NCBI GenBank assembly: GCA_012862575.1
Contig: BLSF01000004.1
Coordinates: 186,001 to 250,000, forward strand
Length of the DNA stretch: 64,000 nt
Direction: 5' to 3'
DNA from: Parietichytrium sp. I65-24A
Lineage: Eukaryota; Sar; Bigyra; Thraustochytrida; Thraustochytriidae
The translations under genes were made by a program, and so were the position numbers. Below the pieces are notes generated by a model. That model did no database searches. It was not told the DNA's origin and worked only from the letters and a program-made list of their open reading frames with translations. Every line of letters begins with the position of its first letter. Within the stretch, counting starts at the first letter, position 1. This document shows, in pieces, positions 1-64,000 of this stretch.

Positions 1-1
1 G

Positions 2-3000
2 CTGGAGAAGCAACACGCGGGGAGGCGCCAATCCTCGGTCGCCTCCACGAGACGGATCCCCAACGCAGTGTTCGAGTCAGACAAAAGCTCATCGGAAGTT
101 GACGAAGTTGACGACTCGGAATCTTCCTCGGTCAGTTCAGCTGAGAGTCCGATTAAACAAAGTGAGAGGGTGGAAATTCTTTCTTCCGGTGACCCCGTCG
201 ACATGAGGGCAGAGTTTGAGCAGATAAAGAGTATCCTCAAAGGGTTGGATTTTGAGGACCTGATTCCCCTGTTCGTGGAGAATGAGTGCACCACAATGGA
301 GGATGCCAAGGCTCTTACCCACCAGGACCTGCGGGATTGGGGTGTGGAGCTCTTCCATGACCGGGCTTCGATCATTCACAGCTTTGTAGATTACCAGCAA
401 ACCCGGTCTACTGCAGCGGCAATTTCTTCAGACTCGAGCAGCGTGCTCTCCATGAGCTCGTCAGAAACTTCGTCCGTGTCTCTTATCGAAGTGGAGGAGG
501 ACGCGGAAGGTCCTTTATCGGAGTCGTCTTCAGCGGAGAGCAGTGCAATTGAAGAAGAGTCCACTGAAGTGCAGGACCTCATGAAGAACATTGGCTACCA
601 GAGATATGCAAATTTATTTGTGGGAATGTCAATCGAGGAGGCGGAGGAGCTTGACCACGCTGTCCTTGAGGAACTCGGTGTTCTCATTGGCTCGCAGCGC
701 GAGAAGATACTTTCTGCAATTAGAAGCGTCGCACTTGAGAAGACGAAGCAGAATTTGCTTAAAGACCCTGTATCAGTGCGCCCGCGCAGGAGATCACGGC
801 AGGTGTCGCGAAAACGTGAGGCCTCCGCAGTGCCTGTTCCGGTGACGCAAATGGTTCGAGTTATACCTAGTAAGGTGAAGAGGAGCGCTTCTGCGCGCCC
901 TCCGAAAACTAGAAGAATGATAAGCTTAGAAAAGGCTTTGAAGGAGAAGCCAACGCAAGTTACCGTAACCCGGAAAAAGAGGGACTTCCACACCTTGGAC
1001 GAAGATTTTGAAGGTTTGTTGAAAAACATCGGCCTTTTAGAGTACAAACCGAAGTTTGTATCCGTTGGAAAGCTATCTTTGGAAGATGCGCGAGGTCTCA
1101 CCATGGGAGATTTGCAGGATTTGGGTATTTCTGTTTACACCCACCGAAGGCTGCTAGTGGAGCGCATCAAGGATGTTCTTGACTCGCCATCAAAAGTTGC
1201 TCTGCGTGAAAGGGTGATGGTTTCAGTGCCGGAAGACTCCGATCTGGAGAGTGACGACGAAGGTGAAATCGAAGCGGAGCTCAGCAATATCCTGGATGAG
1301 CTTGCTCTGGATTGCTACAAAGTAGACCTTTGTCGCGCAGGCTATCGTGCAGTGCGAGATTTCGAAGGGGTGACAGAACGGGACATGAGAGAAGCGGGCG
1401 TCACAAACTTTGCTCACGGGGACATATTGATTACAAAAATGCGTGAGCTTAACAAGCCTGTGCCTGCGCCTCAGGACGGGGGTGGGGCAGCGTCTTCGGA
1501 CACCACATCCGACTCGAGCAGTTCAAGCTCCGATTCAGATAGCTCGGACGCAGCTTCTGTGAAAGATACATCCGGCAGTAAGAAGAAGAAGAAGAAAAAG
1601 GGTTCTAGCGGAAAGAAGAGCGGGAAAAAGGGCTCTGACTCTGACTCGGACGACGACAAGAAAAAGAAGAAGGGCGACAAGAGCAGTGACAAAAAGAAGA
1701 AGAAAAAGAAGAAAAAGAAAGGGAAGCCTTCGAACGGAAGCGCAGCTGAGAAAAAGGAGATCAAAAAGGTGCTCACAAAAAATGAACTCGGGCACTTTTA
1801 CACCAAATTGAGCAAGGCCAAGCTTCTCAGTTTTGCAGCGCTCAAAAAGGTTTCCCACGAGGATCTGACCAAGGCAGGTATCATTCCGCTTCCTAAACGA
1901 AAGGCCATTCGCAAGCTTTTTAAGACTTACAAGCCCAAGTTCAAAGCGGAGAAGGACTCCAGCGACGACTCGGATGACGACAAAAAAGTGTCCAAGAAGA
2001 AGGCCGGAAAGAAGACAAAGAAGAAGAAGAAGAAGAAGGAGTCAAGCAGCGAGAGCTCCTCATCCAGCTCCAGTGATTCGGATGCAAAGAAAACCAAGTC
2101 GCGAAAGGCAACCAAAAATTCGAAGAAGAAGAAGAAGAAGCAGAAGAAGAGCAAGTCCGCCTCCAAAAAAGCGGCGTCTTCATCTAGTTCCTCTTCTGAT
2201 AGCGACGACGAGGAACTCGAGGCGCTGAGGAAAGCTCTTAAACGGATTGGCCAAAGCAAGGCACTGAAAAAGCTGCAGAAAGTTGGAGCGTCGAGCATCA
2301 GTGAGGTTCTAGAGATGGACAAAAAAGAAATGAAGAAGGCTGGAATCGAGTCAAGCTCGGACCGAGAGCGATTGACAAAGGCATTGAAGAAGCACGAGAA
2401 GAAGCATGGCACGAAGAAGAAGAAAAGCACCAAGTCAAAGAAGTCGAGAAAATCTCGAGCCTCGAGCTCATCCTCTTCGAGCTCCTCTTCGTCGTCATCC
2501 TCCTCCAGCTCTGGCTCGGTTGTGTCTCGAAGAAGTCGCAAGAGGTCATCTTCATCGTCGAGTAGCTCGAGTAGCTCCAGTGCGTCGAGCCGCAAAAGTA
2601 GGCGGAGCAGGCGGTCGAGCTCGAGCTCATCGTCATCATCGAGCTCAAGCTCGTCTAATTCCGGTGACGAAAGAGCTAAGATTATTGACGTCCTCGATAG
2701 CGTCAATTTGAAAAACTACGCATACCAAATTTACAACAAGTTCCCGACCATCTCTGAGTGCAAGAAATTGACTCAAACCCAACTCCGCAATGCTGGCGTT
2801 TTCATGTTGGGTGAAAGAGAAAAAATTCTGAACGCGTTTAGAGAATACGACCCGAAAAAGAAATCCTCCAAGAAGAAGCGTAGCAAGAGTCGAAGTCGCA
2901 GCAGGAGCCGCAGCAGGAGCCGTAGAAGATCGTCATCATCATCATCTTCATCATCTTCCTCGTCTTCGTCAAGATCGAGCTGGTCGTCTTCAGGTTCTGA

Positions 3001-3190
3001 CGATGACGAGTATAAGATCAAGAAAGAGTTGAGAAAACTGGATCTTTCGGAATACACAAAGGACGTCCTGAGGAAGGCGGACACTCTCAGGGAGATGAGG
3101 AGGCTGACGCACGCAGATCTGCGGGAAGCAGGGTTGACGAAGTTTACAGAGAGGGACAAAATCATCACACACTTCAAGCAGCTTAAGTAG
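2..3190 (+). CDS. SAM-domain repeat protein with Ser/Lys/RS-rich linkers (5' end outside window)
   Basis: The frame is open from base 2 to a TAG at 3188-3190 with no ATG before 203, so the true start is probably left of the window. Eight segments follow the SAM pattern (L..LGL..Y...F, then LT..DL..LG/AGI, then R.KIL). They lie at about 203-397, 560-735, 1001-1190, 1265-1450, 1750-1950, 2212-2400, 2665-2850 and 3008-3187. Linkers between the later repeats are extreme low complexity: poly-Lys runs, poly-Ser runs and an SR-dipeptide stretch near 2880-2930. SAM domains usually oligomerise or bind protein or RNA. RS and Ser/Lys tracts are typical of nuclear phosphoproteins. No enzyme domain is visible. 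A nuclear scaffold or splicing-related role is inference. The SAM calls rest on pattern only, although the eightfold repetition is clear. Confidence 0.85.
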   Translation: MEKQHAGRRQSSVASTRRIPNAVFESDKSSSEVDEVDDSESSSVSSAESPIKQSERVEILSSGDPVDMRAEFEQIKSILKGLDFEDLIPLFVENECTTMEDAKALTHQDLRDWGVELFHDRASIIHSFVDYQQTRSTAAAISSDSSSVLSMSSSETSSVSLIEVEEDAEGPLSESSSAESSAIEEESTEVQDLMKNIGYQRYANLFVGMSIEEAEELDHAVLEELGVLIGSQREKILSAIRSVALEKTKQNLLKDPVSVRPRRRSRQVSRKREASAVPVPVTQMVRVIPSKVKRSASARPPKTRRMISLEKALKEKPTQVTVTRKKRDFHTLDEDFEGLLKNIGLLEYKPKFVSVGKLSLEDARGLTMGDLQDLGISVYTHRRLLVERIKDVLDSPSKVALRERVMVSVPEDSDLESDDEGEIEAELSNILDELALDCYKVDLCRAGYRAVRDFEGVTERDMREAGVTNFAHGDILITKMRELNKPVPAPQDGGGAASSDTTSDSSSSSSDSDSSDAASVKDTSGSKKKKKKKGSSGKKSGKKGSDSDSDDDKKKKKGDKSSDKKKKKKKKKKGKPSNGSAAEKKEIKKVLTKNELGHFYTKLSKAKLLSFAALKKVSHEDLTKAGIIPLPKRKAIRKLFKTYKPKFKAEKDSSDDSDDDKKVSKKKAGKKTKKKKKKKESSSESSSSSSSDSDAKKTKSRKATKNSKKKKKKQKKSKSASKKAASSSSSSSDSDDEELEALRKALKRIGQSKALKKLQKVGASSISEVLEMDKKEMKKAGIESSSDRERLTKALKKHEKKHGTKKKKSTKSKKSRKSRASSSSSSSSSSSSSSSSSGSVVSRRSRKRSSSSSSSSSSSSASSRKSRRSRRSSSSSSSSSSSSSSNSGDERAKIIDVLDSVNLKNYAYQIYNKFPTISECKKLTQTQLRNAGVFMLGEREKILNAFREYDPKKKSSKKKRSKSRSRSRSRSRSRRRSSSSSSSSSSSSSSRSSWSSSGSDDDEYKIKKELRKLDLSEYTKDVLRKADTLREMRRLTHADLREAGLTKFTERDKIITHFKQLK

Positions 3191-3617
3191 AAGATTGAAG
3201 TAAATTTCTAAACAACAAATGCACAGCCATCTTCACCTAAATTCTGACCCCACCGTCTGCTTTCCCATGTTACAGCAGTGCGGACTGACGGTAAAATAAT
3301 GGACTGCAATCAAGTGCAATCAGTACCTTTCCGCTGGCTTTTCAACTCAGCAGTTGCTGACTGTGAGTGAAGGAGTGCTCGATTTGTCAAGAGTTGGTCG
3401 CTCGACTCATTTTCCCCCACCACTAACCAACAGAGGGCATACACCCAGCTACACAACTGCGCTAGTATTGCACACCTCAGTGGCCAGATCGCAGTGGCAA
3501 GTGGCGATTCATTGGTGAGACCAATCGAGTGGCTTTTTTTTCAATTGAAAGTCTTTTCCCAATCTGTCTGTCGCACTCGCTTCCCAGAAAGGCATGTCAT
3601 GATATTGCCATGATTGT

Positions 3618-3667
3618 CATAGTTGTTTGGTGCTTGAAAGCNACATAGTTGCTTGGTGCTTGAAAGC
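3618..3667. repeat. Tandem repeat, period 26, with an ambiguous base
   Basis: Copies at 3618-3641 and 3644-3667 differ at one position. The only N in the window (3642) lies in the 2-base spacer, so the assembly was uncertain about copy number or junction here. Confidence 0.9.
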
Positions 3668-3802
3668 CAGTGTATACGTTCCGCGCCTCCCCGATCATGG
3701 TGCTGCGCTGTCCATTACTTATTACTCACAGAGTCCGAGAATAAGCAAAAAGTGGCTCTCTCCGTACTTTCTCACTCCCGTTTAAAACTCGCGAGTTGAT
3801 GA

Positions 3803-3949
3803 GGTACTGAGTACTCACTGTCAGTATCGCGGTGTGCGCAGTTGCAATTTTTTGTGCATCGCTTGAGCAGCTGGAAATCCTAACAGTAAAGTAGCCAGCA
3901 GCTAGGGTTTCGCCATCTTGTGGTAAACAGCCTGCCCGACAGTGAGTAC
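3803..3949. promoter_or_regulatory. Candidate regulatory element with 12-base inverted repeat
   Basis: GGTACTGAGTACTCACTGTC (3803-3822) contains the recurrent palindrome GTACTGAGTA. Its right half is repeated in inverted form at 3938-3949 (perfect 12 of 12). The element is roughly 110-250 bases upstream of the ATG at 4058. A promoter function is inference. Confidence 0.4.
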
Positions 3950-4057
3950 GAATGGATGCAGCAGACCCCAATCGCCCGACAAGACGCGGAGTGGGAGGCC
4001 AAGAGACTGACAGTGCCTTTTTCCGTATATCTCATGCGTCCAAGAGCGGGAGCCGCC

Positions 4058-4432
4058 ATGTCAAACCTACGTCGAGCACTTGTCAACACAGCTGACGATG
4101 AAGAGACGGAGTTTCCAATCGTTGTTGTTGCAATTTCGTGCGCCACCGTGGTCGTCATGCTTCTGACGGGCTATTGCATTTATAAGAACGGCAGAAAGAG
4201 TTATGAGCGAAGTGAAAGGAGAGAAAAGCTTCGACAAATCGCCTACGACACCATGGCTCTCGAAAGCAGTCTACCTCCGGAAGCTATGCTGGAGTTTTTG
4301 AAGGCAAGACAAGAGGCGCTTGGGAAACTTTACGGCTCGGGAACTCCAGCTACAACCGAAAGCGAGCCGCGATCTCCGCCAACAGACGAAGGTGTTGAGA
4401 AGATGCAAGACATGATTCGCACCAAGAAATAG
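4058..4432 (+). CDS. Small single-pass membrane protein, unknown function
   Basis: The start is placed at 4058 because the context GCCGCCATG is the best in the frame, giving 124 residues. In-frame ATGs at 3956 and 4034 would add 34 or 8 residues without a signal peptide. Residues 1-19 are polar and acidic. Residues 20-42 form one hydrophobic segment (IVVVAISCATVVVMLLTGYC core). A basic stop-transfer stretch follows (KNGRK), then a charged cytosolic tail with a possible coiled stretch and a Pro/Thr/Ser-rich end. Without a signal peptide it should insert as a signal-anchor protein. I recognise no family. The membrane segment makes a random ORF unlikely but not excluded. Confidence 0.6.
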   Translation: MSNLRRALVNTADDEETEFPIVVVAISCATVVVMLLTGYCIYKNGRKSYERSERREKLRQIAYDTMALESSLPPEAMLEFLKARQEALGKLYGSGTPATTESEPRSPPTDEGVEKMQDMIRTKK

Positions 4433-5648
4433 TGTAACCCGAAGCGAGACGAGGCGAGGTGGTGCAAAACCGGTTCTCAAGCTCGGAAGCAACCTTTGCA
4501 AATCGCTTCAGAACTTGCGATTGGGGGGGGGGAAACGCAAATCACGAAACCCACAGACAACACATCCTTCATTGAGGCCTTTGAGGGAGGCCAGCAGCAG
4601 GTACGATCAAACACAAATGACGCGAGTGCCTTGTCTTCGCAACTAGACTCAAATTGGCCAAAATCTAAATTCCACACTATGGTCTCATCAGCTCTTAACC
4701 CCGTGTCTGTTAAACGATACATCAGCAGGTGCGCTGACATTATTCTCCGATAAATAATAGTCTGTGAAAGTGCAAATGTTAACAGATAATATGTTCGCTA
4801 GCTAGCTCTAATTCTAAGTCTCTTGGATCCCATCATCGAGTTGGAAGTACTCGAGGTACTCATTCACTTGACCTGTTTTGTTCGCCAGCGCATAAAAATC
4901 TACCAGAGCGTGGTCTTCGAACAAGGTCAGAGGCACGTTGGCTCTGTGTTGGCGAAATGCGCCGCAGCCAAGAAACACAAGAAACACAGCTTCTCTTCTT
5001 GATTAACTGTAAGTAAGGCACACGGAGAAGGTTCAAGATAAAATAGATCACCATTCTCGGCAAACCAATATTTGTGCCCACTCGAGCTTTAGCTCCAGAA
5101 GAGTAGCTCGACTAGCGCACAATCGATACTCTACTAGCTAGTTCTTGTAGAGTACCTGTTCGCTCGCAACTCGAGCAACTGTAGACTTTTAATGGTGCGC
5201 TGGCGAGCCCTATTGCCGTTGGGCCAAAATAGCCCAAATGGGCTGTTCCGCAACTCCAGAGACGCCTTTTTCAGAATCCAGACTATTCAGACTATTCAGG
5301 TTTCTTTTGTTTCTTTTGTTTCTTTTGTTTCTTTCGTTCCGCCCCCAGGCACTCGTCTTTCCCACGTCTCTCCAAGACGGTCTTCTCCATCTGCACTCGG
5401 GACTTTCTCGCGTCTTCTCAGCATTTGGACACATTCTCAGCTACTCGCAAGTAGCTAGCTTCCGCTTGTACAGATTGTACACTATTTACTAGTTGCTGTT
5501 AGCACGGATGATGCGAAGGACGAGCAGATGTGTTGGGATCGAGACTATAGAGACAGAGAGAGCAAGCATTGGAGCGAGAGCAAGGACACACACAGAGAGA
5601 GAGAGAGAGGTCAGCGTAGCGAAAGAGGAATAGAGATAGGAAGAGAGA
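4433..5648. other. Intergenic, with 9-base tandem repeats and a GA-rich leader
   Basis: No gene seen. It contains an eight-base G run near 4525, several TAGCTAGC-type palindromes (about 4800, 5130, 5450), GACTATTCA x2 (5281-5298), TTTCTTTTG x4 (5301-5336) and a GAGA-rich tract (about 5550-5645) leading into the next gene. Confidence 0.6.
5281..5336. repeat. Two adjacent 9-base minisatellites
   Basis: GACTATTCA occurs twice (5281-5298). Two bases later TTTCTTTTG occurs four times (5301-5336, last copy with one change). Confidence 0.9.
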
Positions 5649-5954
5649 ATGAAGGCGGCATTTGCAGCAGCAGTGGCGTTGTTGGCCGTGGCGGGCGCGC
5701 GCGCGGACGAGTGCGAAGGAGACATGGTGTTCAGGACTTGCGCCACTGGGTGCCCGAAGATTTGCGGGAAACCGGAGACCGCGCACGTGATGTGCCTGCA
5801 GGTGTGCGTGGAGGGCTGCGCATGCCCGAAGAACTCTGACTGGCTGGACAAGAGCACCGGAAAGTGCTACCCATCCCTCGCGGCGTGCCCAGGCGCAGAG
5901 CCTGCTCTTGAAGTTGAGGATGATTTTGATGATGAGGAGATGATCTTCAACTAA
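5649..5954 (+). CDS. Secreted ten-cysteine TIL-type (trypsin-inhibitor-like) protein
   Basis: 101 residues from an ATG preceded by a GAGA-rich leader. Residues 1-19 are a clear signal peptide ending AGARA. The mature part has ten cysteines at 22, 31, 35, 39, 49, 53, 57, 59, 73 and 80. That spacing, including CVEGCAC, matches the trypsin-inhibitor-like fold with five disulphides (Ascaris inhibitor type, protease inhibitor family I8). The tail from about 84 is acidic (EVEDDFDDEE). Known members inhibit serine proteases, and related modules also occur in large adhesive proteins. Which applies here cannot be told from sequence. The next gene downstream is also secreted, but 2.1 kb separates them. 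Confidence 0.8.
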   Translation: MKAAFAAAVALLAVAGARADECEGDMVFRTCATGCPKICGKPETAHVMCLQVCVEGCACPKNSDWLDKSTGKCYPSLAACPGAEPALEVEDDFDDEEMIFN

Positions 5955-6312
5955 ATGGCGGCCAGAGCTCGGCCGGCCGGCGCTGGTTTCTACTATATAT
6001 CTTTTCTTTTGACATCATACACCTTTAAAGTCATGAAACAGATGTTTTGTTTTTCATGATTCAGGTGGTTTACTGCATGATTCGGCAACTTTGTCTTTGC
6101 TTCACCTCTTTGCGCTGTCTCCCAGACCGAGCCGCGAAGACCAGGATCGATCCTTTGCGCCGGGTCTCGGGGGCTGCGCTGTGATCATCACAGAGTGAAG
6201 AGGCCGCGCCGGCCTGAGGTTAGAGGAAGGATTTTGTAAATTAAGCGAATTCCAGATACAGCGCCCATCACCCAGCGCTTTGCCAGGGCCATTCCAAACA
6301 AAATTGCTCTCA

Positions 6313-6539
6313 CTGCTCTAAAAATTCAAAAGTTGGCTTTGTTACTGTCAGTCGAGAGAAATGATTCGATAGAATTCGCGGCACCTTGCATTCACTGTCA
6401 GTTGGAATTTCGGCCAGCTGCGAGTAAATACTGCTCTGAAAATTTAAAAATTGGTTTTGTTACTGTCAGTCGAGAGAAATGATTCGATAGAATTCGCGGC
6501 ACCTTGCATTCTGTTGAAATTTCGGCCAGCTGCGAGTCA
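6313..6539. repeat. Tandem duplication, period about 118 bases
   Basis: Copy 1 is 6313-6427 and copy 2 is 6431-6539. A long stretch (about 6341-6393 and 6459-6511) is identical. Copy 2 has a few substitutions and lacks several bases near 6512. Confidence 0.9.
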
Positions 6540-7573
6540 ACATCGATTGCCCCGTCGCCCGAGTCCCGACGATGGGCTCTCCGGACAGCCAGTCGCCTCA
6601 AGGATCATCTTTCAGACGTTTGAAACATCGGAACATGCGGCCAGCCAAAGTACCTTAGTCCGACATGCTCCACATTGAAAGCGGTATCGAGACGACACGC
6701 ACGGTGACTACATCGCCTTTGCCATCACGCTTGCGGCTTCTGGTACTCTCCTTCTTTTCAGCTTCTAAAATATCTCAAACGAGATCAAGTGAAAGCGTCA
6801 AGCCAAGAAATTGTCGAACGATCTGAATATGTAACCCTATGGAATCTATTGATCACCCCAAGCTACCCATTAGTAACCAGTGTGCATCCTAGTGGACACT
6901 CTCTGAAGCGGTAGAAAAGGGGTAAGGATGCATGGCATACATGCACTACGAGCAATGTAAAAAGATGTCAAAGGCGCGCTGAATTTGGGCATTGAAAGGT
7001 AGGATGGAACTGCTGGGGCGCGCGAGATGGCGCGTCTTGATGGGAGAAGATGCAAGAGCGAGCAGTGAGCACGGGGACCACGAAGCAGTTCGCCTAAGGT
7101 TGTTTAAATGAGCGTCGCCGATCCCACCGCTGCAAGGAGAGAGAGCTGACTCACACTTTTATTCAGGGACGATCTGCTTGGAAATGCACCGTCATGATGA
7201 ATTCATTGGGGAGAGCCCCAACGTGTTCGGATCGAATTTGACTTTATCTCCCGAGATTCTTGAGTCTGGGCCTGGGCCTGGATACAGCAGTACATCGGTT
7301 GTATCGAATCATCTAACTTGCGCCCAGCGGAGTGGGGTCAAAAGTGTTTAAAGGTAGCTTCCTGGCCGCACGAAGCAGGGCGGGGGCATGGGACTGCACT
7401 GTCTAACAGCGCGACTCCCGATAAGAGATCTCTCAAGCTTACCACATTTGCGCGCAGACTTCAGCCGTTTCAAATGGATCAAATGGTCGATCCAAATTTG
7501 CTCTGTCTCTTTCAGCTCCTTGGCCCTCGGGATCGGTTCGGAGACCGTCAATCAACACGGCCAAAACGGCAGG

Positions 7574-7580
7574 TATAAAA
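7574..7580 (+). promoter_or_regulatory. TATA-like box (TATAAAA)
   Basis: TATAAAA in the context GGTATAAAAGG, 524 bases upstream of the chitinase ATG. It would imply a 5' leader of about 500 bases. It is the best TATA match in this intergenic region, with no transcript evidence. Confidence 0.25.
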
Positions 7581-8103
7581 GGCTTTGTTGAATACCTTGT
7601 ATGCGTTTGATGCTCCAAGGCCAAGGTGCCAAAGAGACTGCCGTCTTATACCTTGACAAGGTGGGGTACACTAGAAGGTCGCATTTGTGAGACTACAGTG
7701 GGTCATTATGAGCGCCGGCCCACATTACGACGGGTGCATAAACTGCCGCTTGCAACGGCAGATGACCACGGAGGAATTGAAAAGGAATCAACGACCGAGC
7801 ATATAGGAGCGCGTTCGGAGCCAGTGCATCGCTCAAGAAAATGCGCCCGGGTGCATGCCGCCCACAGTGCAATCGAGCTCTGCCGTCCACTACTCGGGTC
7901 TCCTCCAGGATCCCGGCATACCGTGCAGCTGAGTTACGCGAGTCCCTCACTCGATCAGAGAAAATTTGCACAAAGTGCGCGGCCCATCATCAAAGATCGG
8001 CCCAAGACAGCCAAACTCGAAACAGCTTTGCAGACCCCAAACGTTGAGCAAAACCCCAAGCGCCGAAGCAGACGGAACCAAACGATTGAGCCAGTACGCA
8101 ACG

Positions 8104-10395
8104 ATGCGATCATCAGCAAGTCTGTTCTTTCTTTCCGCAGCAAGTTGGATCTCCTCGACCCATGGACATGGCTACATGGTGTATCCTGCCCCTCGTAATG
8201 TCATTCACGATGGCGGCTCACTGGGACCGGGCGACATTCAGTCTATGAGCGGCGGTGGCGTGGCTCTTGAGAGCGCGAATGGCCACGGCTTGTGCGGGGA
8301 CCGATTTGACCGAAAAGAGTTCATGGCACCAAACGCATATGGCCCGCAGCTCGGATCGCAAGCATCCTTCGTTGAGGGCGACGAGATTGGAGTGACAGTC
8401 CGGATGACCGCCCATCATTGGGGCTGGTTTGAAATGCGACTTTGCAGGCCATCCGATGGAGGTTTGGATCTCACGAAACCAATTACGCAGGAGTGCCTAA
8501 ACGAGCACATTCTTACATTCAACACGACTCATGCGGAGGCCACTTACGGCGGCAAGATGAGAACCGGTGTCTCCTCACCATCTGACTACGAAGGAACGAG
8601 CTCCATATACGCCATAGAGCACGCAAAGTGCCCATATATCGAGTCTCCTGCTGGAAGCTGCTGTAATGGAGGTGGGTCGTGCTCCGCCACCACTGAAAAC
8701 AACGATCGCTGGGTTCTCCCTGACCCCGCAAAGGCAGGAATGACTTACACCATCAGGTATCAGCTTCCCGCTGGACTAGAGTGCGAACGTTGCGTCATGC
8801 AGTGGTACTACCAGACCGGGAATAGCGTTGATTCCTATCCTGAGGGCTTTTGGAACTGTGCGGACGTCGAAATTGTGGCATCTGGGGCCGCGCCTACTAC
8901 TAGCTCTCCGGTAGCCTCGCCCACACCATTGACCACGGACTCCCCAGTTCCGGAGCCAACAACACGCTCACCGACGACCATCAGCCCTAGCACAACTGAA
9001 GCACAAGACTGCCACTCCATCGTCAGCCATATCTCCGACACATGGTGCCAACAAGTGAATTGCGATCCAGTTTACTCAGACTATTGTCAGAGCGGATCCG
9101 TGTCCACCACTCCAGTGCCATCCGCAACACCGGAGCCTTCTTCGGGCAACGTGCTCACAAATTCGCCATCGCACTCCCCAAGCGCATCACCGTCCGTCAA
9201 CAAGATCAATACAGGTTCCCCGAGCGCAGCGCCTTCAACTGCGTCTCCAGTTGGGTCGGAGACCTCCTGCCACAGCCTTGTCAGCCACATCTCGGACAAA
9301 TGGTGCCAGGACGTGAACTGCGATCCCGTGTATTCTGATTTCTGTTCGGGGTCTCCCACGGGAAGCACAGTCCAACCGTCTTCGGCTCCATCCTCTGCAT
9401 CGCAGCCAACTGGGTCCCCGGTTTCACCGTCATCCACATCTCCTTCATCAACTCCTACGACGCTTCCGCTCGGTTCATCGCCAACCATCTCTTCCGGGTA
9501 CCTCCTCGACATTATCGGATACTATGGCAACAGCGGAAACGCGGTGAGCTACATCCCGCTGCTGAGCGGTGTGAAATGCTATTACAACGTTTTGATCTTG
9601 ACCTTTGCCAACTTCAACTCCGCAGGCAGCTTGGACTTTGTGATTCAAGGTCCGTACAGCAACAACTTGGCACAGCTCAAAGTGGACATTAAGGCCTGGA
9701 AGAGCGGCGTCGATCCGTTCGGCAGAACTCGTCGTGTCCTGTTCAGCATTGGTGGTCAAAACGGTGAGTGGGCATCTGGGCTCTCGGAGACGGAGATTCA
9801 CGATGAAATCGTCGCCTTCATCACAGCTTACGGTCTTGACGGGGTTGATATTGACTTGGAGGGCAGTGCTGTGGAACATGCCTCCACGCTAAAGGCAGTC
9901 ATCAGTGACCTGAAATCGGAAGGATACGTGATATCTGCAGCCCCGGAAGCTGCTCAAGGTCCTCTCACCGCGTACGGATCCATCCTTCCGTTGCTTAGTT
10001 ATGTTCACCCACAGTTCTACAACAATGGCCCAAACGCTGTTACAACGCCATTCACGCCATCTCAGAGCGGAAGCACTTGGGCTTCACCACCGTCTGATTG
10101 GCAGGCGGACACCCCTTCCGGTTACGACGGTGCTGGTACGCCATGGTGGGCAAATGTGCTACAGACCACGATCGAGTACTATGGACTCACCGACTCTCAG
10201 CGAGGCATGCTGATCCCGGCCACCCCAGAAGCTGCAGGCAACAACAACAATTGGGACATCAGTCTCTTGAAGACTCAAGTCCAAGAAGCTGGGATACTGC
10301 ATGTCGGAACTTGGGCGGTGGCCTACGACTTGAAGAACAACTGGGCCTTCGGAAAGACCATGGCCTCCATTATGGACGACACCATTACGTGCTAA
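8104..10395 (+). CDS. Secreted LPMO (AA15/AA10-like) fused to GH18 chitinase
   Basis: The frame is open from 7966 (TTG). The ATG at 8104 begins a signal peptide, giving 763 residues. Cleavage after residue 19 or 21 leaves an N-terminal His-Gly (H20-G-H22-G-Y), the copper-brace histidine of lytic polysaccharide monooxygenases. A second candidate histidine is in AHHWGWFEMRLC, and CVMQWYYQTGNS plus FWNCADVEI match the end of the AA15/AA10 fold. S/T/P-rich linkers then surround two near-identical 26-residue cysteine modules (303-328, 389-414). A GH18 chitinase domain spans about 466-763 with the full DxxDxDxE motif (DGVDIDLE, 579-586; catalytic acid E586). The LPMO would cut crystalline chitin and GH18 would hydrolyse the ends. 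Substrate is inferred from family, and the LPMO subfamily is uncertain. Confidence 0.88.
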   Translation: MRSSASLFFLSAASWISSTHGHGYMVYPAPRNVIHDGGSLGPGDIQSMSGGGVALESANGHGLCGDRFDRKEFMAPNAYGPQLGSQASFVEGDEIGVTVRMTAHHWGWFEMRLCRPSDGGLDLTKPITQECLNEHILTFNTTHAEATYGGKMRTGVSSPSDYEGTSSIYAIEHAKCPYIESPAGSCCNGGGSCSATTENNDRWVLPDPAKAGMTYTIRYQLPAGLECERCVMQWYYQTGNSVDSYPEGFWNCADVEIVASGAAPTTSSPVASPTPLTTDSPVPEPTTRSPTTISPSTTEAQDCHSIVSHISDTWCQQVNCDPVYSDYCQSGSVSTTPVPSATPEPSSGNVLTNSPSHSPSASPSVNKINTGSPSAAPSTASPVGSETSCHSLVSHISDKWCQDVNCDPVYSDFCSGSPTGSTVQPSSAPSSASQPTGSPVSPSSTSPSSTPTTLPLGSSPTISSGYLLDIIGYYGNSGNAVSYIPLLSGVKCYYNVLILTFANFNSAGSLDFVIQGPYSNNLAQLKVDIKAWKSGVDPFGRTRRVLFSIGGQNGEWASGLSETEIHDEIVAFITAYGLDGVDIDLEGSAVEHASTLKAVISDLKSEGYVISAAPEAAQGPLTAYGSILPLLSYVHPQFYNNGPNAVTTPFTPSQSGSTWASPPSDWQADTPSGYDGAGTPWWANVLQTTIEYYGLTDSQRGMLIPATPEAAGNNNNWDISLLKTQVQEAGILHVGTWAVAYDLKNNWAFGKTMASIMDDTITC
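9010..9345 (+). repeat. Duplicated cysteine module inside the chitinase gene
   Basis: Residues 303-328 and 389-414 share the pattern CHS(I/L)VSHISD.WCQ.VNCDPVYSD(Y/F)C, with four cysteines each. They are separated by a 60-residue S/T/P linker. They may be small carbohydrate-binding modules, but I cannot assign a named CBM family. Confidence 0.85.
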
Positions 10396-12087
10396 AAGTC
10401 CGAGCAGTATCTTCCAAGTGGGACTTGCAGTCTCATCTCCTTTGCTCGCACTCTCGCACACTCGGCCAGTCGAGACCGCGACGCACCTGACATAAGCGCA
10501 TACAATCAATCATATCTATATCTATTCTATTCGAACCGTTCGAATTTTATCTTTATCTCGGTCATCTTGGCCCTGGCCAGAGCTTCCTCTCCTCCTCCTC
10601 CTCCCTGAGTCTGAGCGTACAAGGTGCTCTCTTCTCTATCTCGGGTCCTGCTTGTCCTTTCGATGGAACTCAGAAGGCGTCCACAGAAGCCACAGAGTCA
10701 GTTGCGCCGCGCATCATCATGATGATCGTCCTGGTCCTATCAGAGCCTAGCGGCTGTGCATCGCTGTGCCGTGAACGTCCGTCCGCTTCAGTTCAAGTTT
10801 CGAGCAGCTCAAAGGTCGCACATCTCGACACATCTTTCCTCTTGCTTCTCATACTGTCAGCTGACAATAAGCCACGCTTTCGTCTCCTCCTCGCGTTCGG
10901 GCTCAACAGGTTGGCGCACATTTTTCCAGACAGAATTGTCTGAGTCCTCGGCGCGGGAGCATAGAGCACCTTGCCTGATGCACGACAGTGCAAGATGACG
11001 ACAAAGCGCAATCTTCAACTAAGCGAGCAGTAGGCAAGCCATGCTTTGCGTCATCAACGTCGGCGCCTTGTGGGGTTTGCAAGTTTTGCAGGTTGGTCTT
11101 CCATACTCCTTTCTCCTCTTGCATTGACGTGCCGATAGTCTCGCGTTCTCGCATTCTTGCAGTGCAAGAAGCGCCACACGACATGCTTATCTCTCATCTG
11201 ACTAATCTGACTGCGCACGAGAAGCTGATATTTTTATGATTCGGTCTCGCTCATATCTCTTGACACTGTCTTTGTAAAGAGTGCAACGACTAAAGTAGTG
11301 ACAAGGCCGCTATTAAATACTGTAGGAGGGAGGCACTTTGGGCGCCAACCAGCCAATCCATCCAACAGGCGTAGGTGCTAGTACTTCTCTCTCGTGAAGA
11401 CTTTACGGCATTGCTAGTCTGCCACCACCAGCGCGTAGACTGCGTAGACACGTAAAGCCTACAAGTACTCAGACTGACGGTGAGTATTGACAGTATTGAC
11501 GATCTCAGCTAGCTAGTCACGGTAGAACACAGAGTGCCGGCTAGTAGGTGCAGAAACGTTAGTACCAAATCGGGCTCTAGTGACTTTGCTAGATTGCAGA
11601 TTGCACCATCTTTGCCATAGAGTGCTTACGCATGGCGATAGGTGGATTACAATACTTTAACCTGAACAACTGCATGCACCAGCTATAACAAACAACCCAC
11701 AGACGCATAGTCGCACATAGCCGCACAGACCTATCAGGCAAAGGGTGATAGACAGAATAGACAGATAAGTTGCACAGAGTGTCGAGAGAGTAGAAAGGGG
11801 GGTGACTCTTAGCTAGGGCGGTAGCTAGGCTGGCTAGAGCGAGCGTGTGTTGCAGGAGGGGAGATCGATGATAGATGAGATGGATGAGATAGATGATAGA
11901 TGATAGAAGATAGGTAAGTGTCTGGAAGTGTGAGGATTGGCGGAGAGGTCAGAGCTGTAAGAGGCGCAACAGCGAGTTGCGAGTTGTGCGTTGAGCGTAG
12001 TGCGTGGGAGGCGCGGGTGTGAAGGCACAAGGAGAGCGGAATTGATTGCGCGGTGAGCAGGTAGTTTGGTGGAGGAGAAAGGGAAGG
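10396..12087. other. Intergenic, about 1.7 kb, no gene seen
   Basis: No credible ORF. Features noted are AGTATTGAC x2 (11483-11500), TAGCTAG motifs, and a GATA/GATG-rich simple repeat at about 11863-11915, some 170 bases upstream of the GMP synthase ATG. Confidence 0.55.
11863..11915. repeat. GATA/GATG simple repeat upstream of GMP synthase
   Basis: Iterated GATGATAGAT-like units in the presumed 5' leader or promoter of the gene starting at 12088. Confidence 0.8.
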
Positions 12088-13770
12088 ATGAATCCTGAGG
12101 ATGTGGAGAAGAGACAGCGCGAGGCGGACGAGGCCTCCAAGCTGGCGCGCGAGCTGGCCGGGCAGCTGACTTCGGACAGGCCGGAGATTGCGATTTTGGA
12201 CTTTGGCTCACAGCTGAGCCACCTCATTGCGAGGAGGATTCGCGAAGAGCATGTGTTTTGTGAACTGTACAGCTGCATGGTGAGCGTGGACGTGCTCAAG
12301 CAGGCCAAGGTCGTGGGAGTCATCCTCAGCGGTGGACCTGCATCTGTTTACGACGAGGGCTCCCCGCATGTGTCTGAGGGATTCTGGGAGTGGGTGGCCG
12401 AGGACAAGATCCCAGTGCTCGGAATCTGCTACGGTATGCAGGAGATGTGCCACCATTTTGGCGGAAAGGTGGAGGCATCCAACAAGCGCGAGTTCGGCAA
12501 ATCGATCGTAAGCAAGGTGGGCAAACACGGGCTCCAAAAGGGGGACCTCTTCTACGGCATCCCTGACGATGAGGACATTGTGTGGATGAGCCACGGTGAC
12601 AAGGTGAACGAGCTCCCTCCTGGATTCAAGTCTATCGCTATGACCGAGAATTGCCCGAACGCTGCTATTGCCGGACCAGAGGATGGATCACCTATCTACG
12701 GTCTGCAGTTTCACCCTGAGGTTACCCACACCAAACACGGAAAGGACTTGCTGAGAAACTTTTGCGTCGATATCTGCCATGCTCCAACCGACTGGAACAT
12801 GCACGACATTGCCGAAGAATTCATTCGCGAGGTGCAGAAGAAGGTCGGCCCAACTGGCCATGTTATTGGAGCTGTCTCTGGTGGAGTGGACTCTTCCGTG
12901 GCTGCAACCCTTCTCAACCGCGCCATTGGTGACCGCTTCCATGCTATCTTGGTAGACAACGGGTGCCTGCGCCTCAACGAGGCCGAGCGCGTCATGGACC
13001 GCCTCAAGAACAAGGAGGGAATCGATTTGCACCTCGTGGACGCGTCTGACCGCTTTCTTGCGGAACTCAAGGGAGTTGAGGACCCTGAGAAGAAGCGCAA
13101 GACCATTGGCAGGCTCTTCATTGAGATCTTTCAGGAGGAAGCTGATCGCATCAAGAAGATAGTTCCAGAGGGCCACACGGTGGACTTCTTGCTCCAGGGA
13201 ACCCTTTACCCAGATGTTATCGAGAGCATCTCCTACAAGGGCCCTAGCGCGACAATCAAGTCACATCACAACGTTGGTGGACTCCCAGACGTCATGAGCC
13301 TCAAGCTCATCGAGCCCCTACGCGAGCTTTTCAAGGACGAGGTGCGCGAGCTGGGTATGGCACTCGGCCTCGATCGTGAGTCTGTATGGAGGCACCCATT
13401 CCCTGGCCCTGGTCTGGCTATTCGCGTTCTTGGCGAGGTCACCAAGGAGCGTTGCGACCGCCTCCGCCTTGCCGACGATATCGCCATTTCTGAGATTCGC
13501 AAGGCAGGCATCTACGACAAGATTGCCCAGGCATTTGTTGTCCTTCTTCCAGTGAACTCTGTCGGAGTGATGGGAGACGGCCGTACTTACGAGAACGTTG
13601 TTGCCATGCGTTGCGTAACTTCCAGCGACTTCATGACCGCAGACTGGTACCACATGGATTATGACACGCTTGGACTCATCTCCAACAGGATCATCAACGA
13701 AGTCGCAGGTATCAACCGCGTTGTGTATGACATTTCTAGCAAGCCTCCAGCGACCATTGAGTGGGAATAA
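12088..13770 (+). CDS. guaA: GMP synthase (glutamine-hydrolysing)
   Basis: 560 residues from the ATG at 12088 (the frame extends back to a TTG at 12046). It converts XMP to GMP with ATP and glutamine in the last step of guanine nucleotide synthesis, in the cytosol. The N-terminal class I glutamine amidotransferase has the nucleophile C114 in GICYG and the dyad H209/E211 in FHPEV. The ATP-pyrophosphatase domain has the P-loop SGGVDSS (264-270), then LVDNG and LLQGTLYPD. The C-terminal dimerisation domain ends PATIEWE, the family signature end. Length and domain order match the single-chain bacterial and fungal form. The first 30 residues are a charged helical extension without targeting features. 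All key residues are present. Confidence 0.97.
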   Translation: MNPEDVEKRQREADEASKLARELAGQLTSDRPEIAILDFGSQLSHLIARRIREEHVFCELYSCMVSVDVLKQAKVVGVILSGGPASVYDEGSPHVSEGFWEWVAEDKIPVLGICYGMQEMCHHFGGKVEASNKREFGKSIVSKVGKHGLQKGDLFYGIPDDEDIVWMSHGDKVNELPPGFKSIAMTENCPNAAIAGPEDGSPIYGLQFHPEVTHTKHGKDLLRNFCVDICHAPTDWNMHDIAEEFIREVQKKVGPTGHVIGAVSGGVDSSVAATLLNRAIGDRFHAILVDNGCLRLNEAERVMDRLKNKEGIDLHLVDASDRFLAELKGVEDPEKKRKTIGRLFIEIFQEEADRIKKIVPEGHTVDFLLQGTLYPDVIESISYKGPSATIKSHHNVGGLPDVMSLKLIEPLRELFKDEVRELGMALGLDRESVWRHPFPGPGLAIRVLGEVTKERCDRLRLADDIAISEIRKAGIYDKIAQAFVVLLPVNSVGVMGDGRTYENVVAMRCVTSSDFMTADWYHMDYDTLGLISNRIINEVAGINRVVYDISSKPPATIEWE

Positions 13771-14718
13771 GCTCCTGATGATTTGTTTCCCTCCCCGCTT
13801 TGGCAGTTGCGCCCAATTACTTTTCTCGTTCGTATAATCATAACATACATACAATCCACACGACCCTTTACTAAAGAACTCCTCACCGTTTTGGCATTTT
13901 TTATCTCCTTGTCATCCCACCAACTTTTTAAAATCTTAAAAAATGAAAAAAAATCTACCTGCGCCTTTGCTCACTTTGACTATGTGTACTCTGCTCGTCG
14001 CTGCGTTGCCTCGATCAACTCTGACTGCACAGTCTCTATGAGTTGCTTTCGACAAGGAATGCATGAATGTTTTTTCTCATCGCTAAGGCACACTAATAGT
14101 TTTACATTTCAGCCCATAATCGGGATCACTTTATATTATTGTAAAGCCTAAATGATGTCGTACTTCAACTCGCAAATAGGTCCGTTTGCACTGTCAAGGA
14201 CTCGGAATTGGACCCAGACTCGGAAAGTGAAGTTTCACACACCTTGAGCGAACTGGAGAGCGGCAACTTCTTTACAAGCCTTTCGTCGTGGGCCATTGCC
14301 ATTGCCATGCGCAGAAGTTGATGCCTGTCTGCTGTTCTTGACTATTCATTTTCCAAAAACAGCGAACCATACTCCGCCATTCGAGGAACTTTTACATCGT
14401 CGACCACTTCCAACCCAGGTCTCAGTCTCAATCTCAATCTCAATCTCGTCGAGAGAAGTGACTAGAAAGCAAGCTTGATAAACGAGCGCAACGAGGCTGG
14501 CGCTCAGAACATCGCCCGCGACCTCAATTGGCCATTGGCAATTTACGCGCTCTGCGAGAAAGACCAAAGGGCGGGGTCCACGGTCGCGCTCAAGAAAGGC
14601 TCAGCTTTGAGACAAAATTAATGATCTAGTCGGCGCCGGGCCGACAAGCTCAACACACGACACAACACTTTGTCGCTCCAAGCTCGAGAGGCTGCGCTGG
14701 AAGGAAGAAAAGAAAAGC
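13771..14718. other. Intergenic, about 950 bases
   Basis: No gene seen. A TCTCAA-type repeat lies at about 14420-14448, roughly 270 bases upstream of the next ATG. Confidence 0.55.
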
Positions 14719-16410
14719 ATGGGTGCGGACGGCGATGCCATTGCATCGGTAAGAGAGCTGGACGATTGGAAGCCTGCGCCGTCGTCAGGAAGGACTTTTG
14801 ATTTCTTCAAACCGCCACCGACTGGAAGACTATTGCTCAATCTAGAGAGAGTTGGGAATGGAAAAACTGCCGAGCAGCGGCGAGAGTTTGAGCGGCTGAA
14901 AACATGGCACAAGGCAAACAAAGAGCAAAAGCAGAAGGAAGGGGCAAAGAGGAGGGACAACAATGAAAGCTCTGGAAATGTGATCGTGTCGGACCTGAAG
15001 CGTGTGGAAGCCCTCCAAGGCCAGGAAAAAAGCAAATTGCTTTCGCAGCTACGCGTACTCGATCAAATTTCGGCGCGCTGCAAAGGTCCAAACGAGCAAG
15101 CACAAAAGGTATTGTCTCTCTTTCGAGAGTGTTCTCCTGACGAGTTTGGCTTTGTCACAAAAGCCAACTTTGTTAACAAGCTGGCTCCCAAATTTGACCT
15201 TGACCCTACCGAAGTAGAGGAGCTTTACACCATTGGCCAGAAAAGCAACGCGGACGAAATGAATTACTTGGCGTTCCGAGAAGCATTTAAGCGAATTGAT
15301 CGCAGCACTTCGTACGTTCCCGAGAAACATCGGCCAATCTTAAACCGCGATGCCGCTCCAAAAGACACTGTGGACGAAAATGCCCCAAAACCTGTAAGTC
15401 TGAACAAGATGACAAGGGAGGAGCGCCAAGAGTACAGATTTCGAAACAAACTACACGACCTACTAGAAGCCCAGCCAAAGCAAATCAAAGACCGATTTGC
15501 CAAGAGAGACGAGCACAAGGATTCTTCTTTCACAAAAAGTTCAAAATTCACAACTTTGGGTCCCAAGAATGGTGAGACAGCGGCAGTGTTGGCGCACGAT
15601 AGACACGGCGAAGTCCATGTGAGAACAAAGCTCACATTTCCTGAGATATCTGGTTTTCTGCAAGACTACAATCTGCATATGACCCCAGACACTGTCAGAA
15701 AGCTGTATCAGCGGGAGCCTGAGGAGGACGGACTTACATTCAGTCAGCTCTACCGGCGAACGGATGACTATTTCTCGCAGCTGGAAGGCCAGCAAGCAAT
15801 GTCGAAGGCGATGCAGAATATGGAACTCAAGGGTCAATTCCTTGGGTGCCGCCAACTTCGCAAGGATGCAGGCCCAGTCGCAACTGCTCCGGCTACCAGT
15901 GAATTTCTCGCTCACCATCATACCCCTCGGCAAATATCCGCAGCTGAGGGAACCACCAAAAAAGTGATTGAGCACAAGCGGCGAGCAAGGAAGGGGCGAA
16001 GAAGGTCCGACGGAGACTCCAGTAGTAGGCTGCAGACGATTTCAGAGAAGGGAAGCAGCGAGGACCACCTATGGAAAGCAAGATGGACAGACAAAGTCGT
16101 CGATCAAAAACCTAAACGGGACTACAGCAAGAGAAATGTGGATGGGGTATCTGAAAAGATGTATAATGGAAACGGTAACTTTTTACAATGGAGTGACGAC
16201 GATTCACAGTCGGCCCGCTCTTTCCAAACAGGCAGATCCTCTCTTGCCAGCGGGCGCGGCTCGGAGGTCACCGACAGTGCAAGGTATAACTCTGGACGAC
16301 AGTGGTTGGACTCCAGCAGGCTTGACACGGGGCGGGATACAGCCCGGCTCTCCACGACAAGGTCAATGCCGTACTTGGACACACCTTATGCGACAGATCG
16401 AGACCTTTAA
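14719..16410 (+). CDS. EF-hand-like protein, unknown function
   Basis: 563 residues from an ATG with A at -3. No signal peptide or membrane segment. Two EF-hand-like helix-loop-helix pairs are visible. The first is at about residues 136-194 (the SPDEFGFVTKANFVNKL region followed by NADEMNYLAFREAFKRID). The second is at about 310-355 (TFPEISGFLQDY through DGLTFSQLYRRTDDYF). The loops deviate from the canonical 12-residue calcium loop, so calcium binding is uncertain. Residues 60-120 are charged and may form a coiled coil. The C-terminal 150 residues are Ser/Arg/Lys-rich and disordered. The gene converges on TIPIN with only 103 bases between stops. I recognise no named orthologue. Parvalbumin-like or ciliary EF-hand proteins are possibilities only. 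Confidence 0.8.
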   Translation: MGADGDAIASVRELDDWKPAPSSGRTFDFFKPPPTGRLLLNLERVGNGKTAEQRREFERLKTWHKANKEQKQKEGAKRRDNNESSGNVIVSDLKRVEALQGQEKSKLLSQLRVLDQISARCKGPNEQAQKVLSLFRECSPDEFGFVTKANFVNKLAPKFDLDPTEVEELYTIGQKSNADEMNYLAFREAFKRIDRSTSYVPEKHRPILNRDAAPKDTVDENAPKPVSLNKMTREERQEYRFRNKLHDLLEAQPKQIKDRFAKRDEHKDSSFTKSSKFTTLGPKNGETAAVLAHDRHGEVHVRTKLTFPEISGFLQDYNLHMTPDTVRKLYQREPEEDGLTFSQLYRRTDDYFSQLEGQQAMSKAMQNMELKGQFLGCRQLRKDAGPVATAPATSEFLAHHHTPRQISAAEGTTKKVIEHKRRARKGRRRSDGDSSSRLQTISEKGSSEDHLWKARWTDKVVDQKPKRDYSKRNVDGVSEKMYNGNGNFLQWSDDDSQSARSFQTGRSSLASGRGSEVTDSARYNSGRQWLDSSRLDTGRDTARLSTTRSMPYLDTPYATDRDL

Positions 16411-16513
16411 GTATGCTCGTGGAGGTTTGAGCACTAGAGGTCCTCTTTTCTTCTATTAACCTTCTTCTTCCCCCTCTTTCCCAATGAGGATCGAATTTAT
16501 TGATGAAAGTTTA

Positions 16514-17524
16514 TTACTCATCCTCTTCATCGTCACTGTCAAGGACCATCCCGGTCAGTTTGCTCTTGATGGCAGGGGCCTTGACGCTGTCCAACTCAGC
16601 TTCCGCTTCCTCCTCTTCGTCCTCGTCCTCGTCATCGCTACTCTCAACTTGGCGGACCTTTTTCTTCAGACGACCCGAGCTGTTCTTCTGAACCTGCCGC
16701 TTCCTAATGCTTGAGCCAGAGGAAATGCTGTCGTCGTCTTTTGCGGCCGCAACGCGAGCAGGTGGTTCCTGGGATTCCATTTCCATCTCCTCTTCATCAG
16801 AGCTCTGAGCTCGCGACTCTTTGGTGCGACTCGCGACTCGCTCCGGAGCACTTGGTGAGGCCGAATCCGCGTCTGAGTCAGCCCGCAAACCACTTTTGTC
16901 GGCGTTTTCACTGCTTTTGAAGATAGGCCCAATCGCTTTTTTCCTTGCGATCGGTGCAGCTTCCTTCAGTCCCAGACTGTCATCCGAATCTGACGCGGGA
17001 TTTGCATTTTCCGCATCAACGTCTTGGGTCTTCGCCGTGGGCTCCCCAGTCTCCGTTTGGCTCCGTGCCGCAGGATACAGCTGCGCCAGATACCTTTCCC
17101 GCTCAGCACTCCTAAGCTCATCCATCCTGGCCGCAATGTCTCTCTTTTTGAGGTGCGCGGACGACTTATCCATGGCGCGAACAACCTCCGCCAACGTGAA
17201 TTGTGGCGCCATGATTCTCGCCCACTTTTCGTACCTCTGCAGGAGCCCGTTTAAATCTTGCAGCTCCTTGCCCTCGCCTCTCCATCGGAACGTCTCAAAA
17301 TGTTTCGTCAGCGCTTCAAGCCCTTTGTCCTTGTGGAGCAGCTCTCGCGCGGTCAGGTTTTGCGGCGCGCTCTTCTTCCTGGTCTTCTTCTCCTTCACCA
17401 CATACTGCGCATCGCCGCCGTCCCCTCCGCCCACTACCTCGCCGCTAGCACTGCGCTGTGCCACGGCACTAGTCTCGGGCACCACCAGGCTCAGAAGGTC
17501 CTCGTCCTCGTCGCTGCTCGCCAT
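16514..17524 (-). CDS. TIPIN: TIPIN/Swi3/Csm3 replication fork protection protein
   Basis: 336 residues. The frame extends upstream, but the ATG at 17524 has a good context (GCAAAATGG) and begins an acidic stretch (MASSDEDED). Residues 57-140 match the Swi3 domain: LTARELLHKDKGL, then FRWRGEGKELQDLNGLLQRY, WARIMAPQFT and a Lys/Arg-rich helix. The rest is acidic and Ser-rich with short basic clusters and no further domain. TIPIN pairs with Timeless/Tof1 at the replication fork to stabilise it and transmit checkpoint signals in the nucleus. The Timeless partner is not in the window. Length is close to human TIPIN (about 300). Its stop is 103 bases from the convergent EF-hand-like gene. Confidence 0.88.
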   Translation of the reverse strand: MASSDEDEDLLSLVVPETSAVAQRSASGEVVGGGDGGDAQYVVKEKKTRKKSAPQNLTARELLHKDKGLEALTKHFETFRWRGEGKELQDLNGLLQRYEKWARIMAPQFTLAEVVRAMDKSSAHLKKRDIAARMDELRSAERERYLAQLYPAARSQTETGEPTAKTQDVDAENANPASDSDDSLGLKEAAPIARKKAIGPIFKSSENADKSGLRADSDADSASPSAPERVASRTKESRAQSSDEEEMEMESQEPPARVAAAKDDDSISSGSSIRKRQVQKNSSGRLKKKVRQVESSDDEDEDEEEEAEAELDSVKAPAIKSKLTGMVLDSDDEEDE

Positions 17525-17614
17525 TTTGCTCCGCGGACACACGCTCCCACAGTACTCCGAGACCGTCGCTTGCAATGGGGATCCTTCCCGCCTTCTCTTT
17601 CGCCTCCAATGAGA

Positions 17615-17700
17615 GCTCGAGTGAGTGAGTGAGTGAAAGATGAAAGATGAAAGTTGAAAGAATGAGAGAAGTGAGTGAGTGGGTGAGTGAGTGAGAGAGG
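17615..17700. repeat. GAGT/CTCA simple repeat upstream of TIPIN
   Basis: Reads (CTCA)n on the TIPIN coding strand, beginning about 90 bases before its ATG. Interrupted by GAAAGAT units. Confidence 0.85.
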
Positions 17701-18976
17701 GGTGCGCGAGGACACTTCTGTAGGCGCGACAGAGTACGTCCAACTCAGAGCTCTTGGGAATTTCCTAGACGTTTGGCTAAAAGGAAGCTTAGGAGATACC
17801 AGACCATGGTGCTCGTCATTAGTCAGGATTGGCGCAGCAGTGTTTGACCGTTCAAAAAGTGACCTTGGGATTTGAATTTTGAAATAGGTACTATAGTTTA
17901 GAGTGTTTGAAGTGTTATCGGACAAAAATTTGGAGGATGGCTATTCAACTGAGAATTATGTTTTAGCAAACACAGATGTAGACGAAACGAAGTCAAGCTG
18001 ATGGCAGCAGTGAACTTCTTGAAGACGCGACTTTGGTCGTGCGCGCACCAAGTTTGTTTTCGTTTTCTATGAAGAGTCAAAAGTTGTAGATGTAAATGAT
18101 GGGCAGGCCGTGAGAGCTCTCCAATCTCGGTCCGTCTCGAGGGCCGAGGGGCGTCGAGGGGCCTGGCTGATGGGGCGGCGAATGACTCGCTGTGCAACTC
18201 CCATCTCGGCGTTGGGTCATCAGCCTTCGATGGATCGCTCGGAGAAGAGAGAATATCTTCTTCGGCAAAGGCGAGGCAGGCAAATCATGATAGCATGATG
18301 GGATGATAGAACGAGGAAGAGAACAAGAGAATCTCGTGCTCTTGTTGATTCGTGATGCTGTATCTGTCGGTCCGGACACCGGCTTTACTCACGACGCGGC
18401 TACGCGGCTCACAGTCAATATCGCGTCGATGTTTTGCCACGGAAAGCAGTCGCAAAGAGCCTCGATCGCACTGCTAATGCAATCCTTCCTTTGGCTTTTG
18501 CTGCGAGGCGGCCTGATGTTTCCTCGCACAGAGTCACTTGAATGGAAAAGGGAGGGCCGTCACCATCCCTCCCTCGTTCAGATGGAAATGGATCCACGGA
18601 TCCAACCGAGAGTGACCACAGTGAGCGTAGAATCGTTGAATCTTAACGGCCCGACTCTCCGTTCCCTCGCTCAAGAGCCGCGTGGTCGGAAGCCGCCCCC
18701 TCGACGCCCTCAGCCAGCCTCATCTCAATCCCGGCCGGGACTCCTCCACACATGGCTTCTCGTCAGTCTCAAAGAGTGGATCCCCTTCCAAATCCTCTCG
18801 CAATCGCAGTGGCAGAGATAACATCTCTGAGAGTGAAGACCGCAGTGTCAGATCCGTAAATCGTCAAGAGTCCAGGATCCAACCTCGCTTCTGGAGGGCC
18901 GGTCCATCAACAAGATGACCATCGGCGCGACAAACAGGCATAAAAAAGTAACAAACACGTGGGGATCCGTTCCACT

Positions 18977-19037
18977 GCCGCGAATCACTGATCATGGATC
19001 ATGGATCATCGATCATTGATCATGGATCATTCGCGGC
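18977..19037. repeat. 61-base interrupted palindrome with iterated ATGGATC units
   Basis: Arms GCCGCGAAT (18977-18985) and ATTCGCGGC (19029-19037) are perfect reverse complements. Between them are seven GATC palindromes spaced about 7 bases apart. Hairpin or cruciform formation is possible, and no gene is adjacent. Confidence 0.85.
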
Positions 19038-19684
19038 CGGGCAGGACGATGTGTCCATCGAGTATGCATACTATATTCTATTCGAGCCGATCGACTCACT
19101 GGACTCGACTGAGTCGATTCTTTATTTACCGGTTCAGTTAAAAGTTGAAAAATCAATCGCAAGTGGTTCAGTGACAGTCTCTTTTTCTTTCTCTTGACTC
19201 GATCGCACACCTCCTCTTTCGCACTTCCGAGTCCTGTTTCTTTCACCATCTCCATATCTCAGGTTCTTGTGAACACCAGCACCCCAATGTTTTTTTTTGT
19301 GATCTCCACCGCAGTGCAGCGCTACGCAAACTGCTGACTACCGACCAATCATTAATGACTCTGATAGCTGGCTCTACTCTACTCTATCACCAGATATGAG
19401 TACGTATAAAGAGAAGGGTGTGAGTAACGATGTTTAGTGTAACGAGTAGGACCTTCGATCATGGGCACGAGATCAGTTTTTGCAAAATTCCTTCTTTTTT
19501 TGACTTGAAAAAATTTATTCGTTTGTTTTGATTTGGATGAGTTTACGGAGTTCAGTGTCACGGTGGCTGCGTTGCCGAGAGCGAAAAAGACCGCTCGACG
19601 ATCGACGATCGACGATTGGTGATGGCTCTCTTGGGGGGGTTGGAGAGCAGTCTGCCACAAATTGCACCTGACAGCGACAACTGA

Positions 19685-19770
19685 CATTCACTGCAGATGA
19701 GAGGAGGGAAGGCAAGGAGAGAAGGAGAGAAGGAGAGAAGGAGAGAAGGAAGGACGGAGGGAGGGAGAGG
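19685..19770. repeat. GAGAAGG purine repeat
   Basis: GGAGAGAAGGAGAGAAGG-type units, all purine on the plus strand, not close to a recognised gene. Confidence 0.85.
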
Positions 19771-20284
19771 GATCCAGGATTGGCATTTGCGTGTGTGATT
19801 TGGCTTCTTCAAAGCGCACACATTGCAACCTGTGCTGTTCTTGTTCTCCCAAACTGTTGTGTTGCATTGAGCCACGGTTTTAAAGCCCGCACTCGCACAC
19901 ACATCTCGAAACAGCTCTGAAGAAAGTTACCGGTACTTGAGTTGTTGTGGCGAGTTGTTGTTGTGGAGAGAGAGTGCGGTGAGACAAGAAGGGTGCAACA
20001 ACGGCAAGCCAGGATCAAGTCGGTGATCTCCGTCCGCTGCGCGGAGAAATCCCAGGCTTGCAAAATAGTGAAATCCAAATGATCGCGATGCCTTGTGGGC
20101 GCGTTGACATCCCGTCGAGCCAACCTTGATGACTAGCTGACCATCCAGTGCCGGTCCTATCACGGCTTGATTGGAACTTTTTGTGACTCTGGCGATGACC
20201 GCGACAGCTCCCAAATGCGGTCGACGATCATCCCTCCGCACTTCCACACCGCAGCACTTTCGCATCATGATACAAACAGACAAG

Positions 20285-20325
20285 GAAGAGGAAGGCAGAA
20301 GGCAGAAGGCAGAAGGCAGAAGGCA
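20285..20325. repeat. GGCAGAA heptamer repeat
   Basis: About five tandem GGCAGAA units, in a region without a recognised gene. Confidence 0.85.
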
Positions 20326-23300
20326 AGGAGATCCTCTCTGATCTTGCTCTTCTTCCCACGTCAAAGTCGAAGCAAAGGCAGTCAAAGCAATATGAATCGA
20401 CGAGCCGATCTCATTTGACAGGGAAATGGATAGAAATTAATATATAAAATCCGGAATGTGAATTACTATGCCATGCCGCAACGTCTTATGACCGTGATAG
20501 TTCACGTGAGAAAGATTTGCCATTCTGTTCGGTTCTGCTTTGCTCTGCTCTGCTCTGATCAATACTAACTCTGTGCAAATTTATCATCTTTGCTGTTCCA
20601 GCGCTACGAAACACGCCTGTCGCACACCTTGCAATCTAGCAGGATAGTGTTTTATATAGAAGATTCTTATCGTATGACTGGTATGAAGGCTAGGCTTCAT
20701 CGTGTCGACTTTGCAATGAGAAGTCCTGATCACTGCGGCGTTTGTGCGAGTGCGAGTTGGTTTGCCGCTGTCACTACGTGCGGTCTTCCCCTTCGCAAAG
20801 CTTTTAAACTCATCAAAAGATCATTGGTTTGACAAAGAATCGGCGGAGCCGGGTGGTGTCGCAACAGTGGAGGTGCTGAATGTGGTAGATTGCCACCTAC
20901 CGAAAAGCGGCAAGAGGCTTCAAGAGCGAGAGGAGACATAAGTCAAGTCGTTTTGTGTGAAGGGGCTGAGTGGAAAGGTGCATTTTCAATTCTCCGTGTG
21001 CTTTGTTGGGACATACTGCTTGCGACATGTTTTCAAGACTCGCAATGCATGAGCCAGGCGTAGCCAAACTGGGACTCCTCCCGCTTCGCAATCTCAAATA
21101 GTTGTTTCGATGAAAACTGTAAGTACATCCCAGCGTTTGCACCATACCACAAGGAATAACACTTACTCTAGCACCTGGAGGAGTGTTGCACGAGATTTTG
21201 TGAGGTCTTCGCTGTGGTACGAAAATCAATGCTGATTTTCTGGTTGCATAAGAGTTTCTCTCAACTGCTCCAAGACAAAGCCACTCATATCCTCACAGAA
21301 TCAGAAGCAGCGAGGACTACTCTTTGCTTTGCTGGACAGCATGAGGATACAGGATCAAGTGCTTTCGAAAATTATGAGTCCAGAATGGGAATCTCGCTCC
21401 GTAATGGGCGATCAATTTCGTTCGGAGAATTTATGACGTGTTTACACAAGTCCGGCCAACCACCTTGCTCTCAAATTCAGTATCTAATGGGAACTGTTCA
21501 ATCACAATCTAGGCCAGAAAGGGGAGAATTGAAAAACAAGTGCAGGCAATGACGGCGCGGAGTGGCGGTAATGTACTAGTAATTATTGACAGTCATTAAT
21601 GAATAGGGTACTATTACACCTAAAGTAGCACCGCTGCTTTGCCACTTGGTACAATTATTGCACCAGTAACCCTCGGAGATGTGAATGAATGCCTGAACAA
21701 GTTAGCAAAATATTACTTCTTTTCACAGATTAAAAGCTTTTGAGTAATAGCTGGGCTATCTGGCGAGCTAACACCAGATACCATGATGAGCGATCGCTTC
21801 TTTGCTCCATGAGCTCCACTAACTCCACTAGCTCAGTTCTATCAGCTCCGCCCAATCGTTTCGAAACCGCCGCTAGAACTAGCTAGTCATGCAGGGATTC
21901 CCAGCCAATGAAAGTGTGTGCACCCATCCCCACGAAGGACCGTACTAGAATCTTCTATCAATCGTATAAGATGCGTACGTGCTACCAGTGGAAGAGGAAT
22001 CCCGGTTGACCTGTTCCGGGTTGGACTTGGGATCGCACGTAGACCTTCGCAGTTAATCAAACTTGACTTTTAATTAAAAAGCACTGCCAGTACTACTGCC
22101 AGAGAGGAAAACTGTGTAGGGCGCTAGCTCAGCGTTGCTCCACGCTGATTATTTGCTCACATCCCCAAACAGGCGAGCTGTGAGAGGGATGTTGGCAAGT
22201 TTGCCCAATTTGGCCCCTCTTGTCAAAAGAGGAGATGTCTGCTCTGTGCTACGATGTTTTAGCGGTTACTATAGAGCCAGAAGTTGCATGAGCCACTCTC
22301 GGTGTGCACCTACCTGTCTAGCTAGCTACTGTTAGAGCGCATCAGGTGAGACGAACTTTAATTGTATCTGTTCTTGAATGAAATGGGACAAAGCAGAAGG
22401 AAAAGAGTCAAACTATGGAACACCACCGCTCACTCACGCAGTGGCACTGGCACACTCTCTTCGGAACGGCAATTAGAACTTTAGTTATTAATCAATCGAA
22501 TCAGAAAAAAGATCAAAGATGCTCTCCTAAGGCTCCTGTGGCGCGACCTTCACTAATCTGAGTACTCGCATACGGCAGTCATCGCTGGAACTGGCTGAGA
22601 GTGAGCCGCATGCTCCTCGCTTCTGAGTTGAGCCAACTTATCGCTGCGGGAGGGAGGGCTTGGAGGGACGACGGAGAGGAGTTCGTGTAGAGGGTACGGA
22701 AAAGCCTTTCTGGAGCAATAGCTCTCCTCGCAGAAACTCATCCAGAAAATGTGTGGTAAATTGCATACCACACTCATCGCCTGTTTGGCGCTGCATGGGT
22801 GCACTTGCTGTCTGTGTATCACACTCTGCCATAAAATTATTGCCTTTGCTCCGCACTACAAGAACATATGAGCGCTGCTCCTTCGGCAGTTACAGAGTCT
22901 CGGTAGAGAGCGAGAGTGAACACGACTGAATTCAAATGGCTTCTTCGCCCTCCTTCTTCCTCTTGCTCAGCGTACAATCCGTCCTTGGGGGTGTAGTGTC
23001 TTTAGACCCGATCTTCCGACTTGGGGCAAAAGGAGCTCATGCTTCGAATAGTCTTCAACTAACACGAAGTCATTTTTACATCTATTCACAGCCATCTATT
23101 TGCAGAATTCAGTAATACTTGAGCTTAGTTCAGAACAGCGAAGACGAAAGAAAAAGAAAAAGAAAGAAAGAAAAGAGGGATGATTGGCGAATTCCTTCCA
23201 GCTCGCCCCACTGATGCATCGGTTTCTTGGCCTATCTATACCAGTACTTTGCAAATCCATAAACAAGCACTGTAAGGTGAGCGAGCGTCTATAGAGGGAA

Positions 23301-23390
23301 AGAGGAAGGAGTGCACACGGGAAGAAGAAGGAGGAGGAGGAGGAGAAGGGAAAGAAAGGTGGAAAGTCTGTCAGCGATCGCCCAAAAGAA

Positions 23391-23420
23391 GATGAAGATG
23401 AAGATGAAGATGAAAAAATG
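23391..23420. repeat. GATGAA hexamer repeat
   Basis: About five tandem GATGAA units, in a region without a recognised gene. Confidence 0.85.
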
Positions 23421-24735
23421 GGATATCGGAAAGCAGTGAAAGCGCATTGGTTGGTCCATCAAAGTTGCCGATGGTTGCCGTCTCGGCCCCAGATCGCAGG
23501 TGGACGAAAGAAAAGATGGTCCCGAATTTGGACAGAAAGAAAGCAAAGGAGGAAGCGATCGCGACCATAAAAGGGATGATTCTCCGTCGCCAGGTGTGCA
23601 TGGGCGCATGTGGCCAGCCACGCTTCAACTTCACTGCAGACGAGTTGCCGGCGACACACAAATTGTCTCTAAGAGGCAACATGCACATCCCTCCAGCCCT
23701 TACAAGAACAGCAGCACACATGCCCAGCCACGCTCCAATGGTTTCCGGGCGTAGAATTTGGAATGCACGATTCACGGGTGGGGGATCTGGTGGAAAAGTG
23801 AAAGCAAAGTGTCTCAACCTTCACTGCCTTCACTGCCTTCCATTGGATGGATTCACAGCCTAGTTGTGGACGAAAGAGAAAGGAGAGGCTACACCGACTT
23901 AGTTGTGGCGGTAGCGACGCACTTCGTTGGAGGAGGGCAGAAACGGAAGGAGGGGCGAGAGTCTCTGTGAGACAGAGACTGAGAGAGGAAAAAGAAAGAA
24001 AAAGAGAGAGACAGAGAGAGAGAACACAAAAATGCAAAAGGAAAGAGTGGCATCAATCTGCAAGCAGCGATCATGAATTACATCGAGTATTTCTGAACTC
24101 TGAACTCTGAAATCTGAATTCAGCTTGGCTATGCTGGCCGGCTGGAGAAAAGATGGGAAAAGTAGGTTTTGCAAACTTTTCATGCGTTTGTGGTTTTGAG
24201 CAAGTCGCCGAGTAAATTGACTCTGTGAGACCACTTCATCGAGCATGAGAAAAAAGAGTAAAAATATAAATACCTCCGTCGCTCGAAGAACTTTTTAATG
24301 CGCTACACAACACCATCGTCAAAAAGCTCATCTGGCCCTGCCCTACTACGTGACTCGCTCGCGAGGAGGGAAATCTACAACCAAAGGTAAGAAAAGAGAT
24401 ACATGTGTCGCTCCGCAAAGAGCACACACCCTGACTGCATTCAAGTTGGAAGTGTTTCAAGGGGTCATGAGCATGGGCCTAGACCGTTCCAGCTGCACAG
24501 ACCATCAAATCTAACAAATCTTATCGCACCTTCGCACCACGAAGAAGAGCACTGACAATACTGCTCTTAGTGTTTTCCACCGCTTTTCATTGTGTGGGCA
24601 TGTTGTGGCTTTCTGATTCCGTCCAGCAGTTTCATCTCGTTGTAATCACCAAATCCAAAACGTCAATTGTGTGTTTTACTTGGATCAAACAAAGCACGTC
24701 CACAACGCCGAGTCGACACACAGCACCTTGCCAAA

Positions 24736-25401
24736 ATGCAGTACCACACCTCAAGACGCGCCGGCTGCTCCATGTATGGAGGCGACGCGGAGCTGGTGAG
24801 CTGGCTATTCGAGCTCAGGGAAGAGCAGGGCTTCTTCTTCGAGGAGGAGGCCTTTGACGACATCCCCTTGATCAAGTGCGAACCCCCATCCAGCCCATGC
24901 TCCACAGCCACCTTGAGCCGGTCAGATTCGTTCAGCTCCTACCAGTCTGACAAAACCGCCAACAGCAACAAGAACCTCACCGCAATGGAGATCTTCGATA
25001 GCTTCACCCGTCGGTACACGGATGATAGGGGGCTTGAGGTGATTGACTGCAGCGGGATCATCTCCAGAGAGTGCTACGAAATGTGGCTCTATAGCCGCAA
25101 AAAGGAGCCTTCGCGCCCGGAAGAGTGCTTTCGCAAATGTATCCTTGCACACTGCACAGCCAGCGATGGCGGCTCCGCTCCGTTTCAAAAGGATGTAGAG
25201 GCCGCTCTACTTTCGCTCTTGCGCCAGCCTGGAAAGGTCTGGCCTTGCTTCGATGGTTACATGGATAAGGAGTGTAAGCCTGTTCGGATTGGTGCCAAAG
25301 GCCTCCGCGCCGTGGGCTACCATGAGAAGCAGAGAGCCAAGCGCCAAAGATCAGCTGAAGATATGTCTGGCCCAAAGCCAATCAAGCGCCAAGCGCTTTG
25401 A
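24736..25401 (+). CDS. Unknown basic-tailed protein
   Basis: 221 residues from the ATG at 24736 (context CCAAAATGC). The open frame begins earlier at a TTG. No signal peptide or membrane segment. Residues 15-50 are acidic and aromatic (ELVSWLFELREEQ, FFFEEEAFDD) and end in IKCE, which fits the sumoylation consensus. A Ser-rich linker follows (54-80). A globular part (about 82-195) has several cysteines and tryptophans: IIDC-like, YEMWLYSRKK, CFRKCILAHC and PGKVWPCFDGYMDKEC. The end is basic (EKQRAKRQR, PIKRQAL) and resembles a nuclear localisation signal. A nuclear role is inference. I recognise no family, though the biased composition and clean start support a real gene. Confidence 0.6.
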   Translation: MQYHTSRRAGCSMYGGDAELVSWLFELREEQGFFFEEEAFDDIPLIKCEPPSSPCSTATLSRSDSFSSYQSDKTANSNKNLTAMEIFDSFTRRYTDDRGLEVIDCSGIISRECYEMWLYSRKKEPSRPEECFRKCILAHCTASDGGSAPFQKDVEAALLSLLRQPGKVWPCFDGYMDKECKPVRIGAKGLRAVGYHEKQRAKRQRSAEDMSGPKPIKRQAL

Positions 25402-25955
25402 ATTTATTTGTGACTATGTCAAACTCCGGCGGAGCTTGAGGCGAGATACCCTGGCTTGATAAGACGTGCTCCTAGAGCCGCTTCCTCTTTCTCGACTCTC
25501 GTTCCGCCAAACCCTGTGTCTTTAAGAACCCTGCTCGTCCTCGTTCGCCACGAGGGAAACTGTAATGCCTTATATGTGTGAAACCTAACCTGATTTATTT
25601 TTTTTCCGAACAATTTATTCATCATGAAATACATCTCCAGATCCTGGCATGTACTGATACGTATTTCCTCTCTTCTGCAATGTTTTCGATTGCTTTCACT
25701 TTTTAGATTCGAGTGACAAAGACTTGCAATAAAGAACAGCACATCATCATTCTCTTCCACATCATCACACACGCTTGTTTATGCATACATACACACTTTG
25801 GTTATCCGAGAGCATATATCAATCAAGAGAGATTCAACCTGATTGAAAAATCTCTTTCGTCTCTTCTTGAATTTTTTCCAGCAGCACTGTCTCAGGAACG
25901 TGTGCTTCCAGCTATTCCAGCGATACTCATCAATAAAAGAACGACTTTAGCAGTG
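25402..25955. other. Convergent intergenic, 554 bases
   Basis: Lies between two gene ends. AT-rich, with nothing recognisable beyond a T-run near 25600. Confidence 0.5.
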
Positions 25956-27632
25956 TCAAAGAAGATTCTGCAGGTCACTAAAGAACGCCACAGTTAGGTC
26001 CCTCCAAAGAATGAGCTCACCAAAGTCGTCTGTTTGGGCAGCGACATAGTTCCGCATGAACGCTAGCACAATAGATGCAGGCCTTACAAGCTTTGCGGTG
26101 AAGCACGTTCGCATGGTCCAGGGGTCCAGGTTGCGTGGGAGGTCGGGAAAGATTCCAAACCCGAGAATGAAGCCTTGGCGTGCCATCATGTCCTCCAAGG
26201 TGCTACTCTTGGGTCCAAAGCGGACGGTAAAGTCAAAATCTGAAAGCAAGAGTTTTTCCATTCTTCCCAGATCTATCAAGGGTCGAGCGAGCATTTTAAT
26301 TAGCCGATTCCAGTCGATGTACAAAGGATGGCAATGAATAGTCGCGGCAACACCACTACCATCGATAGCTTCTTCACCCTCGTATTCCAAGCAAGCTATC
26401 ACCTTTGGAAGGCTAATGGTCGCGCAACCAAGTTCGCTAACCCCTGCGGTCAGCTCGAAACCAAGTAAACATCTGCCGCGGTAATCCGTGCGATTTTCGT
26501 CAAACTCTACTCTGTTCGACTTGTTGTCGGATGTTTGGCGAGGTAGACACGTTACGGGGTTCATCCATAACAAGTCGCTGCCATCTTGTTCGATGCAAAA
26601 GTCAAGTCTCAGAAGGCAGTTTCGCCGGCTGCTCTTGTTGGTTACTCGATGGCTGTGCGAAGCACCATGCTTTCCAGAAATGACTCTCAGTATCATAGCT
26701 GCAGGAAAGTCGTTGAGACTCTTCTTGGCCACAGCTTTACGCAGCTCCTCTCTGCTCAAGTTTTCGCTCCCTTCCGGGGCTTGCATTGCGCGAACGTCTA
26801 AAGAATGTGCTCGCTTGAGCGTTTCGGCCACGCTGGCATATGCCGAGCTGGAAATTTTTTTGATGTCCAGGATGGCCTCAATTCGGACATGAACGGCTCT
26901 GGTGGCTTCGTCCCTCTCAATCCAAATGTCACCAGAATCGTCCTCAATCAGCTCGGCAAGAATGCCACTCAATCGAGGCAGAAGCTCGCTAAGGGCATCG
27001 CTAAGTTCGTCCTCTTCCACTCGCTCGCTGGAACTCGCAGTGATGGCGCTCACGTTGCGCACAAACGTGAAAAACTCTTGCACATTGAGCACGCCTGCAA
27101 GCTCCTGCTCGAGTCTCATAAAATTGATCTTCTCCGCCCCCTTGTACTCGTGTATTCCTGAGAGCTTGTACACCGCATCATGAGCATTCATGGCATCCTC
27201 ATCTTTCCCATTCAAGTTTACCTGTCCGTCGGAGCTGGAGCTTACATTGATTGACTGATCCTTGGTACCGAAGAGAAAGGATTGAATGAGCTCGGCCAGT
27301 TCTTTCTGCAATGCAGGGTCTGAAAAGCTCTCCAGCACGCCTTTCGCTTGGGCAAGAACGTCTACCGGTGTGACCAGGTTGCCGTCCTCATCCTCGAGTT
27401 TCATCGCACCAGCGAGTTTTTTGACGAGTCTCTCCGTGGCATTTCCAGCAACTTGCTCGTCTCCCTCATTCGACCCGTGCACGCTCTCCGAATCTGTGCT
27501 GGCGCAATCGTCGTCCGCGCTGCCTCTCTTGGCGGCAACCTGTACTTTAACGACCTTGCTGTTAAACCCTCTCCTGCGCAGCGTTGCCAAGTCTACCTCG
27601 TCCTCCCTCGTGCAGCAGTACTTGAACAGCAT
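25956..27632 (-). CDS. Unknown acidic protein, 558 residues
   Basis: The frame continues upstream to a TTG at 27794, but the first in-frame ATG is at 27632 (A at -3) and begins MLFKYCCTREDEVD. The region before it is part of a tandem duplication and is probably leader. The N-terminal third is acidic and Ser-rich. Residues about 90-300 are helical and contain a stretch ending LPRLSGILAELIEDDSGDIW. The C-terminal 230 residues look globular, with alternating hydrophobics (ILRVISGKHG, LLRLDFCIEQDG, LGFELTAGVSELGCATISL, FDFTVRFGPKS). No signal peptide or membrane span. I recognise no family. It converges with the gene ending at 25401. Confidence 0.65.
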   Translation of the reverse strand: MLFKYCCTREDEVDLATLRRRGFNSKVVKVQVAAKRGSADDDCASTDSESVHGSNEGDEQVAGNATERLVKKLAGAMKLEDEDGNLVTPVDVLAQAKGVLESFSDPALQKELAELIQSFLFGTKDQSINVSSSSDGQVNLNGKDEDAMNAHDAVYKLSGIHEYKGAEKINFMRLEQELAGVLNVQEFFTFVRNVSAITASSSERVEEDELSDALSELLPRLSGILAELIEDDSGDIWIERDEATRAVHVRIEAILDIKKISSSAYASVAETLKRAHSLDVRAMQAPEGSENLSREELRKAVAKKSLNDFPAAMILRVISGKHGASHSHRVTNKSSRRNCLLRLDFCIEQDGSDLLWMNPVTCLPRQTSDNKSNRVEFDENRTDYRGRCLLGFELTAGVSELGCATISLPKVIACLEYEGEEAIDGSGVAATIHCHPLYIDWNRLIKMLARPLIDLGRMEKLLLSDFDFTVRFGPKSSTLEDMMARQGFILGFGIFPDLPRNLDPWTMRTCFTAKLVRPASIVLAFMRNYVAAQTDDFGELILWRDLTVAFFSDLQNLL

Positions 27633-27652
27633 CTTCCAGCCCGCACGATCGA

Positions 27653-27951
27653 CCTCCACCTTCTGCCCGTCTCCTCCTCCCGGCCAGCTGCCGCCTGCTT
27701 TCAACCTACTTTCACTCCAACTAAATCGACCAATCTGCTTCGATCTGGAAACTTCCAAAGTTTCACCTGCAATTATTGCAATTGCAAAGTGCAACTGACA
27801 TCGACCTTCTGCCCGCCTTCTCCTCCCGGCCAGCTACTCGAGTACCGCCTGCTTTCAACCTACTTTCAATCCAACTGATTTGGTCAATCCGTTCCGATCT
27901 GGCTAAACTTCCAAAGTTTCACCTGCAATTATTGCAATTGCAAAGTGCAAG
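27653..27951. repeat. Tandem duplication upstream of the 25956-27632 gene
   Basis: Copy 1 is about 27653-27795 and copy 2 about 27799-27951, with period 146 at the left end and 156 at the right end because of small insertions. Both contain TTCTGCCCG, GCCTGCTTTCAACCTACTTT and CAATTATTGCAATTGCAAAG. Copy 1 begins about 20 bases upstream of the ATG at 27632, so the duplicated DNA is leader or promoter. Confidence 0.85.
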
Positions 27952-30900
27952 TGCAACTTTCAAGTTTCATAACATTCCCAACAATGCTTTTGATTGCGAA
28001 CATTTGCGAAGTTGAAAGCCAACAACCTCTCTTTCACGCTAGCCACTGCTACGAAAGCCCTACCTACCTCCCCGTAGCTGCGTCCACCGCGCGAGTAGCG
28101 ATCAAAGGAACGGCTTCCTCAATAGAAGCGCAGTTAGACGACTGCATAAGGTGGCGTTGTTGTGTGGCAAGCTTATTGTTGTTGGCACGAGTGGTGAGTG
28201 TGCGTAGCGTACGCGCTAATCGCACTTCGAGTAATCGGTAGGAGTTGAGCTTACTGTAATTACCAGCAACATGTTTCCAGTAAGACTGCGATAATTACGG
28301 CTAGGGACACACCCCTCCTATAGACGAAGTATGTGGGAGAGGTAATGATAGTAGTATTGTACCGCACAGGTATGCTGTGAAATCTGAACCTGAATTCTCG
28401 TCTTCTGAAACTTCTGAACTGAAAATTTGGTTTGGAATTTGTCAACACCATCTTCACTTCCGGGTTTCTACGTTTCTTCTATTCTTCTGTTCTTCAGCGA
28501 AACCGCTCTTCCTTTCTATCATGCGAATGGACGCGAATCAAAGGATTACCATGGATTACCACAGTCCACGGGGTGCGTTTGCCGAGTGCCCAAGACCCGA
28601 ACCAGGGCTTTCAGAACACACATGGCAAAGTTGGACGACGGACTCTCTCGGTGCCGGTAAACGATATGGGCCCCCGGCAGTGTCCACCTGCGGAGTACTC
28701 AGTACTGTTGGCTGGCAACAGCATAGGCATGCAGCGAATTGTTCGTGGATATGATGAGGTTTCGTCGTTCTGGTAGTTGCGTGGTAAAGTTGCGCTGCGT
28801 TGACCGTGGCCGTCACAGCGAAAGTATCAACGGTCACTTCTTAGAAATTTTTAACAATAAAACATCTTGCTTTAAAAGCCAATACTTTCACTTTGGTCCA
28901 TCAAACAACCTTCGCACGACAAGCAAAGAGGTGTTGTATATTCTCAAGCGCTGACTCACTCTGACCCAATCAGCTCCAACTCGCGTATCATCGCTCATAA
29001 CCGCTTGGTGCTCTTCGCATCATCTTGCCTCTTCGTTTGACAACGGCAGACGTGCCGGTGTCAGTGTAAAGTTCAAGTTACGCCCCCGCCACTGACCATT
29101 CTGATTGCAAACCTCATGCTGTGGTACAGCGCACTGCCGCAATGCTCAAGGCTGCTTCACGATGTTAGGCCGCTCGGCGATGTATGTGAGATGTCAAAGT
29201 CAATGCGAGCGTGGCAAGTATCCGAGTCAGATGCCACGACAACTGTGACTTTCAATCTAGTAGCTAGAGCGAGCCACGCACGCACCTGATTCCCTTGACA
29301 CTGGTTACTTGTATCGTTCAAGTCGCCAATTCCAGGTCGTGCTGTTTGTCCGCTCCAAGCTCTCTCTGTGTAATGTGTAATGTGTAATGTTGAGTCGTGA
29401 GAAGCTAGCTGCATTATAATGGTGACCTGCATTCGCAGCATTGCGACAGCCTCTCCGCGCTCCGTCCGCCCCGAGCCCGCATGTCTACGGCCACCCAGGG
29501 TACTACCCCTCGCATACCACCTCACGGTGAATTATCCTTAGAGCAGAGAACCAGTCCTGCGCACCGCCCGCTTCGAGCGACGATTTTCACGCTCGACGAT
29601 TCAGCATTCAAATTGCATATTCATTCGCCGCTCGCATGGAACCTCCCTTCGCGCACTCTTGCTCCATTTTGACTTGCTCCATTTTGGAAGGCCCACAACA
29701 CTCATCCTTCAAATCTATCAGTGACACAACTCACACAACACACACAACAACGAGTGTTCCAATGCGTTACATTGCGTTCCGCAAAGGACTGCGGTGACCG
29801 GTGCAAGCGTTCCGCAATGTTGCTGACGCCAGCGATGTTTTTGTCTTATAGAGATGACGCACGCAAGTCGGCACCTCGCCGCAGCTGACTTTCAGACGTT
29901 CTCAGTTCTATCGAGATCTAATAGCTACTTGTATTGGGAGACCACGAATCTCACCAAAATTGGCAACAGCTATCATTTACAGTAGTCTTCCCACACTACG
30001 CGGAACGGATAGGACGTTCCGCAGATTGCTAGAACCCCTAGGTCCTACCATGCTATTCTCACATATTGCAAACCCTACAAATATTGCAATTCATAGCGAA
30101 TACTGCTATGCTTGTCGGGCTTCACACCAGAGACAAAATCGTGAACCCTAAGCAGTTCTAATCGGCGCAGTATGACACATCAGGAAGGAGTGCTAGCGGA
30201 GCGTAAGTGATGCAATATGAGACATCAGTAGGCCTCGTAGCTGCGGCCTGTAGGCTGGTGAGTCCACCAGAGTTCGGATAACCTGTCCGCTAACGCAGCT
30301 AAGGATTGACAGAAATGACGCGAAAGAGGCATCAATGATTTTCAATTATCAGCCTAACAACCATGCCGACCAAGCCTTCGTCTCACACACATCAAAGTCG
30401 CGACCATTCCAAAACGTCAATCAATCGAACATTTCCAAACTTGAGAAGATCAAAAAGTCAGTTCAGCAAACTTCCCGCACAGACACGGACACCGTCAAAC
30501 ATTCATAAATTACTTTCGACCAAACATTACTATTAGCGTACTCAGTACCACTGTACACCATATCACAATGCGCAGCAGTGCAATAGCATCAGCGCATATA
30601 AATTCACTTCGCTTAATTAGAACTTCAGACCTGCGCTATGCATGCGCGTATTCGCACTAGTGCACGTACTATTCCTGGCACAGTGTTTCCATGTGTTTCC
30701 TTTGTTGTTGAGCTTTACTGTTAGTTACCTAAGCACGGCACAATCTATCAAATCCATCACTCACTCACTCACTCACTCACTCATCAATCAATCAACCATA
30801 ATCAACCTCTCTATCTCTCAGTCTATCGATCTACGATGATCTACGCTATCTATCAAATCACAGATCACTCAGAGCACGACCGGACGAGAGGCACCAAGTG

Positions 30901-31148
30901 AGCAGTGAGAGAGGCATCGGACCAAAGCGGTAAGTAGAACGCAGTCGCAGACGGAAGGGTCGGGAAGCACAGCGTGCGTGCGTGTGTGTTTGTGTGTGTG
31001 TGCGAGCAGTCTGGGGCGACAGTCGGGGTCGGGTGACTGCAAGTTGCGTGGGGACTGACGCGGAGGCTTGGTTTGATTTGTACCCAGGTGCGGCGGGCGG
31101 ACAGAGAAGTGGAGAAGTGGAGTTGGAGAGGAGCGGCGAGAGCGGAAG
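27952..31148. other. Intergenic, about 3.2 kb
   Basis: Divergent promoter region of the unknown minus gene and PCCA. No gene seen. It contains the palindrome AGTACTCAGTACT (28694-28706), GTACTCAGTAC (30538-30548) and a (CTCA)n tract (about 30757-30785). Confidence 0.5.
30757..30800. repeat. CTCA simple repeat upstream of PCCA
   Basis: CACTCACTCACTCACTCA-type run followed by ATCA units, about 350 bases before the PCCA ATG and on its coding strand. Confidence 0.9.
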
Positions 31149-33371
31149 ATGTTCAGGGCTGTGCAAACGGGCGCAGGGTCGGCGGCAATGGCCGCCCGCG
31201 CGGGCGTGTGGCAGCGCTCGATGGCGACGGTGAACGGCGAGGAGTTGTTCGATAAAATCCTCATCGCGAACCGTGGAGAGATTGCGTGCCGCGTGATCGA
31301 AACATGCCGCAAGTTGGGGATCAAGAGTGTGGCCATCTACAGTGAGCCGGACAGGTTCTCCAAGCACGTGCAGCTCGCGGATGAGGCGTTCTGCGTCGGC
31401 CCTGCCGCCTCGGCGCAGAGTTACCTCAACATCCCGAAAATTATGGAGATTATCAAGGAGACAGGCGCACAGGCAGTGCACCCTGGGTACGGATTCCTCA
31501 GTGAGAACCACCTCTTTGCCGAGGCCCTTGAGAAGCAGGGCGTGAGTTTCATCGGACCAGGCTCCTTCGCAATCACATCCATGGGAGACAAGATCACCAG
31601 TAAGAAGCTGGCCGCTGAAGCGGGTGTCAGCACCATCCCTGGTAATCTTGCAGTTGTCACCAAGGACGAAGATATCCTCCGCATCTCGAACGAAATCGGC
31701 TACCCTGTGATGATCAAGGCGTCTGCAGGAGGTGGCGGAAAGGGAATGCGCATCGCATATACCGACAAGGAGGCCATTGAGGGCTTCAAGCTCTCCCAGC
31801 AGGAGGCTCGCAGCTCCTTCGGTGACGACCGCATGTTTATCGAAAAGTTCGTCGAGGAGCCGCGCCACATCGAGATCCAAGTTATCGCTGACAAGCACGG
31901 CAACGTTGCAGCTCTCCCAGAGCGCGAGTGCAGCATTCAGCGCCGCAACCAGAAAGTCCTGGAAGAAGCTCCTAGTGTGTTCATCGATCCAGAAACTCGT
32001 AAGAAGATGCAAAACGAGGCAATTATGCTTGCTAAGGCTGTTAACTACTGCAGCGCTGGAACCGTTGAGATGCTTATCGACAAGCACCGCAACTTTTACT
32101 TTCTCGAGATGAACACCCGTCTTCAGGTGGAGCATCCAGTCACCGAGCTGGTCGCCGGAGTCGACCTTGTGGAGCAGATGATCAGGGTGGCCGCTGGACA
32201 CAAGGTAAGTAATACAAGCTGTTATGAGTGTCTCCTCAGGGTTCTCCTTGTTTTTCTTGTGCTTGTGGCTGTGACTGACTCGTTGTATCGCATTGGTTGA
32301 AAAACTGTCATACAGCTTCCTGCTGATATCCTCGACCCAAATCGCCCAATCCTCGGATGGGCTCACGAGGCTCGCGTGTATGCCGAAGATCCTTTCAGGG
32401 GCTTTCTGCCAAGTATCGGGCGCCTCATCAAGTACAAGGAGCCTACTACTGAGTTGGTGCCTGGCGTGCGTGTGGACACCGGTGTGCGCGAAGGAGACGA
32501 GATTTCAGTACATTACGACCCTATGATCGCAAAGCTCATCACCCACGGCAAGGACCGCGAAGAGGCTTTGGATCGTCTCAGCCGCGCGCTTGACGTGTAC
32601 TGCATCAAGGGACCAGGACACAACCTCAACTTCCTCCGCGAAGTCACTCGCCATCCAAAGTTCCGCTCCGGCAAGATCACCACCAAGTTCATTCAGGAGG
32701 AGTACCCTGACGGCTTCCACGGTGTCAAGCTCGGTGAGGAAGAGGTCGTTGACGCAGCAGTTATCTCTGCGCTCCTCTTCGTGCAGCAGCAACAAGACGC
32801 AAACCAGCTCTCTGGACAAGAGAAGGCTCCAGCCTTCGTGGATACCTTCGTTGTGAAGATTCAGGACAAGACTCTCCTCTTTGAGCCATCTGACAACAGT
32901 GACGACGCATTCGTGGTGTCTGACATGGAAACTGGTGCATCTGTCGGAACCTTCCCCGTGGAGTCTTTCGAGTACACCGGTGGAAACATGCTGGTGAGCT
33001 CTGTTTTCAACGGTGAGCTCAAGGTTGCACAGGTCTTGGACCGCCGCGCTCTGGGCTTCAGACTCCAGTACTGCGGTGCGATCGAGGAGGTGCAGATTAT
33101 GAGTCCTCGCGAGTACGAACTGTCCAAGTACATGATTCCAAAGCCTGAGATCGACTTCGGCAAGTGGCTCATCGCTCCTATGCCAGGAACCCTCGTCTCT
33201 GTTGAGGTCAAGGAGGGCGACCATGTCTTTGCCGGCCAGCCACTCGCGGTCATGGAAGCAATGAAGATGCAGAACGTGCTTCGTGCCGAGAAGGACGCCG
33301 TTGTGAAGAAGCTCTTGAAAAACGCAGGAACAACTCTGGCCGTCGACGAAGAGATTATTGAGTTCGAGTAG
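31149..33371 (+). CDS. PCCA: Propionyl-CoA carboxylase alpha subunit, mitochondrial (join 31149..32204, 32316..33371)
   Basis: Two exons joined in phase 0 at GHK / LPADI give 703 residues; human PCCA has 728. The first 25 residues are Arg/Ala/Ser-rich without acids, like a mitochondrial presequence. The biotin carboxylase domain has [49 protein letters not shown] and YAEDP. The middle segment [14 protein letters not shown] fits PCCA better than MCCC1 or pyruvate carboxylase. The C-terminal biotin domain has EAMKM with biotinyl lysine K669, 35 residues from the end. It carboxylates biotin for conversion of propionyl-CoA to methylmalonyl-CoA, with a beta subunit not in this window. The pathway handles odd-chain fatty acid and branched amino acid breakdown. 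Confidence 0.95.
32205..32315 (+). other. Spliceosomal intron in PCCA, 111 bases, phase 0
   Basis: The donor is AAG/GTAAGT at 32205 and the acceptor is ACAG at 32312-32315. Removing it restores the conserved PCCA segment across [18 protein letters not shown]. Without splicing the frame stops at about 32298. It is the only intron I can define in the window. Confidence 0.95.
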
Positions 33372-33918
33372 AAGAAGCACAATCCTTTTTGCTGGTTCTA
33401 CGGATCGGGCACTAACCGTTCGAGATTCACAGGCAAAATTTTAAATTTACACAAACATTCGTGACTCACAATCAAAATTTAATTTAACGGATGATTTTCA
33501 TTCATCGCTGCTTTGGTATTGGCTGGCCATGCATAGATCGCCATTTCTTTCCCGGGCCCTGGTCTCTGAAATTCCTCTCTTCGAGGTGGGCTGGCTCGCA
33601 GTCGGCTATCGCAGAGAAGCGCATGTTCTTCATGCCTTGCTGATAAAACTCGAACGAGCAACTACCATCCTCGACGAAGAGGAACTAGAACAAAAAAAAG
33701 ACGACGATACTATTTCTTTGTTTTGGAAAACAGACTCATGATCAGATAGCGAGAAAACTTCGGCATCAGGACCTCGATTTCTATCCTTTCCCGATTTCTC
33801 CTTTTTACAAATAAACAAATGGGGATTCGAGGACGACGACAACAGCCACGGCCAAGTTGGCTCGTGAAATCCAGAATCGTGCGCACGTGCGCGGATTGAT
33901 CTCTCTCCCTCGAATCGT
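33372..33918. other. Convergent intergenic, 547 bases
   Basis: Lies between the PCCA and SNW1 stops. No gene or repeat recognised. Confidence 0.5.
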
Positions 33919-35808
33919 CTACGTTTGGTCAGAGCTCTTTTGGAACTGGATTTTCGTCCGGCCAGACCCGATCCGAGCGCCCTCCAGGTCCGCCCCGCCA
34001 CCAATGCCCATCGTGCCCATTCCTGGGCGATTCTTGAACATTTGGTCCATCTTGTCGCCGGGCCTTCGAATTTCGCCTTTGTCCCCTACGAACGCGCCAA
34101 AGTCCATGTTGCTAGAGTCCCGTTCGAACTGAACGGGCCCGGATCGGGTCTTGGATCGGTCCACCCCCTCGAAATCCTTCGCGGGTCGAAAGCGGTCCGA
34201 GTTTTTAAGCTTGTCGAGTAGAGCAGAAGCAGATCCGAACGAAGCATCTTCCGAAGCCTTGGGGCGGTACAACCGGTCCGAAGAACGGTCAAATAAAGGC
34301 TTGTCGTAAGCATTGTCATCGTCGTCGGCGCCAAAGCCAGATCGGCCGCCACTCGACTGGTTGAAGAGCCTCGAATCGTACTGCGCCTCCCCTTGGATAT
34401 GGACGTTTTTCGGGACGGCCATTCCCAACGCAATCCGCTCCGAGATGTCGCGCTCCCCATCTCTCGCCAGCTTGGACTTCTTCCCGGCAGCCTCCAGGCG
34501 ATAGGACTTTTCGCGCTCACGCTTGCGCTCCCGGCGGATCTTCTCCCGCTCCATCGCCGCTCGCACCGCATCTGCAGAGTCCTCCCCGGGGACTCTGTCG
34601 GACCTCTTCTCCTGTGCACCCGAGGCTGCCGACGAGCCGGAGGAGCCGGAGTCCGACGATGACTCTGACCGCGATCGCCTGCGTCTCGGCGGCGTCTTGG
34701 ACCGTCGTTCGCGAGCTCCGTCCGCCAATGGCGACGCAGACCTCTCTCGTTCTCGTTCTCGTTCTCGTTCTATCCGTCTCTCCGTGTCGCGGGATTGGCT
34801 GCCGTGCGTTGCGGCGGCCGAGCGGGCTTGCGCGGCAAGCAGGCGTAGGTCCTCTTCCTTGCGCTCCCTGTCTTTCTGCAAGAGAAACTGCTTCTCGCGG
34901 TTGCGCGACTCGATCTCCTGTCTTGCTTGCCCCTCCGCGATGTACATGGCCTCCGCCAGCGCGGCGAAGCGGTCGCTCACGGCCGTCTGCTCCAGGCCAC
35001 GGCCGTCGTTGGCCAGGCGCTTGTCCAGCGGAATCGTGTACCCGTTGCGGTTCTTCCAGCTCGAGATGCACGGCGGCAGGTTCCACTGCGCCCTCTCTTC
35101 CGCGGACACCTTCTCCTCCGCCGCGTGCAGCACCGGCGCCAGGCCCTCCGTGCTCGCTGCTCGCGGCTGCTTCTGGTACTTGAACCTCGCCGGCTCCAGA
35201 GGGTCGCTCTGCGCCTCTGCCACGCGCACCACCCGCGAGGACGCTCCGTTCGCCGACTCGTACGCCACGTACGTCGCCGCGGACTTGTTCGCCGCCGCCA
35301 GCTTGTGCGCCGCAGACGTCCCCGCGGCGGCGAGCTTCTTACCGAGCACGGCCGCGAGCGCCTCCTGTGTCCGCGCCGCGGACTCTGACTCCTCGTCCGC
35401 GGACGGGACGGACAGACGCGGGGTGTCCGCGGCAGTTCCGTTTCGAGCCACCACGTCCTCGAAGCGCGTCTTGGCGCGGGAACTGCCGGTACTCCCTCTC
35501 TGGACGATGGCGTCGAACTGGACGTTTCCCTGCGCGTCCGCGGTGAGGGCCAGCGCCTGTCCGCGGCGCGTACCCTCGCGGGTGGTTTTGCGGCCCATGC
35601 CCAAAGGGTACTGCGCCACGTGACATTCCGGGAACGCGCCGCCGTCGCCGTGGTCCTCGGCGCGCCGAGGGACGAAGCCCGACCGGCTGCGGTACTTGGG
35701 CGCTGCTGAAACCAGGCCCGCGGACACCTGGGACGAACGGTGGGACACTTCACGGTCCGCGTGCACCGCGTACCCCCGCGAGGGACGCGGGAGTTGCAGG
35801 GTGGCCAT
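33919..35808 (-). CDS. SNW1: SNW1/SKIP/Prp45 splicing and transcription co-regulator
   Basis: 629 residues from the ATG at 35808; the frame runs on to a GTG at 35928 through unlikely sequence. The SNW core is unmistakable: LPPCISSWKN at about 244-253, then GYTIPLDKRLANDGRGLE and AEAMYIAEGQAR. The signature SNWKN reads SSWKN here. Upstream are PKYRSR and YPLGMG-type motifs of the family N-terminus. Downstream are a charged helix, an RS/RE-rich segment, ERDISERIALG and a C-terminal part with YDSRLFNQ and YDKPLFD. In other eukaryotes SNW1 is a spliceosome (NTC-related) component in the nucleus. It is somewhat longer than human SKIP (536) through Ala/Ser/Arg-rich insertions. GC content and codon bias are high at the 5' end. 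Confidence 0.95.
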   Translation of the reverse strand: MATLQLPRPSRGYAVHADREVSHRSSQVSAGLVSAAPKYRSRSGFVPRRAEDHGDGGAFPECHVAQYPLGMGRKTTREGTRRGQALALTADAQGNVQFDAIVQRGSTGSSRAKTRFEDVVARNGTAADTPRLSVPSADEESESAARTQEALAAVLGKKLAAAGTSAAHKLAAANKSAATYVAYESANGASSRVVRVAEAQSDPLEPARFKYQKQPRAASTEGLAPVLHAAEEKVSAEERAQWNLPPCISSWKNRNGYTIPLDKRLANDGRGLEQTAVSDRFAALAEAMYIAEGQARQEIESRNREKQFLLQKDRERKEEDLRLLAAQARSAAATHGSQSRDTERRIERERERERERSASPLADGARERRSKTPPRRRRSRSESSSDSGSSGSSAASGAQEKRSDRVPGEDSADAVRAAMEREKIRRERKREREKSYRLEAAGKKSKLARDGERDISERIALGMAVPKNVHIQGEAQYDSRLFNQSSGGRSGFGADDDDNAYDKPLFDRSSDRLYRPKASEDASFGSASALLDKLKNSDRFRPAKDFEGVDRSKTRSGPVQFERDSSNMDFGAFVGDKGEIRRPGDKMDQMFKNRPGMGTMGIGGGADLEGARIGSGRTKIQFQKSSDQT

Positions 35809-37629
35809 CGCCGAGCACGCGCAAGAGGAGGGGACGACGAGGGGAGGACGATGGGACGATGGGACGATGGGACGCGAGAACGAGGGGTGCGCGCGGTAAC
35901 GTTCCCGGGAAGAAGGTGAGGGACACACTTGTGGGGGATCTTACTTACCGTACAGGGTCCCCTGTGAGCTTGCTTGGTTGTGGGAAAAGTAGGAAAAGTT
36001 GGAGAGTGGGAGTTGCTGGGTGGTGATATGCGATGATACGACGATATGATTGTGAATAGGATTCGTATTTGAAAGGAGTATTTCCTGGAAGGTACTTGTT
36101 ACTTCACAGGGCAGAGCGCTTAAGCCAAACAAGACTTTGGCAAATAGTATTTTTAAAACTATATAATTTTGCGGGGTCTGGTTTCAATTGTGCATGTGGG
36201 GATCTGGACATATCTGGACACCTCAGGAGCTGAACATAGCTGAACTCAAAAGGCATGCGTGACATGGAGTACCCACGTGACGCAAACAACGCCATAATAG
36301 ACATTCAATCGACGTAACGATGACACTTTTCTCACAGCATTCTTTATTTGAACGGTCAAAAAGCGCCTCCTACGCACTGGTCTATGCAACCACATAGCTG
36401 AAAAACCAACCCACCTTCAAACGCAAATTGGGAAAGACATGATGCCTTATTTACTGCAGAACAGATAATAATCGCGCGGAAGCCATTTTACTCAGCAGTG
36501 ACAGCAGCACTCATTAATAATACTCAGTACAGCAGCGCATAAACTCATCAAATCCAAGATGATCTTGAATCCTCGAACGCCTTCCACCACTCCAAACAAA
36601 AACGCACTCGATAGGCATAACTATACGCGTACCTAGCAACTGGGAGCACCGCCGGGAGAAAATGGGCTGGCGCTCCCTCTCACAGTGTCTCACAGTATCT
36701 CGCAGTCCGCAGATGTTCACAGCCAATTCATTCTTTCATGGACTGTGAAACACCGAACCCATTGGACTGCGGCAACTTTGAGTACTGAGTGACACAGTCT
36801 TTCGCCCATCAAAACGCGAGAAGCTACGTCATTGTTTATTCTCGTTCTCTCTCTTCGCAAACTCCGCAGTCAGTGCCAATCAAAAGGCGGAGATAGCAGG
36901 GGAAGGAGGGAAATGGAAGGAAGAAAAGATAAGGAAAGGGTCGCACTCATAGTCGTACCCATAGTGGCGATCTAAATTCCTCAATCCTCCGCCACCCAAC
37001 CCGGGTAGTGGGCCTAGTTCAGCGATAGTGCCGTTAGCGCAGTAGACGACTCGGATCTACTCCTATCGCCATCTACGTCCTATAGTAGCAGCTTTGACAA
37101 GCGGACAGGCGATACGCGATTCCTTAGGAGTACATAGATGTGTGTAGCCGTCCGCCGCGGAGCTAGGGAAGCTAAAGTACCTAAACCAGCTAAGCTGGCC
37201 TTAAAGGAAGACTGTGTACATGGCGAAGGTTGCTAACGATTCGCTATGAAACCATAGCGGCGTCTTGGTTGTGGCGATTGGGAGGGAACAAGTGGCCTAA
37301 TGGTATCGTAGCCAACCGCGCTAGAAGCTTCGCGCTGCGAAAAAAAAATTTGAGCTACTTTCGATGTCTGTTTCTGATGAGGTCTGGATCAAATTGAATT
37401 TTTATTGGTGCTATGTCCCAAAGATCTCTGAGTTCTGAGCTCCAATGCGTCATAATGGATATCGTCATCAGAGCAACAGACAATAATAAATCTTGTTTAG
37501 TAAACCATACGCAAAGCAGAACTGAAAGTGCGAGTCTCGCCCACCTCTCTCTCTCTCCTCACACTCCTCACACTCCCCACCGCCCAGCCCAGCACACTCC
37601 TAGTGCCCCGCTACGAGCATCATACACAG

Positions 37630-37759
37630 GTGATAGAGAGAGAGAAAGAGAAGAAAGAGGGAGAAAGAAAGTTAGCGACGAAGAAAAGGAAAGAAAGAAA
37701 GAAAGAAAGAAAGAAAGACAAGGAGAGCAAGAGAAGAAGAGTAAAGAGACAAGAGAGAG

Positions 37760-37798
<39 letters not shown>

Positions 37799-37920
37799 TG
37801 AGAGAGCAAGAGAGCAAAAGAGCAAAAGACGCGAACGAGCACTGTGGACATCGGTGAACATCGGTGGACAGCGGTGGGCGAAAGAAAGAAAGAAAGAAAG
37901 AAAGAAAAGAAAGAAAGAAA
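37630..37920. repeat. GAAA and GA simple-repeat tract upstream of the channel gene
   Basis: Nearly pure purine on the coding strand: GAAAGAAAGAAA runs at about 37690-37720 and 37880-37918, and (GA)n at about 37765-37790. Ends about 120 bases before the channel ATG. Confidence 0.9.
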
Positions 37921-37950
37921 CACTCACGTTTCGTTGTGTGAGCAGTGACA

Positions 37951-37977
37951 AGTGGCACAAGTGGCACAAGTGGCGCA
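37951..37977. repeat. AGTGGCACA x3 minisatellite
   Basis: Three 9-base units (last one with G for A at position 7) about 65 bases before the channel ATG. Confidence 0.9.
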
Positions 37978-38041
37978 GCGGACGGCGATTGATGTTGTAC
38001 AGTAGGTAGCTTCAAGGCGCTTGGGTGCAGGTGGTCAGGCC

Positions 38042-41000
38042 ATGTTGAGGGATGGCGGCAAGGCGCCAGGGTCAGAGGCGGAGCAGAAGGAGAAGGAGAC
38101 GGAGAAGCAGAAGCAGAAGCATGAGGAAGAGATAGAGATAGAGACAGGGCGAGATGAGTGGGGCTTGAGAGAGGCGCGCGTAGAGTCGGTGGGAACTGGG
38201 TCGATCTACTCGCTGCAGGACTCGCGAAGGGCGCGGACGGAACCGGATCCGTACTACCACGGAAAATTTGGGTTTGGACAATACCCGCTGCAGTTTAATG
38301 AATACGTGCTGGGATGCGTGTCCCGCACGAACCCGGTCCGCGCCGTGTGTATTAGTTTGGTGCGGACGACGTGGTTCGAGTCGTTTATCCTGATTGTGAT
38401 CCTGATGAGCTCGATCTTGATGGCCTTGTACAACCCGGTCGCGGCGACGGTCGGTGCGCCGAACGAAATCAACAGCATATCCGACGGATTTGAATGGTTC
38501 TTCCAGGTAGTATTTTCGTTGGAATTCCTGGTCAAAGCCCTCGCCGTTGGGCCCTTCAGCAAGCCTTCGGGGTACTTTCGCGAGTCATGGAATGTTCTCG
38601 ACTTTTTCATCGTCGTTCTAGGGTGGATTCCTCTTTTGGTCGGTGTGGCGCGGCCGCAAGACTCGCAATCCAGCGGGGTGTCCACTTCCACGTTCGTTGT
38701 CTTTCGCAGCGTAAGGGTGCTTCGACCGCTCCGCGCACTTCACTTCTTCCCCAAGCTCAAGCAGTTAGTCAGTGCTATTCTCCGCAGCGCAAGGTCAATA
38801 GGGGAAGTGATGATTCTATGCTTTTCCATACTTACCATCTTCGCCTTGGTGGGTGTGACCCTGTTCAAAGGCAAGCTACGCCAGCACTGCGCCGTTTATG
38901 ACTTAGAAACAGAGACCTGGGCAATCCCAACGGACGAGGTGGAGCAATACTGCTCGTTCGACGATGCTAGTTTTGGCCGCAAATGCCCGGCGGGGCTCAC
39001 TTGCATCACCAGCGATATTAATCCTGACCTCGGGCTGACCAACTTTGACAACTTGGCTTTTTCCTTGCTTACGGTGTTTCAGGTCATTACCCTGGAGGGC
39101 TGGAGCACGATCATGTACGCTCTTTTCGACACGACATTCACGTACGTCGGCATCTATTTCATCCTCCTCATATTATTTGGCAACTATTTCACCATCAACC
39201 TCGTCATCAGCGCGCTTAGTGTGAACTACATGATTGTGCGTAAGGAGGGCGAAAAGAAAAATGAGCTGGAGAACGAGCGCATCAGCTTTATGGACAACCT
39301 CGTAGCTGATGCCGAGCGGAAGGCGGCCCGGCACCACAAATTTCTCGCCCTTCCCGTGAAGACGCAGGTCAGGTACATGCAGATGCGGCTCATGTTCTCT
39401 TTTGACCTCCATCATCAAGATCCGTATTACTCCTTGGTGAGCAAGGAGGAGTACAAGAGATACGCGGAGCTCAACAAGGACTTGTACCCCAGGTGGAAGG
39501 CCAAAATGCACAAAAAGTTTAGAAGTATGCAGCGCAGGAGCACAGGAGGCACGACAAATAACTTTCGCGTGCGCAGTCTCATAAAAAAGTCATTTGAAAT
39601 GCGGGACTTGGAAGCCAAGGATATTACACAGATAGTCCCCAGCAAATCATCTTCGGGAGAAAATACCTCTGCGCACTCCTCTAACACTAGCGCCAGAGCC
39701 CGCGACGAGGATATCTTTCTGGAGCCCCTCAGCTCGCTTCATCAGGTTTACAACGCTACTCGGATGGAGGAAGGACGCACAAATCTTCAAGACCAACCCA
39801 AGGGCGGGCAAGGAGGTGACGACGAGGGGGTGCCTGACGCACAGGTACGAGAGCCGCTGCCGCAGCCGCAGGAAACTCGTCTCCTCAAGAGACCAAGCCT
39901 TCCTCCCAAACAGCCTTCGTCATACTCTGATGCAACAGATGGCGATTCTTTCCGCGGGGTGGAGTCGGAATCTAGCATGGATGGGGAGAAGAAAGGCGAA
40001 CCCGTCCTGCGCCAAGTATCCGGCTCGAGCTCAGAAGGCGTTGATTCTGCTGGGCGACTAGCGCTCAATAGCGTCATTTCCCGAGACTCGATCGGGATGT
40101 TGACGTCTCCAACTCTGGCATCTGCCTCTGCATCCAGTGAACCAAAGAAGCGTCTTGTGCCGCTGGGTTCACAGACTGACGCCCATCCCATTCGGCGTTG
40201 GATATGGGCATACATTGTTCACCGCAAGTGGTTCAAATTTTTGGTGATGTTCATGATCTTTGCCAATACCGCAGTGATTGGCAGCGAGTTCTTTGGCCAA
40301 CCTTTATGGATGTTCACGTTTCTCTACGTGAGCAACCTGGTCTTTCTCGCGTTTTATACTTTAGAGGTGGTCTTGCGCATCATAGCTGACGGACATAGGT
40401 ATTACTTTGCCAGCCCGTTCAATTGGTTCGATTGCGTCATTGTTGCCACGGGATATATTGAACTCTGCTTTGTAAGCAGTACTGTAGCGAGTGTGTTCAG
40501 GCTCTTGCGAATCTTGCGATTCATCAAGCTGGCACACTATTGGCCAACCTTTGCGAATCTGCTCGATGGTTTGAAGGAGACCCTCAAGCAGCTCTTCCCG
40601 TTCCTCATCTTCTTTTCCCTCTTCTTGTACATATTCACCGTGTCGGGATTGCATTTGTTGGGCGGCAAGCTTACCGTAGATCTCAACTCTACGGAGACAC
40701 CTTTTGTTTTCACCGAGGCATACTCTTCGGGTTACTCTTTGTCCGCTATCAGCAACATATCGAACGATGCTATAGAGGAGCCAAATCCGGACTTTGACTG
40801 CACCAAGACTGTGGGCAGCTTTTTCTGGAGTCTTCCAAATGGGTCTTCTGTGTGGCACTGCCCTCCAAGGACCAATTACGATACGTTGTTGTGGTCTCTG
40901 GTCACCACTTTTCAGGTCATCACTGGGGAGGACTGGAATGGCGTCATGTTCCTCGTGGTAGAAAATACTGGATCATACTGGTATCTGTTGTACTTCCTCG

Positions 41001-44000
41001 TTATTGTCATTTTCGGCGGCTATGTGGTGCTGAACTTCTTTCTTGCGATTTTGGTGGACACCTTTGTGGACCTGCACATGAAGAGGGAGGAAGAGAGGAG
41101 GCGCAAGCGCCTTGCCAAGGCTCTCCGAAAAAACGCCCCAAAAGCTGGTATCGGAAGCGGCTCTAGTTTAACCCGGGATGATGCCTCCGGGGGAGCGGGG
41201 AATGGAATGAGTTCAATGACCTTGAACAGCGATCGGGAGGACATTTTCGGCTCATCTCGCCCTTCGCTGCCCCGGCCTGGCTCCATTACCACGCCCCGAT
41301 CCAAAAAGTCACCAGTGACAGCGGAAGACAAATCTTTAAAAGCACCGGTGAACAGCACAGTCTCGCCACCAGTGTCGTTCACGCCTCTTTCTCCGCCAAG
41401 CTTGACTCCAGCAACAGGCGCCAATGACGACTCTCCAGAGTCTTCCAGCACCTCCGCGTCAGCGACGAGCGCAAACCATGTGGCGATATCGCAAACGTCT
41501 GACATTGTGCGGAAGGACACTCAACTCGCTCGGCCATCCTTGTTATTCTCGCCCTCGGGGACCATTGGTTCTGACTCGTTGAACTTTGATCGCATGCACA
41601 ATTCGAGGGGTCTCACTAGATTAAGATCAAGGAAGCGCTCTTCGCTGCGAGATGTCGTACAAAAGAAGCAGCGAAAGACGTACAATTTTACAGCGGAAGA
41701 GGTGCAGGAGCTACCAGCATTTAAGCGCAACGCGTTGTGCTTCGTTAAGCCAACCAATCGCTTTCGAGTGTTGGCGGGCGTCCTTATTCACAAGTCATGG
41801 TTTGATGTGACCATCTTGGTGGTCATCGTGATCAGCTGCGTTCTGCTTGCGATAGATGCCCCAGCTTCTTCGGTCAACGAAAACGTGATGTACGGGCTCA
41901 ATGTCGCCATCACCACCATATTTGCAATTGAGGCGGCTCTCAAAATCTTTGCGCTGGGATTCCTTTTCGGCAAAGGGTCGTACATGCGAAGCCGATGGAA
42001 TATTCTGGATTTTGTCATTCTTGTGGTGTCTATCCTCGACGTAGCATTTCCGGCAAGTAATGCGAGCGTTTTTCAGGTGTTGCGCGCTCTGCGGTGTCTT
42101 CGGCCGCTTCGCACTGTCCAAAAATTCGACGGCCTCCGAGTGGTGGTAAAGTCTTTTGCTTTAGCGATCATTCCATGCGCGCAAGTCATGGTTCTCTGTG
42201 TCATATTCTACGCTATCTTCTCGATTTGCGCGCTGAACTTCTTCTCTGGTGAATTTTACTCCTGTTACGAATGCACCCTTGGCGTGGGTATAGAAGATGT
42301 GGTTTGTCAGCGACCGTATGGCTCGGACGTGGTGCGCGACTGTATGGTGTATCCTAACTACGATGTGACGGATGTGCAGTGCCCCGCGTCCCGAATTTGT
42401 CTTGGCGAAGACCCTTCCAGAAACGTTTCTTTTCAATGGCTGCGCCCGACCTATGGCAGCTTGACATTTACGTCTTCAACGTCACGGACCTACAGCTTCG
42501 ACAGCTTTCCCGCCAGCTTCTTAGTACTCTTTGAGCTGTCCTCAATGGAAATGTGGATGGAGCCCATGTACTTTGCCAGCGATACCACCGGCATCGGGTA
42601 TAATCCAATACGTGGATCGAGCGACGGCACCGCGGTCTTCTTCCTCATTTTTCTGTTCTTTATGCAATTCTTCATGCTGCAGGTGTTTGTTGCGGTTCTT
42701 ATTGACACATACTTTGATTCTTCCAACGAAGAGAAAGGAGATGCGTTCATGACGAGCGAGCAGCGCAGATGGGTTGACTATAACCGGAAGGCTTTGGCGC
42801 GCCCCTTCAAGCCTCACAGCGCTCTGATGCAGCCAAAGAACCCCGTTCGGAAACTATGCTACAACGTTGTTGTGAGCCTTCCTTTCAAGCTCTTCATCTT
42901 GGGTACGATTATCGCGAACACGGTGTTCCTAATGACGGACCACTTTGACGAGGCGCCCAGCTACGAAATGGCTTCGTTCGTCCTGGATATTCTCTTTGGC
43001 GTCATATACATCCTCGAAGCAATCATGAAGATTGTTGGGCTTGGGCCCAAAAAATACTTCACGCGAAAAAGCGACATGTTTGACTTTGTCATCGTGCTAG
43101 CTGTCATCACCGGCTGGGTCATCGACCTGAGCTTGCAGGGGACCAGTGAATTTGAGTCCATTTTCAGGGCCATTGAGGCACTCCGAGCGTTGAGGGTTAT
43201 TCGAATCTTCAAATTTGTGCCGGCCCTGCGGCCACTGATTTCGACTCTCATCTTTACAATCTACCCGCTGCTTAATATCCTGAGCCTGATCATTCTGGTG
43301 CTCTTCATTTACTCGGTTCTCGGCATGCAGCTGTTTGGCGGTCTGGACCCTGAAGTGTACCCGGGAGATCAGATGGAATTCGTTTCGGATCACGTCAATT
43401 TTCGCAATTTCCCGAATGCCTTTTTTGCCCTTTTTGTCATGAGCACAGGGGAGAGCTGGAACGGGGTGATGCATGACCTCGCTGTGTATTCGCCGCATGC
43501 AATCTGGTTCTGTGTTTCCTTTGTGGTGGTAATGCAGCTGTTTTTGTTGAACCTTTTCGTAGCTGTAATTCTAGCTAGCTTCACCGCCCAGTTCGAAGAG
43601 TCGAAGAGTCGAAACGGAATCAAGGAACACTTGGACGAGCTTGCTCTGAAAAACTACAACAAGGAGTGGAACGCTGTGCACTACGCTTACGTCAACTCTC
43701 TGCGCCGGAAATTGCGAGAGGCGGAAAAATCGAAGGACTCCGATGCGATCGACATTGCTCGCCAACGACTTCGTGACGCAATAAAGAACCCTCGCTTCAT
43801 CCCAGCTCAAAAGTTTCCGGAACTCATGCTTCGTCTCGAAGCACCTCTGGGCTTTCGGAAGCGGTCTTCCAAGGCAAAGTTTACTGTTGGGCATGTCATG
43901 CAGTACGTCAGAGACAAGCACATTCCTGTGACGAAGCAAGGATTGATCCATTTCTATGCGACTCTAAGTGCGCTAATCGACATCAACGTCCTGCAAGGTG

Positions 44001-44335
44001 AAGTCCCAAAAGAAATCGAGGAGTTTTTGCGCCTGAAAGTCGCAAATTACTCCAAAGCACTCAGTTCCAAGACCCCTGCAGACCCTGGCCGTCCGTCCGA
44101 TCTCACCACAATTCTCGCTCGCGAACAAATCAAGTCGCTTATTCAGACACATCTGCTGCATTGGAAGATGCGTCACATGAGAAAACACGGTGCGAGCAAT
44201 GACCGGATTCGGCAGTATCTTAAAGAAGCTCTGAGGCGTGCAGAACACATAGCAGAGGGCAGTGTTCAGGCACCTGTTAGTGCATCGCCCTTGAGCCCCG
44301 CTCGTCAGCTTTTTGGAAAAACTGTAAAACAATGA
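38042..44335 (+). CDS. Four-domain voltage-gated calcium channel alpha-1 subunit
   Basis: 2097 residues from the ATG at 38042 (G at -3). Four homologous six-helix domains are visible. The S4 voltage sensors have Arg/Lys every third residue: FRSVRVLRPLRALHF, FRLLRILRFIKLAHY, VLRALRCLRPLRTV and LRALRVIRIFKFVPALR. The selectivity-filter residues are all Glu: E352 (TLEGW), E963 (TGEDW), E1503 (SMEMW) and E1804 (TGESW). That is the EEEE ring of calcium-selective Cav channels. The I-II and II-III loops are long, Ser-rich and unconserved. The C-terminus has the Cav-like FIPAQKFPELMLRLEAPLGF and an IQ-like EQIKSLIQTHLLHWKMRHMRK region for calmodulin. It should open on depolarisation at the plasma or ciliary membrane. 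The Cav class cannot be assigned. Its stop is 149 bases from the convergent TMEM131-like gene. Confidence 0.95.
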   Translation: MLRDGGKAPGSEAEQKEKETEKQKQKHEEEIEIETGRDEWGLREARVESVGTGSIYSLQDSRRARTEPDPYYHGKFGFGQYPLQFNEYVLGCVSRTNPVRAVCISLVRTTWFESFILIVILMSSILMALYNPVAATVGAPNEINSISDGFEWFFQVVFSLEFLVKALAVGPFSKPSGYFRESWNVLDFFIVVLGWIPLLVGVARPQDSQSSGVSTSTFVVFRSVRVLRPLRALHFFPKLKQLVSAILRSARSIGEVMILCFSILTIFALVGVTLFKGKLRQHCAVYDLETETWAIPTDEVEQYCSFDDASFGRKCPAGLTCITSDINPDLGLTNFDNLAFSLLTVFQVITLEGWSTIMYALFDTTFTYVGIYFILLILFGNYFTINLVISALSVNYMIVRKEGEKKNELENERISFMDNLVADAERKAARHHKFLALPVKTQVRYMQMRLMFSFDLHHQDPYYSLVSKEEYKRYAELNKDLYPRWKAKMHKKFRSMQRRSTGGTTNNFRVRSLIKKSFEMRDLEAKDITQIVPSKSSSGENTSAHSSNTSARARDEDIFLEPLSSLHQVYNATRMEEGRTNLQDQPKGGQGGDDEGVPDAQVREPLPQPQETRLLKRPSLPPKQPSSYSDATDGDSFRGVESESSMDGEKKGEPVLRQVSGSSSEGVDSAGRLALNSVISRDSIGMLTSPTLASASASSEPKKRLVPLGSQTDAHPIRRWIWAYIVHRKWFKFLVMFMIFANTAVIGSEFFGQPLWMFTFLYVSNLVFLAFYTLEVVLRIIADGHRYYFASPFNWFDCVIVATGYIELCFVSSTVASVFRLLRILRFIKLAHYWPTFANLLDGLKETLKQLFPFLIFFSLFLYIFTVSGLHLLGGKLTVDLNSTETPFVFTEAYSSGYSLSAISNISNDAIEEPNPDFDCTKTVGSFFWSLPNGSSVWHCPPRTNYDTLLWSLVTTFQVITGEDWNGVMFLVVENTGSYWYLLYFLVIVIFGGYVVLNFFLAILVDTFVDLHMKREEERRRKRLAKALRKNAPKAGIGSGSSLTRDDASGGAGNGMSSMTLNSDREDIFGSSRPSLPRPGSITTPRSKKSPVTAEDKSLKAPVNSTVSPPVSFTPLSPPSLTPATGANDDSPESSSTSASATSANHVAISQTSDIVRKDTQLARPSLLFSPSGTIGSDSLNFDRMHNSRGLTRLRSRKRSSLRDVVQKKQRKTYNFTAEEVQELPAFKRNALCFVKPTNRFRVLAGVLIHKSWFDVTILVVIVISCVLLAIDAPASSVNENVMYGLNVAITTIFAIEAALKIFALGFLFGKGSYMRSRWNILDFVILVVSILDVAFPASNASVFQVLRALRCLRPLRTVQKFDGLRVVVKSFALAIIPCAQVMVLCVIFYAIFSICALNFFSGEFYSCYECTLGVGIEDVVCQRPYGSDVVRDCMVYPNYDVTDVQCPASRICLGEDPSRNVSFQWLRPTYGSLTFTSSTSRTYSFDSFPASFLVLFELSSMEMWMEPMYFASDTTGIGYNPIRGSSDGTAVFFLIFLFFMQFFMLQVFVAVLIDTYFDSSNEEKGDAFMTSEQRRWVDYNRKALARPFKPHSALMQPKNPVRKLCYNVVVSLPFKLFILGTIIANTVFLMTDHFDEAPSYEMASFVLDILFGVIYILEAIMKIVGLGPKKYFTRKSDMFDFVIVLAVITGWVIDLSLQGTSEFESIFRAIEALRALRVIRIFKFVPALRPLISTLIFTIYPLLNILSLIILVLFIYSVLGMQLFGGLDPEVYPGDQMEFVSDHVNFRNFPNAFFALFVMSTGESWNGVMHDLAVYSPHAIWFCVSFVVVMQLFLLNLFVAVILASFTAQFEESKSRNGIKEHLDELALKNYNKEWNAVHYAYVNSLRRKLREAEKSKDSDAIDIARQRLRDAIKNPRFIPAQKFPELMLRLEAPLGFRKRSSKAKFTVGHVMQYVRDKHIPVTKQGLIHFYATLSALIDINVLQGEVPKEIEEFLRLKVANYSKALSSKTPADPGRPSDLTTILAREQIKSLIQTHLLHWKMRHMRKHGASNDRIRQYLKEALRRAEHIAEGSVQAPVSASPLSPARQLFGKTVKQ

Positions 44336-44484
44336 TCAAAATGTGTACCTCATTCTCCCTTTTTGTTCTTCTTCTCTTTTTGGTGCGATGTCGATTCCAA
44401 ATAATATGAAGGTTCCTGCAAGAAAGAAAGAAAGAAAAATAAAAATGCTGAGAGGGATTTTTTCCTTTATTGTCATGCTTGGCA

Positions 44485-47400
44485 TTACTGTGCATTATCG
44501 TCTTCCTCGTCCAAGCTCAGCGCACGTAAAATTCCGACTGGAGGCCCCAAATCGCAGCTTTCAGTACGATTCGGCGCAAAGTTTTCCAAGCCCGGTGGTG
44601 GCAACAGCGTTCGTGGCCTATGCGAGGGAAACTCCGTTGAAGGTCCAAAATTAAACAAATCGGTTTGCTCCATGCGCGTAAAGTCCGGCAAACCAAGAGC
44701 AGACGACCCTCCGGACATTGGGAAGTAGGTCTGTGGGGCGGATGGAAAAAACGCATCATTGTCCTGGCCGGATGAAGAGGTCGGGAAGAGTGTCGGTCTT
44801 GAGAAAAATGAGGGTTCGACCTGCCGTGTTGAAGGAAGCCGGCTGTTCAGCTCGCTGCTCCGCGAAGGCAAAGGGACATGAACACCACTTTTTGTGGAGG
44901 ACACGGCGGGCTTGACAGTTGGCTCAGGAGAAAATGCCGGCCTCATTGGTGGATATGGAGTATTGTGAGTTGAAGGCACGTTTGAAGGCACAAGAGACGG
45001 ACGTGGTGCGGCCCAAGCCGAGTTTGGGGCTGGAACTTGTTGCTTCTCGTTGCTATTTTGAGACCCCACCGGCGGTGCAAATCCCCTGGCAGTGCGATTT
45101 TGGAATACTGGCGGTGAAGATCGTGGCCCTGCCGCCTTCGGTTGCGGCGGAGGGTATGTAGGAAAGGATTGCATAGGCTTTCCGCGGCCTCTAGGAGACT
45201 TTCTTTGCTGGTTTGTGTTGGATCCGCGCGGATATGAGTGCTGTTGAGCCGTTTGGCCATCACGGACAAATGGCGCTTGCCCTCTCGGAAACGCAGACGC
45301 CGACGGCGGTGCAGCTTGACTTGCAGCGATGCCATGCGTAGTTGTGCCATGAAAACTCTTTCCTCGACCTGAGTACTTGCCTCCGCGCCCAGGGCGGCCA
45401 ATGCCATGATCATTCTGCCCTTCTTTGCCGTTCAATGAAAAGCTATTTGCCTCGCGTTGCTGAAACGCGGCGCGCTTTTCCTTTGATTCAGAGTCAGCGG
45501 TTTTGGTATCTCTCTGTTCCTGACGCCTTGACCGGACTTTTGTAGAGTTTCTGCGAGCCCGTGAGTTGGTGGGCCGTTCCGACACACTCGTGTCAGTGTG
45601 ACGAAAGGAAGCGTCCGTTTCGTTGGGTCGCAGAGGGCCTTGAGAAGCGGATCTTGGCCTGGATGAGTTTGAGGCATAAAGCTCCACGGCGCTTTCGTCT
45701 ATCTGCTCAGAAGTGCTCTCGCTCTTCGGGAAAGCCTTACAGGGCTCACTTGATGCAGAATGCGGCTCAACTGCATCAATCGCGCCATCTTCATCAAGCG
45801 CTTCTTCCAGAGGCCCGCTGTTTCCGTTATCTTCATTGACTGTAGTTGACGAAATACCGGAGTTGACTTGATCAGGCACAGATCCCTTCTCAGCTCCAAC
45901 AAAAGTAGTAGGGTCGTTCGTTTTCGAAGGCACAGTCTCTTCCGAAGGCGGTCTCTCGTCGGATGCGGACTCGTCACTCGACTCGGCTTGTTCGGACCGC
46001 TGATCTTCACTTGAGGCGACAGAGACGTCCGAACCACTATCCTCCTCGTCGCTTGCAATGGCATTCTCGGAACCTTGGGACTCTAATGAAGCGAAGGTTT
46101 CCGTCTCTACTTGCTTCAGTGGACGCAATTTCGGCTTTGATTTGCCACTGGATTTATGAGCAGCTTTTCCACGGCGAGATTTGCTCGGTGTGTGGCGGGG
46201 CTTTTGTGGTACTGTTACGTGCACTTCTACATCTTCTGGACCTCGGACTTTGAGAAAGATTATCGCGAGGCTCATGACAAACACAATTACTCCGAAAACC
46301 ATGAATTTGGCCTGGGAGAGGTGAGCGCCGTATAATTTGCAGTGTTGACGGACTGACTCTGAAATTTCGCCATTCAGAAAGAAGGCAAACTTTTCATTCG
46401 AGTTTACCATGACTTCGAGCTTTCCTCTCGGATGTGATTCCAGACAGTCCGAAAAGAAGTTGACTGAAACGGTGACAGAGGATGCCGTACCGATGTGCTC
46501 CGTGGCGCTACTCTCTTCCGAAAGAAGCTCAAAGTTATCCTTTCCCTCCGTGAACGATTTCTTCCAGAGCATGCAGGAGGTCTGGCCGAGGTTGTGGATC
46601 TGCAGCTGGAGCGCTTTCTTCAAAAGATAGCCGTCAAAGTCCAAACCAATTAGATTGGCTGGTGACCAGGTGATATCAGAATGGTTGACCGAGAAATCGC
46701 TGTGAAGAGCTGTGGAATTGCTCTTCAAGCTCAATTGGCAGCGATCCGGGTGAACATAAAGAGGCAGATACTCCCTCCCCGTAATATTGTTCTCCAGCCA
46801 CACAAGGGCGTGCATGGACTTGGTGCTCAGCGCTGAGCCTGAAAATGCGACCGGGCCGAACTGGCTGCTCTGTAATGGAGGCAGAACGATATGGTCCCTC
46901 AAAAGTGTAAATTGACCGAGTTGCTTTGACGCTTCACCCTCAATAATTCTTGCCCGAACTTCCATAGGGACTTGGAACGGATTATGGAGAAGAAATTCCC
47001 CCTTCGAGAGCTGGCCAAGAGCGATGTACCCGAAATCAACTCCGATACGTTTCTTTGCGTGGTCGATCTTCAGGTCCAAGGACGTCGGGCACTCAATGGG
47101 AGGGGTGTCGAGGCTGACATGAGACCCCAGGCCAGTCACATTGGTGAATATGGCAAAGTCCATTCGTAGTCGAGCGCCTACTTGCTCCAGAGAATTCCAC
47201 AGCACCCAATCCTCAAAAACCTCGTGTGAAACTACCTCCACGTTGTGAGCGCTGTACCCAGTCTCCCTTCGACGAAGTGTAGGGCAAGCAGTCCACAGTT
47301 CGCAGCTAAGCCCGGAATCTTCTTCGGAGCAGCTTGTGAGGTCCAAGACAAGGTCAATGACTGCTGGATGCGAGCTAGAGAGGGTATCTGGTATGCTATC

Positions 47401-49485
47401 AAGAATGGTGGGCTTTGTGTCGCCAAGATCCGCAAAAAGAGCGACCGGTTCCGCCGATGTCGTGGTGACTATAATCTGCCCCATGTAGGTTCGATAGCCA
47501 ACTAGAGAGGAGATCTCGGGCGTCTGCAGCAGCCGCAACTCCGTGCGCAAGGAGATATCTTTCACCTCAGCAATCAAGCCCAACGATATTTGGTGACGAT
47601 CGGTCGTAATGACGATGTGGGCTCGACGTGAGCCTAATGGAGCGTTGAACGCAACACCAAACTCTTGCTCGTATTTGGCTCCAGGCGGTAACGTAATGGG
47701 CTCGAACTCCGAATACAAGAGCGGGCCGAATAGAAAGTCGCCTCTCGGATCGTCCTCCATGCGGATGTTGAGAATGGTCAAGGGCGCAGGGTTGCTGTTG
47801 AACAAAACGATCGAGGCATCTGCCTCAGATTCCAGCACTCCAGCTCCAAAATAAACCGTGTCCTGACCGTTCCGTAGTTCTATCATTTCGCCAGTTTCAT
47901 TGTTCCGCACCCCCACTGTCAGCCGGCCATCGTATAGCTTGATGGGGAGAAAGTGTGTGGTCAAATTGGTCGTTAGGGTGAGGCCATGCTTTTCGCCGGG
48001 GACACCCGTGATGGAGGAGTTATCAAGGCATGTTTTCTCCCCAGAAGCTGAGCAGCTCGGGCACTCCAGTGTGAGAGTCGGTAGAGACGAACCAGGTTGC
48101 AGAATCGTGCCTTCCAAGCTCGTAGCTAGGTCTCGATCCTGGAGACGAAACAAGCTCCCGATGACCAACAAATTTGCAACAATGAGAGGCGTGTCAAAAC
48201 GATTTGTAATCCGCACCTCGTAGTCGGTAGCATTAACGCTGCACGCTCTTCCGGACTCATGTAATATGGCGATTTCGGGAGGGTCGATCTCCAAGTGACC
48301 TGCCAGCAGGTCATACGAATATTTGACAAAAAAATTAGAGTGTTCCGCCGCAGCCCGCGTGGCATTTGTGAAGAATATTATGTCACCACGCTCGGTGGCC
48401 TTGACGCCTTTGAGCGCAAACCGACTCTGTTGTGCCCGTATTCGTGAAGAATCAAAGCCAACAAAAGCTGCATCTTCCAAAGCCTCGCCCGGCTGCAACA
48501 CCTGGCCTTTCTTGAACTTTATGAAGACTGGCTCATCAGGCGCAATTTGATCAGTTGAGGAGGAGAGATAGCTCGACAACGGGGTGTTACGCTCCGGAAG
48601 AACTTTGGCCCCGGTGATCTTTACTGGCTGGCTCATAAAATTATACAATGCGAGCGGGACGCTTATGATCTTCTCTCGGTAGCGCCAAACAGACTCATAC
48701 GTGGCAGCGGCCTCACCTGCTCTCTGAAACGCCCCGAGGTCCACCAAGGGCGGGCTGATGTGAAAGCCAGGCGCGGTCACATCAATTTGCACGGGGACCA
48801 AGAAATTGAGCTCGCTGGTCTTTATTCTTATGTACGCCTGATATCGACCTTGAACCAATGAGTGAAATGCCAGAGAGGCAACCTGCTTGGTCTCTCCCGG
48901 ACGGATGTCCCACTCCTTGCCGGCCACCACGTCTTCGCCGCCTTCAGATTGCGTTTGCGATGATGACTGCTGCTGCTGCTGTTGTACCCTTAAATGCAAA
49001 AAGTCCTCCGTTGTGTACATCTCGTGAATAAGCAGGTCCCTGTCCATAAATGGATTCCGCATCACGATCGGCGGCTGAAATAGTGTCTTGGCCGGCACCA
49101 CGCCGCCCACGAACGGCCGAACACCGTACTCATTTTCTACAGCCGACCCTTCCAGCCGGAACACCAACCTGCCCGCCGAGCTCTCCACAATCAAAACGCC
49201 GCGCGCCGGCCCTTGTCTCACAGCCAAGTAAACTACCTCTAACTCCATAGGCTCTCCTTTCGCCAGCGTGCGTGCCCGGAACCGCGGGAGGTGAAATTGC
49301 GGTTCCGACACCGAGAACCCTGTCACCGTCAGCGGGCCGTCCTCTCTGCCCGGCATCTGCGCAAACCTCACCGCCGGAACGCACACCTGCTGCTCGCCAA
49401 ACACCACCAAGCTCGCCTCGTGGTTGGCCTCCTCGGCCGCCCAGCGCACCCCAATACCCATTCCCATTCTCCGCATTCTCCGCAT
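44485..49485 (-). CDS. TMEM131-like type I membrane protein
   Basis: 1666 residues from the first in-frame ATG at 49485; the open frame extends to a GTG at 49542. The N-terminal luminal part (about 1070 residues) is made of repeated beta-sandwich, PapD-like segments. These include RPFVGGVVPAKTLFQPPIVM and NPFMDRDLLIHEMYTT, which fit the TMEM131 N-terminal domain. One transmembrane span follows (FMVFGVIVFVMSLAIIFL, about 46250-46320), then a 560-residue disordered cytosolic tail rich in Ser, Pro, Gln and acidic runs. In animals TMEM131 binds procollagen in the ER and recruits TRAPP through its tail. A secretory cargo role here is inference. The called start lacks a signal peptide, and a signal-peptide-like stretch lies just upstream in another frame (about 49521-49605). 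Confidence 0.82.
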   Translation of the reverse strand: MRRMRRMGMGIGVRWAAEEANHEASLVVFGEQQVCVPAVRFAQMPGREDGPLTVTGFSVSEPQFHLPRFRARTLAKGEPMELEVVYLAVRQGPARGVLIVESSAGRLVFRLEGSAVENEYGVRPFVGGVVPAKTLFQPPIVMRNPFMDRDLLIHEMYTTEDFLHLRVQQQQQQSSSQTQSEGGEDVVAGKEWDIRPGETKQVASLAFHSLVQGRYQAYIRIKTSELNFLVPVQIDVTAPGFHISPPLVDLGAFQRAGEAAATYESVWRYREKIISVPLALYNFMSQPVKITGAKVLPERNTPLSSYLSSSTDQIAPDEPVFIKFKKGQVLQPGEALEDAAFVGFDSSRIRAQQSRFALKGVKATERGDIIFFTNATRAAAEHSNFFVKYSYDLLAGHLEIDPPEIAILHESGRACSVNATDYEVRITNRFDTPLIVANLLVIGSLFRLQDRDLATSLEGTILQPGSSLPTLTLECPSCSASGEKTCLDNSSITGVPGEKHGLTLTTNLTTHFLPIKLYDGRLTVGVRNNETGEMIELRNGQDTVYFGAGVLESEADASIVLFNSNPAPLTILNIRMEDDPRGDFLFGPLLYSEFEPITLPPGAKYEQEFGVAFNAPLGSRRAHIVITTDRHQISLGLIAEVKDISLRTELRLLQTPEISSLVGYRTYMGQIIVTTTSAEPVALFADLGDTKPTILDSIPDTLSSSHPAVIDLVLDLTSCSEEDSGLSCELWTACPTLRRRETGYSAHNVEVVSHEVFEDWVLWNSLEQVGARLRMDFAIFTNVTGLGSHVSLDTPPIECPTSLDLKIDHAKKRIGVDFGYIALGQLSKGEFLLHNPFQVPMEVRARIIEGEASKQLGQFTLLRDHIVLPPLQSSQFGPVAFSGSALSTKSMHALVWLENNITGREYLPLYVHPDRCQLSLKSNSTALHSDFSVNHSDITWSPANLIGLDFDGYLLKKALQLQIHNLGQTSCMLWKKSFTEGKDNFELLSEESSATEHIGTASSVTVSVNFFSDCLESHPRGKLEVMVNSNEKFAFFLNGEISESVRQHCKLYGAHLSQAKFMVFGVIVFVMSLAIIFLKVRGPEDVEVHVTVPQKPRHTPSKSRRGKAAHKSSGKSKPKLRPLKQVETETFASLESQGSENAIASDEEDSGSDVSVASSEDQRSEQAESSDESASDERPPSEETVPSKTNDPTTFVGAEKGSVPDQVNSGISSTTVNEDNGNSGPLEEALDEDGAIDAVEPHSASSEPCKAFPKSESTSEQIDESAVELYASNSSRPRSASQGPLRPNETDASFRHTDTSVSERPTNSRARRNSTKVRSRRQEQRDTKTADSESKEKRAAFQQREANSFSLNGKEGQNDHGIGRPGRGGKYSGRGKSFHGTTTHGIAASQAAPPSASAFPRGQAPFVRDGQTAQQHSYPRGSNTNQQRKSPRGRGKPMQSFPTYPPPQPKAAGPRSSPPVFQNRTARGFAPPVGSQNSNEKQQVPAPNSAWAAPRPSLVPSNVPSTHNTPYPPMRPAFSPEPTVKPAVSSTKSGVHVPLPSRSSELNSRLPSTRQVEPSFFSRPTLFPTSSSGQDNDAFFPSAPQTYFPMSGGSSALGLPDFTRMEQTDLFNFGPSTEFPSHRPRTLLPPPGLENFAPNRTESCDLGPPVGILRALSLDEEDDNAQ

Positions 49486-49588
49486 CCTGCGCCAGACCGC
49501 CAACACCGTCCCCGCTCGCAGCGGCGTCCTCGCACACCACACTGCACGCCAGCAGCAGCAGCACCACTCGCACTAGACCCCACAGACG

Positions 49589-49708
49589 CACCTGACGCAC
49601 CTGACGCAAATGGCGCCGCACCGTCCGCGAGCGACGCCACCTTCGCCACCCCCTTTGCGCCACCCGCGTACACCCGCGTACACCTGCGTACACCCGCGTA
49701 CACCTGCC
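49589..49708. repeat. Short tandem repeats in the TMEM131-like leader
   Basis: CACCTGACG x2 (49589-49606) and four to five units of an 11-base CGTACACCCGC-like repeat (about 49664-49708). Confidence 0.8.
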
Positions 49709-51137
49709 TTGCCGCCTCCTCGGAGTTTTCGGTGTATTCAGCGTCCAGAGTGTGTCCAGAGTGTGTGGTCAAAGGTGTCCGCGCACCCGGAGGGCGGGTT
49801 CCGCACAGTCGCCCGCCACCCTACGCGATACGCTGGCCGCGGATAGGAGGTTGTGCGAGGGGGGCGCTTCGCTGCGGGTTTCGCTGCGAGGACACCCGGT
49901 GAGTAGCACTTTATTAATGCGCACTAGAGTGCTCACGGGGACAGTGGTGTCCTCTTGGTTTCTTTCCCCTTTTTTTTGTTCTTTTCTTTTTCCTTTTTTC
50001 TTGTTTCTAGGAGGTGCTCTACTCGTAGCTCCTGGTAGCTTTCGCTACTTTCGCTAACGGGAATTAGGCGCTGCTCCTGGGAGTCCGGGAGGAGTTGTGG
50101 GAGGGCGCCTAGGACCACCGTAACGTTCATTAGTAGCGTAGGGGATAGCGAGGGCTATCCCTGGACTAATTGAGGTCGTGTGGTAGGGAATTGCGTATAC
50201 CAGCTATGGATAACAGTGGAGATGAGTAGGAGGGGCCCCTATGCCGATCCCACTGGTGGTTTTAACACGTTCTAGTAATCAATCATGACCAAGTGGTAGT
50301 GGGCTTTTGGGGGGCTTACGTATTTCTGTTAGCAATATCAGTGGCTGAGGAGAGATGTGCTAGAGGCGGACTAAATGGGACGGGAGCATTAATACACTGG
50401 ACTATTATGCCCAGTAACTCTCACCCAGGTGTAAAGGACCGGTACTGATTGGATACCAGCACTACTAGCAGTGCCTGGATTAATTATTTGATTTGACTGT
50501 AAGTGTTCTTGAATGGTAGCCAGCCACCTGATTGATTCATTGATTGACTGTGATTTCAACTCAAGAGTATTGATTGGAGACTTGCTCGGATCGAGGCAAA
50601 TCTGCCACCACTCATCCCCGACCGTCTGGGATGATCGTCCAAGGCGACCGAACGGTTTCAACAGTTTCCGCCCGATCTATGCTAAGTTTATAGTTTGCAT
50701 GCGCTCCTCGAGTCCTCACAGTCAGCTCATCCATGCAACACAAACAATTGTTGACCACTGACAGACTGACTGGACTGACTTGAGGCAACAGCGACTTAGC
50801 CACCCACATAGGACTTCTTGGAAAGAGGTGCTCTCCTTTAGCATTTAATTACTAATACCTGGTATGCCGCGAGCCTTTCAATAGAACTTGATCGGGATCA
50901 CGAGATCCACAGCAAGTCCTGAGTCCTTGCTCCGCTGCTCCATCGCGGTGTGCTCCGACTTTTCCCCAATTGTTCATCTGAACTCTGGCGTTTCATTTTC
51001 TGTCCACTAGAAAGGGGTGAGAAGAGCGAGCTGAGGCGGCCACCGCCGGTGGTTCACAGCTTCGCACAGATAAGTTACTTAAATGGAGAAATGGGAGAAA
51101 GGCGCGTGCACTCTCGGCAAAATGCGAGTGGCTGGAG

Positions 51138-51179
51138 CTCATTGACCTGCTACTAGAACTCATTGACCTGCTACTAGAA
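51138..51179. repeat. Perfect 21-base tandem duplication
   Basis: CTCATTGACCTGCTACTAGA plus one A, twice without change (51138-51158, 51159-51179). Identity implies recent origin. Confidence 0.95.
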
Positions 51180-52254
51180 CTCTCAGGAGTGAAGGCTAAC
51201 CGAAGATCCAACGTTCAAACAACGTGATTATAGTAGAAGTGCATATGGTTTATTCAGATATATTAGTGTAGAGTGGAACTATCATCATAGTAAGAACACA
51301 CTATTGTTCTCGATAGATAGGAGACGTAGTTAGGAGGGAAGTGAGGCAATTCAACGGACAAATCAATCATTATAATTTGTTTTCACAGTCAATTGAACAA
51401 TTTTTCATTCTCTGTTGAACACGCGAGCGTCAGCTTCGAAGCTTTGGCTTGCCGGGCCAAAGCATCCAGCGCTGCGGCAGGAGGCAATGACTTGGGCGAT
51501 GAATGCACAAGGAAGAAGGACGATTGGCAACGAGTGTGCCAAGGAGAGAGAGATAGCTCGCAGTGGGAAATCTCGAGCACGTCTATGAGGAAATTTCGGG
51601 AATTATGTTCGGCGCGGCTTGTGAGGATTGTGCAAAGCGGCTCACAGCGATAGCTCTGAACATGCGCGAAAATCGTACCTTGATGAGTTCGATAGGAACG
51701 CGGCCGAAACGTGTTTATGTCCAAGTCTGCAACTTCCGCGTTGATCGAGAGCTCTCGCGGCAGCGGCTCAGGCGTGGGTTTGCCGAGAATGGATTCTTCT
51801 ACACACAAAATGTTGCAAGCACACCTACCGACCGAGGCTTTCGCCATTAAATCGCTGGAGACATGGCCTGACAGGCGAAGTGTCGTAGAACCGTCGCGCC
51901 AATCCAATTTTGCGTGAGCGCGAGTACAAATTCGGAATTCGGCATCGAGCACTACAGCTCCAGCTACTCGCGCTAGCCTTTCGCGCTTTTCCCCTCCACG
52001 CCGTCCACTTTCTCGCGGTTTTCTTCTAGTCTTCCTCCCCCTTCTTTTCGGGTTCCTTTTGTTCGCTCCCGACCGTTCCGAACAATCCGAACATTCCTTA
52101 CTCGGGAGGGTGCCGCCTGGCGCGGTGAGATTAGTGAGATCTCGCCGCGAGCGCGCCTACCGCAATCCTTAGCATGCGCTACAACTCCGCCCGCGACCTC
52201 GCGGGTCCTGCTGAATTGGCTAGACACTCTTATTGTGCACACACCTTGGCGTTC

Positions 52255-52450
52255 GAAGCGAGAGAGAAAGCACATCGCGGCAGACCATATGAGAGAGTGA
52301 GCAAGAGCAGAGAGAAGTGCAACGAGAGAATAAGGCGAGCGAGGAAGAAGTGGGATAAGCCCAGGCGACAGACCAGACCACAAAGAGAGAGAAAGAAAGA
52401 GATTGAGATTAAGATTGAGAGTGAGATTGAGAGTGAGAGCAAGCGAGTGT
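52255..52450. repeat. GA-rich tract upstream of CDC14
   Basis: Mostly purine on the coding strand, with GAGAGAAAGAAAGAG and GAGATTGAGAGTGAG-type runs. Ends about 150 bases before the CDC14 ATG. Confidence 0.8.
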
Positions 52451-52603
52451 GTGCTCTGCAACCTTGGAAAGATTCCAAGCCACAAACGAGCGGAAAGGAC
52501 AATCAAGAAACTACTCCGGGCGAGGTCGGGCAGATTCGAATCACAAGTCAAACGGACCTTCGGACTTTGAGAAAGACAAGACGAGGGCGAGACGGCATAC
52601 AGA

Positions 52604-53899
52604 ATGAGTCACTCGAAGGCAGAGCTCTCGGCACTGGCGCAGGAGAAGGACTTGAAGGATGCGTTCGAGTTCATTCCGGGGAGGCTGTACTATGTATCGA
52701 TGCGCAACAAGCCGCACAAGCAAAAGCGAGCAGCGTTCTTCAGCATTGACGACGAGCTCGTGTACTGGAACTTTTTCCTTGACTTTGGCCCTCTCAACCT
52801 CGGCCAGCTGTACAGGTTTTGCCAAATCTTGCAAGAGCTCCTCACGGACCCGAAGCTCAAGAACAAGACCATTTACTACTACTCCACAACCAACCCGCAG
52901 AAGAGGGCCAACGCCGCCTTCCTCATCTCAAGCTTCATCATGTTGTACATGAACAAGTCGCCTGAGGAGGCGTACGCGCCATTTCTAGACGTGTACCCAC
53001 CGTTCCCGCCGTTCCACGACGCGACTCCGTGCCGCTGCACATATAACCTCACTGTGTTGGACTGCCTTCGTGGCATTCACAAGGCGGTCAAGCTTGGGCA
53101 TGTTGACTTCCGCAAGTTCAACATCGAGGAGTACGAATACTTTGAGAGAGTAGAGTGCGGCGACTTGAACTGGATAATCAAAGATAAGTTTCTTGCCTTC
53201 GCAGGGCCACATGACTACCGCTCGGAGACCTCCGAGGGATACGACACTCTCGTGCCGGAGGACTACATCCCGTACTTCAAAAAGATGGGTGTCAAGCTGG
53301 TGATCCGCCTAAACAAGAAATGCTACGACGAGCAGCGCTTCGTTCGAGCCGGAATCAAGCACTTGGATCTCTTCTACCCGGACGGGACCAATCCTCCTGA
53401 CCACATTCTCAAGAAGTTTCTCGAGGTTTGCGAGAACGAGCCAGGTGCAATCGCTGTTCACTGCAAGGCTGGTCTTGGGCGGACTGGCACCTGCATCGGC
53501 AGCTACATGATGAAGCACTATGGATACACCGCTGCAGAGACGATCGGCTGGGTTCGCGTCTGCCGCCCTGGCAGCATTATCGGCCCGCAGCAGCACTACA
53601 TGGAGGACATGGAAGCAGTCATGCACTATGAGGGCGAGAAGTTTAGGGAAGGCATGAACGCTTACCGGGATCAGAAAGCTTCAGGTCTGCGCTTGAAGAA
53701 CGTGTCCTCCAAAGCTTTCGAGGAATTCAACTACCCGGAATCGAAGGTCCCATCTTCTGTTGCTTTGTACCGAAGAGAGGTGGAAATTGAGTCCAAGGAG
53801 GCATTTTCGAGTGGTTCCATAGATATTTCTCAAGGTGATCACCTCCGTACTGCCAAGTCCAGCAAGATTCGCAGCCGGACGGCGGCCCAGTTCCCATGA
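52604..53899 (+). CDS. CDC14: CDC14-type dual-specificity phosphatase
   Basis: 431 residues from the ATG at 52604. The N-terminal inactive DSP-like domain covers about 15-165 (FIPGRLYYVS, YWNFFLDFGPLNLGQLYRFC). The catalytic domain follows, with the general-acid loop FYPDGTNPPDHIL and the P-loop HCKAGLGRTG (nucleophile C287, R293). GPHDYRSE and RPGSIIGPQQHY are CDC14 signatures. It dephosphorylates phospho-Ser-Pro and phospho-Thr-Pro sites made by CDKs, at nucleus, nucleolus, centrosome or basal body. The C-terminal 80 residues are short and basic (KSSKIRSRTAAQ) compared with animal proteins, and no long regulatory tail is seen. CDC14 is often retained in flagellated lineages, which would fit a zoospore-forming organism; that is inference. 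It converges on the gene ending at 54255. Confidence 0.96.
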   Translation: MSHSKAELSALAQEKDLKDAFEFIPGRLYYVSMRNKPHKQKRAAFFSIDDELVYWNFFLDFGPLNLGQLYRFCQILQELLTDPKLKNKTIYYYSTTNPQKRANAAFLISSFIMLYMNKSPEEAYAPFLDVYPPFPPFHDATPCRCTYNLTVLDCLRGIHKAVKLGHVDFRKFNIEEYEYFERVECGDLNWIIKDKFLAFAGPHDYRSETSEGYDTLVPEDYIPYFKKMGVKLVIRLNKKCYDEQRFVRAGIKHLDLFYPDGTNPPDHILKKFLEVCENEPGAIAVHCKAGLGRTGTCIGSYMMKHYGYTAAETIGWVRVCRPGSIIGPQQHYMEDMEAVMHYEGEKFREGMNAYRDQKASGLRLKNVSSKAFEEFNYPESKVPSSVALYRREVEIESKEAFSSGSIDISQGDHLRTAKSSKIRSRTAAQFP

Positions 53900-54254
53900 A
53901 GAGAAGGAAATAGACAAACCCTCAGCAACTGCTGCACTTGTGCTCAGTTGCATGTTAGACGATAGACCTGTATCATACTGAGCAAGCAACCTTGCTCTGT
54001 GTAAAACAACAAACCCAAACTTCATTATTTACCCTCTGCTTCAGATTCGACTGCTGGCTTTGGCCACCCGACGCCCAAGTAAGCTATCCGCTTATCCTTC
54101 GGCATAATTTGGAAGCTGAATTTGTCCATCACGTCCAGAGGGCGTCTGACAAGATGTCTTTCATCAGAAAATTTAAAATTGGGCTAAAGACAAGACACTC
54201 CTTCCGTAATCGTTGCATCTTTAAAAAAAATAATAATTATTAACAACACAAGAA
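53900..54254. other. Convergent intergenic, 355 bases
   Basis: AT-rich 3' ends of two genes, with an A/T run near 54225-54245. Nothing else recognised. Confidence 0.5.
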
Positions 54255-55514
54255 CTACTTTCTCCAAGCTTTGCGAACCGGCCCCTGCCGGCGCCTGTCG
54301 GTAGTACTCTCAGACTTCTCTCGAGGTTTACCACTTTTCTTCACTTTACGTGAGGTGAATGGTGACCTTTCCTCTTCATGAAATAGGGTGGCACATGAGG
54401 TGCTGCATTTTGCTCGCCGGAGTCGCTGCTCATCTTGGGCTCGCTCCTCCTTTGCTTCTAGGACAGCGTCGTCGGCAGGGAATGGTTCTTCCAGAATCCA
54501 AACAATAGGGTCAGCACGGGGAACAACATGGACTCCGTGTCGCAATCTTTCCTCGTACTCTATTTTGCTGGACACGTTCCACCGGGTCTTTGATCGCTCA
54601 TCAAGCTCACTGACAAGTTGCTCAATATTCGTGCGTACTCGCGAGCGTATATTCTTCACTCCATTGGAGGACTTTTGCTTCATGCGCCTCTCTCGATCAA
54701 CGCGGGAACAATTTAATCGCTGCTCCAGTGGAACCACCAAGCCAGCGTCTTCTCTCGTTCTAATGACAGCGTTATCTGGCCGCCTTTCTGCTACGGCCGC
54801 CGTCTGCCGACTAACCGTCGTCGACTGTCTTGATGGCGCAGCCGAACTCGGTCTTGGGTGAGCCCATCGTGATGAGGCCGCATCGCTTTCAAAATTAGTC
54901 ACGGTGTGTTTCCGCTCAACAGCCTCGCTGAGTGCGGAGGATGTAATTTCGGTAGACTTTCTCGAGGTCAAATATGCACCTTCTGCTCGCGCGGAAGGTT
55001 GTGCTGTTGATGGTCGCGACTTTGATCTGCTTGTACTCGCCGAAGTGCGAGTTGAACGGTTCGTTGGAGCCCTACTCGTGGAGGAATACGTCGTGCGAGA
55101 CGTTGTTGATGCCCGCGTTGTAGGTGGCGAACCAAGGTTTGCCTCTGAGATGGACGATCTGCTTTTCGCTCTCGAGCCCTCCTCTCCCTCCGCAGGTTTA
55201 TTATCTATAATGCGAAACCTTACATCCCGACTTTTCGCAGGCGGCGACCAGCTTTCAAAGCGCACCTCGGGCTCATCAACCGCGAATCTGATCTTCCCGC
55301 TCTCCCCTGTTCCGAACGTGTACTCCAGCGTCGGCCGCCGGTCCAGCGCCGACTCGCCGGCCATGGTGCCCCTGAGCCTTCGGCAGATGCTCGGCGAACC
55401 ACTCCTCGCTGTCGCCGCTGTGTATGGACCGCGTCGTCCTGGCCTTTTCTTCTCGCGACCTTGTGTTACCTTCCGCGCGGCAAATTGAGCATTCCTTCTG
55501 CTTTCCATGCACAT
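54255..55514 (-). CDS. Unknown Ser/Thr/Arg-rich protein
   Basis: 419 residues from the ATG at 55514. A second in-frame ATG at 55364 has a much better context (GGCACCATGGCC) and would give 369 residues, so the first 50 basic residues may be leader. A short ordered segment follows that start (TLEYTFGTGESGKIRFAV, then VRFESWSPP and DVRFRIID). Then comes about 150 residues of Ser/Thr/Arg low complexity. A charged helical part near the C-terminus contains IRSRVRTNIEQLVSELDERS and VVPRADPIVWILEEPFPADD. The end is basic. No signal peptide or membrane span. A cytoskeletal or ciliary protein is conceivable, but I recognise no family. Confidence 0.65.
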   Translation of the reverse strand: MCMESRRNAQFAARKVTQGREKKRPGRRGPYTAATARSGSPSICRRLRGTMAGESALDRRPTLEYTFGTGESGKIRFAVDEPEVRFESWSPPAKSRDVRFRIIDNKPAEGEEGSRAKSRSSISEANLGSPPTTRASTTSRTTYSSTSRAPTNRSTRTSASTSRSKSRPSTAQPSARAEGAYLTSRKSTEITSSALSEAVERKHTVTNFESDAASSRWAHPRPSSAAPSRQSTTVSRQTAAVAERRPDNAVIRTREDAGLVVPLEQRLNCSRVDRERRMKQKSSNGVKNIRSRVRTNIEQLVSELDERSKTRWNVSSKIEYEERLRHGVHVVPRADPIVWILEEPFPADDAVLEAKEERAQDEQRLRRAKCSTSCATLFHEEERSPFTSRKVKKSGKPREKSESTTDRRRQGPVRKAWRK

Positions 55515-56336
55515 GTCATCGTATAAAAGAGTAGTCTATGGCTTGCGGCTCGACACAACCAATTTGGCCTCTCGTGACTGCTAGTGTTTACGGTAGTGCC
55601 TGGTTGAGACCCGCAACGGATCTGTAGGAAAGGTAACAGGGCGAGTGAAGCGGGTGTGTGAACTTGAAGCGAGATAGCGTGGAATTTGTGTTTTCGTTGC
55701 GTTTTGCTTGGTTCGGTTTTGATTTGGTTTGATTGAATTGCTTTGTTTTGTTCTGTTTTGATGTGTTTTGTTTGGCTGGTACTGAGTACTCAGTTGCCGT
55801 ACAGAGTGCTGATGTGGCTGGTACAAGTATCGCTTGCTTTGCCGCGGAAAATGCGGTATTTGTGCGATACTCGCTTCTAGGAATACACGCCGATGATCTC
55901 TTCGCGACAAAGGTGATAATACGTCGCCATCTGGGAAGAGCAAAGTGCTAAAGACGGCGCTGAAGGCACTTTCCTGTTTTGTTTTCAAAACTCGTACTGC
56001 TCGTAGACACCTCTAGATCTAGGTAGGATTTTTGGAGAACAAAAAAATTATACATCGTTGATGTCGAGAATCTTTTCACTGGGCTGTATGTATCATTCAA
56101 TGGGCATTTTACCAAGCACATCTCCTTCGACACGACACTCACTTCTCGGAGCATCATGGTGAACAATTTGGAGCTTCAATCTTTTGTTGAGGTGGCTTAC
56201 AGAACAATAGACTGACAGAAGAGTGTACGGCTTGTACCACACAAAAAGAGCAGAGTTCTTCTAGTAGATTTCGAATCGGACCCCTCCACCGAACCGGACG
56301 CCAAAAATATTGTGTGAAATGAAAAGCATTCATAAT
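55515..56336. other. Intergenic, 822 bases
   Basis: No gene seen. Has a TTTTG/TTTG-rich run (about 55690-55775) followed at once by GGTACTGAGTACTCAG (55778-55793). Confidence 0.55.
55690..55775. repeat. TTTTG-rich simple repeat
   Basis: Irregular TTTG and TTTTG units upstream of the 54255-55514 gene, reading CAAAA on its coding strand. Confidence 0.75.
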
Positions 56337-57674
56337 TTATCCTGCACGGGACTTCTTTGGAGGCTGGGCTCCCCCGCTTGCTGTTGACCCCGAAGCATTT
56401 TCAAGTTTAACACCTTCTGCATCATCGTCGTATTCCTCGTCATCGTCTTCTTCGCTGTCGTTGGCAAGAAGGGGCTCATCCTCATCTTCCTCAATGAAGA
56501 CGCTCGGTTCAGTCTTCATCTTTGCGGGTCGGCCGCTCGGCGGGTCTGCAGCTGCACTACTTGAAGAATGGTCCGGGCGACCTCTCTTCGCTCTGACAGT
56601 CTCGACAATACTTGACACAGTGTCGGGGACTACTTCCTTGCTTAAGTCACAATCCTCGAAGTCGACATCACTGTCACGATCGGAGGAGCTCAGGCTCTCT
56701 TCGCTGCCGCTGTCGTCCCCTCCTTCTTCGTTCTCCTCTGAAAAGTCTGAGTCTTCGCTCTCTTGTTCAGAATCCTCCGCGTCCTCGTCGACTTCCGTTT
56801 TGACTATGCCGTCTTCTGTTTTCACGTTCTTTGGCAAGTGAAGCTTGGTCTTTTCAACGTATCGCATGAGAGGATCAAATTCCTCCTTTTCGATCATTCT
56901 GAGCGTAACAGTTCGACCGTCGATGACAACGATGCTCAAGTCGAAGTTCCGCGCGCCTCCGCCCGACATGCGGTCTAGTTCGACGTGACACTCCTTGATG
57001 GGAAGAAAAATCGCAGGGTTTTGAATAAATGCAATGCCGCTTTCCAACGGGTATAGCAACCCATCGTTCACACCGTGGTAGCACTTGATGAATGGTTTGC
57101 CGGTGCTTGAGCTGAAAACGTCAGACTTTGGCTCCCCAATTGGGAGATCGAGGCCCTCCAGAGACTTTTGCCAAACCGCGCGAGGCTCATCGTCAAGATC
57201 TTCTCCGCGGATCTTGACACTTAACGTCTTGCTTTTTGGCAGCGGTTTTGGCGTCGCTAAAAGGCAGTCTCCGAAAGGCATGGCCTCTTTGAAGCTAATA
57301 AGAACTTTGTCTGTATTTTTAAGCTGCCCTGGCAAGAACACCACCTGCCTCGCTTTGGAAAGATCGACATCAAACGACTTGGATTTGCCATGGAGCAGCA
57401 TCTGGTGTTCTCCCACAAACTCCACATCCGCTGCGAGCCGCGGCACCTGAAAACTTTGCCCGGGCATCATGCACCAACCGTTTCCCTTCTCTAGTACCTC
57501 CTCTTTCACTCCGCTCCCTTTCGCATCCTTCGAGCCTTGCGATTTAGCCGTCGCCGCCGCCCAGGCTTTCGCTACCTTTGTGCACTTTCCCACGCTCCCT
57601 GGAAATTCCTCCGCAATTTCCAGCAGCGTCTCCGCTCCCACGAGCCCGCTCACCGCCTTGCGCAGCTGCTCCAT
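56337..57674 (-). CDS. Rtt106-like histone chaperone (double PH domains, acidic tail)
   Basis: 445 residues from the ATG at 57674; the frame begins at a GTG six codons upstream. Two PH-like domains are visible. The first is at about 64-170, with VEFVGEHQMLLHGKSKSFDVDLSKARQVVFLP in segments. The second is at about 190-278 (CYHGVNDGLLYPLESGIAFI, ARNFDLSIVVIDGRTVTL, EEFDPLMRYVEK). It is the Rtt106/Pob3 type, in which GTLYPLEKGLLF-like and FDL motifs are typical. Residues 285-445 are strongly acidic with interspersed Lys/Arg and end PPKKSRAG. Length is close to yeast Rtt106 (455), and there is no SSRP1 N-terminal SSRC domain or HMG box. Such proteins hold H3-H4 during nucleosome assembly. An SSRP1/Pob3 fragment is the alternative. 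Confidence 0.85.
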   Translation of the reverse strand: MEQLRKAVSGLVGAETLLEIAEEFPGSVGKCTKVAKAWAAATAKSQGSKDAKGSGVKEEVLEKGNGWCMMPGQSFQVPRLAADVEFVGEHQMLLHGKSKSFDVDLSKARQVVFLPGQLKNTDKVLISFKEAMPFGDCLLATPKPLPKSKTLSVKIRGEDLDDEPRAVWQKSLEGLDLPIGEPKSDVFSSSTGKPFIKCYHGVNDGLLYPLESGIAFIQNPAIFLPIKECHVELDRMSGGGARNFDLSIVVIDGRTVTLRMIEKEEFDPLMRYVEKTKLHLPKNVKTEDGIVKTEVDEDAEDSEQESEDSDFSEENEEGGDDSGSEESLSSSDRDSDVDFEDCDLSKEVVPDTVSSIVETVRAKRGRPDHSSSSAAADPPSGRPAKMKTEPSVFIEEDEDEPLLANDSEEDDDEEYDDDAEGVKLENASGSTASGGAQPPKKSRAG

Positions 57675-57789
57675 CGCGCCCACCTCAGCCACCTCCCCGC
57701 GCCCCGTTTCCCTTCGTCCAAGTTCTATTCTATCTTTCTATCTTTCTGTCTTTCTTTCGCCTTTGACCTGACCTGTTCAACTAATCTTC

Positions 57790-57822
57790 GCTCACCTTCT
57801 TCCTCTCCTTCTTGTCTACTCG

Positions 57823-57854
<32 letters not shown>

Positions 57855-57868
57855 TTCTTCTTCTTTTA
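57790..57868. repeat. CTT/GAA microsatellite upstream of the Rtt106-like gene
   Basis: TTCTTCTTC run with C-rich interruptions. It reads GAA on the coding strand, 116-194 bases before the ATG. Confidence 0.9.
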
Positions 57869-58809
57869 GCTTTTTCTCTCTTCGCAGAATAAATACTACA
57901 ACGACATGAGGAAAGGCTGCCTTGCCTCTGGTTTGTTTAATCTTTTTTGTCATGCTGAGCATTGCTGAGCTGATTGTGCTGACTGAGCCGAGTCCAGTTC
58001 TCTTTGTTCTCTGAAGTGGGAATACAACGAGTGGGAATTTATTTTTTCAAACAGCAGGGAAGAGCAGGAAGAGGGAAGGGGGAAAGGAACGAGAACCACT
58101 GCAAAAAAAGCGCAGATTCTCGAGGGAAACGAGGCAGGTGAAGGAGATAAAATTCGAAACTCACATGTCAATGCCACGTCCGCCATGCGCCGTGTGCAGT
58201 AAGAAAGAACGCAAGAGAGGTCCAGCTGTAATCTGAAACGTGGCGGAAGACGGAACAAATGAATGAACCTTAACAGAAGGATAGAAAATCATGCCAGGAC
58301 GTCGACTGGTTCGTATCTTTCGTATCCATACGTGACCCCTACAGCTGGAGAATCGCAGAGAGCGTGTACGATTTTGTCATCGTGGAAGCCCTCAGGAATC
58401 CTCAGGACGCTGGTCGAGACAAAGAAAGCACGGAAGCCACGAGCAGCGTAGAACTTCTTCCGATCCCAGTGTATTGTTCATGAATACGTGAATAGTTCGG
58501 TGGTACTTGGGGTACCGGTACCACACATTCATCATTTGTCCAGCTACTTGCTAGGCTAGAAGCTGGTAGGCAGCACACAGTTAATTAGCGTCGCGGTAAA
58601 AGTCATTTTAAGGACGGTGGAAAAAGCACTAAACTTATTGTGCCAGGGGTGTGCGCTCTACTACTTTTCACTTGGGACTTCGTATCTTGTAATCAGGCTT
58701 TGTGAGTGGTTGACTCCATGTCCTTCTTCCTTTTTCCTTGGTGCCATTTGGTGCCGTGAATCCGTGAATCTGAAGCGGCAACAAAGTATAACTTATCAAC
58801 ATATCAGAG

Positions 58810-58835
58810 AGCAAAGAGAGCAAAGAGAGCAAAGG
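58810..58835. repeat. AGCAAAGAG x3 minisatellite
   Basis: Three 9-base units, the last incomplete, followed 60 bases later by GTCTCCATT x2. Confidence 0.9.
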
Positions 58836-59296
58836 CCACTGGCTTCCATTCTCACAGTCACTTTGAGTGGCATTTGTGCTCTCTCTCTCACCGTCTCCAT
58901 TGTCTCCATTACGGTGCTAACTATCGTGCCAGTACTGGTCGGTACTCGCCGAGGTTTGCCGGTACGGTACCAGGGGTACGGTACTGACAGTGAGTGAGAG
59001 TAGAATGTAGAATAGGTTTTAGTCGACACAATCACCACTCACCACTGGAAAGTGAAAAGTAAAAAGAGCGAGTATTAGCGCTTCTTATGCGTTGCACCAT
59101 GTTGCACCACTATAAGCGTAAACAAACCCTATCGGAAGGTGGGGTTGACTCAAGTAGACCATGACAAACGCGGAATCACTGGAATCACTCTAAACTACAA
59201 ACTCACTTGAGCAGACCGCAAACTTATCCAGACACCCCAAACACAATAAACACAAGAGCAAGGTCTGACACTGAGAACCACGTTTTGGAAAAGGCA

Positions 59297-62176
59297 ATGG
59301 CGCGTATAGCTACAGCCCTGATTTGGCTGTATGCCTTGGTGGATGCCACAGTTGGTTTGCGTCTGCCTTTGGATGCGCCTCGGGATGTTGCGACGCCTCG
59401 AGATGTGGAGGTTACGACGCAGGGAAGAGCGGGGCCCATCGCCTTGCCAGAGGGCTATAACGGAGTGATGGATAGAGAGAGCGTGCGCTACTTTCCGGTG
59501 AACAACTTCACTAAAATGGTGCATGCCTGTTCGGATACTTGCATCCAAGCTGTCAAGGATGTGGAAGGGTACTGGAACATATACATGGGTGAAGAGGAAG
59601 AGAGACGAAAAAATCTAGCAGACACGACTCTCAAACAGAATACTTTTGCCGCAGAGCTTGAAGGGCGCATCAAGTATGAAAGCGACATCGTTAAGATCGC
59701 CGCTTTCTCCACACAACTCGGCGCGGTCCTCCTCCATCAAGATGGCTCCCTGTCAACTTGGCCAATCCAACTAAAGGACGCTACGCTTCCTATCTCGACC
59801 GGCGTCAAAGATATTGTGATAACTTTCGGAGAACTCATCATTCTGACCAACGACGCCAAAGTCGTTTCAACGAGCGCGGTCTGGAACGAGAAGCTGAATG
59901 AGGCCATCCGTTCGGACGAACAAGTGAGAGATATTGAGCTCGGGGATAAATCCCTTCCTCAATATTCCCTGACCCGCGACTTCGTGTTGGTCAATCTTTC
60001 CAGCGGGCGTGTCCTCGTTCTGTTTTTTTATCGGAACGCAGAAGTTTTGGAGCTAGACGAAATTCCTGATGCCATTGCTTACTCTCAGTATGAACATTGC
60101 GCAATTGTAAATCCTGGCGAGGACGCAGTCGCTTTTCACATTCCTAGTCGGAATGAAACGGTCTCTGTTCCGCTTGCAAGGAATGGTCGCAAGATCCGCA
60201 CTATGGTAAAGTTTCCCGATGGTAGTGACGGCGCTGTTGTTCTCTTAGAGGACGGGATGTGGGTTTCAACAAATCCCAGCCGCTTTCCTGGAGAAGTAAT
60301 GTCCACCAAGTTCAAAAAGATGTTTTCCGAGTGGGGTATTTTTTATGCGCTCACGACTGATGGAGTTATGATTAAAAAGTCACGGAATGACGACGTGAGC
60401 TTGCATGAGAACGTAGTTGACGTCTGCTGGGGAGCCGACCAGTTTGCAATTTTGGAGGATGGAACGCTTGTCGCTTATGCCTTTACTTCTTCTGAGAAAC
60501 GATTTAATGTGGGATCACCGTTCCGCAGAGTAGTTTTTGACCAACTTCCGTGCGTCTTTGAGACCGAGGATGGGACTTGGTACAATCAGTGGCTCGAGCT
60601 TCTCCCTCATTCATCCACGTCCCAGATCGTGGAGTCTGACGGTGCTGTGGCGATGATGTTCGAAGATGGGAGCATTCTCGACGCATTCCAACTGCGATCA
60701 GTTGGGCCAAACATTCGCAGCAGCCTGGAATTGGAGAACAGAAACTTCAACCGCGTAATTGAGCAGCCGATACTGGCATTTCTGGATGAGCATGACATGG
60801 TTTTCGAATACTTTAACAAGAACGGGTACCACGGCGTGGTGCGTGGGTACAAAGAGGCGCACATACTCGATGAGCAAGTGGCGCTGATTATGTTGGACGG
60901 GACGCTTCAGATCATTAGCGCCCGTGATCCAGGTCTGCAAGTTCCGACCTACGACTCCAAGGTCGTATACGGTGATACTCACACTGGTGAAATAGGGACA
61001 TGTTTGCAATTAGTCTTTGAAGATGGAAGTGTTGGCGCTTTTGGCGATGACGAAGAGTGCAATCGCTCCGCGTTGATGCGACCGTCATCCGGCGTTGTTA
61101 GTGCGAGAAACTATGCAAACTCCGACTTTTGGTTCTTTCTATATCAAATGGAAGACGGATCTCTGCAGGTGCATGTTTTGGACTACTCTTCTGGATGGAT
61201 GTCGCCTCCCCAGGTGTCACGACTTCCAGATGTTGAAGGTGTACACGGACACATTGTTAAATTTCAGCACTCGTATCGACATCGCGAGCAGGGACTTTTA
61301 ATTCGGTTCTACACTGCCTTGCTTCATGGAACTGATTATAATGCGCATGAGCTTTTAGTTGATGTGCACAAGGGTATGGAAATTGTCCAACACAACGTTT
61401 TCGAAGGCATCTGGTCCGTAACTGATGACTTCGTAGCGTTCCTTGATGGGCGCTTTCTCGTTCGGGGTTCTGATGCGCTCCTTACCACGGAACTGGATTG
61501 GTACGGTTCCAGTGGGGTGGAACTCCACGTCTTGACCCAGTCAGGTGAGCTCAAGTTCTTCTCACTCGAGTACTCTACCACTACGGCAACGTACAGGCAT
61601 TCTGCCGCGAACGCAACGTCCACCTTGAAGGCAACGTACACACATTCAATTTACGGGGTCAAGTCCATGATTCCAAGGAGAAGTGACTACATCTTGTTTC
61701 AGAATGGAACCCTCACTCCTTTTCAAAAACGTCGCCGTTATGACAACTTATGGCAGCAACATGGCGTGCACTCTGCTTTGTGCACTCACGACAGTGGATG
61801 CGTTTCGCTCATGCAAGACGCCTCGCTCCGTGTGTGGAAGGAAGACTATCCTGTTAACAAGAACCTCGCTCTGAAAGGCGTGAATGCATTTGAGCTTTTG
61901 TTTGCTGGTGATGTTTCTATTGTGGCTTTCGAAGACGAAGACCGCACCAGCGCTGTTCTGGTCGCAAAGAGGCAAGTTTTTCAACTCACCTTTCCACCAA
62001 CTTCCTCACGAGCTCCAACTAGCTCACCTTCTGACGAAGTTTCAGCAGGGATCATCGTCGGCGCAGTGTTTGGTGGACTTGCAGTCGGAGTTCTTGCGGC
62101 CTTTGCCGGCAAGAAATTCTTCAAGCTCGTACGTGATGACGAACAAACCAAGCTTGATCTCGCTCATCAGATATAA
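59297..62176 (+). CDS. Type I membrane protein with DG-repeat (RCC1/BLIP-II-like) ectodomain
   Basis: 959 residues from the ATG at 59297, which begins a signal peptide (MARIATALIWLYALVDATVG); the frame itself opens at a TTG upstream. The ectodomain has about twelve short repeats of the form hydrophobic-x-(E/Q)-DG-(S/T)-hydrophobic. Examples are LLHQDGSLSTW, VLLEDGMWVS, AILEDGTLVAY, MMFEDGSILDA, LVFEDGSVGAFG and YQMEDGSLQVH. They are typical of RCC1- or BLIP-II-like seven-bladed propellers. A Thr/Ser/Pro stalk (SSRAPTSSPS) leads to one transmembrane span at about 917-938 (Gly/Ala/Val-rich) and a short basic-to-acidic tail. It is probably a cell-surface ligand-binding or adhesion protein; that role and the fold are inference. 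Proteins of this plan with many paralogues occur in some protists. Confidence 0.82.
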   Translation: MARIATALIWLYALVDATVGLRLPLDAPRDVATPRDVEVTTQGRAGPIALPEGYNGVMDRESVRYFPVNNFTKMVHACSDTCIQAVKDVEGYWNIYMGEEEERRKNLADTTLKQNTFAAELEGRIKYESDIVKIAAFSTQLGAVLLHQDGSLSTWPIQLKDATLPISTGVKDIVITFGELIILTNDAKVVSTSAVWNEKLNEAIRSDEQVRDIELGDKSLPQYSLTRDFVLVNLSSGRVLVLFFYRNAEVLELDEIPDAIAYSQYEHCAIVNPGEDAVAFHIPSRNETVSVPLARNGRKIRTMVKFPDGSDGAVVLLEDGMWVSTNPSRFPGEVMSTKFKKMFSEWGIFYALTTDGVMIKKSRNDDVSLHENVVDVCWGADQFAILEDGTLVAYAFTSSEKRFNVGSPFRRVVFDQLPCVFETEDGTWYNQWLELLPHSSTSQIVESDGAVAMMFEDGSILDAFQLRSVGPNIRSSLELENRNFNRVIEQPILAFLDEHDMVFEYFNKNGYHGVVRGYKEAHILDEQVALIMLDGTLQIISARDPGLQVPTYDSKVVYGDTHTGEIGTCLQLVFEDGSVGAFGDDEECNRSALMRPSSGVVSARNYANSDFWFFLYQMEDGSLQVHVLDYSSGWMSPPQVSRLPDVEGVHGHIVKFQHSYRHREQGLLIRFYTALLHGTDYNAHELLVDVHKGMEIVQHNVFEGIWSVTDDFVAFLDGRFLVRGSDALLTTELDWYGSSGVELHVLTQSGELKFFSLEYSTTTATYRHSAANATSTLKATYTHSIYGVKSMIPRRSDYILFQNGTLTPFQKRRRYDNLWQQHGVHSALCTHDSGCVSLMQDASLRVWKEDYPVNKNLALKGVNAFELLFAGDVSIVAFEDEDRTSAVLVAKRQVFQLTFPPTSSRAPTSSPSDEVSAGIIVGAVFGGLAVGVLAAFAGKKFFKLVRDDEQTKLDLAHQI

Positions 62177-63959
62177 ATTCCAAGCTCGTTCAGCTTTTTC
62201 GATCAATAGAGAACGCGAAGTCGATGATCCTGTGCTGGCTCGCGCTGGGCTGTTATAGATTATGTATCTATGCATCCCGTTATGGCAAAAGAACTAGGAA
62301 AGTCCTTGTAATGATGACCTTGATCAAGACCAGTATAACAGAATAACAGAGTTTATAAGCCAATAGTTTGCTTTGATGTGTAAAGGAAAAAGAATTATCT
62401 CTGTCTTTGCCATTCGCAACAACCGTCTTCACATGTCATGCGAGGTGGTGCATTGACATTAGCAAGCAAAGCAGGAAAAACCGTGCTATTGTGAGAGGGC
62501 TTGCAAATATCACACAAGTTGCACTCCTCGATTTATCCCGGGCTGTGAAATGGAAAGGCCTATTATTTCAACGTAAGCACGACAAGAAACTGAGGGAGCA
62601 AAGCTGAATTCGTATTTCTTCTGCACAGACGCACGGGTTGTTCTCGACAAGCCACTGTCCAGAAAGCAATTTATGGCATGGGGATACCGCAGTGGAGGGG
62701 ATGGGTGGCTCAGATTACAATAATAAGGATTTTTAGGTTCAAATGTTCACCGCGCACGCAAAGAATGGAACTAGTACGCGCCCCTAACTTGAAAGACCGG
62801 ATCCCCGGGATGTCTCCGGAATGTGCCGGGAGTCCGGGGAGAGAATGCAAAGCATGAGGAACAAAGAATGTTCGCCTCTAGCACAAGTTCTTCAAGTGCA
62901 TCAGATTTCGGGTTCTTCAAGTTACCAGTGGTTTAGGCTAAGTGAGCCCGCCTTTTACAAGACTAGGGGCATTCAAATGTTCAAGTGGGGCAGAAATGAG
63001 ACAAAAACAAAAACCACTCAAAGACGCAAGAGGACAAAGAAGGTAAGCATGACGGGCGGAAAACTATCAGCGCTTTTCTGTGAGAGGGAAGCAGAGGAAA
63101 GAAGGAATGTTGACCTGGGAGTGCAGAGAAAGAGAAGAAGACTCGTTCTGGCGAGGAGACTGAGGAGCCCCCAAAAAAGAAGAAGAAAAAAAAAAAAAAG
63201 GAGAAAAAATCGAAACCCGAAAATAAATTCCACGAAAAAATAATTGAAACTGCAGGGGGAATTTATCATTGACATGTGAATGAGGATCTTTTGGTTCTGA
63301 TGCAACCTATAGTTCGTTTCTTGTCCTCGTTCGTGTCTTTGTTTCGCGTGTCCTGCTATGTCCTGCTGGCGTCTCCGGTGCATTCCTGTGCGATGAATGC
63401 ATTGCCAGTTCACAGCGAATGCAAATGCATCGACTGTGAATAATGCATGCATTGATAATGATGATGAGATTGATATTCCCACTTGCAGTTCAACATTTTT
63501 TTATTCTTTCTTGACAGTGAATTAATTATTTGCATCTTGGTCGATTGGGTCCTGCGACGATAAGAGGGAGCGAAAGAGGAGTGCGCGAGCGAGACGGTGA
63601 TGGTAATGGTGATGGTGGTTGATGGTTGATGGTCTCGCGGCGTCTTCTCAAGAGAGAGAGAGAGAGAAAATTGGAGAGGGGCGGAGGGCTATTCGCTTGA
63701 TCCGAGTGTTCTGTGCAAAAGTGGAGTGCGCATCGGCGGGTAGAGAATAGGGAGGAAGCAACGTCAATCGCAGCTTGTCCAAGAAGGATTGAAGGGCTCG
63801 AGAGGACTCCGTCCGGCAGGCGCAACAGGTTCAATAGGTGCAACAGGCTCAATAGGTTCAATAGGTCCAACGGGTCCGACGAAGTTGTTAACTGGGATTG
63901 ACAGGATTCAGAGTCGATTGGACGCGGGAAGAGAGAGTCTAACCGCAGCGCGCGAGCCG
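62177..63959. other. Intergenic, about 1.8 kb
   Basis: No gene accepted. The A-rich stretch at about 63170-63240 encodes only Lys/Arg runs. A 9-base repeat array lies at 63821-63874, close to the gene start at the right edge. Confidence 0.5.
63821..63874. repeat. Six-unit 9-base repeat (TTCAATAGG-like)
   Basis: Units CGCAACAGG, TTCAATAGG, TGCAACAGG, CTCAATAGG, TTCAATAGG and TCCAACGGG follow without gap. Variation is in the first two positions and in A/C at position six, so it is an older, diverged array. Confidence 0.9.
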
Positions 63960-64000
63960 ATGGCGCACGGGCCGGTGCCTCCGCCGCTGACCCGCGTGCA
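63960..64000 (+). CDS. Start of a gene cut by the right edge
   Basis: ATG at 63960 in a strong context (GAGCCGATGGCG), open to the window end (MAHGPVPPPLTRV). GC content rises here and a 9-base repeat array lies about 90 bases upstream, as with other gene starts. Too short to identify. Confidence 0.4.
   Translation, partial: MAHGPVPPPLTRV

Follow-up and report, generated by a model that had tools for sequence, protein, structure and literature searches.

Eight SAM domains and charged serine-, lysine- and RS-rich linkers in a single protein chain

An intronless gene at the start of the window, the 64,000-nucleotide stretch analyzed here, encodes a protein of 1107 residues (P0002) that carries eight SAM domains. 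The linkers between them are rich in serine, lysine and RS dipeptides. The window corresponds to G000:C4:186001-250000 of a 42.5-Mb, 172-contig assembly that is eukaryotic by gene content. We propose that the protein is a multivalent SAM scaffold, likeliest nuclear, with a linker charge that may be tuned by phosphorylation, and give this reading a probability of about 0.45.

Results

The open frame runs on the plus strand from window base 2 to a stop at 3188-3190 and has no in-window upstream stop. The window edge cuts the gene, whose ATG lies at G000:C4:185867, 134 bp upstream of window base 1; from there the frame is single and uninterrupted. Repeat profile and Pfam searches detected no SAM in the N-terminal residues so added. 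Over the whole protein, Pfam SAM_2 reaches 113.8 bits against a cut-off of 20.5. Besides the SAM families, Pfam at E <= 0.01 returns just SR-25, below its cut-off (20.9 bits against 40), with no ankyrin, SH3, RRM, other RNA-binding family or SRP40_C. Elsewhere in the window, 7933-10392 holds LPMO_10 and GH18 domains in one frame, separated, as judged by eye, by two repeats that contain Cys, and 38006-44332 encodes an ion channel of 2109 aa in a single frame with four Ion_trans stretches.

The sequence-only reading had claimed eight SAM domains, and the claim is confirmed. Run singly against the Pfam SAM-family cut-offs, six of the eight segments passed: SAM1 (28.2 bits against 20.5), SAM2 (28.6 against 23), SAM3 (30.8 against 20.5), SAM5 (27.9 against 25, by SAM_TNK), SAM6 (22.8 against 20.5) and SAM8 (26.8 against 20.5). 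SAM4 (16.5 bits) and SAM7 (18.7 bits) matched below their cut-off of 23. A second profile, for which only ten repeats from another protein were used, scored all eight at 14.7-61.0 bits, and none of 200 shuffles per SAM reached the real score (top shuffle, 7.8). A profile of 23 repeats from two other proteins, not independent because it includes paralogous positions, recovered eight domains in the full protein at 22.7-64.5 bits.

Structure predictions, covering SAM3, SAM4, SAM7 and SAM8, bear out the SAM fold for three of these repeats. SAM3, SAM7 and SAM8 are predicted as compact five-helix bundles like solved SAMs, with pLDDT values over full 10-residue blocks of 89-96 for SAM7 and 91-94 for SAM8. 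The model of SAM4 is of low confidence and has four helices; SAM4 is the weakest of the eight repeats, and is 60% identical to SAM4 of a paralogue on contig C14. The multivalency proposed earlier is thus supported by eight SAM modules in one chain.

Table 1. Positions of the multi-SAM gene, its domains and linkers (window coordinates), and of a related protein outside the window
Feature	Position	Strand	Basis
Body of intronless multi-SAM gene, residues 46-1107 and stop	2..3190	+	Frame and upstream reading
SAM1, aa 116-178, acidic (net -9)	212..400	+	Pfam, profile, charge count
Acidic Ser/Glu linker, 55 aa, 20 Ser, 10 Glu	401..565	+	Residue count
SAM2, aa 234-290	566..736	+	Pfam, profile
Basic Arg/Lys linker, 89 aa, 14 Arg, 12 Lys	737..1003	+	Residue count
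SAM3, aa 380-439, predicted five-helix SAM fold	1004..1183	+	Pfam, model
Short acidic linker, 28 aa	1184..1267	+	Residue count
SAM4, aa 468-530, below Pfam cut-off alone	1268..1456	+	Profile, paralogue match
Ser/Asp then Lys linker, 97 aa, Lys run of 10	1457..1747	+	Residue count
SAM5, aa 628-690, strongly basic (net +13)	1748..1936	+	Pfam, profile
Ser/Asp/Lys linker, 91 aa, 28 Ser, 33 Lys, 7 S/T-x-x-D/E sites	1937..2209	+	Count
SAM6, aa 782-845, basic (net +7), divergent	2210..2401	+	Pfam, profile
Poly-Ser/RS linker, 89 aa, 55 Ser, longest run 17, 11 RS/SR	2402..2668	+	Count
SAM7, aa 935-996, below Pfam cut-off alone	2669..2854	+	Profile, model
RS/poly-Ser linker, 49 aa, 29 Ser, 15 RS/SR dipeptides	2855..3001	+	Count
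SAM8, aa 1046-1107, last part of protein	3002..3187	+	Pfam, model
SPRY-LRR-SAM-NEL protein, 3092 aa (outside window)	L012:2-7186 + L011:2911-9900 (G000:C4 ~316.9-326.2 kb)

Residue counts, homopolymer runs and 33 RS/SR dipeptides likewise bear out the poly-Ser, poly-Lys and RS linkers that had been read from the sequence. The 1107 residues include 217 Ser, 157 Lys and 80 Arg, and the longest homopolymer runs are of 17 Ser and 10 Lys. Linkers of 28-97 residues change in make-up along the protein: Ser/Asp/Glu comes first, Ser/Lys follows and poly-Ser/RS comes last. SAM5, SAM6 and SAM7 are preceded by Lys runs of 10, 7 and 4, respectively, and the two linkers preceding SAM7 and SAM8 contain poly-Ser runs of 17 and 14 and 26 of the RS/SR dipeptides. 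The linker at 1457..1747 holds 25 Ser, 29 Lys, 14 Asp and seven sites of the form S/T-x-x-D/E, the casein-kinase-2 pattern. With phosphorylation excluded, net charge is -22 over residues 1-535 and +98 over residues 536-1107. The 77 Ser residues in runs of at least six use all six Ser codons, and a tandem-repeat scan of window 1-3300 gave four rows only (scores 50-55); the Ser tracts are therefore not a simple DNA repeat.

Interface positions were mapped through an alignment of SAM8 with tankyrase-2, using residues given in the excerpted text of PMC4980433, which describes tankyrase polymers in which a basic end-helix with an aromatic residue packs against an acidic mid-loop. All three features (acidic mid-loop, aromatic residue, basic end-helix half) occur together in one of the eight repeats, SAM3. 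SAM1 combines an acidic mid-loop with Phe at the end-helix position, but its end-helix half has a net charge of -2. In SAM2 the mid-loop is strongly acidic but the end-helix has no aromatic residue, and on the end-helix side of SAM4 there are Phe and His. By this mapping the earlier description of the repeats as oligomerization-type SAMs fits some of them only: SAM3 has all three features, SAM1 has two, the others have part of the signature, and SAM5-8 are net basic.

When the in-window portion of the protein was searched against the genome, 17 matches were listed: the protein itself, ten on C14 (piecewise identity 35-58%) and six that fall on C4 or C44 (31-41%). The C14 paralogue (L048) has, by our count, about 14 SAM repeats (P1-P14) and RS linkers. 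A single N at L048:6068 cuts P10, and P11 lies in another frame, so that 12 repeats are intact and two interrupted; the frames were left apart, not joined. Both the N and the frame change (~6190) fall inside the array, possibly an assembly problem in similar repeats. By eye, a short LLF-L/V-SEL motif precedes the first acidic Ser stretch in both paralogues (L010:2960-3010 and, on C14, the N-terminal region of the L048 frame); a search with the N-terminus of the multi-SAM protein did not recover it.

The two paralogues are alike in that SAM1-5 pair one-to-one, with all five pairs from W1-P1 to W5-P5 starred in a tree of 31 repeats. Inner branches of this tree are open in 21 of 28 cases, so that it places the other repeats only loosely. 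Linker types are shared, and in both proteins the C-terminal part is much the more basic. The paralogue differs in its number of SAMs, an extra C-terminal segment and the placing of its RS linkers in the C-terminal part. Its N-terminal part is not acidic (+8, against -22 for the N-terminal half of the eight-SAM protein), its SAM1-4 are near neutral, and its two C-terminal pieces carry +74 and +51. In all 14 repeat pairs compared, pS (0.74-0.97) exceeds pN (0.19-0.51); since dS is saturated, no dN/dS ratio is quoted. Saturated synonymous sites together with a kept protein sequence indicate that the gene and its C14 paralogue belong to an old family under selection that keeps the SAM sequences.

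A third multi-SAM protein, a 3092-aa frame about 130 kb downstream on the same contig, contains SPRY (two stretches), LRR and about ten repeats of the SAM type, with a NEL domain at its C-terminus (82.2 bits against a cut-off of 24). NEL is a ubiquitin-ligase domain best known from bacteria. The genome holds 12 NEL matches over cut-off, in frames of 301-3092 aa (e.g. on C22, C6, C63 and C44). In the literature, as represented by partial texts, a NEL-like domain is described in NLR genes of an alga (PMC7145615), and no report of a NEL-domain family in a protist appears among the papers listed.

Genome-wide, 48 SAM_2 matches are listed at E <= 0.05, 45 of them over cut-off, and 32 SAM_1 matches at E <= 0.001. 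These lists ignore introns and undercount arrays, with two rows in each for the ~ten-SAM 3092-aa protein, so further SAM arrays may exist. Separately, a search for omega-3 PfaA led to a large 5583-aa multidomain polyketide-/fatty-acid-synthase-like frame on G000:C66.

Discussion

From this architecture we infer assembly, nuclear location and phosphorylation of the multi-SAM protein. The chain would resemble beads on a string, its SAMs binding head to tail, end-helix to mid-loop. Because only SAM3 has the whole interface, the others have part of it and SAM5-8 are basic, heterotypic contacts are favored over a homopolymer. Such contacts would be weak and often heterotypic; they would form inside one molecule, from molecule to molecule and also with the 14-SAM paralogue, and the outcome would be a network or condensate, not a single filament. 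The acidic N-terminal half (SAM1-4) could also pair with the basic C-terminal half (SAM5-8), although the charges of the paralogue's N-terminal part and SAM1-4 argue against such pairing as a rule of the family.

Phosphorylation would provide the means of control. Casein-kinase-2-type kinases could act on the Ser/Asp linkers and SR-kinase-type enzymes on the RS linkers, and poly-Ser might also be phosphorylated. Phosphorylated Ser tracts would shift a linker from basic towards acidic; with positive charge lowered or reversed, the network, or a hold on RNA or DNA, would loosen. According to the portion of PMC7644731 consulted, the acidic linker of Polyhomeotic restricts SAM polymerization, whereas polymerization is promoted by the linker of PHC3 and by a synthetic one with a basic pI. 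Nucleolar partitioning is promoted by Lys blocks (PMC10936679) and speckle proteins contain polyserine stretches (PMC9934293), each as stated in excerpts of these papers, which makes the nucleus the leading guess. With Lys blocks and RS tracts in one chain, the likeliest site would be the nucleolus or a speckle-like body. A nuclear, phosphorylation-tuned condensate role has precedents and is plausible. A speculative and improbable extension is that the eight-SAM protein, the 14-SAM paralogue and the SPRY-LRR-SAM-NEL protein co-assemble through their related repeats into a lineage-specific, phosphorylation-tuned body, to which the SAM array of the last would recruit its NEL-type ubiquitin ligase.

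The repeats also invite comparison with SAM proteins that work outside the nucleus. The repeat profile matched 57 solved sequences at E <= 0.01, and the nearest are scaffold or receptor SAMs, those of ANKS1A, Caskin, Eph and tankyrase, which act in the cytoplasm. The protein might accordingly be a cytoplasmic or cortical scaffold at membrane, cytoskeleton or adhesion sites, like liprins, Caskins and ANKS proteins, with basic linkers binding acidic lipids, microtubules or RNA; a SAM-bearing frame on C75 of the same genome that looks myosin-like by eye would suit this. The long Lys blocks and RS tracts, however, resemble nucleolar and speckle proteins as portrayed in the excerpts above, and outside SAM the Pfam searches at E <= 0.01 add just the sub-threshold SR-25 match, which leaves such a scaffold somewhat unlikely.

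That SR-25 match, to a splicing-associated family, bears on a further possibility, together with the RS tracts preceding SAM7 and SAM8. Vts1/Smaug SAMs bind RNA, and a Vts1 SAM stands at rank 17 by fold comparison; some of the repeats could bind RNA in this manner, the RS linkers recruiting splicing factors, so that the protein would organize RNA processing. Vts1/Smaug chains are nevertheless absent among the 57 solved sequences matched at E <= 0.01, although the in-window portion of the protein does match Vts1 weakly (E 0.69), and Pfam at E <= 0.01 detects no RRM or other RNA-binding family. We regard this role as distinctly unlikely.

SARM1 SAMs form a ring, and structure entry titles record the tandem-SAM SARM1 as an octamer, a number that recalls the eight SAMs per chain here. 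Closure of one chain into a ring or a single SAM-helix turn, giving a defined particle, is very improbable, given that the ~14 SAMs of the paralogue show eight not to be a fixed number, that linker length varies greatly, from 28 to 97 residues, and that the interface residues are not retained in every repeat. Least credible is a neutrally drifting low-complexity gene with SAM remnants devoid of binding: SAM4 and SAM7 fall under Pfam cut-offs alone, SAM6 is divergent and low-complexity tracts expand easily, but the pS and pN values of all 14 repeat pairs, the intact 1107-codon frame and the mixed Ser codons speak against it.

Several known systems share features with the eight-SAM protein. Caskin, ANKS1 and liprins likewise have several SAMs per chain and include the nearest solved sequences and folds. 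Caskin and ANKS proteins are defined by ankyrin repeats beside their SAMs, with an SH3 domain in Caskin; the eight-SAM protein has no ankyrin or SH3 match (Pfam, E <= 0.01). In the sections consulted of a review of multi-SAM proteins (SASH1, SARM1, ANKS1, liprins and Caskins), these have at least two SAMs and liprins alone have three, placed after N-terminal coiled coils; SAMs in the animal proteins are most often adjacent, and those of Caskin, ANKS1 and liprins make inter- and intramolecular SAM-SAM contacts (PMC10252437). Measured against that account, the present chain has eight SAMs and charged spacers of 28-97 residues. Polymerizing SAMs (tankyrase, polyhomeotic, ANKS3 and Bicc1) share the fold, and the tankyrase-like interface is whole in SAM3 and mostly present in SAM1. 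These proteins carry one SAM per chain and polymerize between chains, whereas here the repeats besides SAM3 lack part of the tankyrase-type signature.

The linkers recall other proteins. Nopp140 is made up of Ser/Asp clusters alternating with Lys blocks, and the eight-SAM protein shows this Nopp140/treacle-type alternation (Lys-block grammar as excerpted from PMC10936679). It differs from Nopp140/SRP40 in having SAMs and no SRP40_C (E <= 0.01), which is found in a separate gene of the same genome on C63. RS dipeptides and poly-Ser runs are shared with SR and speckle proteins (SR-25, SRRM2 and pinin), from which the SAM array, the sub-threshold SR-25 score and the absence of an RRM (E <= 0.01) set it apart.

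The sequence-only reading had suggested that eight SAMs with RS tracts were undescribed. The maximum of three SAMs in the consulted part of the review agrees with this. The protein is not singular, since its own genome encodes a longer one of about 14 SAMs, also with RS linkers, and a third multi-SAM protein. Among the papers listed on eight SAM domains, on SAMs with RS, Ser-rich and Lys-rich features in protists, and on SAMs in thraustochytrids, no equivalent appears, and one may be recorded unnamed.

The protein would be a natural sticker-and-spacer system, with eight folded stickers (about 14 in the paralogue) and charge-switchable spacers, where the multi-SAM proteins covered in the review excerpt (PMC10252437) have two or three SAMs. 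Two paralogues that differ in sticker number would make valence and linker charge testable as causes of assembly. The family may also widen the known uses of SAM arrays outside animals.
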